This document shows, one piece after another, positions 1 to 64,000 of a stretch of DNA of 64,000 bases. Within the stretch, counting starts at the first letter, position 1. Each line of letters opens with the position of its first letter. The position numbers and the translations under genes are program-made. The DNA lies in NCBI RefSeq assembly GCF_000143535.2, contig NC_037324.1, positions 558,001-622,000 of the forward strand, in the 5' to 3' direction. A model generated the notes under the pieces. That model had not been told where the DNA came from. It did no database searches and worked only from the letters and a program-made list of their open reading frames with translations. Source of the stretch: Botrytis cinerea B05.10 (lineage: Eukaryota; Ascomycota; Leotiomycetes; Helotiales; Sclerotiniaceae).

Positions 1-550
1 CGGCGAGTGTGGATCCAGAGGTGTCGGTAGAGGTAGAGATGGGTGTGTTGAAGGGGTTTTCTTCTTGGTGTTTTTTTCCTGCAGAGGTGTATGGAGGTAT
101 TTCCTCTGTGGAGATCTCAGCAGTGGTAACAAATTCATCGAGATGCGCTGTGGGGGTAGTTGGAAGTGGCGTAAGAATGGCACGGAGATAATCATTGAGT
201 TCAACGAGTTTTGTGATTGTGTTGGATATCTTGTTTATGTTAAAGGTGGATGTGGATTCAAAAGCATCGGTAAGAATGGTATCGAGTAGGCCTTCTTTTA
301 GGATGCTGGATTGGCTATCGGTTTGATCTGTGTCTGGAATTGCGTTATTTGTATCTGGTGGGATTGCGATTCCAGAATCAGCCCTAAGAATGCCCATCTC
401 TATTTCTGGAGACCTTCTCGGGGGAGGCATCGAAAGTCTTATGCGCATTGAATGACCACGGAATGGTGAGGCCTCGAGAGTAGAGCGAGTGTGAGAGGTA
501 GAAGGCGGCATGATAGAGGAAGATGAAGAAGAAATGTCAGGATTATTCAT
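1..550 (-). CDS. Partial unknown protein, N-terminal part only
   Basis: An open frame begins at ATG 550 and runs off the left edge without a stop, giving the first 183 codons. The protein opens with a Ser-rich stretch (MNNPDISSSSSS), then a basic, Pro-rich part (SMPPPRRSP). A segment around residues 95-140 contains ILTDAFES and ITKLVELNDYLRAIL and could form a helix. The end visible here is again Thr/Ser/Pro-rich. There is no signal peptide or membrane segment. I do not recognise the family. Codon use and the absence of stops over 550 nt support a real gene. The C-terminus and any introns lie outside the window. Confidence 0.6.
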   Translation of the reverse strand, partial: MNNPDISSSSSSIMPPSTSHTRSTLEASPFRGHSMRIRLSMPPPRRSPEIEMGILRADSGIAIPPDTNNAIPDTDQTDSQSSILKEGLLDTILTDAFESTSTFNINKISNTITKLVELNDYLRAILTPLPTTPTAHLDEFVTTAEISTEEIPPYTSAGKKHQEENPFNTPISTSTDTSGSTLA

Positions 551-2135
551 TCAGCTTGAGATTGAGATTTTGATAATGTCACAATGATCTATAAATATTT
601 GGAATGAAATATGATAGAAAATATTCTTGCAAATGTGATTAAAAGATTTCTTTTCTACCAGGTGAACTAACATTGAGTACTAATGAAAACTTTCCTCTAA
701 AGAGACCAAGATGGCCAATAAAAATTGAATGAGGCTCAACTGAGAGTCGATCGACAGTCATTGAAGCTAATGCAAAGCATGAGAGCTTGATTTTTAAAAT
801 GATTTACAGCAAATCTTGGGTTTTCAAGTGACGAATCAATCCTGGAGAAGTCTAGTAGCCGTTGAATCTTGGCCCATCTGAGAAATCCCCCCTAGCGGAT
901 TTAGCGACAGGACCAAGTCGCTAGACTCTATACCCACCCAGAGGTCACATGTCATTTTGGTCCCAAACTAGTACAGAATACTTCCCTAGGAACGTCCACA
1001 TATCGAAATAACAAGAAAATGTGATTCTTATATACAGACAAGCGCAAGCTTCTGCTTACAGAATAGAAAGATCTACAAAGGAAAAAAAGATGGCGCGAGG
1101 CGCGAATTATCGAAGGGAAAGTAAAAACATTGAGACAAATGTGGCTTCCAAGACTAGGGCCTTGCCGCGGTGCAGACAATATTTTCATGACAGAAAGTAC
1201 ATATGGAGCAACATACAAAATGATGATAAAAATCCACCAAAAAAATAAGGAAGAAGGAAATGATATTGAAAAATTACAGGACGCGCGTATGGCCCCTAAA
1301 CCAACATACACCCGCAGTAAGAAAGGCACGGCACTGTTCAGAGCTTGACAGACAATATGAAATACAAAAAGAGCAGGCTTGAATTACCGGAGAGTTGAAA
1401 TGTCTACGAATACGGAGACGACTTCCTCGTAAAACCAAACAAAATAGTATAGATCCGATCATGTGAAATATGTATCTCCGTGGGAACTTTATACCCTATA
1501 CACTATATTTCATACCTCACACCTCATACCTCATGCCATGTAACATAAGATGCCATTTTAATATGTTTTGAGCCGCTGCTATGATCCAAGAAATAGAGTC
1601 ACCTGGCTCTCCTTAAGCTCGAATGATGTGGATGGAAAGGTCTCAAGTTCAGAGTTTTCAGGTGCTTGCGGTGACCTCTGAGTATTCGAGGATGGGGCAG
1701 TGTCAGAGGCCAACGGTCTGTTTTGTGAAGGCGGAATGGGCTGCGGTTGTGAGGACTGTTGAGACCCTGTTCAATAAGGAAACAGGGCAGAAGGAGACGA
1801 ATGAGAGGAGTTCTAAATCTCCAAACAGTATAAACATCCACATTGAAGGAAAAGAAGTAAGTTTAGGGGAGCAAAGTATGAAAGATAAAGTGAAGGGATT
1901 GATATAATGGATTGATGACGAACGATTCATAAAATATTTGAATATAAGGGCATGAGGTTGGAGAAATCAAATACATAGAATGAATAAGCTTGGAAATAGT
2001 TTGTTAGATATGGTACCCTTCTCATACTCCGCGCCCCAGCCTAAGATGCCCTTGACTTCTACAAGTCCCACCAAACTCCATAACTGATATGATACCAAAA
2101 CCGTTTTTCACTCATCGATCCGTATTGCAACCCTC
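551..2135. other. Intergenic region, no gene seen
   Basis: About 1.6 kb of AT-rich sequence lies between the left-edge gene and the 3' end of SPC2. It holds the promoter of the left gene and the 3' flank of SPC2. Open frames of 60-125 codons occur on both strands, but none has a recognisable domain or a convincing splice structure. Confidence 0.5.
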
Positions 2136-2900
2136 TCAAACCTTCTTGCTTCTCTTCTTTCCTCCAGCTGCCTTCTCTGCCCCAGAAGTCTCAACATCAC
2201 CACTACTCTCCTTCAATAATGCTGCCCATTTGTCATCCATACTTAAATCTGCCTGACCTTCTTGCTCAACCTTCTTCTCATTCTTAACCACTCTCTTTTG
2301 ATCGACAGCTCCAATCACTGAAATGTTACTCGCCAACATCTCTTGGAATGGTTGCACAATAAAATGACCTTTCAGATCAAACCATTCTCTAAAAGGTTTT
2401 CTCAAGGTTCTCTCCTCCTTTGGTTGACCAGATCTGCCTTTGGCCGCTTCATAAATCTTAAATGTTAAGTTATAAATTGGTTGATGTTTTTTGGTTTGAG
2501 TAGAGATTTCGATGATATTTTTTTTGTCTGGAGATGTGCCGATATATATGATTCCTTTCTCAACATAGAACAGCCAGAATGTAAGGAAGGTGTTGAGGAT
2601 AAAGTAGATTCCAACTGCAATTGCTGTGTAGGACTTCGTGGGTTCAAATCCATAGGTGTAGTCCCAGTAGAAACAGGCACCGCAGACCAAGACAGATGCA
2701 TAACCAATTGCCAGACGAGCATCAGAGAGGGTATGTGACTGGGTGAATTTGAGAGAGTTCAGGTAGGTGGGAAGAGCATCGTCGGAGGTGTTTTTGAGAT
2801 CTAGAATTGATTGTTAGTATTGTAATATTCGAATACTTCTCGAAGATAGATGTATATACTGACCAGGGAGAGAATGCACCGATATCCTTTCTGAAGCCAT
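2136..2900 (-). CDS. SPC2: Signal peptidase complex subunit 2 (Spc2/SPCS2)
   Basis: Exons are 2864-2900 and 2136-2800, joined over a 63-nt intron (donor GTCAGT, acceptor CTAG), giving 233 aa. Spc2 is the non-catalytic SPCS2 subunit of the ER signal peptidase complex, which removes signal peptides during translocation. The N-terminus (MASERISVHSLPD) leads into a cytosolic segment. Two hydrophobic helices follow (roughly residues 55-75 and 85-105, including FILNTFLTFWLFYVEKGIIYIG), then a long cytosolic domain with the conserved YNLTFKIYE strand. The Lys/Arg-rich end (KKRSKKV) is typical of the family. The start is fixed by the only in-frame ATG upstream that splices into the conserved part. 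The gene shares its promoter region with EMC3, which diverges from it. Confidence 0.92.
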
Positions 2901-3124
2901 GATTGATTTTTGTTCTTTTTCAGAATTATGTGGAGGGAAAGCTGTTGTCGCAATGTACACAAAGAGACCGTGTCTTGATGAAGCTCTACTCGCAAGGGTC
3001 CGAGGTTAGCGTGAAAGCCACATTTGATGTCAGATTCAACCACAGATCTAGGTAGAATTCCACTCGCGACAACCCCTCATACATAATCTTCCCCAACAAA
3101 AGAGATTAGGAAGATATTGCAAAG
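2901..3124. promoter_or_regulatory. Shared divergent promoter region of SPC2 and EMC3
   Basis: Only 224 bp separates the two start codons, so both promoters and both 5' leaders must lie here. No clear TATA box is visible. Both genes encode ER membrane machinery, so co-regulation from this segment is plausible but inferred. Confidence 0.55.
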
Positions 3125-4122
3125 ATGGCACAAGTTCCTGTGCAGACGATTCATAGGGATCCCCAGTTATTGTGAGCAAATCGCCACTTTCCATGTTGGA
3201 TTGAGCTGACAAACATGTAGCTACTGGATCTTGATACCTATTACTATTGTTATGGTATGTATTTCTAGCTCTTATGATATTCAATCTGCAGCCCTAACTC
3301 CTCACTCAGATTTTGACTGGTATCCTTCGTCACTATGCTACCGTTCTTATGGCCACTACTCCCAAAAAGCAGGAGCTTCCAGCTATTCGCGAACAACGAT
3401 CCTTACTTCGAGGTATCAACCTTCGTAACAATGCTCATGTTCTTACTCCCGCCTCTTTCCAACCACGCAGAGATTATATCGTACAAGCATTCGAAGAAGG
3501 AAAGTTCTTGAAGGAACCAGAGAAGAAGGGACAAGCAGCTCCAAATCCAATGACCGATCCAGCCGCTATGGAGGGAATGATGGGCATGATGAAGGGAAAT
3601 ATGTCTATGATGATCCCACAGACGTTGATTATGGGATGGATCAATGCATTTTTCAGTGGATTTGTTATTAGTGAGTTGCTTGTTGGAAGAATTATGCTGC
3701 TGGGTGTACTAACATGAGATATAGTCAAATTGCCATTTCCATTGACAATTAAGTTCAAGAGTATGTTGCAAGCTGGAGTAGCCACCAGAGATATGGACCC
3801 ACAATGGATGTCTTCCATTTCGTGGTATGTTCTTTGTATCTTTGGATTGCAATCTGTATTCAACTATCTATTGGGAAGCGATAATGGTATGTTAATCCTC
3901 TCTAAGTGTGATGATACGGGGCAATACTAAGTCAAAATAGCTGCAAGTCAAATGGCCCAACAAATGGGTCAAATGGGTCCAGGAGCAGGTGCACAAATGT
4001 TTGGACCGGGTGTAGACCCCGACAAGCAATTCCAAGGTGAGGCTGAGAACTTGTCTGTCTTAGCCCACAAGAGTACATTGGAAGGTGTAGAACAGAGATT
4101 ACTGGAAAGCGTGAGGGTGTAA
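3125..4122 (+). CDS. EMC3: ER membrane protein complex subunit 3 (EMC3)
   Basis: Five exons, 3125-3171, 3221-3254, 3310-3670, 3725-3886 and 3941-4122, give 261 aa. EMC3 is the YidC/Oxa1-type core subunit of the EMC, which inserts tail-anchored and multipass proteins into the ER membrane. The first exon gives MAQVPVQTIHRDPQL. The two short exons join in frame to encode the first helix (FYWILIPITIVMILTG). A Met-rich cytosolic loop follows (MEGMMGMMKGNMSMM), then two more helices (MGWINAFFSGFVIIKLPFP and WYVLCIFGLQSVFNYLLG). The Gln/Met/Gly-rich tail is usual in fungi. All introns are 49-55 nt with good consensus ends. The start is fixed by the match of exon 1 to the family N-terminus. Confidence 0.93.
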
Positions 4123-4663
4123 ATCAGATAGTTGGACTAGAATCTTTGATTAGCAGAAGCGTTTCCTGTTGAAGTCAACGGTCCCCAATAGTGCATAGAG
4201 CCTGTAGAAGAGACTCTATAACTCATGTCAAGATATTCACGCCTACTGGGGACAGGAGGTATGAAAAACGGGCTTTTGTTAATCCCCTTCATGCTACTTC
4301 ATGTTACTAATAAGTGGTTAATTATATAAATCTATCTTCAACATCCAAAGTTTTGTTAGTGCGTCTTTATTTGAAATATAGGCGGTAAGTTTCTGTTATT
4401 TTCTGAAGGTATATAAGGTCACATGAGTTACCCAGACGTTCCTTCCATCTATGACTTCAATTTCCACTTTGAAACCAGAAGCCACGCTAGAACGTTACTT
4501 ACACTGTTGATCGCGTAATGTTTTCATATTTAATATTCATCTCTTCTATATTCTATTCATCATCTACCATTTCATTATCGTTGTCACTTATTCATCCATC
4601 TATTATCGCCCAATCTACAAATCCATCTCTGGAACATTTGTATGGTATTTTACCATTCAAACC
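4123..4663. other. Intergenic region
   Basis: 3' flank of EMC3 and 5' flank of the BTB gene. The 140 bp before the BTB start are pyrimidine-rich, as is common near fungal transcription starts. No gene is seen. Confidence 0.5.
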
Positions 4664-5831
4664 ATGTATCGTTCGGCTTCATTGGATCTTCCCGATGATA
4701 CAACAAGAATGCCTCCACCAAGTAGAATCGGAGGCAGAGCTGCAATCAGAAATGCGACGCCGCCCGTTCTTAAGCTGTCTCGTCCTACTGAAAACGTCTC
4801 AATTTTGCCAAACACACCCATAGTGAGTATAGATGTTCTTATTTGATGGATTCAAGGCTGAAATTAAGGGTTTCTAGTTGACTCGTCCAACTCATAACAA
4901 TTCAGTATTTGGTGATGTTGAGAAGGTTTCAAACCCCGCAGATTCCACAGTGAGCATTGCGCCTTTTATTCAATGATTTCAAAGCTGACCTTGAGCTTCC
5001 AGAGTGTCAATACCAAACTTGTTGAACCAGCTGAGGCTGTTGAGAATGATTCTACTGCCAAAAGAAGAATTGACGGAGTCGATATGCGCCCTTATAAGAA
5101 GACTTGTTTGCTTGCGTTAGTTTTCTCAAACCAAAATTCATAACTTGTTACACATACTAATGTCTAACTGCAGATCATTCTCCGAAACCGTGAAATTGAT
5201 TGTTGGGCCCGTCGTAATGTCCAAGACATTTGTTGTTCATAAGAACATTCTTTGTGCTGCAAGTCCCGTTTTTGAGGCTAGCTTCAAACCTGAGTGGCAG
5301 GAGGGAGTAGATGCCACCATGAAGCTACCCGAAGACGACCCAAGATACTTTGCGCCACTGGTATATTGGATCTACAACAATGAAATTGTCTATCCTCAAG
5401 GATGCTCAACAATTGAAGGGCTAGCTGAGGTCTACCATTTGGCAGAGAAATATTTGATGCCACGACTCCAGAACGATCTGATTGATTCTTTGGTTTATGA
5501 AACTGTCACCATCGACCGAATTTTCTTGCCAGAGAGTATAAATTCAATTTTCAAAAACTCCCCAGCAGCATCAAAGCTTCGCCTTTTTGTGGTCAACTCT
5601 ACTTTGAAAAATTGGGTTTTGGCTAAGCACTTCAAAAGCAAGCCAGGAGATCTCTGCGCAGACTTCCTTTTCGAAATATTCAGCGCTTTTGCTGAGGATC
5701 CGAGGGCAGGCCTGAAAGAAACTTTCTTAGATTCCGAGAATCAGTATTGTGAGCTGTATCACATCCATGAGGCCGAAGAGCAAGGAAAGTGCAAAGCTCT
5801 CAAACTCCCCGACCACGTAGTGTCGGGTTAA
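4664..5831 (+). CDS. BTB/POZ domain protein
   Basis: Exons 4664-4822, 4878-4949, 5003-5115 and 5174-5831 give 333 aa. The first 110 residues are low-complexity and probably disordered. Residues about 115-215 form a BTB/POZ fold: the core has VVMSKTFVVHKNILCAASPVFEASFKPEW, with the family's DxxFxVHK-type HK and the SPVF turn, then LVYWIYNNEI and AEKYLMPRLQ. BTB proteins of this fungal type are usually dimerisation modules and sometimes Cullin-3 adaptors. Nothing here identifies a partner or target. The C-terminal third is an alpha-helical BACK-like extension without a recognisable second domain. Splice phases are clean throughout. The specific function is unknown. Confidence 0.8.
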
Positions 5832-6768
5832 GTTGATTGAAATGCGTGGACATTTGCTTCAGATTCTTAGAACATGTATCTCGCCAGATTAGCTATTTTT
5901 AACAATCACTACACTTCTTTGATTTTCTACGCAGCCATGAACCCATTATCTTTGCATTTCCAACATAATCAGCCTCTCAATGCATCAATGAAGACGTGAC
6001 CATTGATCGCCAGACTTTGTCTCCAATGGAATTGCCTGGTGAGTATCGTTGGATGTTCTTTAAATAAAACCTAACAATTTGATGATTTCTAAGGCCTCGG
6101 AGCTTCTCAATGCTTATTTGTCAAAACTATTTTTTAATTTATGTTTCTTTAGACTTCAGAATCGCTTCAGTGATCTAACTCAAACTAGCAACCAAATAAA
6201 TCCTCCGGTTTGTGTTTCTACATTGACCTTGTCTCCGAATCACAAGGTAGATTGGTTCGTCTCATTGAGCTCTCTTCCACTCTACCATTGAATGTACTCA
6301 GGCGTACAACCTTGAGCACTGCCATAGACTTGCTGCGATATTCACAAGATATCATCTTGACTCTCAAAGGATAGAATGAATGAGCTTATCATTCTGTTTG
6401 TCTCCTATTCTCACTGACGGCATGTGTTCCCGTTCCTCCTTTCCCTCCTGGAATCGAGACTTATTTTGATTATATGCTGTGCACTCGGATGAAATTGGTA
6501 TATACAGGAACTATGTGATGGGAAACTTTGATTTTGAATTGGTCTATTATGTAGACTGCCATAGTAACATTTGAAATCGGTATTGATAGACTCGGAGAAA
6601 TGTACAAAATGAAAGCAGTGGTTTTGGTGGAAGTTACAATGTTTAGTTTTTATGTAATATGACATTTAATACTTGAGTACAACCAACCACTCTTCGCGGA
6701 AGACCCTTTTCCATGCCTAAACTCCAAACACCTGATATCTTGATTTTACTGCACAGAGTGGCAATGAA
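5832..6768. other. Intergenic region
   Basis: Convergent 3' flanks of the BTB gene and RPF2. Small open frames occur (for example 6079-6291) but show no domain, no sensible codon pattern and no supporting splice sites. Confidence 0.5.
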
Positions 6769-7809
6769 TCATGCCTTCTTTGACCTTTTTACAGGCTCGT
6801 CATCACTAACAATATCTTCGTCATCATCCCCACCCTCATCATCATCAGCTACGTCCCTGCTTCTCTTCAATCCCTTCATCTTTCTAGTTTGCAACTCCTT
6901 CAAGTCTTGTTTACCAAGATGTATTCTACCCATCTTGTCACCAACGATATCGGTGGTGATGTTCTTCTTTGGTCTCTCTGCACTTCCTCTTGCTCTTCTC
7001 ATTGCCTCCTTCATTATGCTCTCATCCGCTTCCTTGACTCTGCCGACTCTGAAATCCATCCTTGGTCCCATCTCTTCAACCTCAACTCTTGGTAGCTTGT
7101 GACCACTCTTCTTGGTTCTTATTAAGTATACTCGTAGATGAATCTTTGGTTTCTCCTCCTCTCCGTCTACACTATCCCTGGCCGAGATAGAAACGATATA
7201 TTGAAGACCTTCCACATCCACCTTATCTGCTGGCTCTCCCTTAAAGAAGTCGAGGAACATGGATTTCGCAAGTGTATATTCGTCGGAAACAGGGCTCTCG
7301 AATGGAGTTCCAGAGAACAAAATCATAGGCTTTAATCCGACGGCGCATTTCTTGTTCTTGAATTGACTCAAAGTCCTGAACGAGTCTGCATCAAGGTTCA
7401 ACTCTAACAAATCCAAAACCTTATAATCGAACATTCTACAGAAAGTAATAGAATGTGGGCGTTTCTTAGACGAGGAACCGAAAACTAAGAGGGAAGCATC
7501 ATTCTTCTCGGAGAAAAACTCGAGCGAAGAAGGATCGTCGAATGGATGGATGCTATTCTTCTTGGTGAATTTCTTTGCGAGGGGTAAATGGAGAGTATGA
7601 AGATCTGTGAGACAGTCTTGAGTAGGTTGCGAACATGTTGTATAACGGAGAAAGAGAGCGGTTTTTGGGTTCTCGACTGGCTTGGGTGCTTTTTTGGTGA
7701 GAGCGCGCTTGCTGCGAGCATTACGGGGTTTGCTAGTAGAATATGTTAACACAAAAAGTTCAATTGGGATTGGAAGGATCATTGAAAGTACTTACATTTG
7801 ACGTAACAT
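6769..7809 (-). CDS. RPF2: Ribosome production factor 2 (Brix domain)
   Basis: Exons 7796-7809 and 6769-7732 flank a 63-nt intron and give 325 aa. Rpf2 works with Rrs1 in the nucleolus to load the 5S RNP (5S rRNA, uL18, uL5) onto the pre-60S ribosome. The tiny first exon encodes MLRQ and splices into IKPRNARSKRALTKKAPKPVEN, the family's conserved N-terminus, which fixes the start. The Brix domain spans about residues 30-235 (TALFLRYTTC, FCRMFDYKVLDLLEL, GLKPMILFSG). The C-terminus is basic then acidic (DDDEGGDDDED), ending in a nuclear-localisation-like KRSKKA. Its start lies 509 bp from the divergent PMP24-like gene. Confidence 0.94.
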
Positions 7810-8318
7810 GATGAATTGATATTATGTGGTATTATGTGATTGTTTGAAGGGATTGAAGATATTAACAAATGCCTTCTTTACTTCTTCTCCAAGCTCGAAC
7901 TTTTTTTTTGCGATCCGATAATAGATAAAGCACTAGCGCCGAAATTGTTCCATGAGGCATGAATGCCTGAATGCCTGAATATTGGAATGCCTGAATCTCA
8001 CATGCTAATAATTCCACCCTGCGGACCTGAGCGGACGCTAACTGAATCCCTGTGAGTACGGATGAGAGTCTGTGGGGTAGCGAATGGATATCCGAATTCA
8101 TGTTCATCCCCATAAACATGCCGAGCTTCATTCCTGAGTTTACTTTTGGCTTCATTGACGTTATTTCTTTGACAATACATCTGCGATTTGAAGACTGGAT
8201 TGAATAGACATAGGCGAGAATACGAAGATAATATTCGACACTTCTTTCTTTCTCTTCGTTAAGGAAATTGGTGGACTTAGAAAATCAAGTTACCGAGGTT
8301 CGTTTTTGTTCTGACAAG
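7810..8318. promoter_or_regulatory. Divergent promoter region of RPF2 and the PMP24-like gene
   Basis: This 509-bp spacer carries both 5' flanks. A short direct repeat (GAATGCCTGAAT-type) recurs three times near 7960-7995. The final 40 bp before the PMP24-like start are TC-rich. No further sites are clear. Confidence 0.5.
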
Positions 8319-9188
8319 ATGGAGGAGGGAAGAATTGCTGTCATAAAGGTAGACATCCACCGTTCTCATCATAACTTTCGCGGTATACTGATGCGAAAAT
8401 ACAGACAGCACTTGAGAGCTTTATCCTCGATCCTAAAAATGCCGAATTTCTCGCTATCCTCAAAGCTGCTCGCAGCGGCGCTGTCTACGGTGCCAAAGTC
8501 AGATTTCCTCATGCATTGGTGTAGGTTCCCCCCTTTTTGTTTCGCGTTTACCAATTACTAGGCGCATAACTGACGGAATTCGTATTCTAGCATGATGTTC
8601 CTATTCAGATCTGGTACTGTCCGTGAAAAGATAGGACTGATACTCCGCGCAACACGAACGCATGCGCAAAATCTCGCGAAATATGCTACGATATATAAGA
8701 CGACGATGTTAGCACTGAAATACTCAGGGGGCAGTAAGGGGAAGGAGGGAAATTGGGATACATTCTTAGCAGGATTATTAGGTGGATATGTGGTATTTGG
8801 AAGAAGGTCAAAGAAGGGGCATGTTAGCAGTGTTAGCAAACAGATTGTGATATTCGGTATGTTTCTCCTTCCAATCGATGTTCCAATAACCCGCGTTCAA
8901 AGACATGCTAATGTATCGGCGCGCACAGTATTCGCACGAGTATGCTTGTCATTAGCACAACTAGCCGTTCTCCCTTCAGCAGGAATCATCAGAAACAAAG
9001 AGCTTTCGGATCGCATATCGAACGACGCATGGCCAGTATTTGCAGCACTAAGCTGGGGAAGTGTTATGTGGTTATTCAGGTGGTATCCGGACTCGGTGCA
9101 GAGTGGGTTAAGGAGTAGTATGGATTATATCTATGTGCAGAGCGATCATTGGGACAGTTTGAGGAACTTCATCATACATAGCAAATGA
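8319..9188 (+). CDS. Peroxisomal membrane protein 4 / PMP24-like (Tim17/22/23 family)
   Basis: Exons 8319-8348, 8405-8520, 8591-8856 and 8929-9188 give 223 aa. It resembles PXMP4 (PMP24), a peroxisomal membrane protein of the Tim17/Tim22/Tim23/Pmp24 superfamily whose molecular function is not settled. Family marks are SGAVYGAKVRFPHALVM, LFRSGTVREKI, a glycine-rich helix (FLAGLLGGYVVFG) and SSMDYIYVQSDHWDSLRNF near the end. The start ATG 8319 gives the family's short soluble N-terminus (MEEGRIAVIK). The third intron (8857-8928, 72 nt) has good splice and branch signals but is a multiple of three with no stop, so a retained-intron form would stay in frame. Confidence 0.88.
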
Positions 9189-10133
9189 AAGGTTTCGGGA
9201 AGGCCAATAGGCAAATATTTACAAACGAGGAATATACCGTTTTAGTATGAAGATTGAGGCAGTCTAGAGAAGCATATATGTTAATGGGTACGGGAGCAAG
9301 CGAGCAGGTTATAGATCGGAGATTGTATGTTTGCATATACCATTAGTATTCAAGGGGCAAACAACTGGTGTAGAACTAGATTATTTCGCGGGTTATGGAC
9401 CTGATTTATTATATTAATCATATATTGGATGTTTCATTTTAGATATACGACACCGAATTTCGGATTGGATTCAGCTCTAATGACATGTCTTCAGCTTACT
9501 CGACTCTTGCCGTTTCTCAAAGATATTTACAATATCTCAGCCAACGTCTCAGTGACGGAAATCATTATAACTTTCCAAAAATAGCATCTGTTGTCGAAGA
9601 AGGTAAACAGTAAGATACTGTTTGCTTCACTGCTTTATCGGATTTTCTGCATGCTAGTATGTATTCTTTGTTTCGCTCTCCGGAGAGAACATCCTTTGTC
9701 ACTGCAATGAAGCCATAATCGCGGTATGAACTCTATGAGAATCTTACATGTCGTGAAACTAAAGAGGCCTTTACATAACATAAGAAAGATCTTGGTAGTC
9801 TTGGTGGGATTGGCACGATTACCTCGTACATGGATGATGGATGATCTTGGGCCTGCATCCGATAAGTGTCGGCCTCCACGTATTGGGGAAGCTGAACACT
9901 AACAAGCCAGCCATCAACATATTGACAAAGACGATTTCTAGAATCCTTCCTTATACTGTCCTCAATAGATAAATTTTCCAATTCAGCCCTCTTTCTCTCT
10001 TTCACCTGTTGGCCACTCCAGAATTATTGAGATTGTTCACAAGCAATGTTTATCTCGAATTGATACAATCTTGTATATGGTATTGGCGTAGCTCTGGACT
10101 CCAAGACCCACTGAAACTCTTGTACCCTCAGAT
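9189..10133. other. Intergenic region
   Basis: 3' flank of the PMP24-like gene and promoter of dapB. An open frame of 90 codons on the minus strand (9733-10005) shows no domain and lies in the presumed dapB leader. Nothing else was recognised. Confidence 0.5.
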
Positions 10134-12954
10134 ATGGCTGGGCACCCCGAAGAAAACGCACAGCTCCTGTCAACAGAGCAGGAGTCTATGTCGCGAAATT
10201 CATCTGATTCTGTTGCCTCAACTGCTTCGACTACGAGTTTGGTCTTCGATCGAATCGGCGAACGCGTTGCTGCGAATGGGTCTGAAAAACCGACGATGGT
10301 GACACCTAAATTCCCTCCTCGAGGAGAGAGGGCGTATGCGGATGATGAACATACGCAAATACATTTAGAGGAGGAAGAGGAGAAGGATTATGATATGGAG
10401 GATGGCGCATTTCTTACAAATGGAGCAACGAACAAGTCGGTGGACAAGAAGTTACGAAGATTGATATGGATTATCGGGGGAGTATTTATTGGAGCCTGGG
10501 TGCTGGCATTGTTTATATTCTTGGGGAAACAGGCATATAAACATTCATCGGAAAGTCCTCACGATCCACAGGCGACATCCTCGAGGGGGAGCGGAAAGAA
10601 GGTTACGATGGATCAAGTTATGGGCGGTCAATGGAGAGCGACTAAGCACAGTATAAGTTGGATTGAAGGAGCCAACGGGGAGGATGGATTACTACTCGAA
10701 CAAGGCTCTGTCGGAAAGGACTATTTGATTGTGGAAGATGTCAGAACACAAAGCCCTTCAGCTGTAGGGACTCTAGACACGATGACTTTGATGAAGAATG
10801 GCTATTTCGAAGTTGCGGGGAGAAGCTTGACACCAAGCAAAGTATATCCTAGCAAGGATTTGAAGAAAGTTTTGGTCGCGACAGATGTTCAATCAAACTG
10901 GAGACATTCCTTTTATGCGAAATATTGGATCTTCGATGTCGAAACTCAAACTGCGGAACCATTAGATCCTGTAGATTTGGATGGCCGAGTTCAATTGGCC
11001 AGCTGGAGTCCAAAGAGTGATGCCATCGTTTTCACTCGAGATAACAATATGTACCTTCGAAAACTAGCTTCACCAACTGTTGTCCAAATAACCGTGGATG
11101 GCGGTCCAGAGTTCTTCTATGGTGTACCTGATTGGGTCTATGAAGAGGAGGTATTTGCTGGAGCCAGTGCAACATGGTGGGACGACAGTGGCAAATATAT
11201 TGCGTTCCTTCGTACAAATGAATCAGAAGTACCTGAATACCCAGTTCAATACTTTGTATCAAGACCTAGTGGGAAGGATCCCCTACCAGGAGAGGAAAAT
11301 TATCCCGAAGTCAGAGAAATTAAATACCCCAAAGCTGGTGCTCCAAATCCTACTGTCGATCTTTTGTTTTATGATATTTCCAAGGCAGAAGTATTCGAGG
11401 TCAAAATCGCTGGTGGCTTTGAGCCAAAGGACCTTTTGATTACAGAGGTAGTTTGGGCTGGATCGACAGGTAAGGCTCTGATCCGCGAGACGAACAGAGA
11501 AAGTGACGTCCTGCGAGTTGTTCTCGTTGATGTTGTGGCTCGAGAGGGAAAGACTGTACGATTTACAGACATTGCAAAGCTCGATGGTGGATGGTTTGAA
11601 GTATCTGAAGACACTCGCTATATTCCTGCGGATCCTGCAAACGGTCGTCCCCACGATGGATATATTGATACTATCATTCATGAGAACTATGATCATTTGG
11701 GATACTTCACACCAATGGACAACTCTGAACCCATTCTTCTTACCTCTGGAGATTGGGAAGTAGTAAAAGCGCCTTCTGCTGTTGATCTCAAGAACAATAT
11801 CGTCTATTTCATTTCTACTAAAGAGTCACCAATCACAAGACAATTATATAGCGTCAAACTCGATGGTACGGATTTGAAAGCTATCACCGACACTTCGACG
11901 GAAGGTTATTATGGTGCCTCATTTTCTAAGGGTGCTGGATATGTACTTCTTAACTACAACGGCCCAAACATTCCATGGCAGAAAGTTATCAGCACTCCCA
12001 GTAATGATAACCAGTACACACATATCATTGAGGAGAACAAAGGACTAGCTGATATGGCAAAGAAACATGAATTACCCATTCTAATCTATCAAACAGTCAC
12101 AGTTGATGGATTTGAATTGCAAGTCGTTGAACGTCGACCACCACACTTTAACCCAAAGAAGAAGTATCCAGTATTGTTTTATCTTTATGGTGGCCCTGGA
12201 TCCCAAACTGTTAGCAAGAGCTTTGGTGTTGACTTCCAATCCTACATCGCTTCAAATCTCGGATACATTGTTGTAACTGTCGATGGCCGTGGAACAGGAT
12301 TCATCGGACGAAAAGCCCGAACCATCATTCGTGGCAATATCGGTCACTATGAAGCGCGCGATCAAATTGAAACAGCTAAAATTTGGGCTAGCAAAAAGTA
12401 TGTTGATGAATCAAGAATGGCTATTTGGGGTTGGTCATATGGTGGCTTCATGACATTAAAGACCTTAGAACAAGATGCTGGAGAGACATTCTCTTATGGT
12501 ATGGCAGTGGCGCCCGTCACCGATTGGCGATTTTACGATTCTATCTATACGGAGCGATATATGCACACACCACAACACAACCCTGGCGGATATGATAATA
12601 CTAGCATTAGCGATGTAAAATCACTTGCCAAAAATGTCCGATTCTTGGTTATGCATGGTGTCGCAGATGACAATGTTCATATGCAAAATACGCTCACTTT
12701 GTTGGATAAGCTCGATCTTGCTGGTGTGGAGAATTACGATGTACATGTTTTCCCGGACAGCGATCATTCTATCTATTTCCATAACGCGAACAGAATTGTT
12801 TATGATAGTAAGTAATTCCTATTCCATTTGATTTGTTCAAATGCTAACCACTCCACTCGCAGAACTTAACAACTGGCTAATCAATGCATTCAATGGAGAA
12901 TGGCTACGTACTGCAAACGCTGTACCTCTAGAAATTGACGCAGCAAAGGTTTGA
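10134..12954 (+). CDS. dapB: Dipeptidyl aminopeptidase B (vacuolar, S9B family)
   Basis: Exons 10134-12807 and 12863-12954 give 921 aa. The protein is a type II vacuolar membrane serine protease that removes X-Pro and X-Ala dipeptides from N-termini. A cytosolic Ser- and Glu-rich tail (1-106) is followed by one membrane anchor at about 108-130 ([21 protein letters not shown]). The beta-propeller (about 170-600) contains the DW-YEEEVF motif that binds the peptide amino group. The alpha/beta-hydrolase domain holds the nucleophile in GWSYGG (Ser768), the acid in VADDNVH (Asp845 or Asp846) and His878 in DSDHS. The short second exon supplies the conserved end ([14 protein letters not shown]). Length and triad indicate an intact enzyme. 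Confidence 0.96.
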
Positions 12955-13370
12955 GACATCAAGTAATCCAGACAGTGAATAATGAGATGAGAGTATCATA
13001 GGAGCACGGCGTTCACAGCGAATGGGAACACCTTTTTACATAGACATGATATTATAGTTTCATTGGTGTTAAATTAATCTTTCATGAGAAATATTACATC
13101 TTTTATCTCTTAGGCCCGAGCCTATAGTTCATTTCTTTTTTGTGTTTTGTATATTGTGACAATGGAACATGGTAATAACAAAGACAAGCGAAAAGAGAAA
13201 AAATAGTATTTTTCTTTTCCAAAAACAAAAAAAAAACAAAGAAAGGAAAAAACCTTACAATGCATCGGTCCAGGGCCCTACTTGCTCCCAATTTGTTTTA
13301 GTAATGCCGCAAGAAAATTTATTAACTCCAAGACGAGTGGATAGAGAAAATAGTAGTGAGAGCCAGCCCA
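12955..13370. other. Intergenic region, convergent 3' flanks
   Basis: Downstream of dapB and of the Cys-rich gene. An A-rich stretch (13194-13252) may belong to a 3' end. No gene is seen. Confidence 0.5.
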
Positions 13371-14564
13371 CTAGGGATGCATACTGTCCACCCTCACGTC
13401 GTTACTCAAGCATGGAGTCCAAAGGGAACCGAACGATGAAATTTTCGGAAGCAACTCTAAACTGCGCTTGGGTCGCACGCTATTGAATTGTACATCATTG
13501 ACATTTCTTGACGAAATAGTTTCAGAGTGTATTCTCTGTTCGGTCTGGATATTGCGTTGCTGTAATTTACGCATTCGTTCATTCTCGAGATTTTGACGCT
13601 TGCGTTCTTCTTCATGTTCTCGAGGGACCTGGTCAATAGTATCATGTTGTTCGCGTACTTGAACCTGCTGTTGAGTCGTGGAAACATGGGCAGGTGTTGG
13701 GATGGAAGTTCGTCTCATGTCGTAATGGGCGGGGATTTGAGCGAAGGCTGTGGCGCTGAATGTCTCTGTCTGGGGTGATGGGCCCGGGAGGAGATATTCG
13801 GAACGGGCTGATGTGGTTGATGAGGGGGTGGATTTTGTGTCTTGGGTTTCGGTGGAAGATGATCTTTGAGGTGGGATTTGGAGTCTGAGTGGCTCACGCG
13901 CAAGTGACGATGCGATGAAAGATTCTTCTTGGTGTTGACTTCTTGGATCGTTTTCACTTGGGATCAAACGACTGGCTGTTCCCGTCCGTGCAGAGCCTGG
14001 CTGAAGGAATGCAGCTCGTGATGCTGGTGCAATTCCGAGTCGTCTAATTCTAGGATTGTTGTTCCATGCTAATGGAGGTAAAGTAAACTTTGATCTCTCT
14101 GGTCGTGATCTCACAAGCCGTTGATTCACAGGCGAGGGTCTCTGCTTTATTCCAGCCATCAAACACAACGGGAATCCTTTGCGTTGGCTTGTCAAGCCTT
14201 GTCGATTCTTAACTTCCACACTGTGGATTTGTGTGACGTGTTCGAGGAAAAGTTCTTCGTCTTGAGCGCGAGACAAGGTTTCAGAATTCCAACTTGGAAA
14301 GATCCCTGGAACTGGCTCCTGAGGTGCAGTAGGATGCCATTCGGGAATTCTCATGCACATGTCTTCGAGGATGTCTCGAGTGAGGATGCCGGTGGGGTTG
14401 GATGGTTTGTTGCAATTTCTGCATCGAATGCAGGGATTCATAGCAGTGATTTTGGTTGTTTTGGGAGTGTGGGCTGCATCCGATCTGTAAGAGCACTTCT
14501 GGACTCGAGATGGAGCAGCGACCTTCGTGCAGACGGGACAGAAAGTGATGATTAGATTACACAT
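13371..14564 (-). CDS. Cys-rich N-terminus protein of unknown function
   Basis: A single exon from ATG 14564 gives 397 aa. The longer frame reaches 14633 but adds 23 residues without family character. The start at MCNLIITFCPVC is preferred because many fungal unknowns begin MC-x-C. Paired cysteines (FCPVC, KCSY, PCIRCRNC) within the first 55 residues suggest a small zinc-binding module. The rest is low-complexity, basic and Ser/Thr/Pro/Gln-rich. A heptad-like, charged helix near residues 325-365 (EHEEERKRQNLENERMRKLQ) probably forms a coiled coil. There is no signal peptide or membrane segment. I do not recognise the family. A nuclear or RNA/DNA-associated role is possible but not shown. Confidence 0.65.
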   Translation of the reverse strand: MCNLIITFCPVCTKVAAPSRVQKCSYRSDAAHTPKTTKITAMNPCIRCRNCNKPSNPTGILTRDILEDMCMRIPEWHPTAPQEPVPGIFPSWNSETLSRAQDEELFLEHVTQIHSVEVKNRQGLTSQRKGFPLCLMAGIKQRPSPVNQRLVRSRPERSKFTLPPLAWNNNPRIRRLGIAPASRAAFLQPGSARTGTASRLIPSENDPRSQHQEESFIASSLAREPLRLQIPPQRSSSTETQDTKSTPSSTTSARSEYLLPGPSPQTETFSATAFAQIPAHYDMRRTSIPTPAHVSTTQQQVQVREQHDTIDQVPREHEEERKRQNLENERMRKLQQRNIQTEQRIHSETISSRNVNDVQFNSVRPKRSLELLPKISSFGSLWTPCLSNDVRVDSMHP

Positions 14565-15244
14565 GTTGAATGGTGGAAGATCTTCGGTTTTTTGTAGGAA
14601 TGAAGTAAGTAAGTATGAAATTGATAATATCAAGATGTTGATTTCGAGTACCTATTTTATTTATTTTATAGAGTATTAAACAAACGAAGAAAAGCATCAA
14701 CGGGGGAGATGGGGATAGATGATAAAAATGGCATCCATTTATTCAAGCATTGTTCCGTCTTACAAGTCAACAAGTATCTTGGAGGCTTACGATCATCCGT
14801 TCTCTTCTCCACGTGGATGGCCATCCATCTGGAGACTGCAGATATATCCTCTTTGTGTTTTCGAGAGTAACAGAACAAAGAATATGAATAGACAATGGAA
14901 TTGTTATATTTAGAAGAACGCCAATTCTATAACTAGAACAAAGAAGTCTTTGAGCTAAGTCTAGATTTTAGTGATTCTTTGTTGTTAAACCAACAAAGAA
15001 TAGTCTGTATATAGTTGAATAACATCCCCTGAACAATCCAATTGTAAATAACCATCATTTACAGAGCAGTACTTTCATTACACACTCACGACTTCGACTT
15101 TCGATTTCTCAACTTCATTTACGTTTGAAAAGTCTACCCTGGTGGTAACTTATATACATCCTATTTCAATCAATCGTTCAAGCGAAAAATAAACAAGCAA
15201 ACAGGTAAGCCCAAGCTCAACTCTAACTAAAGAGTATCAGAACC
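14565..15244. promoter_or_regulatory. Divergent spacer between the Cys-rich gene and the small membrane protein
   Basis: Both neighbours start outward from this 680-bp AT-rich region, so it holds both promoters. No distinctive motif was found. Confidence 0.45.
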
Positions 15245-15670
15245 ATGTCCCAATACACACGCCCTTCGCAACCACAAAAAATGCCATCCAAATTCTACAG
15301 CGACCCATTATACCAAAACAAAAAAACGCCACCACATCGTGACACAGGCTGCGTCAGATGCAACGAAGGCTACCTGACATGTATCCCTCCAACCCGCGGT
15401 GCCCCTCATCTCCTCCGCCAGGAATTCCGTCGTCATCTTTTGAATGCACCTAAACTAGCACCTCTATGCATACCCGGCTCGCTCAATCATGCGGATATCG
15501 CATCGCTTCGTCCGCAGGTACAGCCAGGACAAGAGCCCTACCCTTTTTTGACGGATCGGAAACCCGAAAATTTAGCGAAGGCGAGGGGGAAACAGTCTGG
15601 GTCTTTCTTGCCGAAATATTCTTGGAGGGGTCTGATAGCTTTTGCTGTGATCTATTATTGTTTGGTTTGA
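15245..15670 (+). CDS. Small unknown protein with a C-terminal hydrophobic tail
   Basis: A single-exon frame encodes 141 aa, with an A-rich context before ATG (AACCATGTC). The N-terminal half is polar and basic, with a CVRC...C pattern (residues 36-46). The last 17 residues (YSWRGLIAFAVIYYCLV) form one hydrophobic segment followed directly by the stop, as in tail-anchored membrane proteins. No family is recognised. C-ending codons at the 5' part resemble those of expressed genes here and argue for a real gene. It could still be a chance frame. Confidence 0.5.
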   Translation: MSQYTRPSQPQKMPSKFYSDPLYQNKKTPPHRDTGCVRCNEGYLTCIPPTRGAPHLLRQEFRRHLLNAPKLAPLCIPGSLNHADIASLRPQVQPGQEPYPFLTDRKPENLAKARGKQSGSFLPKYSWRGLIAFAVIYYCLV

Positions 15671-17530
15671 AGAGTGGCACAGATGCCCTTTTCGTTATTG
15701 CTGGGGATGGGATTTTCTTGAAGTTTTTCATGGTAAGTGAGGTGGGTTGATTTTTTGATAGCTTCGGGATGAAGGCTCTTTCTTGAGAACTTTGTCATGT
15801 TCTGACTTCTTGGTATGGTAGAAATGACGAGGCCGGACGAAGCTGTATTTGGGGAGATAGGTTGGTAAGTAGGGTTGATAGATATTTCTCTTCTCTTTTT
15901 CTTTTTAGAATATTTAATAATCAATTTTTTCTTCTTTCGAATTAAGTTTTCTATGTAGGGAGTAGTTATCATGGCTTTTTCTAATCTTGTGTTTTGTGTG
16001 TCGTAGTGGCACTGGTCACTGCAGGCTTTCAAACGAAGAAGACCTAACGTACTAGATCTTTCTGAACAAAGAATGCGATCAGTCTTAGAGCAAAAAAATT
16101 TGTACCTAATGTATAACTAATTCATATTTTTTTTTTTTTTTTTTTGGATTGCTGCTTCGGTTGATAGCTTGATGAATCTATGGTATTATGAGGTCTCCAT
16201 GTTACTTACTCATAACAATGGCTGTCGTGAACACCCCTTTAAAATCAGTTCGATTCTACTAGTAGATATCTCCTTGAAAAGTTTTGGCATTTCTGAGGTA
16301 AGTGCTGGATAGATGCGTACGTATTATTGATAATTATCTGCTAACTCGCTTTGGCGTGACGCTACATCTTCATATCCTTAGTGGAAACGATAAGGAGAAG
16401 CGAGAATTCTGTCACATCTGGTACCATACTAATAATTCGCATTCTCTAAATTAGCCTCTGTAGTAACACTGTGTTTAGCCTCACGAGATGTATTAAATGC
16501 ATAGGTCGTTGGTTCTAGGATTTGATGATTTCCAAATAAGCATTCGTCAAAGAAATTTCACTTCGGTTTCTATAACAGGCCAAGTGCACTTGTAGGTTAC
16601 TGAGGCTGTTTGAAGAAATAGTAGATTAGCAAAAACTAAACAGCTTTTGAGTGTGTGTGTAGAAGTTGGAGGACAGAGAATTAGCGATACTGTGCGTTTA
16701 GATTTTACATTCTCCAATGACAAGCGACGAATGGCTACAGACGACCAAATATCACAATCCAACCTATTCATTCGGTAACTGCCAGGCGTATAAGCATTTT
16801 TGTTGCCAGATTCTATTGAAGCCGGAGTGGCTATTAAAGGGTTGATTGTTAGAATGCTGGCTGTTGAGGCATTCAGATATTTCGAGACAGAAAAGCGACT
16901 TGGAACCTCAAATGCCTGTTTAGCTCACTTAAATTACCGGACATCATTGAGTAGCGCAATTTCTACTGGATTTCGTTCAAATTTTGACCGAGACTGTACC
17001 GTGACCTTTGGTCATCTCATAAACTTGGGCGAGACCTGATAATGTATAGTATTGGAAAGACGACCTTTAAAGAATTTTCTTTGTCATCCTTTTAATATGT
17101 TCTAGTTGCTGAAGATACGTCAATAAGCTAGATGGATGTCTGACTTCTACAACGGTGTCAAGTCTACATAGATTTTGGAAACTTTGTACTGTTTACGTCG
17201 AGTGTGAAAGGCTTATTAGCTCTTTAAATTTTATCACAGCAAGTTTGTGGAATTAGAGAGCATAATTGAAGCCCGGAATCTCTAATGAATAATAGACGTC
17301 AAGTATTTCCATGAGCATATTATGAACCAGCACCTTTTATTGCCAGTTATAAAATAATATAATAATTGTGAGAAAGTCAAATCGTAGTTATGTTGCGACG
17401 GGGTTCTCACATTTTATATAAATTTAGTCGAATTGTTTTTAAAGTGCTAACAAAAAGTTGTTGGCCAGCCGAAACTAACTCTTAGAACGCAAGAACCAAA
17501 ACTAAATCTGCAAACCCACTGGAAAATACG
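15671..17530. other. Intergenic region, 1.9 kb, no gene seen
   Basis: AT-rich sequence between the small membrane protein and the 3' end of the permease. It contains a run of 19 T at 16127-16145. Scattered frames of 60-125 codons on both strands have no recognisable domain or splice structure. Confidence 0.5.
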
Positions 17531-19264
17531 CTACTCCCAGATCTTCCCTAAACTGTGGTACCAGGGACCTGTTCTCCCAGGAGCATCAGTTTCAGTAGCC
17601 AAAACCTCTTCTAAACCACTCGTCATGTAAACATTCGCTGGATTCAGCATCCATTCATCTGACCGGTGGAATATGCGATGGCAAAAATAAATAGTGAGGA
17701 AAATAGGAAGACCAATATAAGCTGCGAGAAAAGACGACACACTCCATTTACTAGGAAAGAAAACGCTAAAGCCATTACAAAGAAGAAGAACTGTAAAAGC
17801 GCAGATCGAGATGTAAGCTAAATAAGGCTGAAAACGCGATCTGTATGGTAGATCCGTGATCTCATGTGCAACACATGCCTTGCAAAAACGGAAAAAGACT
17901 ACACAGCAACAGATCCAGGAAATAAATCCAGAAGTATTAGTGAGATTGATGAACCAGTTGAAAACTTGTACGCCATTACTGGCGCAGTTGAGATAGGCCA
18001 GAAGTGAGAACATGGAGCTTGCGATTAGCGCAGGATAAGGTACACCCCATCTGTTGCATTTTTTGAACACCTTTGGTGCATTTCCAGAGAGTGCGAGGGA
18101 ATACAAAGATCTACTTGACATATAGAGGTAGGAGTTTCCCGAAGACCATGCAGACGTAATGATCACCGTATTGATGACACTATCTAATCCGGAGATGCCA
18201 GCATCTTTGATTGCTATAACCCAGGGTGACGATGCTGCGCCGGCTCCACCACCAATCAAGCCTGGCGCGTTACTGCTTACAATGACGCCTATTGCAAGGG
18301 TTCCCCCAATATAAAAAATGAGAAGTCGAATGAAGTATCGCTTGGCGGCGGTTGGAAGATTGCGACGTGGTGATTCCATTTCCCCTCCAGTAATGACAAG
18401 CAATTCGGGTGCGAAGTTGAAGGAAAAGCAGGAGAAGACTAAGACGTACAAAAAAGCGCAAAATCTTCCCGCGGATCCGCCGACAAGATATTCTTTAGCT
18501 GCTCCTGGATTTTTCCAGTAATGAAACCCAACTGGCTGATGTGATGGTCCTCCACCACAAAAGAGGATGAACGAAAGTATCAAGAGACCGATGATCATGA
18601 ATACTTTTAGAGAAGCGAACCAAAACTCGGCCTCTCCATATACTTTCACCGGAAAGCAGTTCAAGCCGATAATGACCAAGAGAAGGATGGTAATCCACAC
18701 GGCGATGTTTATATCATTTGGCCAATAGTCAATAACCAATCCAGCCGCAGTGATCTCGTAGGGAACAACCATAGCGAAAGAATACCAATACAGCCAACCC
18801 ATAGCGAACCCAAGACTGGGAGAGACGTAGCGAGAGGCATATGACGCCATCGTACTTCCATGAACTGGCATATATGCACTAATTTCTGTAGTCGCCGTAA
18901 CAATTCCATACACAAATATCGTGATTAGACAGTAAGCAAGAAAGAGAAACGCAGGTCCTCCAGCATGAAGGGCTTGTCCACTTCCAACAAATAAGCCGGT
19001 ACCAATTGTACCACCCAATGCAATCATTTGTGCATGCCGAGATTTCAGCCCCCGTCGAGTACTCCCTTCAGATTTCGGATCAGGGACCGGGTCAAGACCT
19101 ACGTCTGACTCATCAGAGGCTTCACGAATTTGCTTATCGGGGTCATTCGTATTATTGATATCGGTAACATTGGAAGCTTCGTAAACCTGCTTTTCGGAGT
19201 AGTCCGGATGATGTAGATTGGTTGCATCGGAAGAGATCGGTTCATTGGATTCAGCGCTCATCAT
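17531..19264 (-). CDS. Amino-acid permease (YAT family)
   Basis: An intronless frame gives 577 aa (or 576 from the second of two adjacent ATGs). It is a plasma-membrane amino acid/proton symporter of the fungal YAT/APC type. The N-terminal 75 residues are cytosolic and acidic. Twelve hydrophobic segments follow, opening with the signature IALGGTIGTGLFVGSG. The conserved SFNFAPELLVITGGEMESPRRNLP segment lies in TM6-loop 6, and NSYLYMSSRSLYSLA occurs further on. The C-terminal tail carries WMLNPANVYMTSGLEEV. Substrate specificity (general, proline or dicarboxylic) cannot be read from sequence alone. The promoter has a notable nested palindrome at 19454-19500. Confidence 0.93.
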   Translation of the reverse strand: MMSAESNEPISSDATNLHHPDYSEKQVYEASNVTDINNTNDPDKQIREASDESDVGLDPVPDPKSEGSTRRGLKSRHAQMIALGGTIGTGLFVGSGQALHAGGPAFLFLAYCLITIFVYGIVTATTEISAYMPVHGSTMASYASRYVSPSLGFAMGWLYWYSFAMVVPYEITAAGLVIDYWPNDINIAVWITILLLVIIGLNCFPVKVYGEAEFWFASLKVFMIIGLLILSFILFCGGGPSHQPVGFHYWKNPGAAKEYLVGGSAGRFCAFLYVLVFSCFSFNFAPELLVITGGEMESPRRNLPTAAKRYFIRLLIFYIGGTLAIGVIVSSNAPGLIGGGAGAASSPWVIAIKDAGISGLDSVINTVIITSAWSSGNSYLYMSSRSLYSLALSGNAPKVFKKCNRWGVPYPALIASSMFSLLAYLNCASNGVQVFNWFINLTNTSGFISWICCCVVFFRFCKACVAHEITDLPYRSRFQPYLAYISICAFTVLLLCNGFSVFFPSKWSVSSFLAAYIGLPIFLTIYFCHRIFHRSDEWMLNPANVYMTSGLEEVLATETDAPGRTGPWYHSLGKIWE

Positions 19265-20374
19265 GAATGAACTGGACTCAGTGGGAAGATTTAAGGGTGA
19301 AATGTCAGTCAGGTGGCTGTGAAAGATATTGGAGCTGGATTTTGAATCTGAGAGCTTGTAAAGCTTATAGTAATTGGTAATCTAATTACCTTCTTAAATG
19401 TCAATTCACAAGGAACTACGCGGGAAGCAATTAACTTAAAGCGCCACCATGTAGTTACACGAAGATAGGTACGGTAGTGGTACCACTATAAACGTGTAAC
19501 CGCCACTCAACTGTTTGTGGTACGATCAAAAATGATGAAGATCACAGAGATATTGCCTGACAATTGATAAGGACTATTTTTGATTAAGGCGGCATGTCAT
19601 ACATACAACACAGTTGAAGACGATCCATCTGAGTTTGTTTGTAGAATAGATACGATCATCGCGAATATTATGATGTTTTGTAGTGAAGCGCAAGGGACAT
19701 ATCATCGGCTTCTGACAACAGTATGAATAGCTGTCAAATAGACGTAATGCTTTAAACTTCCAGAAAAAAGGTGTGAAAAGACACACAAGACAAACTAGCA
19801 AAGTAATTGTTCATTTGTTCTTCTTGGGAAGGTTCGCCTATTCCCATCACAAGGGCCTCATCGCTGGAGAAATCAGATGACAGCAAGTGAATGTAGAGGG
19901 AATTTTGTTAGTAGGTGTCAGAAACTATGTTATTTGAGGAAACTCAATTGATTATTGTTTCCACGCATTGCAGAAGCAATTATCGTTGTTCGAGTAAGGT
20001 TAAACATTTGGCGAAAGGAGGGGAGGGATTTGAAAATAAGCGAAGATTCCCCACATTAGGAACGAATCATAAAGGCTCTTCGGATGGAATCCAAGAGGAA
20101 TAGGCATGCACACTACAATGATGATGTAAGAAAACAATAGCATACATAGCATTATATATATACATTTAAATGCTGAGATAAATTGTTCCATTCTCTTCCA
20201 CAGGTTTCACACCAATTTCTACCTTGCTTCTTAGGCTATCTTCAATATCACAACCACCTCCGAATAACTAAATTCAATGATTTTCGACGAACGAAAAATT
20301 TGATCAGGGTGGCCTATACTACCAGCTTGAAAGTAGAAAACCTTGGAACCACCACGCCCATCCAAAAGACCATC
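19265..20374. other. Intergenic region between permease promoter and xylanase 3' end
   Basis: Apart from the nested palindrome this region shows nothing recognisable. A plus-strand frame at 20183-20611 overlaps the xylanase antisense and is treated as a shadow. Confidence 0.5.
19454..19500. promoter_or_regulatory. Nested inverted repeats upstream of the permease
   Basis: GTTACACG (19454-19461) and its exact inverse CGTGTAAC (19493-19500) flank a perfect 14-bp palindrome TAGTGGTACCACTA (19475-19488). The structure sits 190-236 bp upstream of the permease start. It could be a dimeric transcription-factor site or form a cruciform. Confidence 0.6.
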
Positions 20375-21112
20375 CTAACTAACCGTCTGCGTAGCAGCCC
20401 CCTCACCACCCCACCCCTCCACCGCCAAAACCTGGTAATTAAGCGTTCCCAAATTCATCCCCAGCGCGGCCCAAGCCTGAAAATGATTCTCTACCGTCAC
20501 TGTCCCACTTTTCCGCGGGGAAGATCGCACCGAGATGTACTGGTTAAAAGTCGCGGTTCCTACAATGGAAGGTTCATTCACACGTTGATTTTCCCAAATG
20601 GTATAGCTTGACCCGTCGCTTGTGACGCTGCCTTTGACGGTTCCGAAACTGGGGGGAGATGCGCTGTCTTCGACGATGTAGTATTCTACGAGTGGATTTT
20701 CGGACCAACCGTAGATGGAGAGGAGGGCGGTGCCGGATCCGATGCCGAAAGTGCCGCTGAAGTTTATAGGACTGTATGTTAAGTATTATCAGTTTTCATT
20801 TCATGAATCTTTTCATTAGTGAGTGTGAGGAATGACTCACTTAGTAGATCCAGTTGTCCAGCCAAGACCAACGACAAAATCATCCTCGGTTGACCAATCT
20901 ACAGTGAAAGAGCTGCCGGATGGTGTGTAGATTACATCTCCACCAGTCGTATAATCTTGTTCGTAATTTGGAGTTGCACGACGAACAAGAGAGCTTTCGT
21001 TGCGTTGGAGAACAAAATTCATTGGGCTCCGCTTTGGGAGAATGGAACCCGGAATGGCGAGCGAGGTAGAAATTGCCGAGAATGTGACGAGAAGACTGGA
21101 AAAGGTAATCAT
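20375..21112 (-). CDS. Secreted endo-1,4-beta-xylanase, GH11
   Basis: Exons 20841-21112 and 20375-20771 (intron 69 nt) give 222 aa. GH11 enzymes cleave internal beta-1,4 bonds of plant xylan. A signal peptide (MITFSSLLVTFSAISTSLAIPG) and a likely propeptide ending in LVRR precede the beta-jelly-roll. Typical strands are YEQDYTTGGDVIYTPSGSSF, INFSGTFGIG and LLSIYGWSENPLVEYYIVE, whose first Glu of EYY is the expected nucleophile. The second catalytic Glu lies in LAVEGW near the end. The length fits a single-domain GH11 without a binding module. Upstream XlnR- and CreA-like sites suggest induction by xylan and glucose repression (inference). Confidence 0.95.
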
Positions 21113-21220
21113 GATGTTGACTTTATGCTATCTGATATGATATTCTGTGCTGAATAGAAAGGAAGAAGTGATCAAACAAAAACTGATGATTCTGGAAATG
21201 TATGTTGGTCATTCCCACCT

Positions 21221-21228
21221 TTATATAT
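21221..21228 (-). promoter_or_regulatory. Probable TATA box of the xylanase gene
   Basis: On the minus strand the sequence reads AATATATAAAGG, about 110 bp before the xylanase ATG, which is a normal place for a TATA element in an inducible fungal gene. Confidence 0.5.
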
Positions 21229-21626
21229 TTGATCAAGAACCTACGTGAGTTCCGTACGAACAAGAAAAACTGAGATGGATGAGTGGATTATGAAATTCAA
21301 AGAGGGCCAATTCAAGCTTCGTGGCTGCCGATCTTTGGCCTTCATTTTAGGCTGATGATTGTGGAAGCTTTCAAGGACCTATCGAGTAATCGGGCATATG
21401 GCATATCTTCTTTTGGAAAAGTACTATGGAACTGATAGCACATAGAATAAAAAGGATGTTGTTATTGAAAGAATCACTCTTCATTGGACTAATTCATTGG
21501 TAAAACGGTACTAGTATAACATCGGCAACATAAATCATTTAAAGCAGAGATATATTAATGATATTGAAGACATCATCACTGTTAATTCAATACGACTAGG
21601 TAGTCACGTAGTGTCTCGATACTGTC

Positions 21627-21659
21627 GGCTAAATCTTGGCTCGAGCTTCCACTTTAGCC
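21627..21659. promoter_or_regulatory. Inverted pair of XlnR/Xyr1-like sites
   Basis: GGCTAAA (21627-21633) and its inverse TTTAGCC (21653-21659) face each other across 19 bp, about 515-547 bp upstream of the xylanase start. GGCTAA/A is the known binding core of XlnR/Xyr1, the xylanase activator. Actual binding is inferred. Confidence 0.5.
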
Positions 21660-21712
21660 TAAAAACGGCAGTTGAATAAAAAACCCAAGGGGAAAAAAAA
21701 ATCTACCCTATT

Positions 21713-21729
21713 GTGGGGTGCATGCGGGG
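21713..21729 (+). promoter_or_regulatory. Tandem CreA-like sites
   Basis: GTGGGG (21713-21718) and GCGGGG (21724-21729) both match the SYGGRG consensus of the carbon-catabolite repressor CreA/Cre1. They lie 5 bp apart, next to the XlnR-like pair. Paired CreA sites are the functional form in several fungi. Confidence 0.45.
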
Positions 21730-22695
21730 TACATAAGATCAAGGGAGACGTATGTTAAGATATTAGTTTCAAACCACGTCAGCTAGAAGAATTTAGGCTG
21801 AAGATAAATTTTCCGCATGTTAATATGTCATGCTAGATAATGTTCATGGAACGGTAGCCTCGGGTTTCTCAGGAGTTAGACTTTCTCGCAACAACATATC
21901 GTTCTTTAGATATCTTTATGAGTGCATTGCATAGACCAACATTGCACGAAAGTCAAAGCCATGGAGGTGGAGTCATAATTTTGCAGCCAAGACTTTAGCG
22001 AAAAGAAATTAATTATCTTGGCAAAATTTGTCATTGTTCTTGAAGACTGCCAAAAAAGATGTTATTCTAAACTTCCTCCGAGAATAGTGTACTACTACTC
22101 TCAATTGAGTAACATAAATCGAGACTACACAGTGAATTTGACTTACTGTAATCCCGAGCCAATCTGCAACAAGGCTCGTGTATTCGCTCACCGAACATAG
22201 TGCATCAAGTGCCAATGAAATCTCCCTATCACACTAACACCGTGGACACTCGCTCAACTTGCAAACATACAGTAGCATCTCCCTCAATAAACCAGAATAA
22301 ATTCAAGAAAAACACATCTCCTTCTCTATATTACATGTCCACCGGTGAGCCCACACTTGCTTATCATGTAGTTTTGAGAAATACATCTAATAGAATCAGT
22401 CAATCCACTTGAAAAGCTTGAAATTCTGGCTCTTTTCCTTTTGGCTTTATCAAGCAGTTATTATCACCCAAGAATCTGTTTGTTAGAGCAAGATAACAAT
22501 TCTTATATTATTCCTCCTTATCACAATGTCCCCTGGTATTCGTTCTCTCATCAAATCATGTGTCTATTCAATATCTCAAAATGCCTCTCCGCCTATCCTA
22601 TGTAAAATTATTGCGCCCCAAACAATCAAATGCAACAGCATCCACCCAAGGCAATCCCTCAACCCATAACACATTATGGCAATGCAAAGATCCAA

Positions 22696-25600
22696 TTACA
22701 AATTGAACCAAATCATTTTACATCTATCAGCCCTCATTCTCACCTCTCTTGAGCAATCATCTAGCGCAACATCAAGTTCCTTTAGCACTGCATTTTTCCG
22801 CTTCAGAAGAAGTCCATTCTCTACTAAAGTTGGAAGCATAGCAAGTACATCCAAAGCCTTAGATCTACCTTCAACATTAGCATCCGAGGGTGAATCATAC
22901 GTGTTATGCGTACGATCCGTCATTCGATTGATAATCGAATCAAGGTGTTCTTCAATCAAGCCAGGATTTTCCGGCATTAGAACGATCATGATATTCATGC
23001 TTGCGTCTTTTGTGGTCTTGTCCGGAACGTCTGTACCAGCTAGAGCAATTGGAAGGATCTGTGCAGCATTGCCTTGCATGATCTTTGCTGGCATGTATCG
23101 AAGGATACCAGCAAGGGCAATCAGATAGTTTTCTTTGATGCGATTGTCTTCATTGGATCGCCAGAGAGTAATGAGTTGATTGACAGTGGTGCTGTAAAGA
23201 CGACCAAATCGAAGAGGTCGAAGAATACAGAAGTTGTTTTCGTTCATCATGTTTGATGGAGCTAAAAGGATTGCGAAGCTGCGGGCAATCTTTCGACCGC
23301 GCTTTGGGTCCGAAATACCTTGCATCATGGCATCGATGAGTGCTGTACTACATGGTTCATATGCTGCCACTGCGGCCGCAGCAAAATAAGCCAGGGCTTG
23401 ATATATTTGATATGCTTCTAGATCTGGCTTTGATGCTGCCCCATTGACCAACTCGAGCATAACGTCATGAAGTTGTTTTCCATCTTCAAATTCTTTCTTG
23501 TCTGCACCGAATTTGTTTACAAGAAGTTGAAGCATCTGTAACATACTAATTCGAGCTTGTCTTGAACACTTATTCTCCACAGAAATTGCGTTGAAAAGCA
23601 TTGACTTGGCAGTTTCATGAACGACTAGGCCTAAGCGATCAATATCCTAGAGAAAGTCAGTCAAGTTGATGTGGAAAAGTAACGTAAATGAGCTTACTTC
23701 TTTGCGAATTCCAGCTATTAAGGCAGTAGAAAGAATGTTGGCGGAACACTTATTAGAGGGACCAACGCGGAGATCCTGTTGACAAGCACCTAAGTCTGCT
23801 CTGGTGTGTGCTCCAAAATTGAATAAAGTCCAAACACGACTCGGCTCAGTGGGATTATCTGCATTAGCTTTGAGTAAAAAGTTGTTTTCATGTGGAGTGG
23901 TATTGGATCGAAGTATGTACGTTCCAATTGTTCCAACCAGTGCAATAACGGAATCGTCGAAGTATTCTCCTTTGTTAACCTCGGAGATACCTACAAACCA
24001 ACTGCCTTTCAAATCGCCAGTCTCATGCTGAAAGAGCCCAATTACTCGCTTAAATAATGCAATTGCAATGAAAGCATAGGAATCGACGATATCATTACTG
24101 CTTGACAATAGTTCACTTGCTGTTCTATCATCGGCAAGTGCATCATCAAACACCTGCAATCCTCGATATATTGCGGCTAGCAGGGCCATCTGATAGGACT
24201 TTTGATTTGCATATTTACAAATATAATGTGTAAATTTCATGACTAATTCCGATTGCAAAGCCTTAAACAACCTGAATTTGAAGTGGGCCTTGTCTTCGGA
24301 GTCGGGAATTTCCAGCTCACGCTGGCAAGTCGATTTGCAAGCGATGTCCACAAGTGAGTCCAGGAGCCAAACTACTTGAGACAAGTCAGATTCATCACTG
24401 TGCTCGGTTTTCAACTGATCTGGAAGTTTGCCAATGAAATTGGGAAGTGTGATATTGATGAACGTGTCTGGATATCGAACCGATAGAATGGACAAGGAAG
24501 CCACAGCCAACGAGCGAAGATCATCAGCCTCTTTCAAATCGAATGCTGTCTCATTGAGCTTTTCAATGATTGTTCCTTGTTCGAAAGAATTTAAAAATGG
24601 ACGATTAACGGAATCATTGCGAATTGTGGCCAAAAGTGTAAGTCCTTTAGTGGTGGCGATCTTTAATTCGAGATCACTAGAAGTCATGGAGGTGGCGCCA
24701 AAGTAAAGTTCTACGAAGCTTTCGCGTAAGCTATCAAAATTTACATCCATGGTGGCCAATCGTTGAGCCATGTGTGCATCCTCGATAGGTGGAGAGGAAG
24801 ATTGTGAGATGTTTGCACGTGTTTCGAGGATAATATTAAACGACTCTAGCAATCGCGTTTTATCGGCTATATTATCTAGTCCTTGCCATAAGGTAAAAAG
24901 AGTCGGTAGAGTATTTCGAGAAGTGAGTGTAAAAGCTTGAGGAGAGGTGCTCGAAATTTTGCCCAAAATACGAATACATGGTAGAATCATACGCTTCTTT
25001 GTATCATCGGTAAATATTGTAACGCATTCCTGAGTGACGTGGTTGACAAATTTTGCTAACTCGCCGTTATCATCTTCGATACTAGAGGATTGCTGACCTA
25101 GTTTGCCGGCAATCGCGGCAATATTTTCTATAGAACGATTGATAAAATCATCGTTTTCGCCATTCCAGACCTCCCATTTCAAAGTGTCCCATATTGTGAC
25201 TGAAAACTCTGAAACGTTGGTGTAATTCCGTATGCATTCAAGCATGGAATCGAATACATCAATCTGACCAATTAGCATACAACGGAAAAAATGAGAACGG
25301 ATTTAATTACCTTTATATCTGCTCTAACGCTTTCGGAATCTAATTTCTGGAACAAGGCTGGGAAAACAAAAGGTGCAAATCTATCGTTTGATATCAGACA
25401 GTTCAAAAGGCCGCGTTTTAGATCCTCCTCTGGCTTCAAGGGCGTTGCTGATTTGGTAGTAGTAATGGGAAAATAACGGAAGAATGATCCAAACAAAGTC
25501 TCAGCTTCATCAGAATTTATGTCCCAGCTCTTGCCTAGTTGGCTATAAATTTTGAAAATAGCAAGTATACAGGATGGATTTCTCTCAACTGCCGCCATGG

Positions 25601-26300
25601 AAGTTATGCCATCCACAAACTTGCTTCCCAACGAGGATTTAAGTGCTGTTGGATATGCTTCTAGCAGACATTGGAGGAGGTTCAGTAGACTTAATCGTGT
25701 AGAATGAGGGAAGTCATTTAGCGACTGCTTGTTGTCTGGAAGACGGAAAACTGCCAAGGCTATATCAGATGCATTTGACTTTATAAATCTAGGCATCTTT
25801 GCAATGGTGGTCAGACATTTAGCAATTTCCAGGAGACCAGCTCTGTATATCTGAACCTCCCCAGCCTGAGACACCCGATTTGTCAAATACTCAACAAGAG
25901 CGCTGACTGCTATATATTAGCACTTAGATCTAATACATATGTCGCGCATTTTACTTACGATCATGCCTTGAGAGCTTTCCGGGGTCGACATTTTGTAGTA
26001 CAAGTAACAAAAACTCCAATCCTAGACGTAGTCAGCACTGAAATACGTTCCAAACCAACCTACTCAAATGGGTTGCACCTTTCTGACAATCTTCCATGGA
26101 AGCCTCTCCATCTATGTATGGACCAAGCTCCGCAATAAGGCTGCTAATTGCAGTGAGATCTATCAGACATTTTAGCAAAAGTTGAACCCGATATGTTTAG
26201 TTGAAAGCTTCGAAATCGTACTTTCTACTTTTCGATTAACAATTGCTAACTTGTCCTCCTCAGCCTCCGCAGCCATAAATTCAACCACCGTAGATCCCAT
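22696..26300 (-). CDS. MMS19: MMS19 (cytosolic Fe-S targeting factor, HEAT-repeat protein)
   Basis: Six exons, 26222-26300, 26064-26159, 25959-26021, 25311-25909, 23698-25263 and 22696-23646, give 1117 aa. MMS19 is the adaptor of the cytosolic iron-sulfur targeting complex. It hands Fe-S clusters to DNA polymerases, helicases such as XPD, and other nuclear proteins. The protein is built of HEAT repeats. The N-terminal MMS19 domain has LEFLLLVLQNVDPGKL and ALVEYLTNRV. The C-terminal domain has GRLYSTTVNQLITLW, LLAGILRYMP-like repeats and ends in the conserved RMRADRCKMIWFNL. The three small 5' exons were assigned by phase and splice sites. The first donor (GTACGA) is the weakest call. Confidence 0.9.
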
Positions 26301-27815
26301 ATTGTTTTTATTTATCGCAGCGTGTTAATGGAGAGTGGGTTATCCGTAATAGGACTTAAATTGAGTGATGGCGGTCGAAAGTAGTTAATCTATAGAAAAC
26401 CCAATATTAGCTACCTGAGAACATACACATGCTACATTAGAATAAACTGCTGCCGGCACCCAACAATCCATGTACTGATCCAAGATATCGAGTGTTTATA
26501 GTTGTGTAGCCTGCTTGTGCGCCTCGGTAGGCGGCGCTTTGAAGCAGGAAACAGAGTATTCGTCTGGATTGTAGTCCAGGTCGCGATAATGCAAAGGGGA
26601 CCAGTGGAATAGATGATAGCTCGCTTATCGCCTTGAAGGGTAGCAAAGATGTCAGAGAAGTTCGGACCGCAATTTCGGGTGTATGGCTCAATATAAAGTC
26701 GAGGTCGAGATCCAGATGTCTGAAGAGGGATATAGATCGTTACATCCTGGCAAAAGAATGGTCGAGGACTGAAGTCAATCGAAATTGAGGGTTTAAAGCC
26801 GAGGTGACCAGATGCTCTGAAGAAATCCCAGATAGCCTATTGAGTAAAATGGTGGATGTAGGTTGAGAGACGTTGGGTAGTTTTGAAGCACCGACTAGTC
26901 GCAACGATACACACACTCGCACCCCGCCGCATCCAGGAAGAGTTCCAGAGAATAGCCAAACAAGACATGTTGGTCGCCGTCGCCCAGCACACAGAATGGA
27001 TCAGCACATAAATAAAACAGAAGCGACTTACTCTGACGGAAGAAGTTTGTCGTGGAACGTAGCACCAATTCGAGTCCCCAATGAGAAAAGCTAGGTATGC
27101 AGGCTTGTAGAAACAATGATATATGGCTGATAAATGGAAATGGTATCAAAATGAACAGTTCTCCTTGTACAAAAGAAGAGTGTAAAAACGAGTGAGGAAC
27201 AATGTTGATTGCAAATCACATACCCTTGAATGGCAGGTTCTTCTCTATGTGAACTCCGTTCAATGATTGTGATTTTCAGATAAGTTCACCCGAATAACTA
27301 AGCTTCTAGAATTGATTGAGGGGGAAATTTTCTGCCAACCAAGGCGGTCAGCGGTTGAACTTCGGGAAATGTCTGAGTTAACACCTCGAAATCCCGTCAT
27401 GTCTGCTCTGATTCGCATTGTACATCTATCGGGGAAAGAGGAAGACTTCCAATGAATCGAGTATTTGGTCTGAAGGAAGGTCTTCTTGTTGCCCCTTCTT
27501 ACATCAACTCTGTACTGTTCCCTTCTCTGCGCCCGGTGAGGCAGAAGAGCCCCAATCATCACCCCTGGTCTACCCCTCTATTTCCCCTCCAAAAAGTGCG
27601 ATAAGATAAGCAGCATTGGATTGGGAAGAAAATTTTATTTCACACATGTTTCATTAAAACTTCTCCTCTGATTTGTTCTCTTCCAGAAGAGGATTTTACT
27701 GTCAACAACCCAAGCATACACGAGACCCTTGTCGAAGCACTGTGACTCTCTCGAAAATTGTGCCACGATCTTCTCCAGAATCCTTCTCTGCAAGTCATTC
27801 CAAATATAGTCGAAA
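26301..27815. promoter_or_regulatory. Divergent spacer between MMS19 and MTD1
   Basis: 1.5 kb containing both 5' flanks. Short open frames (26437-27149) on both strands have no domain. The last 200 bp before MTD1 are TC-rich, consistent with a leader. No RNA gene was recognised. Confidence 0.45.
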
Positions 27816-29143
27816 ATGTCCTCTTCTCCTGTCCCAGCGACCTGCAAGGTTATCTTGGCCCAAGGAATTGCTAAAAAGTTACTTGGAGAAGTTGCGACGG
27901 ATCTAGAGAAGTTGACCTTCAAGCCTAAGCTTGTGGGATTGTTGGCAAATGAAGATCCTGCAGCCCAGCAGTATGCGGACTGGTCAATGGCAACATGCAT
28001 TGAGAAGTGAGTATTCTTCCATTCGTTTTCCTTTTGCTATACACGAGACGATCTTGCAACCGCATATTTGCTATACTTGAACATACTTCCATTCGAAGAT
28101 GGAAGTAATTTAACGATTCATAATCAAAAAATCTGGCACCACAGAGACATTGGAGATTAGATTACAACATTGAAATGGAAATTACTTGAGCCCACGAACT
28201 ATCAGCCCCCCAAATTGAAGACTTGGGGATCCTCACGATGTTGTCGAATACTACAAGTAGTTGGGCTTCGATAGTTCCACGAACTGACTTCTTTCATCCA
28301 GTGGTTTCGATTTTGAACTCCGAAAGTTCACCAAAGAAGAGATCGAAGACGAAATCCTCAAAGCGAACAACGACGATTCCATTCACGGTATCATCGTATA
28401 CTACCCAATCTTCCCCGCACCTTCTCTACAAGATGGATATATCCAACAAATAGTCGCTCTCAACAAAGATGTAGAAGGATTGGCGCACACCTACCGTTTC
28501 AACATGTACCAAAACATTCGATTCCTTGACGCTCCTCAGAACACCCAAAAATCGATTTTACCTTGCACACCTTTAGCCGTTGTCAAAGTTCTCGAACATC
28601 TACAAATTTATAACTCGGTTCTCCCATATGGTAACCGTTTATACGGAAAGACGATCACGGTATTCAACCGCTCAGAGGTTGTCGGTCGTCCATTGGCTGC
28701 TTTACTTGCCAATGATGGTGCTACAGTCTACTCTTGTGATCTTGATGGCGTGAAGCTCTTTACCCGTGGTAAGGGTATCAAGAAGATCCACCACGAGGTA
28801 CACGATATGGAAGGAATGAAGAATGACGAATGTTTGCCCAAGAGTGATGTGGTCATCTCCGGTGTTCCAGGAGAGAAATTCAAGATCAATACTGAGTTGA
28901 TCAGGGATGGGGCTGTTTGTATCAATTTCTCATCTCAAAAGAATTTCGATGGTCCTGCTGTGAAGGAGAAGGCTTCGATTTATGTACCTTCCATTGGAAA
29001 GGTTACAATCGCCGTTTTGTTGAGAAATCTTTTGGTTAGTTTTTCCATGTCTCGGCAAACAACATCATTCACTGACAAATTTACAGAGATTGGTCGAAAA
29101 CCAAGGAAAGGGGGCCGCAAAGCCAGTGGAACCATTAAACTAA
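27816..29143 (+). CDS. MTD1: NAD-dependent methylenetetrahydrofolate dehydrogenase (Mtd1)
   Basis: Exons 27816-28006, 28302-29034 and 29087-29143 give 326 aa. The cytosolic enzyme oxidises 5,10-methylene-THF to methenyl-THF with NAD+, feeding one-carbon units to purine synthesis. Sequence marks are CKVILAQGIAKKLLG, LVGLLANEDPAAQQYADWS, HGIIVYYPIFP, the catalytic-domain QKSILPCTPLAVV and the NAD-binding TVFNRSEVVGRPLAALLANDGATVYSCD. The first intron (295 nt) is several times longer than others here, but both joins keep frame and restore the family sequence NGFDFELRKF. The third exon is short and encodes the family's LVENQGKG end. Confidence 0.94.
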
Positions 29144-30039
29144 AAGGGAATTGGGCAATTAAGGAGGAACCGAAAATTAGAAAGGCGTTTTTGGAATATT
29201 TATACCAAAGAGGAGTTGAAAATGATAAAGGATAGGATAAAAGTGATAAAGAAATTCTCATAATTGAATTGGATTTGGTATTTGTACTCCCATCTGTTTA
29301 ACATGTTATCTCATTTAGCGATAGTGAATCGGACATGTCTTCTTTACTTCTTGATTGTGGTGTTGAGACCTGGGTTGACAGGTTTGATAATATTAGAGAA
29401 GATATATACCAATCCGATGTCATACACTGGTATTCACGCCGACTGGAGGACTACTGAGTGAATGTAATGGGAATGGGAAATGTAATGTGGATATTCTAAG
29501 TACTCATCGCTTTCATGTCTCTATTTTATGATCTGGATATGTATCCTGACATTCACCATTTCCTTCATTTTCACCCATATACGATGTCATGAGATACTAA
29601 ATATCAAATGAATTTACGTATAAATTTTAGCGTGAGATTTTAGCGTGAAATGTATTCTGATATGTGGGAGGGAGAGAAAGAGAGAGTTCATGAAAATAAC
29701 CGAGAGGATTTACAGGTAGTCAGGAGGCGAGGAAGGGGGTTTTGGGGATTTAGATTTGGTAGCGAAAAGATTGGAATAGAGAAAGTAGAGTAAGTAGTCT
29801 TTGAATTTTTTTCTTCTTGAATTGATAGGTTTTTGGTCATACGTAGTGTTAGCGAGATTGCGGAAGATTTTCCTGGTGTGTGTTCATCAAATCAAGAGGG
29901 ATGCATAGGTACTTGGCTATCTAGGCGAGGGAGAAATAATATCGAGATATCAAGATATATCAAGCCTCTCGTGATATCACCTGCATCTGCATCTGCATCT
30001 GTATCTGTATCCTGCATAGATACGAATCTACGAAGCAGA
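29144..30039. other. Intergenic region downstream of MTD1
   Basis: 3' flank of MTD1, then G-rich plus-strand sequence leading into the repeat array. A short direct repeat TTTTAGCGTGA occurs twice at about 29625-29648. (CTGCAT)3(CTGTAT)2 lies at 29981-30010. No gene is seen. Confidence 0.5.
29981..30010 (+). repeat. Hexanucleotide repeat (CTGCAT)3(CTGTAT)2
   Basis: Five tandem hexamers, the last two sharing a C-to-T change, directly before the first copy of the 29-nt block. Confidence 0.8.
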
Positions 30040-30344
30040 TTTTGTTGCATGTCTGTATTTCACGCCCAGAATATAGTGTAGTACCAAGTGTCATGTGTGA
30101 TACGCGGTTCATTCCTCAATGTTCTCTCGTGTGCACTCGGAGAGTCTTTTGTTGCATGTCGGGATTTGCGCCCAGGGAATCGAGCGGATTTCGTGTGGAT
30201 GCTAAGGACTGGGAGGTCTTGGTATCAGGCAGAGTGGCTTGGAGATGCTTGGGTAGTAGATGGGGGGTTCTTTTTGTTGCGTGTTGTATTGGCTTCCGAG
30301 CATAGAGATTAATGGGATGATGAGGGATTGTGGTTACTTGTGTG

Positions 30345-30377
<33 letters not shown>

Positions 30378-31414
30378 TGATAAGGACTTTTGTTGCATGC
30401 CAGAGACTTGGGTGTGGTGCTCGCGGAAGATTCATTTTTGGACAACAAGCTCTGTGCCCCGAGAATCAGGCGTGATGGAAAGAGGGGCTTGTTTGATTGC
30501 TTTTGTTGCATGTCGATATTTCCGCCCAGTATGCCTAGTATGCCTAGTATACCCAAGACACTCGGCGGAATGATGGTATTGAGACTTGAGGGTCTTGGTG
30601 TGGTGAGGAATGATATGCAGATGCTTTTGTTGCATGTCAGTAGTTGCGCCCAGTATGCCCAAGAAACTCAGCGGAATCATGATATTAAGACGTAAGGATC
30701 TTAGTGCAATGAGCAATGGTATGCAGATGCTTTTGTTGCATGTCGGTATTTATGCCGAGAGAATCAAGTGCGTTAGTTTGTACATCGAGGTCTGTTACAT
30801 ATCTATATTTATACCGATGCTTCGTCACCGTGACACAAGGATGTTAGATATGGTGACATGAATGATGTATCTGAAGGTGCGGTCTGTCGACTCGAGAAGT
30901 TTTGTTGCGTATCGTATCTCATGCCCAGAGGTGCGATATCTTGGTCTGGATACCAAGGACATTTCCGCATAGAGTTTAATCTTATTCTTGCGCCGCGTGG
31001 TCCGATGTGATACTCTCGCATGATGCATCTGGCAGTCAAGAGTCTTGCTGTTGCATATCGTCAATCTTGCCCAGATAATCGGCCATACTCTCACTGGTTC
31101 ATCTGTCCATCAAAAGGAACGTTGCATGTCTTTCTTCTCGCCCAGATTCTTGGTCAACGTATTCGCCAATATCTCGGTGTCATACCAAAGCCCCTCTCAG
31201 TCATGCCGCGGGTACTGCGGGTATGCTAACTAACTTGACGACTGAATCACTTTGTTGCACATCTATCTTCTTGCCCAGGAAACCTAGGGAATCTTGGTGT
31301 CCTCGCCAATTTCTTGGTGTGCGACCAAGATCCTCGGATGAAAGTCCTCGGCAATAATCAGGGCGAGAATCGGTGTTGGAGGGGCTTTTGTTGCGTATCT
31401 GGATTCTTGCCCAG
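30040..31414 (+). repeat. Array of a degenerate 29-nt block with irregular spacers
   Basis: Copies of TTTTGTTGCATRTC-n(5-9)-GCCCAG start at 30040, 30147, 30272, 30388, 30501, 30625, 30731, 30791 (very degenerate), 30900, 31045, 31121 (5'-shortened), 31251 and 31386. Intervals are 60-145 bp, most often 106-125. The 5' half (TTTTGTTGCATGTC) and the closing GCCCAG are best kept; the middle varies. The copy at 30388 keeps only its first half. A second phrase, TCTTGGTGT, recurs between blocks (30592, 30937, 31292, 31311, 31438). Spacers are otherwise mostly unalike. This is not a CRISPR array (eukaryote, irregular, degenerate) and not a plain tandem repeat. Insertions and deletions inside blocks break any reading frame, so coding is unlikely. 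Confidence 0.8.
30347..30376 (+). repeat. (GT)15 microsatellite
   Basis: Fifteen uninterrupted GT units lie inside the spacer before the fourth copy of the 29-nt block. Confidence 0.95.
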
Positions 31415-32824
31415 AAAACCTAATATGCTAGTCTGTGTCTTGGTGTTGTCTGGAAAAACTTTTGGAAAAACTTTAGAAACCCGAGTTGGACGAGCTCCTT
31501 GGCTTTTTCGTGTTCTCGGTACCGAGATTCTCCAAGGAGATGATGGAGAATGTGGAAAGAAGAGATTGTCTTTTGGGGAGCTGGACAGTGGGAATGGCTG
31601 GACTAATTTTGGATTTGGGGGCTGATCATACATTGACTGCTATATATATATCGGTAAACATATACATTCCCCATCAATTGCATCTCATCGTTCGAAATTC
31701 GGAGAGAAAAGCGACAAACAACACGAGGTACACCTTCCACGCCGATGCCAAGATTACCCCTTGACGATGAAGAAAAAAGCAAAAAATGCAAGAAAAAAGA
31801 AAAAAAAAAAGCTCAAACCTCCGAAATGACCGGCAAATAAAACAAGACAACCCCAAGACGCCGGCCGGTATCCAAGATCAAAACGCAAAACACAAGCAAG
31901 AGAGTTAATTTAGTAAATGCTGGGCATAAATCCAGACGTGCAACAAAAGACCAAAATCGAGCCGGAAATCACGAGTCTCGCTCCTCGTCCTGGAAGTGGA
32001 CGCAAAAATACTACTTGGTACTAGTCTCTAGGTTTGTGTGTTTCATATCTTGGGAGAAGCTTGGGGTCTGTCAAACATCAAACGTGCCCAGATTGCCGAT
32101 GCCAACGCCGACGCCCGAGGCATTGAGATGGAGATGGGGATTGGGATTGGGATTGGGAGGGGAGTGTATGATGCATATGCAGAGTCTTGAATCAATATCC
32201 ATCTTGGCGCATGAGCAATTGGCAATTGGTTTCGTGGCACTACTCATGTTTGGTTTAGAAATCACTTGCTAGAGGCTCGTATTAATATGGCTCTCTCCCT
32301 CTGTCTTTCACACTCGGGTAGATGTACTTTGTACAATACAACACAATACAATACAATCAGATAAGATCGGGATCAGGGTAAGCGGATGGACGGTGGAGCA
32401 TCCAAGCACACAAAACATCAAAAGAAGGTTTGCAGGAACGACGCACCGAAATTACTCCACGGGAAACCGACGAGTAGACGTCGAACAACGTTTCAACGTT
32501 TCTGTCTAAGAGAGCAGGGGAGAGGGGAGAGGGGATGTATGGGCTGATGCTGCATTGGCGGATAAGAATTTAAAGTTGCTGCACAGGGTATCACTTGTGA
32601 ACTTCTGGGGTATGAAGGATCTTCATAAGTATCTACTGCCCCAAGATTTTGATGTCATTCTTTCATTGATTCGAGATTCTTACATGATATTCCAACCGTT
32701 CATTTTGACTTGTCGTCTTCAACGTCACCAGAATCATCACACCTCCCATCCCACAACAACCACATCTCCATTAAAACCCCATACCCCATAACCCAACCAC
32801 CCAACCCCAACCTCAACCTCAACC
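31415..32824. other. Intergenic region after the repeat array
   Basis: It contains the inverted block copy (listed separately), an A-rich stretch (31789-31812), three GGGATT units (about 32137-32157) and CAATA-type pentamers (32330-32360). The last 130 bp are almost free of G on the plus strand. No gene is supported. Confidence 0.5.
31920..31948 (-). repeat. Inverted copy of the 29-nt block
   Basis: On the minus strand the sequence reads TTTTGTTGCACGTCTGG followed by ATTTATGCCCAG. It matches 24 of 29 positions with the direct copy at 31386-31414 and lies 505 bp beyond it. It is the only clear copy in this orientation. Confidence 0.8.
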
Positions 32825-33253
32825 ATGGTCTCCCCCATCCCCACCCTCCTAACCACGCAATTCCTCCTCTCGCACCTCCTGCAATCCGCGCGTCTTCCAC
32901 GGCGCATCCTCCACAAAACCTCCAACGTAGCCCCCCGCCAAGACCTCGCCAACTACCCGCCTAAAGATCTCTCCCCCTCCACCATCGCCATGTTACTCCG
33001 CTGGGAAGCCGCCCAGCAAAACGCACTAGACAATTACCCCATCTTTGCTGCCGCCGTCCTCTTTGCGTCTTTCAGAGGCGTCTCCGAAGACACGATTGCG
33101 AGCCTGGGTTGGTCCTATGTGGGTGTGCGATTGGCGTATTGGGTTGCGTATGTGGGGGTCGAGAGTGTGAAGTGGAGTTTTTTGAGAAGTGCCGCTTGGT
33201 GGGTGGGAAATGGACTTTGTTTTTGGTTGTTGAGGGAAGGGGGTAGGGCTTGA
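32825..33253 (+). CDS. MAPEG-family membrane protein
   Basis: A single exon gives 142 aa. MAPEG proteins are small four-helix membrane proteins, many of them glutathione-dependent transferases or peroxidases. Family marks are the basic loop RRILHKTSNVAPRQDL and the LLRWEAAQQNALDNYPIF motif. Hydrophobic helices lie at about 5-20, 70-85, 90-110 and 120-137. The substrate is unknown; fungal members of this size are usually annotated only to family level. The first half of the gene is strongly C-rich and the second half strongly G-rich on the coding strand, unlike all neighbours. Confidence 0.85.
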   Translation: MVSPIPTLLTTQFLLSHLLQSARLPRRILHKTSNVAPRQDLANYPPKDLSPSTIAMLLRWEAAQQNALDNYPIFAAAVLFASFRGVSEDTIASLGWSYVGVRLAYWVAYVGVESVKWSFLRSAAWWVGNGLCFWLLREGGRA

Positions 33254-33779
33254 GTTTTGAGAGAGAGAGAGAGAGAGAGAGACAGATTTGGAGGGGCGGA
33301 AAGGATATTCGGATTCGAGCTGGGTGGGTGGAATGGAAAACGATCAAAGCTGTGAAGATGAGGGACAGTGCTTCGTAGAGATACGGAAAAATGCTTATAG
33401 CATATACCTGTCCATCTTTTGTACATCGCTTCATATTTTACCAGTCTCGAAATTTTGGGCACTTTCTGTCATGTCCTGAAATATTGAATGTTCAGGGATT
33501 TACAAATGCAAGGCAATTAACGTGATTAAATATCTACCAATACCTAGGTATGCATATACTTAAATCCCATAGTAAACCAGACGAGACTATTATACATAAA
33601 AGGTATCCCAATAAACCAACCCCAGGGTATCATTACAAAGCAAACCACGGTATCTAGAAATACTAAAGAAAAAGTAAGAGAGATCTGACACTTCCACTGC
33701 CCTTGCTTACTTATATCAGGTCCTCTCCTTTCCGTGTTGATATACAGTATATCCCATCGACCCTGCTGAAAACAACCCA
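33254..33779. other. Convergent intergenic region with (GA)12
   Basis: 3' flanks of the MAPEG and ELMO genes. A (GA)12 microsatellite occupies 33259-33282, just after the MAPEG stop. No gene is seen. Confidence 0.6.
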
Positions 33780-35969
33780 TTAAACCTCATAGAAATAATC
33801 CTCATCTAACCCCTCTCGACTCGGCACCTTACCCTGTCCCGCCTGGGGACCTCCATACCCACTTCCTTCATCTAACCTAACATTCAGAAGTCTGATCTTC
33901 AATCCATACTCACTAACCAAGCTCACAAGTTTATTGGTCTCACTTGTAATCGGCGCTTGGTTCAACAACATCAACAAACCATCCAACCATTCCGAAGCAA
34001 GACTATGCGTAGGAGGCATGAGGGTAAGAATAGCTTTCTCAGCCGGATCCGTATCATCTTGTTGTGGTTTGTCCTCTGTGACGTAGCTATTGATGGTAAT
34101 TTTGGTGGTGGTATTTGCTTTTGATGGATTTGCATCTTTGAGGGTTGAGGAGCTTGAGATACTGGAGCCGTCATCATGGGACGCGGAGACATTGGAAACG
34201 ACCGAACTGATAGTACCCAAGTCAATCTTTTCAAGCAATTGATCAAGTGTCGGCTCTTTACTCAATTGATGGTCAAAATCGAAATAATGAAGATAACGCC
34301 GATTGTGTGAAAGTTTGACAAAACGCCAACTTGTTGTTGGTATTCTTCTTCCTAGACTTTTTGTAGAAGATGATCCTTCTTCGCTAACAGGTTTCGGTTG
34401 AATAATTCTTGGAAACCATGCTCCTTCAAGTAGACATCTTATTCTCTGTTCCTTAACAAACAAAAGAGCTTCATGTTTAAGTTCATCTCGCACTTGCTGT
34501 AAATGTTGACCCCATTCGTCTTCGAAGGTCAATTCCAACAACTCCATCTGTAGCTTTCGTAATTTCGAATATTCGAATTCCGCCAATTCTTCTTCTACCT
34601 CTAGAACATCTTTTGTTCTTGAAGCCTGACCGACCACTTGCTCAACTAAAATCCGTACGAGTTCCGCAACTTTTATAAAATCATCCTGCTCGGCGCCAGT
34701 AGCTTTCCACAACCTGAAGAAAGCTTGCAAACTCGATGAGTGTAACCTCGACCACTGAAGTAGTAGAGGCCGGAATATCTTATCATAATTCTTTACTCCA
34801 TCCAATACCAGATAAGTTTTCGCATCCTCTGCATCTGATTTGTCGACATCAAAGTGGTCATACAAAATAGATGTAACTATTAGACTAGCCCTTGCAATAG
34901 GACATCTCTCATTCAATGGCTTAGAAGATTGCTCTAGCAAAAGCTTTTGAAACCCGTCTTCATTTTTCCTGACATAATCAGTCAAATCCATCATACCAAG
35001 AAATCCGGTCGCTTCGAATTCCCAAGCAGGACTTTCGGTCTCAAATCCCAATCTTCTCCACTTTTCAGGACTGTGTTTCCGACTCCCCTTTTTGTCGCCA
35101 TTCTCCAAAGTATCTACCTTTGCTGACGCGCCGTTGCTGAGGTCTTTCTTTTCGGGTGCGCTGGCTAGATGTATTGCCTTTAGTGCTCGTCGATGTTCTG
35201 GTCTCTCCAAATCCACCTTCACCTCCTTCCATTTACCCAATAAAACCTTGGTCAAACTTTGAAACTCCAATAGCGGATGTGACAAATCTTGCAATGCCGA
35301 GCTTTGCATCAAGTTATATGCAGCTTTAATAACCCCCAAATCTTGTAAACGTTTAATGAATTTCGGCCATTCCTCCCCAGTTCCACTACTTTTACTAACG
35401 TCATCCTTTCCATGTCCGTTATCATTTGTAATCGAATCCCGCATTAACGCATTCAGCAGCATCAGTGCATTTGCACAAAGTAAATGATCCGCAGAATTGA
35501 GTTGCGAGACTACCATTTCGAAGAATTGAGGATAGACCGCGACGGCAGGTTTCAAAGCTCTAAATCCAAATGCGCCAGGTATTTTTATACGTCCCCCTGA
35601 AGATTGTGGATGGCTCACAATGGCAACCAATATCGACATGGCTCCTCGTAGAATGTTAACCAGTGGATGTGTAACGATCAATTCGACGACTCGTTCGACC
35701 AATTCCCCGGCACCTTGCGACTCGAATATTTCCCAACCCATATCGACTTCCAGTAGACGACTCAGACTCTGTAGGGAGTATGCGAGGGTATTCGCATTGG
35801 TTGTCATGATAAGTCGACGTAGGATAGTGAGGCCCCCTGAGGAAATGAACACATCTGCGAACGAGGGATCGTTAATGGAAGATTGCAGCTTAAATACTGC
35901 CATTTTGCGCATGGCATCCTCATCGCTGTTGAGCCTCGACAGCAGCGAGGGTATATCTGCTTGATCCAT
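33780..35969 (-). CDS. ELMO/CED-12 family protein
   Basis: An intronless frame gives 729 aa. ELMO proteins partner DOCK-type exchange factors to activate Rac-like GTPases and control actin and polarity. Residues about 1-260 look like armadillo repeats (SGGLTILRRLIM, NTLAYSLQSLSRLLE, ANALMLLNALM). The ELMO domain spans about 310-480 (WEFEATGFLGMMDLTDYVRKN, PIARASLIVTSILYDHF, FRPLLLQWSRLHSSSLQAFFRLW). A coiled region follows (VEEELAEFEYSKLRKLQMELLEL), then a PH-like domain (about 540-710) with WRFVKLSHNRRYLHYFDFD and ASEWLDGLLMLL. The DOCK partner is not in this window. A 16-bp palindrome lies 172 bp upstream. Confidence 0.9.
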   Translation of the reverse strand: MDQADIPSLLSRLNSDEDAMRKMAVFKLQSSINDPSFADVFISSGGLTILRRLIMTTNANTLAYSLQSLSRLLEVDMGWEIFESQGAGELVERVVELIVTHPLVNILRGAMSILVAIVSHPQSSGGRIKIPGAFGFRALKPAVAVYPQFFEMVVSQLNSADHLLCANALMLLNALMRDSITNDNGHGKDDVSKSSGTGEEWPKFIKRLQDLGVIKAAYNLMQSSALQDLSHPLLEFQSLTKVLLGKWKEVKVDLERPEHRRALKAIHLASAPEKKDLSNGASAKVDTLENGDKKGSRKHSPEKWRRLGFETESPAWEFEATGFLGMMDLTDYVRKNEDGFQKLLLEQSSKPLNERCPIARASLIVTSILYDHFDVDKSDAEDAKTYLVLDGVKNYDKIFRPLLLQWSRLHSSSLQAFFRLWKATGAEQDDFIKVAELVRILVEQVVGQASRTKDVLEVEEELAEFEYSKLRKLQMELLELTFEDEWGQHLQQVRDELKHEALLFVKEQRIRCLLEGAWFPRIIQPKPVSEEGSSSTKSLGRRIPTTSWRFVKLSHNRRYLHYFDFDHQLSKEPTLDQLLEKIDLGTISSVVSNVSASHDDGSSISSSSTLKDANPSKANTTTKITINSYVTEDKPQQDDTDPAEKAILTLMPPTHSLASEWLDGLLMLLNQAPITSETNKLVSLVSEYGLKIRLLNVRLDEGSGYGGPQAGQGKVPSREGLDEDYFYEV

Positions 35970-36633
35970 TTGATTCGTTGTATGCTTGGACGTTCGAGAG
36001 GTCGATGAAGCTGGGGAGATCTGGAGAGTTTAGTCACGGCGCAATTGGCTTTTGATATCCCCCGGTTTTCAATTCTTCGACAGTCACATTTGCTTCAACC
36101 CTTTCCAAAAATTTACTATAGATTCTAGGTGTTCGTGTCTTTTCCCTCGAGGGAAAGGGTCACAATAGTGTGAGGAGATTAAAAAATTAAGGGTGCATTA
36201 AAAGTATAAAAGTATAAAAGTACCAAGGATCCGAATCAATGGAGTAAGTCGGGTTTAGTCTGTGCTTCAATGGCTTTTGAGAGATATCGGCAGGTGCTCT
36301 CGGTGCCGGAAAACTTAGAGTCCCCAAGCCGCCTTATCATTCACCAATGAACTTTGTGTGTTTTTGGTGCATTGGAGCAAGGGGATAGGAATGGGCAAAT
36401 TTGAAGATATTCATATAATGCATACAACCTATGAGCAATCGATTGGAACATTCACCACGTAGGTGCCGATGTGTGCAAGATGCAATTCTTTGCCAATTGC
36501 GTAATTCATAGCTATGGATTCCCTCAATATGATCCACAAGTATCCCAGTCATTTCATGCTACATACTGAAGATGCCAAAACTCCATCGCTGATGCCGATA
36601 TGCTACTGAATTCATAACTTAGAGCAAGCATCC
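35970..36633. other. ELMO promoter and 3' flank of the acidic protein gene
   Basis: Contains the 16-bp palindrome and three units of AAAAGTAT near 36200-36222. No gene is seen. Confidence 0.5.
36141..36156. promoter_or_regulatory. Perfect 16-bp palindrome upstream of the ELMO gene
   Basis: TTTCCCTCGAGGGAAA is a perfect palindrome 172 bp upstream of the ELMO start codon. It could be a dimeric factor site; no known factor is assigned. Confidence 0.5.
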
Positions 36634-37800
36634 TCACTGATCATCCTCGTCCTCATCCATCAAACTCAAGCAATCCAGCTCTGTTCGAATCAACCTATCA
36701 AATTCAGACCTTTCAATCCCAGCCACTTTCGCCAATCTGTATAGACTTTTTACACTTGTCGAAATATGTTGTTTGATGCCAACCTCGCTCTGTTCCCGGG
36801 CATGTGCTCTTTTCTCGAGTTTTGCAACTGTCTCACTCGCACTTGAGCTGGTTCTACTTCCCGGTCGTGGTTGCACAACTTCGACATATTCCCCTCCATT
36901 GATTATCCCGCTACTAGACTCTGACCATGGCTTTACCTCGTGAGATGATGCGTGATGCTGTAGATTTTGTTGTAGCGTGGAAGTTATTTGATCATCTTGA
37001 CCGAGAGATGTTTCGACGGTACCATTTTGTGCTGCCTCGTCTGGATCATGACTATCCATGGCAGGCTGTACATCCGCATATTGTGCGTAGTATGAGTCTT
37101 CGTCATCTGCACTCTTGGAGATGTTTTGCATAGACTGCGGTGCAGGAGAATGTTTCGGTGCGGGCGTACGAGCGGGCGTGTTGTCGTACTGAGCCCAGTA
37201 ATCATCATCATCGTCATTCTCTGCCTCGCTATCTTTAGCCGCTTTCGAGACATTTGAAAGACTGCCATTTTTCTGTGTAGATGTTTTCGAAGATCCCGAT
37301 GTGAAGAAGGATTCCGCAGAAGCAATGTCTTTCTTTCCCCATTCTTCCTGGGTTTCAGATTCGTATGCTCCCACTTCTCCAATTCTCCATCCATCACCAC
37401 CACCGAGTTCATCACCGACACACCAGACAATTTGTACACTCAAAGAAAGATCTCTAAGTACGACTAGTGCTTGTAAGGTCTCTTCATCGAGTCGCCGATA
37501 TTGAATTTCCACCTCAGTCTCCCAATCAACCTCAACCTCACCAGAAACAGGATGTGCTTCTAATCGGTCATTTCTTATAACTTGTTGTAATTTCGAGACA
37601 TTTGAATCATCGTAACAGAGTAATGGCAGCCATGGCTCGTCCGAGGTTGAAGATAATATTTGGACTCTTTGACGCAAAATCGGCGAAAGTAAAGGAAGCA
37701 GCGCCGTTGGAGGTTGAGGAGATACAGAAGCCGCAGGTAGAGATGCCAATAGTGGCGCTAATAATTGCTCTGCTCTGGGAGTTGAAATGGTGGTCGACAT
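36634..37800 (-). CDS. Acidic conserved fungal protein of unknown function
   Basis: An intronless frame gives 388 aa. The N-terminal 170 residues look folded: PWLPLLCYDDSNVSKLQQVI, VEVDWETEVEIQYRRLDEETLQALVVL and VQIVWCVGDELGGGDGWRIGEV suggest alternating strands. The middle is acidic and disordered, with two DDDxYWAQY/DEDSYYAQY repeats (near residues 201 and 237). The C-terminus is helical (SVKSLYRLAKVAGIERSEFDRLIRTEL) and ends in EDEDDQ. The repeats and the terminal helix recur in unnamed proteins of filamentous fungi as far as I can recall. No domain name or function can be given. It is probably cytosolic or nuclear. Confidence 0.75.
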   Translation of the reverse strand: MSTTISTPRAEQLLAPLLASLPAASVSPQPPTALLPLLSPILRQRVQILSSTSDEPWLPLLCYDDSNVSKLQQVIRNDRLEAHPVSGEVEVDWETEVEIQYRRLDEETLQALVVLRDLSLSVQIVWCVGDELGGGDGWRIGEVGAYESETQEEWGKKDIASAESFFTSGSSKTSTQKNGSLSNVSKAAKDSEAENDDDDDYWAQYDNTPARTPAPKHSPAPQSMQNISKSADDEDSYYAQYADVQPAMDSHDPDEAAQNGTVETSLGQDDQITSTLQQNLQHHASSHEVKPWSESSSGIINGGEYVEVVQPRPGSRTSSSASETVAKLEKRAHAREQSEVGIKQHISTSVKSLYRLAKVAGIERSEFDRLIRTELDCLSLMDEDEDDQ

Positions 37801-38467
37801 TCTGACAAGACTGATATTGACGTGTTGTTGAATTGGCTATCACATGCAAATGGACCTTGTTTGAAGAGGGGGCGTTGATGATAATTGTAAGAGCTTTGAC
37901 TGGGTGAAAGGATAGCTAAAAGACTTGGAGATTTTGGACGACGACAACAACAACAACAGCAGCAGCACAGAAGACTTCGGATTGATGAAATAAATAAAAA
38001 CAAACTTCAGTTCATTAACTAAGATATACCTCTAGAAGTTCTGTGGAGAACAGCTGCAGTATTGATAGCCATAATGAACTGTGATACGGCGAGGGTAATC
38101 TGACTGAATCAGTTTCCTTCCGCCCGAGAAAGAGAGGGATTGGTACCGCAACATCTAGCATACGCACGTGAATTCTGAGGCTTGTTTAGTCGCGATGCAT
38201 TGATATTGTTTCATCCATTTCACTCCATTTATCCTTTTTATCATTCCTCTAGCCACTTTTACCCCTGGAAGTAATTCGTTTCACGGAGTGGAAATTGGTA
38301 GAGATTAGGTTGAGATCATGGGCAATCCACGGTGCTTATTATGTATTCTATGTCTATTTCTATCGATACATGGTTGTCTAAAAGTCTATTGTTCCTCTAA
38401 GAATCATTAAGATAGTTCACCCCTCTGCAGACTCCGCTGCTCTTATGTGTTCTAAGACACCCTTAAA
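37801..38467. other. Promoter of the acidic protein gene and 3' flank of TPC1
   Basis: A GAC/CAA/CAG trinucleotide tract lies at about 37938-37969 in the presumed leader of the acidic protein gene. No gene is seen. Confidence 0.5.
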
Positions 38468-39604
38468 TCACTTTGAAAGTTCCTGGGATTTCTCCCATTT
38501 CAGTAGAATTCCGAGGACTCGTTCGTATGTCCACATAGTAACGGCACTTGCTGGAGCAGACTTGAAAAGACTATTCATATTAGCATCAGAAAATTCTGAA
38601 CCGTTCTTCCACATACCTGACAGTCAATCCTCGATAGAGTCCTCGATAACCTTCATTGTGTAATATGTGTCGCATCGTTTGAAACACACCGTTGTAAACT
38701 GGGATGTTCTTGTGGACGTATCTTTCTCTTGTCGGTCCCTGTACTTGCAATCTTTTCCTAATCAAATCAAAAGGAAATATACCAGTTTTTGCTATGACTG
38801 AAGCTATAACCCCGGCACTCGCATCCGCGGATCCAAAAGGCATGTTTAGAGTACCCATCGGAAGACGAAGACTTTCGTATGTGGCGAAAAAAATTCCCAT
38901 ATACGGTACGATTTGCCCAACGCCAGCCCCAAGTCCTTGAAAGAAGCCTCTCGGCCCTTCACTAATAGCGATATCACGGATCGATGATCGGAGAGAAGTG
39001 TACACCCTCTCAATGCCTTGTGCAGCGAATCGTGTGCGAAGTAAATCAAGAGGATAGGTTGCGGTCGTAGCAACAGCTCCTGCAGATGCTCCGGCAATAA
39101 AGCTTTCGGCGGCAGCTGGCAGTCGATGTTCCCCAAAAGCGTCTTGTAGGCCCAGCGTAACGGATCTATACGTCGTGAATTGGATCGCACTGTACGAAAC
39201 GTACATCAACTCTGCTGGAACATTTCCCTTCCATAATGCCGCCAACCCTTCCTCTCGAAAGATACGTTTGATGGTCGGAATTGTTCCTTTATAGATTGGA
39301 GATCCTCGTAGATCCCGTTGAGAAAGAGGGTCGGATGCAGAATGCGATTGCAATTGAAGGCGAATTTTAACAACATCCAAAGGGGCAATCACGAATCTGA
39401 GTGAAATATATGAGCGCAAATAATTCTAATCTTGACCGATTGTAAATTTACCTAGCAATCAAACCAGCCGTCGCACCAGCTATCATTGATTGGGTCTTGG
39501 AGCCCTAGAAAAGAATCAGTTCCTTTGATTCTGTAAGACAGAAGTAACAATTATAAAACCCTAAACCTTACCTCATCCTTCAGATGCTCGGCGCTTTCAG
39601 ACAT
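38468..39604 (-). CDS. TPC1: Mitochondrial thiamine pyrophosphate carrier
   Basis: Exons 39572-39604, 39452-39504, 38617-39396 and 38468-38570 give 322 aa. The protein is a mitochondrial carrier of the TPC1 type, importing thiamine pyrophosphate into the matrix. Three Px[DE]xx[KR] signatures are present: [26 protein letters not shown] and [13 protein letters not shown]. Each is followed by a matrix helix and G-x-x-x-G transmembrane helices. The two short 5' exons restore the first helix ([13 protein letters not shown]), and the last exon restores the sixth ([20 protein letters not shown]). All phases are consistent. The start lies 383 bp from the divergent dioxygenase gene. Confidence 0.92.
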
Positions 39605-39987
39605 ACATCTGACGTTCTCGAAATAGTATTAGAGTTTGAGGTTTGAAAATAAATATCAACCCACGCGCCTACTTGCATGACCTAGGGGGAAGTAGAAATG
39701 CGATAAATAATTGAAGTGTGCTATGTCAAAAGAAGGTTAGCGGGAGCTATGAATGGATGCTTATGTAATTGATCTTGTCAAAACATCCAAGCTCCAAGCT
39801 TCATTTGATCAATCGTGTAGCTTGGTGGAGGGACTCACGTGGCATTGATTCTATAATCGCCTCGGTAAAGGCTGCTTGATATAATTCCTCGGTGGAGAGT
39901 AGGTTTACATAGCTGTATTGTTCAATTTCCATTCATCAGGCGGATCCGTCCTTCACTTGCGCCGTGAAAAGAACAAGATTCAAAAAT
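39605..39987. promoter_or_regulatory. Divergent promoter region of TPC1 and the dioxygenase gene
   Basis: 383 bp holding both 5' flanks. No specific site was recognised. Confidence 0.45.
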
Positions 39988-41522
39988 ATGAGCGCCTTGC
40001 GTCTTGGTCTGAACTGTAGTCATCGAGCTGCCAGATCATGTTGCTTTTTAGCTGCCCCGCGCATCTCTCAAGTTAGTCGAAGGCTATTCTCAGCTCAGCC
40101 AAGCCTCCATGTCGCATCGCCCACATCAAAGCAGACACGTGTCCCACAGGTATTATTGAGCACCCCTCGCGATCGACTAAGATTTATGTTGACCTGAATC
40201 AGGATGCAAAATCCTCGTCCAGCCCTGAGATCATATCCCATGACACTCAGGCCATAAAGATCAACGGTGTACCTTATCCTCCATTGTTCCTACGCGATTC
40301 CTGTGGCTGCCACACATGCGTTGATTCTTCCACAAAGCAAAAGAACTTTCAAACTTCCGACATTCCTCATGATGTCAAAGCTACCTCTATCACACAGGGT
40401 GAAAACGGAGATTTTACAATATCTTGGGAAAACGACATTCCAGGTTACGGACCAGACCATGTTTCGTCGTTTTCTAAGAAGTTCTTTGAGACCCATTCTT
40501 CATTCGAGGCTTATCATTCCGATCGTCAAAATGATGTGAAACCTATCAGATGGGACTCGAAAACCATTGCTAAGAAGCTGCAATATGTGAGTTTTGATGA
40601 CTACATCAACAGTGAAGAAGGATTATTTAGAGCTTTAATCATGCTTCGGGATTACGGGCTGCTCATACTCAGAGATGTGCCAGAGTCAGAAACATCAGTT
40701 GTTGATATTGCAAAGCGGATTGGCAATCTTCGGGACACTTTCTATGGAGTTACCTGGGACGTCAAGTCTGTTCCTCAACCTAAAAATGTAGCATATACTT
40801 CTCAATACCTGGGTTTACACATGGATCTTCTCTATATGGCTAATCCCCCGGGATTCCAATTTCTTCACTGCCTGCGAAATACCTGCTCAGGTGGCTCATC
40901 CATCTTTTCTGATGCTTTCCACGCTGCCAGACAACTCGATAGAGACAATTACATACAATTGTGCACTAAGAAGGTCGGCTACCATTATCGCAATGCTGGA
41001 GAGCATTATCACTTTAAACATCCTGTGATATCGATACACTCCAAGAAGGGTGGTGACGCTTCATCCCCTAGTGACAACAATATTCAATACATCAATTATT
41101 CGCCGCCATTTCAAGCGACATTCGACAAGCCATTTGGCTCCTTGCCTATAGCTAGAGCATTAAGGCAATTTGCATCCCGAGTAGAGGCACCTGAAAACAT
41201 GTATGAATACAGACTACAAGAGGGAGAATGTGTCATTTTCAACAATCGGAGGGTACTTCATGGCAGAAAAGAATTCGATACATCAGCTGGGGAAAGATGG
41301 TTTAAGGGAGCTTATATCGACACTGACGTCTTCAGGAGTCGTTATCGAGTTTTGGCCGAAAAGTATCAGAATAAGGATCAATCGTTTCTACGTACTCATG
41401 CTAGACATATTTGCTGGGACGTCAAGAACGTTGAGACTGGCAGAATGGAAAGCGATCCACATAAAGTTTGGGAGAGAAGTAGAGATCTTCCACAAACTAA
41501 GGCGTATGCGAACATTATCTAG
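39988..41522 (+). CDS. Gamma-butyrobetaine / trimethyllysine dioxygenase-like (Fe(II), 2-oxoglutarate)
   Basis: Exons 39988-40149 and 40203-41522 give 493 aa. The 53-nt intron has a GACTAAG branch site and restores frame. The enzyme belongs to the carnitine-synthesis dioxygenases (BBOX1/TMLHE). The first 54 residues are Arg/Ser/Ala-rich and look like a mitochondrial targeting sequence. An N-terminal zinc-binding domain has LFLRDSCGCHTCVD. The catalytic beta-helix has the iron ligands His260 and Asp262 (GLHMDLLYM) and His407 (LHGRKEF), and the ring of residues around GFQFLHCL. Which of the two carnitine-pathway steps it performs cannot be settled here. The start used is the first true ATG of the frame. 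Confidence 0.87.
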
Positions 41523-43420
41523 TGACATTCGAAACTCCTCGAGATGCCCAAAAGATTCTGCAGTGCAGTCGCTTAAAGAGGAGCACTTGCCATTCGAGTT
41601 ATTATGTTTTTGTTAGGAACTTGTTCTCGAAATCACTTGGAATGTGGAGTTCACTTAGGATACTGAATTATGTTCAATGATTCAGAATCCAATTTTAGAA
41701 GAGATCTGCAGATTTGGAATGCGATTCGGGTTACTAAAATGCCCAATTGGGAGTTGAGAGCATCAATTTCCCGAGTTGTATGTCGTATGTCCGCATCTGC
41801 ACCCGCATCCTCATTCTATCAAGTCTTTAGTATACCCCAAAAACCAAAATTTATCCTCTCATCATGCACATTTTTAGAGTTTTCCAAATTTTTATGTTAT
41901 TGCAGACTGTCATGGATATCTTTACCAACCGGTTTCCGGCAAGACACACCGCATTGTTGGTGAAGCATTGAAATTTGTTGCTCTGATAAGTTTTGTATCT
42001 GTAGTACCTACTTCGATCAAAATCCATTGCATCATCTCCTGTCAATACACCATCTTCCTTCAGTATCCTGCCCCCCCCCCAAAATGACCCGCATTTTCCC
42101 ACTGCTCTACCTGCTTTTGGTACGTAATGATTACTTCTTTGCAGTGTTCTATATTGTCTATCGAAATGTAGTTTTTATCTCGTTTTTTATCACCAACATA
42201 CAAACTCTGTTGTTATAATTTATCACTTGTATTTTTTTGACGCTACAAATGTTTCTGATTGAATGCTTGACCTTTATCACAGGAGACTTCCGGTTGACTG
42301 TTGCCAACTCGCTTAAAATTGAGAGAGTGAATAATTTTGAGGTTTAGTTGGATTGCCTCTGTAGTCATGCTGATTAGGACATACAATAATGTTTCAGTAG
42401 AAGTCAGCGCTCGAGCTAAGCCCCACAACTAAGGCTGTATGGGGTACTGTGAAAATATCACACATCCCTACCACGGGATAAACAAAACATGTACTCAAAT
42501 TAGTATCAACCAAGAAATTTCAGCAAAGCAGAGAAATAATAACACTCTAGCTTGCATGAATTGACAAGAGGAGATAACTTGGAAGGGCATGTGATGCATG
42601 TTGTTTTATTCTAGCTCCGAAAAGTCTCGATTTGGTCATAGACAAGAAGGCATAAGATGCTATGGCTAGGCAGGTTTTAAGAGTGAATGCGGCGAGTTTG
42701 CGTTGTCATTTGGTAATATTTCATTGAAACTTTATGCTGTAATCACCGCGAGAATTCCATTCGCTAGAAGCTCAGAGTAATAAGGATGTATAAATAAGCA
42801 ATACCATAAGCAACGATCATCCTAGTAATGTAGACGAAGGATAGCACCTTTATTCACAATTGTAGAATGCTATACAAAACCAAGTGGATGATAAAGTGGA
42901 GAGCTGGTCAAGTTAATGAAGGCAAGTGTATTCAGGAAGTGATGGTGGAGGCAAAAGTTCATGAGAGGGATAGAGCATGTAGAGGAGAAGTGGACGGTGG
43001 TCAGAAGGCGAAGACGGGATTGTTAGATTGTAGTCTGGAGCATTTAGTGTTTAGTCTGAAAGCTCGGATTTGATGGTTGCATGAATAATGGTGTAAAATG
43101 GAGCTTTGATTGAGGATACTGCGTTGGTAATTTCTGGATATTAGTCACAGTATACCTATGTGTCTCTTATGTATAGTGAGTTTGTGAATTAGTTTGTTGT
43201 TGAAATAAGCTTCAGTAAGATTGATTTTGTGGTTGATTGAGTTCTGCGTTCACTTCTGGATCATTTTTACACAATTCTGGTAGAGATTTCGATGCATAAA
43301 GAAGCATTTAAAGGTTGTAAATTATTTGGCATTTGTCTCTGGGAGCATGAGGTACAATTTAGACTTTCGGCAAAGATATAAATGTCTTGGCACTCATGAG
43401 ATTAGATACTTACATTATAG
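41523..43420. other. Intergenic region, 1.9 kb, no gene seen
   Basis: 3' flanks of the dioxygenase and SCD-like genes. A run of C occurs near 42068-42079. Frames of 60-97 codons (for example 42867-43073) have no domain. Confidence 0.5.
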
Positions 43421-43994
43421 CTACTCATCCGGTCTCCCCACCGCTTTAAAATCGCCCGTATGATATATTACCTCCGGCTTAATAACCGAAATCCTCCACT
43501 GTCCGTCTACCTTCACAAATGTCTGTTGCATATACGATCTCCCATCCGATGTCTCCCCAATCTTACAGTGCGGATGACTGTAATCCTCGCCTGCTACTTT
43601 CCGTGCATGACTTGCTAGTTGCTGCCATTCTACGATGATTTCTGAGTCGGTCACACTCTTGAAATAGGGCGCACCTAACAGATGTTGGGTGGTGAGAGCT
43701 TTCACTCCGAGTTTTTTAGGGCCTAGCCATGCTTCTACGAAATCGTCTGCAGCGAAGTTTTGTTGGCCCCATTCAGGAACGACAAATTTATAGTCTACTA
43801 TGACGTTTGGTGCAAGAGATGCCCGAAGTCGTGCTTTGTCCTGAGTTTTAATGTTAGTAGGAAAAACTTTGATGCCTAGATCACGAGGTTCGTACTTTTC
43901 GATCATACCCATCAGCTAGAGTTCTACTACACTGTGTGATAGCAATATAGTCTTGAAATGTGAGTTTTGAGGGGATATAGATCTCGAAAGCCAT
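43421..43994 (-). CDS. Scytalone dehydratase-like protein (SnoaL/NTF2 fold)
   Basis: Exons 43896-43994 and 43421-43840 join over a 55-nt intron (branch CTAAC, acceptor CAG) and give 172 aa, the usual family length. The joined sequence restores ADGYDRKDKARLRASLAP, the conserved first helices. By position, Tyr30, Asp31 and Tyr50 match the catalytic residues known for scytalone dehydratase. His86 (TTQHLLG) and His111 (ASHARK) match the two catalytic histidines. By eye, the substrate-contacting Asn of the melanin enzyme is Met here (SYMQQ). So the fold is sure, and dehydratase chemistry likely, but scytalone as substrate is not. It sits head-to-head with an SDR and near an exporter, as in small metabolic clusters. 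Confidence 0.85.
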
Positions 43995-44354
43995 GGTCGT
44001 CTTAGTTCAGTACTTTGATAATGTAAAGTATCAATAGGAATGTGGAATTCCTACCAATAATATGGTGGAGGATATCTTTAGCAACGGAGTTTAATACACA
44101 AGCTTCTGTGCGATGCCCTAGTCAACAATAGACTTGGCAATTGCCGATACGAGTTGCCGAAAGTTCGAGTCCGTAGTGGGGGGTGGACGTGAGGTAGACT
44201 AAACCCCACATTCCGCTCCCGCTTACCCCATATTTTATCTTTACGGGAGTGGACTGCCGAGGAACTTCTCGTGCTTGTTACTTCCAAGGTGCTATTATGC
44301 AGTTGCAACTCAGTCTATAGAGTAACATCAGCGGAGCTTTACACAAAAAGAAAA
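43995..44354. promoter_or_regulatory. Divergent promoter of the SCD-like and SDR genes
   Basis: 360 bp shared by two outward-facing genes. Three CCG triplets (44144-44146, 44157-44159, 44171-44173) are spaced 10 and 11 bp apart, about one helical turn. Such CGG/CCG triplets are the half-sites used by fungal Zn2Cys6 regulators. Use by such a regulator is inferred. Confidence 0.4.
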
Positions 44355-45332
44355 ATGTCGAAACCAGAATTTACCCTGAGAACCTCAATATATCCTTCAA
44401 TTGAACCTGAGCAATTCGAACAGTCCTTGGCTGGTAAAGTTGCACTAGTTACAGGCTCAGGTAGAGGTATTGGAAAACATATCGCATATGCTCTTGCCAA
44501 ATCGGGGGCCTCTGTCGCAGTTACTGGGAGGACCAAAAGTCAGGTAGATGAGACTACTCAGGAACTTTCGAAATCTTTCCCAAATGTGAAAGTTATCGGA
44601 GTTATCGGAGATGTCTGTAAACGATCTGATTTGGAACGTTTGGTTGAAGAGGTATGGTTGAGTGTTTGGTTCTCTTCTGAAATTTACACTGATGAGATGA
44701 CCTGTTAGGTCACTAACAAGCTTGGTCCCATCGATATTCTTATCAACAATGCTGGCACAAATACGTTTATGCCCTTCCATATTACAGACGCAGACGAATG
44801 GTGGAAACAAATGGAAATCAATGTTAAAGCGCCTACAGAATTAACAAGAATCGTTCTACCTTCGATGCAGAAACGGAATTCCGGTACGATAATTTTCACG
44901 AGTTCTCGAGCAGCAGGTGCGGACTTGCCCTGGGCATCAGGGTACTCATGTGCGAAAACAGCCATCACAAGATTTGGAGGTGTTTTGCAAACAGAATTGA
45001 ATATGCTTCAGAAGGATACGTTCGGCTTCGAGAAGAACGGCATCTCAGTATTCTCGATTCACCCTGGTGAGATCAAGACCGGGTTGCATCAAACAGCTTA
45101 TCCGGAGAAGACGAAAGTCGAGGCACCGTATGTTATTGAAATGATGGCCAAATTACATAAATCGCACCCAGATTTTAGTATTGATCTACCAGCTTGGACG
45201 TGTGTTTATTTGGCTGCTGGAAAAGGGTCAGCTTTAAGAGGCAGGTTGGTAGATTGTACCAGGGATTTGGAAGAAGTAACAAATTTTGTGACGTCTTTGC
45301 CGAAGCTAAAGATTACAAATGCTTGTAGCTGA
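44355..45332 (+). CDS. Short-chain dehydrogenase/reductase (classical SDR)
   Basis: Exons 44355-44651 and 44709-45332 give 306 aa. It is a classical NAD(P)-dependent SDR with a Rossmann fold. Visible motifs are the cofactor loop TGSGRGIG (33-40), NNAG (112-115), the catalytic Ser165 (TSSRAAG) and Tyr178-x-x-x-Lys182 (YSCAK), all intact, and the PG motif HPGEIKTG. The 25 residues before the domain are uncommon. It does not look like the melanin tri- or tetra-hydroxynaphthalene reductases, which lack this N-terminal part and are shorter. Its partner genes are the divergent SCD-like enzyme and the downstream exporter. The substrate is unknown. Confidence 0.9.
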
Positions 45333-45924
45333 GGATTAAAGATGACTTCTCCATAATTAACTTTGCTGCTATAATACCGAAACCATACGCGCATGGCGGT
45401 GTAATCAATTGACTTTTGACATGAGGCTATCCTGACATACGTGGTTTGAAATCTTTGATACTCTGAGAGTCTCGATTTGTTTCGTTCTCCAGCATCTAGA
45501 ACCGCAGCCTACACCCCAGTAGACTGATTTCCGACCATTACTTAGCTAGAACAAGCTAAGTTCCCACAATGATAGAAGATACTTGACCCTGATGTACCGT
45601 TTTGACTACCACCCAAAGGTGGTATTTTAGTTTGTTGATTTCTTAACAACCAAGATCTTGCCATTTGTCGGAACTCCCGCGAACGAAAGTGGACGGAATG
45701 AATCTAGTACATGCGTACGGGGTACCCCGCATCCCAACGCCAATTGGTAAGCTTTTCTGATTCACATGGAGAGAAACTGAAGCGGGCCCTCCACTTTCCT
45801 ATGGTGTTATCAATTAGTTTATGACCAAATCCCCCGTGCTAAAAGATTTCACAAGTATATGAGGTATATGAAGTCTAGAAAGACGCGAATATCGTACGTT
45901 TTGTCATTCCACTCTTCATCCATC
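45333..45924. promoter_or_regulatory. Promoter region of the MFS exporter
   Basis: It contains CGG-N5-CCG (45669-45679) and the perfect 12-bp palindrome CGGGGTACCCCG (45718-45729), 196-256 bp upstream of the chosen MFS start. Both are plausible Zn2Cys6-type sites. Binding is inferred. Confidence 0.45.
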
Positions 45925-47677
45925 ATGTTAGATCTGAAACCCGAAGTCGATACCGTGGAGTATAGCGAGAGAGAGACGATTGAACGGAACCACACAAGTC
46001 ATCATGACGCTATTGTGGTGCAAGGAAATGAAGATGAGCCGGGGAATGTCTATCAGCTTAGTTGGAAGACTATCGTAGCTTTCATCTCTCTTTCTATGGC
46101 AAATTCTTGTACTGCCATAACCAATACCGTAGGTACCTTCCACGGTCTTATCTGATCAACGACTAATAATAATTTCATGCAGGCCAACACCGTCATAAAA
46201 TTTCAGGTCGCCTCTGTTGCCAAAAGCCCGGCAGATGCAGCTCTCGCATCATGGATCGCCAACGGAAGTTTCCTCGTCGTTGTCGCTCTTGGTCCGATTT
46301 TTGGTAGTCTGAGTGACAGAGTAGGAAAGAAATGGTTTATGGTTTGCGGAGCTATTCTTGGTTTGATTGGAGGCGTGATTGCAGGAAAGGCAGAACACAT
46401 TCTTCAAATCATCGGAGGCAACATCTTAATTGGAACTGCCAATGCTGGATGTGTGAGTTAAATTGCACTTTTCCTGACATACCTCTGGACTAATGAATAC
46501 CTAGATTGTGTCAGTCTCAGCAATCCAGGAGATCATCCCTAACAGACTTCGTCCTTGGGCTATGGGAGTCTCGCAAGGCATGGGTAGCGCCTTCGCTGTT
46601 CTTGGTACCTTCCTCGCTGCCGCTTTTGTCAAAATGAATGCCGGAGGAGCTGGTGGATGGAGATGGGCGTATTATTTCAACAGCATCATCTATGGAATCA
46701 CAGCCGTCATGATCGCCTTCTCATATTTTCCACCTCGTCCTAGACTTGGTCGACACAAGATGCTCAATTCTATCACAAAAGAAATTGATTATGTTGGAAT
46801 TCTCCTAATGTCAGGGTCATTCGCTTCCATTGTTCTCGGTGTTACCTGGGGCGGGACTACTTATCCATGGAGCTCAGGACAGTGCATCGGAACGCTTACT
46901 GCCGGTTGTATTGGCCTCGTGATTTTTGGACTTTACGAGGCTTTCGTCGTCACCGAAGGAATCTTTGATCATCGCCTTTTCGAAACCATGAACTTTCCAA
47001 TCTTGCTTTTTGTTTGTACAATAGATGGCATGCTTCTTCTGGGAGTCAATGTCTTGTACTCCCAGGAAATCTTCGATCTCTTCACAGCTGATGCTGTTCG
47101 TATTGCTGTAATCCTCTCTCCATTTTTGATCACATCAGCATTTGGGTGTATTCCAGCTGGATGGATAATGACTTCAACGAAATCGTTCCGTTGGATGCTT
47201 GTCGGGTCCTTGTTTTGGTGCGCTTTATTCACAGGTCTTATGGCCTTGGTGACTTCAACCAGACTCCCTATGGCACTTGCTTTCTCCACTCTCTTCGGCC
47301 TTGGAACTGCCGTGACTACCACCATTCCAGCTGTGGCCTTGGGGTTGTCAGTTCCAGCATTCTTGATAGGAACAGCAGCCACTGTCAGTATCAGTTGTCG
47401 TGCATTAGGAGGCATTATCGGCATCACCATTTTCACTGCTATATACAACAACAAATATGCAGAGCTGGTAGGACCAGAAATTGCTGCCAATACTAGTGCC
47501 CCAGTTCTCGTTGATGAGAGTACGGAGGCGTGGAAGTATGTCTGGATCGCAGTGGCTTCTCTTGTTGCAGCAAACGGTGTAGCTGCATGCTTCTTGAAAA
47601 GCGTTGCACCGATGATGAACCACCACGTAGAATCTGCGCTGGAACCATCGAAGCTTCGTGAAGCTCAGCTCTCTTAA
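45925..47677 (+). CDS. MFS transporter, TRI12/DHA2-type exporter
   Basis: Exons 45925-46128, 46183-46452 and 46505-47677 give 548 aa, with about 14 hydrophobic segments. It belongs to the fungal TRI12-like drug:proton antiporters that export toxic or specialised metabolites. Motifs are the loop GSLSDRVGKKW (motif A), IGTANAGC and SVSAIQEIIPNRLRPWAMG (typical of this group), WRWAYYF, and a GxxxGPxxGG-like RALGGIIG. An in-frame ATG at 45859 would add 22 residues without transporter character, so the start at 45925 (MLDLKPEVD) is preferred. Introns of 54 and 52 nt have good signals. It probably exports the product, or a toxin handled by, the neighbouring SDR and SCD-like enzymes (inference). Confidence 0.9.
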
Positions 47678-48357
47678 TCCCTCGTTTCTTGTCTGCTCTT
47701 ATATACTCTAGCCTTATGCATATACTACGCCGTTTCCTTGATGTTTGATGACAATGAATGAGACAAATGATTTGTACCGTGTATATTATTCCACGCGAGG
47801 TATTCTGCTGGTCGTTCTCATTCATATGTGATTCTTGGCACATTGTAAAGCTTATCTTATCACGCTTAACCTTATCTAGCCTGTGCAAGACACTAACCGC
47901 ACCCCACGAATATTGCTAACATTTCACCGACGCGGACTACCAGTTCTATGAGTTGTAGCAAAGCATGTTACACTTATTGCAATCTCCAAAACCATACAAA
48001 TGAATGTTATTGTCTAAAGTCCCCCCCCTTTACATCAAGGTTCCTGTCCATACCATTTGTTATGATTGATAATATACATGATGATAAGGGCTTAGATGAA
48101 GACAAGTCTTGACCTTGCGATTAATTATTATGGCACGTCTAACGAGTGTTTGGGCGTGGAGCCCACCTCCTGGTTTTAATGTTGCTTTGAAAACCGTGAC
48201 GTTGATGGTGATGAGGACATATCTTCGTGTACAAAAATAGATGTGTCTGCAGCCGGGTTCCATCCTACTTTCTATTTTCGAATCTTGCCTCGAAGTCTTG
48301 TGTAACTTTGATCCGAGAACTTTCCACCTCCAAATCATTCATTTCCATGCCATCGGC
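47678..48357. other. Intergenic region between the MFS gene and the P450 relic
   Basis: 680 bp, AT-rich, with a C run near 48020. No gene is seen. Confidence 0.5.
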
Positions 48358-49229
48358 ATGAATATCCTCTGGTTTGGGCTCTGTATTTATTTCCTAAAAT
48401 CAATACTGCTATCATTGACCCCTTTGCTTATTCTTTGCAAGTTCGAGTCCATGCCGACATTTTCAGAACGCAGCAGTGGCATACTCAAAACACTGCGGAT
48501 TGATCTAATCAATCATTCTGGCAACATTCCGTGGAAGATTGGGCGTAATGTGGGTAGGCAAGCATAAGTAACAGCGAGGCCGCGCTCAGGAACAGTCTAG
48601 CAAGAAAAAGGCGCTTCGTTGTTTAAATAATGTAATCTTACATGCCAAAATAAATTCGGTAAAGCATAATCACTTGCTCGGAAGCTCACTTCCACACAAA
48701 CCATCTAGACTGCTAGAAAAATGGACTACTCGTTTCGAGAAACATGGAAATACATATTCCGCAAACATTCTAGGCGTCTCTGGTGTTTGTGCAATCAACC
48801 CATTGAACATTCAGGTTATGCTTGGAGCCAACTTCAAAGACTATGGAGTGCAGCCAATGAGAAGGTCTGCGAATCTTCTGTGCTTAGGAGAAGTTGTATT
48901 CACACTCTGTAGTACTCGCAATATTTCAATACAAACTCATTCTTTCTTGTGAAATTCCCGCTACTGATGAGTTGACTAACGATTCGCTTCAGTCCCGTTT
49001 GGAAGACCCATCTCTTCATCCAGGAGCAGCCTGCATACCTTTTGGCTAGGGAACGCGTACATGCCCCGCCCAAAACCTAGTAGAGATAGAAATTGCGTAC
49101 ACGTTAGCACGCATGGCGCAAAAATCGAAGTATCCTGAGTGTAGAGATGAGGTGGAAGAGTGGATGGAGGAGTCACGGGTTTCAACAAGTAGTCGGAATG
49201 TAGTTAAGGTTGCTCTCATTGCCGAGTAG
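48358..49229 (+). pseudogene. Cytochrome P450 relic (CYP52-like), internally deleted
   Basis: Three broken pieces follow each other. First, from ATG 48358 comes a membrane-anchor-like start (MNILWFGLCIYFLKSILLSL). Second, at about 48677-48910 is a typical P450 N-terminal segment: RFEKHGNTYSANILG, INPLNIQVMLGANFKDYGVQPMRR, LGEVVFTL. Third, at about 48995-49229, in another frame, is the P450 C-terminus: DPSLHPGAACIPFG, stop (TAG 49047-49049), GTRTCPAQNLVEIEIAYTLARM, then SSRNVVKVAL and a final stop. The heme-loop Cys remains but a stop interrupts the loop itself. The roughly 300 residues normally between these ends are missing. It cannot make a working enzyme. It lies 0.7 kb after the MFS gene and may be a lost member of that group. 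Confidence 0.8.
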
Positions 49230-49625
49230 AGTCTATGGTTGTATGTCTTGAGTTCTGAATGTCTCAATTTGAGGATTTGAATGGTTACAGAATAATCTGC
49301 GTGGTGATGTTGCACTGTAGGATAGGTTGACAATACATAATTCAGTGCTGCTGGTACATGTGAAATTTCATGCCGTTGCAAAATATGCTCCTCTTGGTAT
49401 GAGTTTATTGGGTTAACTTGTTGAGATCTTGGGTACCATACATTACATATAAAAGCACATCATTCGCACAGTCACAATCATCAAGCTTGAAAGACGAAGT
49501 ATTTGAATATCGTATCATTTTATTACTATATTAGTGGACAACTGTCTAACTAATTTCCGCATACTGTAACAGGATGTACCCGAAAACTCTAGTATCTATC
49601 TATGGTCTACATCTATTGCAGATAA
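49230..49625. other. Short convergent intergenic region
   Basis: About 400 bp between the P450 relic and the GH71 stop. No gene is seen. Confidence 0.5.
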
Positions 49626-52600
49626 CTAAGGACCCAATTGTGCAGCACAATTGATACCACCTTGGTCAAAGCAACAAGTGCGATCAGTTCCTGCACATTC
49701 CCCATCAGGCCTACAGTTGCATGCTTGCCACACTGGACCGCAAATGTTCGGTAAACAGCAAGCGGCATCGAGAGGACCATGAGCTCGCATTTGACACTCA
49801 TCAGAAATACATTCTCCGCAATCATGATTGGTGTCAAAATATCGCTTCTCCAAAAAGCTACCGGTGGGTGCCAAACGAGTAGCTCCGACAATGGGAGGAA
49901 TGATGAGGACGGTACCTTGTGGCACGATACTGGTGGGGTATACTGTAGAGGTGACTGTGCCAGGTATAAACATCGAAGCAGGCAGTTCGAACGACTTGAT
50001 AGCTGCAGGATACCACCAATACCATCCCTGTGGCTCGTTTGGGGCATAGTAGATAGGATATCTATTGCTCCCCACGATGATGACGCCATTTTGGGGCAAA
50101 CCGAAAATTTCTTTGCCGTAAACGACAGGAGCGTTGTCTAAATTGTCTGTGTCTTCCTCTTGCTCACCAGGAACTCCAGTTGGACACCAAGGTGCTTGCT
50201 GCAACATAGAGAGAATTAGTTGCTGTCTACTGTAGAAATTTTAGGGAAGAAGTATGGATGTTAACACAAAAGCTTATTGTACTTACGGTAGTTGTTGATG
50301 TTGCTAACACACTACATCCTGAGGCCAAAGATGTCTTAGTAGTTGTACATGAGCCAGTTTGACATGAGACTATGAGATGGAAAAGTTAATGAGTGTCCAA
50401 GTAAAAGGTAAAAGTGCAAGATAAACAGTAAATATCAATAGATATGAAGGGGACTTACCAAATATATCTGTAACAGTTGAAGTCTCACACTCAGTCTCTG
50501 TTTCGGATTCACTGCTGGGCTGACCGGTAGTGTCGCAGTTGACAGTACAAATAGTACCGCAATTCTTTTTACAGGTGGTCTTTGGGGGAGTGTGGCTGTA
50601 TTTGGTTGTGGGATGTTTCTTGTCTGGGGGGCAGTTGATTTTGACGAGACCAAGATTGATACAAGGGAACTTTGGTACTGGAGGCCATGGAAGTGGAGGG
50701 AAGGTTGGGAAAGGAATGTTAGGAGGAGCGGGGTTTGGTTTACTAGAGAATTATGAGTTAGTGACTGCTCTTTGAATTATCCCCACCAGAAAATGAAAAC
50801 TGCGAGGCTGGAAATAAGTGTGAGGATTGTGACTTACGGTCTCCAATAGTAACCGTACGATTGTACCGGCACTGTAATGACGATAATCGGAGAAGTAGTC
50901 TCTCCTGAGGATGTTGGTACTGGAATGGATATGACGGCTGTTGTACGCTCAGGATCATTGGTGTAACTTGTAAGCTGATCTATCGAGAAACTTTGACAGA
51001 TGATACCGGAGCAATAAGTGGTCTCCGACAAACCCGGCCATTCAACAGGAGGAAATGCGACAGCACCATTTGATGATGTAGTTGTAATGGTTCCTGCCGC
51101 ATCGCCACCAATTTGCCAGTTGGATGGCGAAGTGACAGGATTGAACCACAATTGAGTTGTGTACACAATCGAGATCATATTGACGGTAATCACCACAGGA
51201 GATGGCTTGAACATCGAAGTCATAGAAAACGAGAAATCTGAAAAATCATTGATGGTCATGTCGAAGAAACTAACTGTTGATCCTGTGCTTGGTTTGGGGG
51301 TGATAACAGTGGTGATCACAGTAGCGTCATTACCTTTGCCGAGAGCCAAAGTAGTTGTGACTGGTGGAAATGAGAAGACAGTTTCACCATCATATGTACT
51401 GGGTGGGAATACCTACAGGGTGAGGGAGAGTTAGTGAATGATCCTTGCGAACAGCTCCTGAATTCTTGGGGAAGTATGGAATAATTGATTCGACTTATAA
51501 CTTACAAATGTGCAAGGAGGATTGCAATCAACTTCAGGATCCTGATCTGTGAATATGGATGGGTCAATATAAACTGGACCTGAACCATCTTCAAGAGTCG
51601 TCTGGGGAATGTTAGTGATGGAACATCCAAGAGGAGTCGAATCAACTTACGCAAACATCGCTCGGACACCATCCATGCCAGCAAGCAAATTGACAGAGTG
51701 GTGCCCAAATAGCATAATCGAGCCCAGCTGCAGGACGGCCACAACATTGGTGTTTGCTTTAGGTGTTACATTAAGTGGACCTTGTTTAGTGCAAGTCTGT
51801 AGATTGTAGATTTAGTAAATTTGTACGAGAATTGAGAGGGGTGAAGATAGGTAATCATTCTACTTACGCAAGCATTCATTGGACAATACCCAAAGTTGCA
51901 CGAAAAGCTGCAAAGACCTGCGAGCAGACCGACACCAGTACCAAGGACGCAAGCTGGAGGCGTAAAAGGCGAAACTGTTGGTGTTGCCATCGGCAGACCG
52001 GATACCGTACCACACTAGGAAATATTGATGTTAGCAATTACGCATCAAGAGAATGAATGAAGCGTAGACGACCTGCTTCGAAACACAGGATATCAAGGCA
52101 TAGCTGGAAATGAGACGTTGGGAAAGGAGATTTTCTTACATGTTCTGGAGGGCAGTAACCATAAACACAAGCAAAGTTACATAATCCCTCGTAGTTTGCA
52201 TCTGCTCCAGCAATAGGGTAGCCAACTGGTCCTGAAACTTTTGGAAGTTTTGCCTTCCCCATACCGGTACAGTAACAAGCGCCTTTGGGACAGTAACCAA
52301 GTCCACAAGAATAGGAACAGAGTTTTTCAAAGTCCCCAGCGCCAGAACCACTGGTACAGTTCAAGTTGCAGAGATTAATGTCAGGCGAAGTAGAAGATGA
52401 GTCTCCCATTGCACCCATAACATATGCGTTGTAGTTTGCGATTCCTAGAGGGCAGTCATTTGAGATGTGGACGTCACCGATAGCTGAGGCTACGATGTTG
52501 CCGCCTCTGCTGACCACGATGATCACAGGTCCAACACCATTGATGTCAACACTTCCGTGATATATACCCACGCCTCCATATGGTTTCTTCAACCATTTAG

Positions 52601-54254
52601 CACCAGTATCAACGCCACCGATGGTCACGAAGACATCTGCTTCGGAAGAGAGAAGTGCAGAGAAGAAAACTTTGTCTTGTACCACCTTAGATGGAGGAAA
52701 CTCGATCAAAAGTCTAGATGTGGTCAATGTTAGCAATTGTGTATCAGCAACGAGAGACTGAAGTAGGGGTTTGTTTTTATACTGACTGAGAAGCGGTGTT
52801 TCCTGTTGTGCCGTTCGTACTGCAACCTGCAGAATTTGGATTGGGACGATACCAGGCTTGGACTCCCTCTTGGCCTATACTTGAAGATCCAGTCTTGTAG
52901 GTTTCGATGATGTAAGGAAGAAACAAGAGCCAAGCGTCATGGTCCATTCCCAAAGCATAACTGTTCAAAATTACGACGTTAGCATTGTTTATCAAGGATA
53001 GAGTTGTGGTAGGTAAGGGAAGGGAAGGAATGTGTTTGAGGAAGAAGAGAAATATGCTCGAGATCGGGGGATAAAGCTAGATGCGAAAGCCAGCAGAACT
53101 TGTGGAAAGTGTACGTACTTGTAAGGGGCACTTCGCATTGCACCCATGGTTGTTTCGTCGATAGGTCCGACTGTCACATGATATGATTAGCAAACGCAAA
53201 CACACGAATCACACCTGATGAGAATTGAGACGTACCATAATGAGATTCTCCATAGTCATTCCATGAGATGATTTCAACAAGGTTAGGTTGCCAAAACAGA
53301 ACTTCTTCCCATCTGTCATACCACAGATCGTCGCCTCGCCAAAGCCAATTCTTGTGCCACTCTGGCAGATTTGTATAGAACCAAGGGCCGACAGGCATCA
53401 TGTAAGGCATTGTTTTACCAAGAAAATCGGCGTACGAGGCGTCGACATATGTATTCATGTCTGTGTCGCCCCAAGGCCAAGCTATTTTGTGTTAGAAAAG
53501 CAAACATAATGGGGAGTCATTACTCACCAGCCCAACTGAAGAGACCATCGGCAACACCAAGCTTCACAGCAGCTTGAGCACCTAGAGAAGACCAATCTGG
53601 AATAAAGAAAATGCCAGTCTGTGATTTGATTTGGCGCCAAGCATCAGAATTACCTGCTCCTTCGAAAGTGGATACCAAAGGTTTTCCCTTGTAGATATAG
53701 TAGGCATCGTTTCCAATGTATTGATTGAGGTAACCCATAATGGTGTCGTATGTCCAGTCGCTGGTTTCGTCAAATGAGAAAAGACACTTGAAACCGACTT
53801 TCTTGGCAGCAGCAAAGGCATAAGCTACTTGGATCAGTAGGTTCTGATCTGTGCTTGCCATATTCAAGACAAAGGCATCAATGTGAGCCTGTTTTGCTTT
53901 CTGTAAAAATCAATCAGCGTAACTCAAGGGTATCGAAAGTTAATGTTTCAAAGAACGGAAAACTTACTGTCATATCTTTGGTCCATTGTGAAACTCCCCA
54001 AAAGGGAACATTGCCGACCTAGTTCAAAGAGTTAACATCTAATAACAAAGCTATGTGCGAGTAAATGTGATCTTTTAACTAACCATAAAATGAGCAAAAA
54101 CAGCTTTGCCATCAACAGTGCATATCTCTGAATCGGCGGCGGCGGCGGCTGCACGTCGAAAGTGATTGAGATTAGTATAACCTGGAAGGGAAACTGCAGT
54201 CTGCAATTGGAGTGAGATAGCTAAAAGCCAGCTGAGTAGTTGAAGAATCTTCAT
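49626..54254 (-). CDS. Secreted GH71 alpha-1,3-glucanase (mutanase) with Cys-rich modules
   Basis: Exons, 5' to 3': 54084-54254, 53968-54018, 53528-53900, 53236-53481, 53119-53170, 52787-52960, 52140-52713, 51868-52014, 51781-51796, 51651-51727, 51506-51601, 50838-51412, 50459-50742, 50287-50369 and 49626-50198, giving 1163 aa. A signal peptide (MKILQLLSWLLAISLQLQTA) precedes the GH71 domain (about 45-420: VFAHFMVGN, AHIDAFVLNMA, FSFDETSDW, IISWNDYGESHYVGP, MDHDAWLLFLPY). GH71 enzymes degrade cell-wall alpha-1,3-glucan. Next come four LCxxxCxxGxCPxxxC modules, a Ser/Thr-rich beta region, a Pro-rich linker and a Cys-rich end (DCGECISDECQ, CCLPNICG). The 51781/51727 join uses a poor donor (GTCCAC). 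Read as one exon (51651-51796) this module is exactly one base short of 49 codons, so a frameshift is an alternative. Confidence 0.85.
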
Positions 54255-55617
54255 GTTGGCAATTTGAAGACCCTGAAAGAGTGAAGTGGTTTATGGAGAA
54301 TAGACAGTTTCTAGCATCAATTGGAGTTCCAATGGATGTAGAACTGAGGGATTTGACAAAGTAAATTGGTAGTTAAAGGAAAGTAAAGGTAAAGGAAGGT
54401 AAAAAGGAAGGTAAAGAGAGACTGGGAGAAAGGGTGGAGGAAAGGTGGGAGAAAAGGTTGGAGAACTTGAAGCTTAGAAGGGATATTATTTAAGTAGTTC
54501 AAAATGCACTAGTTATCACGGCTCTCAACAATATTTACAGGCTAGACCCAATATGATTGCTATTTCGAATGCGAAATTAGAGCCTCATGAGCTCAATCCA
54601 AGGTTGATCTTCGGGAGGGAATGTAGATCGAGGCTAAATGAACGATTTAGATGGCTGCCCTGGAAACCGATGAAAGAAACAAGAGGATGGTACGAGCTTC
54701 TCGGGTTTCGGTGTTAACATTCACTCCAGATTTATGAAATCCACTAGTTCTTTGTAAAGAAAACACTTGTCTATCCATCCAGGTAGACATACTCATTTCC
54801 CCATAAAATGAAGGCATTTTGATAAGTTAAATATCAAAAAGGCTAGTACTAATCACTAGTTTAGGTTATGTCTAATCCCTTTTAAGTAAACCCAAGTCTA
54901 ATAGACTATCTAAAGCGCCAATTGGAAGGCCTCTTTATGACTTGTGATACTGTAAAATCAGGAATATTCGACTTTCAAATTATTCAAGTATAAGATGGAT
55001 AGTCCACCACTAATGGACTATAATTAGACCTATTATTCTGTGTTTATTTGCTTTGACAGATCGATCATGAGCCTAGCTTATGTTGAAAATAGGTGATATT
55101 GTTTAAAAACAAAGCTGAAAATTGAATTATAATACTCTAACAGAAAATCTAATTATCCACCTGAATATTAGAAAATAAACAATTCTTCGTAGCTTTTGAA
55201 GAAGGAAACATTGTGTGGGTATCCGAGCGTACGTAGGTCTATACGTCTCTCCAATGTAAAGTTGCCAGACAAAGAAATGAGGATCTAAATGATATCATTG
55301 GATTCACCCAATCACATTTCCCAACAAGCACCATCAAGGTCTTTCAAGTTGCTGGAAAGGAAGGCGCAGCAACATATTCACTTCTGAAAATATTTTCAAC
55401 AGAAAATTGTAAAATGAGACTTCTCAGGTATCCGAATCCCGAATATTCACGTGTGTTGCCTCAACAAAATGTGATGCCAAAATTATACGTTTTCTCTAAA
55501 CAAAGCTCGACGTTCTCCAATAGAAAAGCCCTTCCTTCCTTTATTTTTTTGATTTCAATAAAACACACACAGAAAAAAACATTGTACGAACATCAATTAC
55601 CACCAACAAAAGCCAAC
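54255..55617. promoter_or_regulatory. Divergent spacer between GH71 and the secreted His-rich protein
   Basis: 1.36 kb. The 120 bp nearest GH71 are purine-rich on the plus strand (repeated GGTAAAG units at 54371-54420), that is a CT-rich leader for GH71. 54840-55020 is very AT-rich with several short inverted repeats. No gene is supported. The frame upstream of 55618 lacks coding character. Confidence 0.45.
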
Positions 55618-56920
55618 ATGCCTTCTTTGTTTGGTATTGTCATTCCTAAGAGCTTGATGCTCTTATTTGCTTACACCATCCTACTTGCTCCGCTCCTTGG
55701 TTTCACAAGTGCCGAAGTCACTCATAATCCAGCAGCTCTCCCCGCCGATCAACTTGTTTCTCAAGCTGCTCAGATTAAGGTTGATAATTTTACACAAGCA
55801 ATCAACTCACCTATCCATCACCAACACCAGCACCACCACAATGAGAACCGTCACAACCATGCCTTCAACATCAGTGCGCGTAACGATCCAGCCCTCTATG
55901 CTGCGCGAGTTATAAAGGGCAGACAACTGTATTGCACCATGATGGACAGTCTTGCTCTCACAACTCAGAAAAATGGCGGAGTATCTCAAGAAGCTTTGAT
56001 CAACGATCCTGGAAACCTTTACACAGAGGGATTTAGGACTTATGTCTTGAAAGCAGACGATGAGCATGGACCTGTCTTTGGAGAAGCATTGGATGAACCA
56101 CTGAATTTCCTTGGATCAGATGTTTGGGAGTCAGATGAGCCTATGCCAGTCTTGGTTCGTGAAGCGCACACTGCGAAAGGATTCTCTCAAATCGACACAC
56201 TTGATCCAGAAATATGGCATGATAGTTCTCGCCTTGTAGAAGTAAGTACCATCGATAATCATATCTTCCCTAATGTAAACTAACATATGAACTTCAGCCA
56301 ACAGGAGCGGAGTGGGAAACTTTGATCAACTGTGATCCTGGTCTTCTTGTAGCAGACAGAAACGTGAGTCCAGCCTCACTGGGTTTCAACAAGAATGCCA
56401 ATGATGTCCCCCGGATATGGAGTTGGTCTGATGCAGTTTTCCTATACTACAAGAGAGTCTGCGGTTTGTTATCCCATGAAATCCCTTACTTGATGAACAA
56501 TCACTAAATTTCGTTATCATAGGTACTTCTGCTGTCAAAAATCTAGAATGGATTATCCGAGCAGGAATTGTCAACATAGACACCAACACAATGGTCAAGA
56601 TGGCGTTGAGAGCAAGTGGACATGGTACTATACCACTCTGGGGAGATAGGATAACTATCCACCCAACTGACGATCCTTTCTTTGCTATTCTTGGAAGCAA
56701 GAACGGTGCTGGTATCGGCTATCTACTCAATACTCACAAGGATATAATAACTGGTCTGGGTGTCAAGAAGGTTAACAGCATAACCATTTGGACGTACGGA
56801 GATGAGGCTCTTGATGTCAGCAGTACAACTACGGATGACTTTCCTGACCACACACTTTGTTTACTCTTTGAGATCGTCCCTGTTACTTCACCAAATCAGA
56901 TCCCCCCACCAACTGTTTGA
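55618..56920 (+). CDS. Secreted protein of unknown function with a His-rich patch
   Basis: Exons 55618-56241, 56298-56463 and 56523-56920 give 395 aa. The frame is open from 55414, but ATG 55618 starts a clear signal peptide (MPSLFGIVIPKSLMLLFAYTILLAPLLG...TSAEV), which decides the start. A His/Asn-rich patch (residues 62-79, HHQHQHHHNENRHNH) could bind metal. The rest looks folded, with four or five cysteines (LYCTMMD, INCDPG, RVCG, TLCLLF) and a C-terminal part with KMALRASGHGTIPLWGDRITIHP and GIGYLLNTHKDIITGLG. No family is recognised. Its head-to-head position with the GH71 glucanase suggests, but does not show, a cell-wall or apoplastic role. Confidence 0.75.
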
Positions 56921-59160
56921 GAGAAACAAGCAATGAAGCATTCAGAGCATTGAAACCTTCATGTTATGGAGGAAATAATGTTCAAAAAGGTTGCTTAGTT
57001 AGACTGCAAGGATGGAGTTCATCAGGAACATCTATCAGATAGGAAAGCTCTAGACAAAATTAATTTAATGACACAAGAACATACAAAACTCTTCTCGCCA
57101 TTTCTCCGTGAGTGATATGTAAATTTGCATAAATTCGAGAAGCTGCCAGCTTTACATATAACCATAATGAGAGTGATGTTGAAATAAACATATTTTGATG
57201 TTCCGGCATCCCGGATTATTGGCCGGTTAGTCAGCAACCCCAGAAATGGCGGGTGCGGGGATTGCCAAGTGAGACAGTCCCCAAAGTTATTAAACACATA
57301 GTAATCAATCCAATTATCATTTGCTGTTGAGGTCGATGTTGATGGAAATATGCCATCTAATTGCTTGGTTATAGCTAACAGTTCAAAAGCTTTCGTCAAA
57401 CTGAAGTTTTTCAACAACCCTTGAATCCGTGCACCTACTGTTCTAAATACCATTCAGGCATATCAACAATATCTTTTGATGAGATTCCAAGATCGTGCTT
57501 CCATGATTTTCCGTTTTGAGTTTCTTCTATGTAATTTTTCGAGTAAGAGGGTTGACATGTAATGGCAAAAGACTTGTGAATGAGGTAACCTCTCAGGCAA
57601 CATTTCAAGCCTATGAACAATCCACAGGTTATAAACTGACAGCCAGCAAGGAAATGTCACTGGGCCCTTGGTTCAACACATGGCAGAAGAAAAGTCTCTT
57701 TCTGACCATAAATTTGTGTTCACTCGAGACATCGTGGTTTAATTCCGATGAGTATTGGCCTTTAGATAATGAGAAAAACACCCAATACCAGAAAGGGGAT
57801 GACTAGTCCAATAACATAACTGCAGCGAGAACAAGCTCGTGTGGATTTATTTTCAGAACTGTCTTAAAGTTATCCAAACATTTCCACATCCTATATACGA
57901 TTGCTAGATCCAAGCAGGACTCTAATCACAAGTCGTAACAGGTGCCGTGTGAAAGTTTGCACGGCGATGCAGCAATTCAAAATCAGCAGCAACTAAGCTA
58001 CGAAAAGGGGACAATGGCGTTAAAAGCTGCAAAAGATCTCGCCATGAGGACTTTCAAGCAGAGTACCAAACTTTCCAAAGGATATGGCCATCTTGTTCCC
58101 GCCCAAATAAATTATGGGATAGAAATAATGGGCTCTCAGGGAGTTTATCGCTTACGATGAAATAGCCCCACAGACATGCTCCGCCCAACCACCGGAAATG
58201 TCATAAATTTCCTTCCTCCCCGTAATAGTAAAACAAACAAACAAACCTACTAATAAAGAAGAACGGCAAGCATCCGAAGACGAGCCTTTTACCTGTTCAA
58301 GAGAGAAATATCGTCATCTACCAAAGTAATTACCAATTACTACGCCTCCGCACCCACGGAGAACCAATTTCCGAAGCACAATAACCAACACCAACCAACC
58401 AACCAACTAAAATTACCCAATAGTCCCTTACCCAATTCACCACTCTCTACTCACCACCCACCCACTTTCTCACTAGCCATAAAGAAAATACCCAATATCC
58501 ATACCCGTCATCTATTTGTCACCTGCCTGACACGCATCACACTCGGGACCATAATTTCCACGTTCCAGACGCAAGCAACACAGCACGCGTAACACAACAT
58601 TAACTGAAACATCCACGACCGCTCAATCCCGCAGCGTGCCGTATGGCCGCCCGCCGAGAACCGTTTCTGTGTAATCAGCGCACAACATAAAACACTTGAT
58701 GGATCTGTGTAATCTTTAGTACGATGCAGAGATCCTGAACTGCAGCTTTGGATCCTCGTGGAGTCTTGTGTAGCGTAACTAAGCCACCAGGCGAGCTTAA
58801 CAGCAAGGCGAAGTTTGAGAGGCTGAAATTAACAGAGTGACTAATCTAGGTGGAGCGATTGAGGAGATGATAGAGAATGAGGCCAAAGAAGTATCATTCA
58901 TTGAACTGCTGTACTGCTTTGTGAAAATTCATGGATTACTATATTCAAGCCTCCATTCATTTCGTATACATCTAATTAATTAAGTACGTAGATTAATTCC
59001 CAATGAGTGTGGTATCAAATCAAATCATGAATAACCCTCGACTATCTCGCCATGAATATCAGCGCTCAAGCTTTTCATCCCTCCCAACCCTAATCCAGCG
59101 AAGCGAATTGAAAATGCCTTTCCCCCATTAAACTCCATCCTTATTATCCGTCAAAAGTAC
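56921..59160. other. Intergenic region, 2.2 kb
   Basis: Open frames around 57022-57810 on both strands have mildly protein-like composition but no domain, no start context and no consistent splicing; a decayed gene is possible. Simple CAAC/CAAA runs lie at about 58230-58410. The last 600 bp are a 3' flank of the cupredoxin gene and otherwise empty. Confidence 0.45.
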
Positions 59161-60815
59161 TCATCGGTAACCTTTACCCACTTCGCTTCTCATCCTTCCC
59201 GCATACCCACTCTCGCTATCTGTATACGAAAACGGCCTTTCTCTTTCCGGGGAAGGCGCGCCCGCTGTCATACTTGCGGATCTGCTTGGAGCTGGAAGCT
59301 CGACCGGGCCATGTCCTTGGTTTTGCCTTTCTTTTTCTTGTAACCTATAGTGGATTGATCAGCATACGCGCTTTTTACAATACCTCCAGATATGGATTGA
59401 AGGAATAAATAAGAATAGAATAAAACATACCTCAAAGCGTCCTGTGCACTCCTATCATCCATCTCACTCAGAGTATGTCCTCCATAACCTTGTGAACTTA
59501 AATGTGACTCGTGATGAAGCGCCGGGCTAGGGAACCCAGGACTTCCCATCGGACTTCCAACCGACACACTTTGATACTGACCATTCCTAACCGTCTGCAT
59601 ACCCACCTCATCAATCGGCGGACTTCGGCTTCTGAAACTGTTCGTATCAGGATCCGTGTAAGCACCATGATGGGGTGAAAATCTTCCAGATGCGGCATCT
59701 AAGCCCGATAGACCAGACGCGAACTTGGACATGTTTGGATAATTGGCTTCGGAAACTGTACGGCCGCCTTGCGACATATATGAGTTATGAGTGTCGTCGT
59801 AAGGGTTGCTGCTAGCTGGAGGCCCGGACGATGGTCCATTGTGGAATACTTCTTTCATGGTTCGGTGGCGACCACACATGTAAAATAAAGCGCCGGCTAA
59901 AGCAATTACAGCGACTGCACCAACGACGATACCAGCAATAGCGCCCGGTGGGAATGATTTATGAGAGGAAGTAGAAGCCACGGCTTTTGCGGTTTCCAAG
60001 GGAAAATATTCATTAGGAGAGAACTCCATCGTTGCGTTTTCAGCATACGCAAACTGAACATCGAAGGTTTGTGTAGCATTGGCATTGATGACTCCCACCA
60101 TACCCTCTTGACATGCACCAGGAGCCGAACAATAGAAGAATATGGGTTCGGTATCGTTAATGACTAAGTTAAATGTAGGCGGCTAGTTAAGACTTGTCAG
60201 CGTCATTTGATCGATTTGAGGAAATAACGAGTGTCTAACATTATTCGAGACAATAGAAATAGGTTCGAAACCACTCCAAAATCCAATCTTTCCTGCCCCG
60301 GTGTCTTCGTATGGTATGCATGGTTCTGTAAGGTCAAAATCAACTATTGTCTATCAACAAAAGATTTGGGGAGAAATACGTTTGTATTCTGCTCTCGCCA
60401 CAGAATGATTTAGTGGATAAAAGCGAAACTCTACAGAAGCACGTTAGTCAAACATAAATACGATGTTTAACATAATACCCTACCAATAACATCTCCAGGA
60501 TTCGCCGTTAACTCTCTAGGTTCATAGTTGAGACCATCCTGATAGTCATTAACATTCAATTGTTGCACAATTGTAATCGCAAGATTGACTTACTGCACCA
60601 ACAGAAACAACGTGCGTCGAAACAGCAGTCTTCGAAGCGCTTATCGATGAACTTGTGGATGAACTTGTGGTGGATGCCGATGAAACAAAGCTTGTTCTTG
60701 ACGCTGAAGCTGTGGAAGAACTATCCGCGATTGAACTTCCCGTACTAGAACTTTCCGCCCGGACCGAAGCAAGGATTGACAGCCCTAACAGAGCGAACAG
60801 CCTTGACAGCATCAT
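59161..60815 (-). CDS. Ser-rich cupredoxin-domain membrane protein
   Basis: Exons 60594-60815, 60484-60538, 60380-60430, 60240-60325, 59431-60182 and 59161-59344 give 449 aa (448 from the second ATG). A signal peptide (MLSRLFALLGLSILASVRA) and a Ser/Thr stalk are followed by a cupredoxin-like domain (about 70-190): ANPGDVIEFRFYPLNHSVARAEY, PCIPYEDTGAGKIGFWSGF and FFYCSAPGACQEGMVGVIN. The His, Cys and Met copper ligands are present, but the usual second His before Cys-x-x-x-Met is absent. One transmembrane helix (GAIAGIVVGAVAVIALAGALFYMC) leads to a long cytosolic Ser/Pro/Gly tail. The last exon replaces a false continuation and gives the basic/Gln-rich end. It is probably a surface protein; its function is unknown. 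Confidence 0.85.
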
Positions 60816-61728
60816 TTTGAACGTTAAGTCGTCAATTAATTAATGCGATTTGTAAAGAATGAACGTTATCATGCTGCAAGAAAAACAAAACAAAGAATAA
60901 AGAATGTGAAAAGGGTACAGAAATCAGGCGGAAATCTTACTTACATGCGGGGTGGTGGTCCATATCAAGAACCGACCAGCGAAGCCAGCCCCGGTGAAAA
61001 GATAACTTGGGACAGTATGTAGAGAGCAGTGATAGTGTGCGGCTGAGTAAGAGAACAGCCTGGCAAATCTTGCAAATCTTTCCAGATTTTCACGTAGTAT
61101 CAACTGAATAAACTTGGCATAGAGTACAGCGGTGTATTACCCGGTAGCTACGAGAGATTTGGGGACATAATAATTCACGTTTATCTTGAGGCCATCCGTA
61201 CCGAGTGCTTCGAAAAGTGCGGAAGTTCTGAGGCGTTTTTGTTGGCTGTATTCACCCATCACGTAAACTATCCCCATGAAAAAAAGAGGACCCGATGTGT
61301 AGCAATGTAGCATGTATGTAATTTACCCACAAGGAAGTTCATATCTTTAGAAATACCATTCCTATCTAGGGAAAATCAGAAAAAATCGATATCGGACGCA
61401 GCCTCCACTTGTAGGATTCTGCATGGAAAGAATGGGGGCTGGAATCATTGATTGACAGAATCCAGGCTTAGGACCGATGCTTGTCGGTAACCGTGCCAAT
61501 GGTAAGCGAATTTCCAAAAGCCTTACGCATTGACCGAATCAACCCCTGAAGGGCCCCTTGCCTGCTTACATCTCGTATTTGCCTAATTTCTTGATTGAGA
61601 TTCGCGTGGAAAATGTTGTGGAAGTGGTGTGACAGCGCAATTTTCGACCAATGAAGTACAGAATATGTTTTTACAATTGACAAGAATCTAATCTTGTATA
61701 TGGGTATATGGCACACCTTTAAAATCGA
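60816..61728. other. Promoter of the cupredoxin gene and 3' flank of ALG6
   Basis: About 900 bp of non-coding sequence. A minus-strand frame at 61468-61716 has no domain. Confidence 0.5.
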
Positions 61729-63591
61729 TCACTGAACCTTCTTCGCTTTCGCCTTTATCTTTTCCGTCTTCGAGGACTGCAGAAGACCGCTTTCAACAGC
61801 CAAGGACCATAGGCACCATAAGTAACATATACCAAACCCAGAGACTCCAACTGCGACATTCATTACTACCCAAAAATCAGGAAAAGGAGCAGGTGGTGTC
61901 CAGAAAATTTCTCCTAAATGCCAAGCGACCATTGCCTGGTAGAAGAGCGTGTGTATCAATGTTGTCCCGAATCCTATCCAATTGCCATCATTATGCTGCG
62001 CATACACCTCAAAAGAAAAGGGTGGAAGCCCAAGAAGGTATAGCCACAAGAGAACCAGAACGAAGTAAGGAACACGCAACTCTACTCTTTGCAATAATGG
62101 AAACATTGTGAAAGCACCAAGAACATTGGCAAATGCTATCCATGATCGGGTTCCTTTGCTAAGTCCTCCTCGACCAGCCAACATCACAGTCATCGGCATT
62201 AGAGGCAGCAAAACGCTTTTCTCGTGTACCTGGAAACTGAATAGGAAGAATCCCCACGCTGATGTTGCTAAGGCCAATGGCAATAGGTCTTTTCGTGGTT
62301 TGAAGAAGATAATCAAGCATGGAGGAGTGATGGATGCTAGAGTGATGAGTAGTGAAGCTTTTTGAAGAAGACCCTGGTCAAAGTTTCGGAGCTTGATAGC
62401 GACATTCAATGCACACCAGAAGTTGGCCACTTTATCTTCAAAAAGGCCCCGCGCGAAGGGGAACACTCGGTATATGACCTGTGCACTTTGCTGTATGATA
62501 GGATAATACCAAGCGCGGTAATCAAACATGTACGAAAGATGGCTAAGAATGGGTAATGGCGCTGCATAACCATCAAGCTCTGGTCGGGCACTGATACCCT
62601 GACTTTTATCGTAGATAGCACCCAGGAACAGGGGCAAGAATAGGACCGCGAATGATACCAAAGTAACAATCGCGATGCCTAAGAACCTAGGAATATTGAT
62701 AGGAAATATGCACACTCCCAGTAGGTATGCAAACATTGCAGGAGCATAATATAAAGCCATCTGCTTGAATCCCAATGCCATGACAAAAAACACACAGCTC
62801 CACATGTATCTTCCAGCTAGTACACTAGACATGCTAGCCAGAACCAATCCAAGCATAACTGTATTGTATTGAAAATGTGCATGGTCGATGAGGATTGACC
62901 CAGGTTGCATAAGTATTGCTGTCAGAGCAATTGATGCTGTCCATATATTTACAGCTTGGAGCTTGCTTAACCGCCGAACGAAGATGACCGCTGCGGGTAC
63001 GAACACTAGATATTCGGAAATAATAACTGTAGCTCTCATGAAAACCTTCATTGTTGGATCATCGAGTCCTCGCGATGTGTGTAAGGCGAACCACGAGGGG
63101 TTTATAAGTCCTCCAATCTTTCCAAGAACCCAACTATGATATGCGGTTAAGGGCGGATAGTCCAATCCCCACCATTCGAGATCATGGAAGTACCATTGTG
63201 AGATCGGAAGTTGTGTTGTAATCTCCATCCAGTGTCTCTGAGCTTCGTAATCGCCATGCATCGGTGGGCTTTGAAATCCTGCCATGAAGAGTCAGTAACA
63301 GAGCTCAGGGTAGTTGGCAGATTTTACAAACGTACCAGAGTATCCCCAAAGTCCAGCAGCCCACCTAAACAAGCCCACGGCCATCAGTATTAGAGGAAGA
63401 ACCACCCATTGCGATGTCGAACTACGCGCAGACCAAAGTAGAGAGGCCAATGGATATGTAGGTTGATTTCCACTCATACGCCTAGCTGTTGGCGTGGTAG
63501 GAGTGACTATTGAATCACTCTCAGACATAGCTTTTTTTGATCGTTGACCTCGCGATCGAGTTTTGTGCGGCGAGGGAGAAGGTCCAGCCAT
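61729..63591 (-). CDS. ALG6: Dolichyl-P-Glc:Man9GlcNAc2-PP-dolichol alpha-1,3-glucosyltransferase
   Basis: Exons 63336-63591 and 61729-63278 (57-nt intron) give 601 aa. ALG6 is an ER multipass enzyme that adds the first glucose to the lipid-linked oligosaccharide used for N-glycosylation. A 60-residue basic/Ser-rich cytosolic start precedes about 11-13 helices. Family marks are PPMHGDYEAQRHWMEIT, QWYFHDLEWWGLDYPPLTAYHSW (with the catalytic acidic residue), LIDHAHFQYNTVMLGL, FKQMALYYAPA, LFEDKVANFWC and FSFQVHEKSVLLPLMP. The intron join G|GFQSPP restores the conserved luminal loop. The C-terminus is lysine-rich (KIKAKAKKVQ), typical of ER retention. It is complete and probably functional. Confidence 0.95.
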
Positions 63592-64000
63592 TGTCACCGA
63601 ATGATTGAAGCCGAATAACGTGCTATTATCATTGCTCGAAACAAAATACAAGATTGGGACTGGAATACGTTGGGTCGGTCATGTATTAACTTAAATTTGT
63701 GGGGGTGGTGTGCGATGAACACCACGACATTTATTTTATCCTTGCGCTTAGCCATGATGACACGCTTCAACTTTTGCATCTGTGTACCAACAACATCTAC
63801 GCCAACTCCCAATTGAATGTTTTGTTTACGCGCGTCATATTCTCACATTTTTTGATGTTACGCTTTCAGAAAATCCATCGTAGAAATTACCTAAGCAACT
63901 CTGGCTAATCGCCTAAGAAAATTCTACACCATCCAATATACGTAGTTGTATAGGAGGCCTTCAAGTCGAAGCGATCCAACTCCGTGCACACATATCCTAG
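63592..64000. promoter_or_regulatory. ALG6 promoter and right edge
   Basis: 409 bp upstream of ALG6 to the window end. No second gene start is recognised. Confidence 0.45.

What the first reader, a model, noticed from the sequence alone, without database searches (positions are those of the whole stretch)
30040..31414. Array of 13 degenerate 29-nt blocks with irregular unique spacers in a 3.7-kb gene-free gap
TTTTGTTGCATRTC...GCCCAG recurs at 30040, 30147, 30272, 30388, 30501, 30625, 30731, 30791, 30900, 31045, 31121, 31251 and 31386. The block ends are kept while the spacers have diverged and vary in length (intervals 60-145 bp). In a neutral decaying tandem repeat, block and spacer should decay together, so selection on the block itself (a protein-binding site or RNA element) is worth testing. 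A plus-strand long non-coding RNA, a replication or boundary element, or a decayed minisatellite are the options.
Basis: seen in the sequence. Interest (0 to 1): 0.78.

Follow-up and report, generated by a model that had tools for sequence, protein, structure and literature searches.

The report
Clustered unknown protein-binding sites in fungus
The repeated blocks are real and belong to a genome-wide family: a 16-letter DNA word that occurs hundreds of times in this fungal genome, often in tight clusters that mostly add their own second word, which looks like an undescribed set of protein-binding sites rather than a decayed repeat.

Summary
It is not local. The left half, TTTTGTTGCAYRTCTG, is a genome-wide motif: five disjoint exact patterns give 355 matches in 42.6 Mb, the reversed patterns 1. 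Of the 347 places listed, 195 lie in 61 clusters (random mean 8.5). Most flanks are unrelated, so it is not a dispersed transposon. In the 19 arrays I read, the core is universal; in 12 of them a 12-15 bp tail, about 20-32 bp from the core start, is shared within the array but differs between arrays (window: TATTT..GCCCAG). Overall the tail excess is z = 20, while flanks are near background. At other loci the core has positioned partners: CACGTG and oriented CCAAT upstream, and an extended tail with TTGACGTAA at four loci on four chromosomes. Best reading: homotypic clusters of composite protein-binding sites, one shared unknown factor plus locus-specific partners. Hairpin RNA and a plain decaying minisatellite are disfavoured. 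Against: among young duplicates the tail is not better kept than the spacers. The protein, the target genes and conservation in other species are unknown; no relatives were searchable.

The parts
29236..32824 (.). gene-free gap between the MTD1-like gene and the MAPEG gene
   Evidence: no ORF of 150 aa or more; flanking genes by Pfam
30040..30069 (+). block 1, 30 nt, core and GCCCAG tail
30147..30175 (+). block 2, core and GCCCAG tail
30272..30300 (+). block 3, core (GTGTT variant) without the GCCCAG tail
30388..30416 (+). block 4, core without the GCCCAG tail
30501..30529 (+). block 5, core and GCCCAG tail
30625..30653 (+). block 6, core and GCCCAG tail; part of the 106-bp tandem duplication 30542-30748
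30731..30759 (+). block 7, core and GCCGAG tail
30790..30818 (+). block 8, degenerate (GTCTGTTACATATC..ACCGAT)
30900..30928 (+). block 9, core and GCCCAG tail
31046..31074 (+). block 10, core and GCCCAG tail
31117..31145 (+). block 11, core from GTTGCATGTC on, GCCCAG tail
31250..31278 (+). block 12, core and GCCCAG tail
31386..31414 (+). block 13, core and GCCCAG tail

Best explanation
The array is a homotypic cluster of composite DNA-binding sites, one of at least 19 such arrays that I read in this genome. SHOWN: each site has a core of about 16 bp (TTTTGTTGCAYRTCTG) that also occurs hundreds of times elsewhere; in most arrays an adjacent tail of 12-15 bp is shared within the array and differs between arrays; at other loci CACGTG and oriented CCAAT lie at preferred distances upstream. 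INFERRED: one sequence-specific protein, not identified, binds the core; locus-specific partners bind beside it (here at TATTT..GCCCAG); sites repeated every 60-145 bp make a cooperative module in a long intergenic gap that acts on chromatin or on transcription of a neighbour (MAPEG start 0.9-2.8 kb downstream, the MTD1-like gene 0.8 kb upstream, or an unannotated transcript). Copies multiplied by local tandem duplication; selection kept the sites while spacers drifted.
For: 355 exact matches of five disjoint core patterns v 1 for the reversed patterns; 411 v 31 with two mismatches. Unrelated flanks. 195 of 347 listed sites in 61 clusters v random mean 8.5, maximum 24. Tail +16..+33: identity 0.372 within arrays v 0.280 shuffled, z = 20.1, 186 copies, peak at +23..+25. 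CACGTG at -33..-8 in 12 of 69 groups v background mean 1.1, maximum 4; CCAAT at -52..-26 in 20 of 69 v 9.2, maximum 15, while ATTGG gives 10 v 9.0. Extended core-TTGACGTAA-CCAAT-CGAGCGCAAA order at four loci. The inverted copy keeps core and tail.
Against: Among young duplicate pairs the tail has more differences (93 of 340) than the aligned spacers (255 of 1523; p = 1e-5), although tails were compared without gaps and spacers with gaps. 7 of the 19 arrays have within-array tail identity below 0.35. Upstream and +34..+51 flanks are also slightly above shuffled (z 3.0-4.4). The CCAAT window was chosen; in the open k-mer scan only CACGTG survives correction, made within each word length. The window's own array has neither CCAAT nor CACGTG there. 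Neighbouring genes tend to face the sites with their 3' end (18 of 23), unlike simple promoters, and share no theme. No binding, accessibility or expression data.
Confidence: 0.68

Rival explanations
1. RNA element: the arrays are transcribed as long non-coding RNAs, and core plus tail is a repeated site for an RNA-binding protein (compare Mmi1 sites or Xist A-repeats, both recalled).
For: Prevailing orientation: 103 of 134 neighbouring sites in clusters are on the same strand, and several arrays are wholly on one strand. Sites often lie on the 3' side of genes.
Against: Tandem duplication gives the same orientation. Some arrays are mixed (L029, L077, L078, L080, L085, L088) and the window's inverted copy is well kept. 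No clear hairpin signal, no Rfam match at gathering score, no consistent strand skew.
Confidence: 0.13
2. Polar barrier or boundary: the core binds a roadblock protein (Reb1/TTF-I-like, recalled) that stops transcription or replication forks or insulates neighbours.
For: Long non-palindromic site, arrays in long gaps, 3' ends of genes facing the sites in 18 of 23 cases (62 v 40 to 23 v 10 at other thresholds), prevailing orientation.
Against: The 3' bias is modest and rests on crude gene calls. Private tails and CCAAT / E-box partners are not expected. Mixed orientations occur.
Confidence: 0.12
3. Remains of a dispersed repeat or minisatellite with no function; the core is what is left of old copies.
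For: Loci on C1, C2, C11 and C13 share 72-275 bp at 69-85% identity. Some units are plain tandem duplicates.
Against: Among loci in hand, matches beyond these four are short (most 21-43 bp). A sharp 16-bp core in unrelated flanks is not how neutral copies decay. The whole-genome search with the array DNA could not be run.
Confidence: 0.07

Closest known systems
Homotypic clusters of transcription-factor sites with composite partner sites (general concept, recalled)
   Same: Repeated short motif, variable spacing, unrelated spacers, either orientation in some arrays, positioned CCAAT and E-box neighbours.
   Different: Motif and factor unknown; the second half is private to the array and repeated with the core; sites lie in long gaps with a 3'-side tendency.
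CENP-B box / alpha-satellite arrays (recalled)
   Same: About 17-bp non-palindromic box repeated in arrays; some letter resemblance of the core.
   Different: Several arrays per chromosome, unrelated spacers, no satellite; key box letters differ; no link to a CENP-B-like protein shown.
Clustered TTF-I / Reb1-type sites downstream of transcribed regions (recalled; abstract of PMC3772059 seen in the listing)
   Same: Clusters of a long directional site, often on the 3' side of genes.
   Different: Dispersed among unrelated protein genes, not rDNA; private tails.
Pairing-centre motif arrays of C. elegans chromosomes (recalled)
   Same: Clusters of a short motif with locus-specific letters that could serve as an address.
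   Different: Two parts, universal and private; several arrays per chromosome; no data on pairing.

Membership tests
Homotypic cluster of protein-binding sites | Same motif repeated at one locus above chance | tested here: met
   13 v maximum 4 in shuffles in the window gap; 61 clusters genome-wide v random
Homotypic cluster of protein-binding sites | Motif recurs independently of flanking sequence | tested here: met
   exception: four loci with shared flanks
Homotypic cluster of protein-binding sites | A protein binds the motif | not testable with these tools
   no binding or accessibility data
Homotypic cluster of protein-binding sites | Slower evolution of site than spacer | tested here: inconclusive
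   paralogous copies: core slower (34/320 v 255/1523, p = 0.005, pairs not independent), tail faster (93/340); no other species available
Structured RNA repeat (lncRNA) | Conserved base pairing in the block | tested here: not met
   tail stems 3.81 v 3.58 shuffled, similar excess downstream; small palindrome excess 0.12-0.14 (SE 0.04) v -0.005 to 0.10 in control stretches; no pair stands out in 690 tests
Structured RNA repeat (lncRNA) | Transcribed | not testable with these tools
   no RNA data
Dispersed transposable element | Long shared sequence between copies at different loci | tested here: inconclusive
   not for the window against loci in hand (best 21-43 bp); met for four other loci (72-275 bp); whole-genome search unanswered
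CENP-B box | Essential bases of the box and binding by a CENP-B-type protein | not tested
   resemblance recalled only; HTH_Tnp_Tc5 domains exist (24 matches) but nothing links them to the core

The most novel reading that the evidence does not exclude
The genome carries a two-part address system: one shared protein reads a universal 16-bp core, and each array adds a private tail, repeated through the array, read by a different partner. Dozens of gene-free loci would be individually addressable hubs for expression, chromosome organisation or pairing, of a kind not known to me from filamentous fungi.
Probability: 0.16. Interest if true: 0.85.

Novelty: new variant of a known kind. Interest (0 to 1): 0.62.

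Why it matters
A motif with hundreds of copies and dozens of clusters in what is probably a well-studied plant-pathogenic fungus points to a DNA-binding protein with a large, unnamed target set; I saw no report of it in the listings I could search (capped lists). The arrays are ready-made bait to find that protein, and the private tails are a natural test of how a shared factor is combined with local partners.

Tried and rejected
RNA hairpin in the tail: palindromes seen by eye in several arrays are at most weakly enriched, and similar excess is seen in control stretches. Known RNA family: none at gathering score; one chance-level match at E = 0.94 in the gap. Coding: no site lies in a called coding frame (0 of 70 loci; one search's non-coding model was trained near the sites, so it is partly circular, and many genes were missed). 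Two coding scores were useless, one too insensitive, one too unspecific. Strand skew of spacers: none consistent. Pathway promoter: flanking genes are unrelated. Tails as a few shared classes: only one extended tail is clearly shared between loci. Plasmid collection: no match. Papers, letter strings: searches (125 papers, 20 listed; 28, all listed; 4,397, mostly by the two genus names, 15 listed; 40, 20 listed): no fungal cis-element among the titles listed; one Sclerotinia hit was read as a passage and is a primer. Papers, topics: (listings). PMC8637145 and PMC12566771: passages only.

Full report
CHECK. The window lies at G000:C15:558001-622000 of a 42,630,066-base genome in 18 contigs. From the contig sizes I take it to be Botrytis cinerea B05.10; that is recall, not a tool result (only gives the lineage of that name). 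Two of the 13 lack the GCCCAG end and one is degenerate throughout. Chance is excluded: 13 plus-strand sites with up to 3 mismatches in the gap v a maximum of 4 in 200 dinucleotide shuffles. The gap is bounded by a tetrahydrofolate dehydrogenase gene and a MAPEG gene.

THE CORE IS GENOME-WIDE. TTTTGTTGCATGTC has 43 exact matches in the genome; the pattern read backwards has none. Five disjoint exact patterns that together describe TTTTGTTGCAYRTCT(G) and its first-base variants give 43 + 59 + 106 + 45 + 102 = 355 matches, the reversed controls 1. With two mismatches to TTTTGTTGCATGTCTG there are 411 v 31. The whole block with its GCCCAG end, up to 3 mismatches in 22 fixed bases, has only 14 matches, 7 of them in this array, control 0: the left half is genome-wide, the right half is mostly local. 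Flanks of the copies are unrelated by eye and by column counts (38 sites outside the window). In 203 unique seed sites the information content falls to near zero outside about -1..+20 (positions 1-9, 12 and 13 were fixed and 11 limited to A/G by the seed, so only the others are informative; the window's copies are among the 203).

CLUSTERING. The tool listed 347 of the 355 places. Linking sites within 1.5 kb gives 61 clusters of two or more that hold 195 sites, and 152 single sites; 500 random placements give a mean of 8.5 clustered sites, a maximum of 24 and never a cluster above 4. The window's array has 7 of these strong sites and is among the five largest clusters. With weaker sites the 20 array loci hold 4 to 15 copies over 0.5-4 kb. 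Of 30 loci with one strong site, 8 have further good sites in the fetched 2-4 kb: 11 extra sites where 1.3 are expected from one background site in 61.8 kb of the window.

TWO-PART BLOCK. For 20 loci (19 arrays; L081 and L005 belong to one) I aligned the copies on the core. Many arrays keep the core and add their own tail: TATTT..GCCCAG in the window, AATgCTACCTTc in L033, CCGAgATC in L005, GCGG.....tCC in L088, ttccttgcTTttt in L085, TCGGCGACCT in L084 (four copies), taATata in L042. The test used 186 of 190 copies (4 near-duplicates dropped): identity over +16..+33 is 0.372 within arrays v 0.280 after label shuffling (200 shuffles, z = 20.1). The controls are slightly above shuffled too: far upstream 0.266 v 0.257 (z 3.0), upstream 0.275 v 0.260 (z 4.4), +34..+51 0.277 v 0.259 (z 4.4), +60..+77 0.258 v 0.256 (z 0.6), core 0.790 v 0.785 (z 1.6). 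The excess peaks at +23..+25, so it looks like a discrete second element. Within-array tail identity is 0.35 or more in 12 of 19 arrays; the other seven (L023, L029, L077, L078, L079, L082, L083) show little or none. The window's inverted copy carries the same tail as its plus copies.

PARTNER SITES. In the DNA in hand (316 sites in 69 groups of loci, chosen partly for clusters, of 213 clusters and singles) CACGTG lies at -33..-8 in 12 of 69 groups v mean 1.1, maximum 4 in 23 background windows. CCAAT lies at -52..-26 in 20 of 69 v mean 9.2, maximum 15; its reverse ATTGG in 10 v mean 9.0. In an open k-mer scan only CACGTG survives Bonferroni correction, made within each word length (0.026); the CCAAT window was chosen, so its weight is softer. 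Loci on C1, C2, C11 and C13 share core - TCGAAATTGACGTAA - (A/G)CCA(A/G)T - CGA(G/T)CGCAA in that order over about 72-85 bp. The window's array has neither CCAAT nor CACGTG at these places.

EVOLUTION. Some neighbouring units are still full tandem duplicates (30542-30748 here; 137-139-bp units in L075). In duplicate pairs with recognisable spacers the core has 34 differences in 320 positions and the spacers 255 in 1523 (p = 0.005, pairs not independent); the tail has 93 in 340, more than the spacers (p = 1.4e-5). Tails were compared without gaps and spacers with gaps, which works against the tail; still, this result does not support constraint on the tail among young copies.

CONTEXT. No site lies in a called coding frame (0 of 70 loci). 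Where a long frame is near, its 3' end faces the site in 18 of 23 cases; with a second caller 62 v 40, 35 v 22, 26 v 12, 23 v 10 and 17 v 6 at rising thresholds. Among neighbours with a Pfam match my tally is 13 of 18 (two of the 13 are below the family cut-off). This is a modest bias against simple promoter elements. The neighbours (XLF, ankyrin, histidine phosphatase, permease, OTU protease, MAPEG and so on) have no common theme.

WHAT IT IS. A DNA element bound by a sequence-specific protein explains the sharp core, the mixed orientations, the unrelated flanks, the clusters and the positioned partners. An RNA element is not excluded but its only positive evidence is prevailing orientation (103 of 134 neighbouring pairs), which tandem duplication also gives. 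The protein is unknown. A CENP-B-like or Myb-type long-site binder is a lead from memory; the genome has 24 HTH_Tnp_Tc5 matches with nothing to link them. The step from 'bound' to 'regulates a gene' is inference.

NOVELTY. Four letter-string searches and four topic searches of the open-access library showed no report of this motif among the titles listed; most lists were capped, and subscription papers and supplements were not searchable. I rate it a new variant of a known kind: homotypic site clusters are known; a universal core with array-private tails is not known to me.

Noticed in passing
L046:1243-2194, L075:2117-3467, L050:1024-1573, L078:1144-1227: Second repeated composite at four loci on four chromosomes: CCAATAG, five bases, CGAGCGCAAA, in both orientations and partly with the core. 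Could be a second genome-wide regulatory element.
   Followed up: partly
window 30339-30376: A TG dinucleotide repeat (19.5 copies) lies inside the array between blocks 3 and 4, the two copies that lack the tail.
   Followed up: no
G000:C10:1294961-1295152: Best HTH_Tnp_Tc5 (CENP-B type) match of the genome, E = 4.8e-18, in a 438-aa open frame; many others look like transposon copies.
   Followed up: no
L025:2078-2150: Two perfect cores facing each other 59 bp apart (start of one to end of the other 73 bp), a convergent pair; 7 of 33 two-site clusters are convergent and 2 divergent.
   Followed up: no
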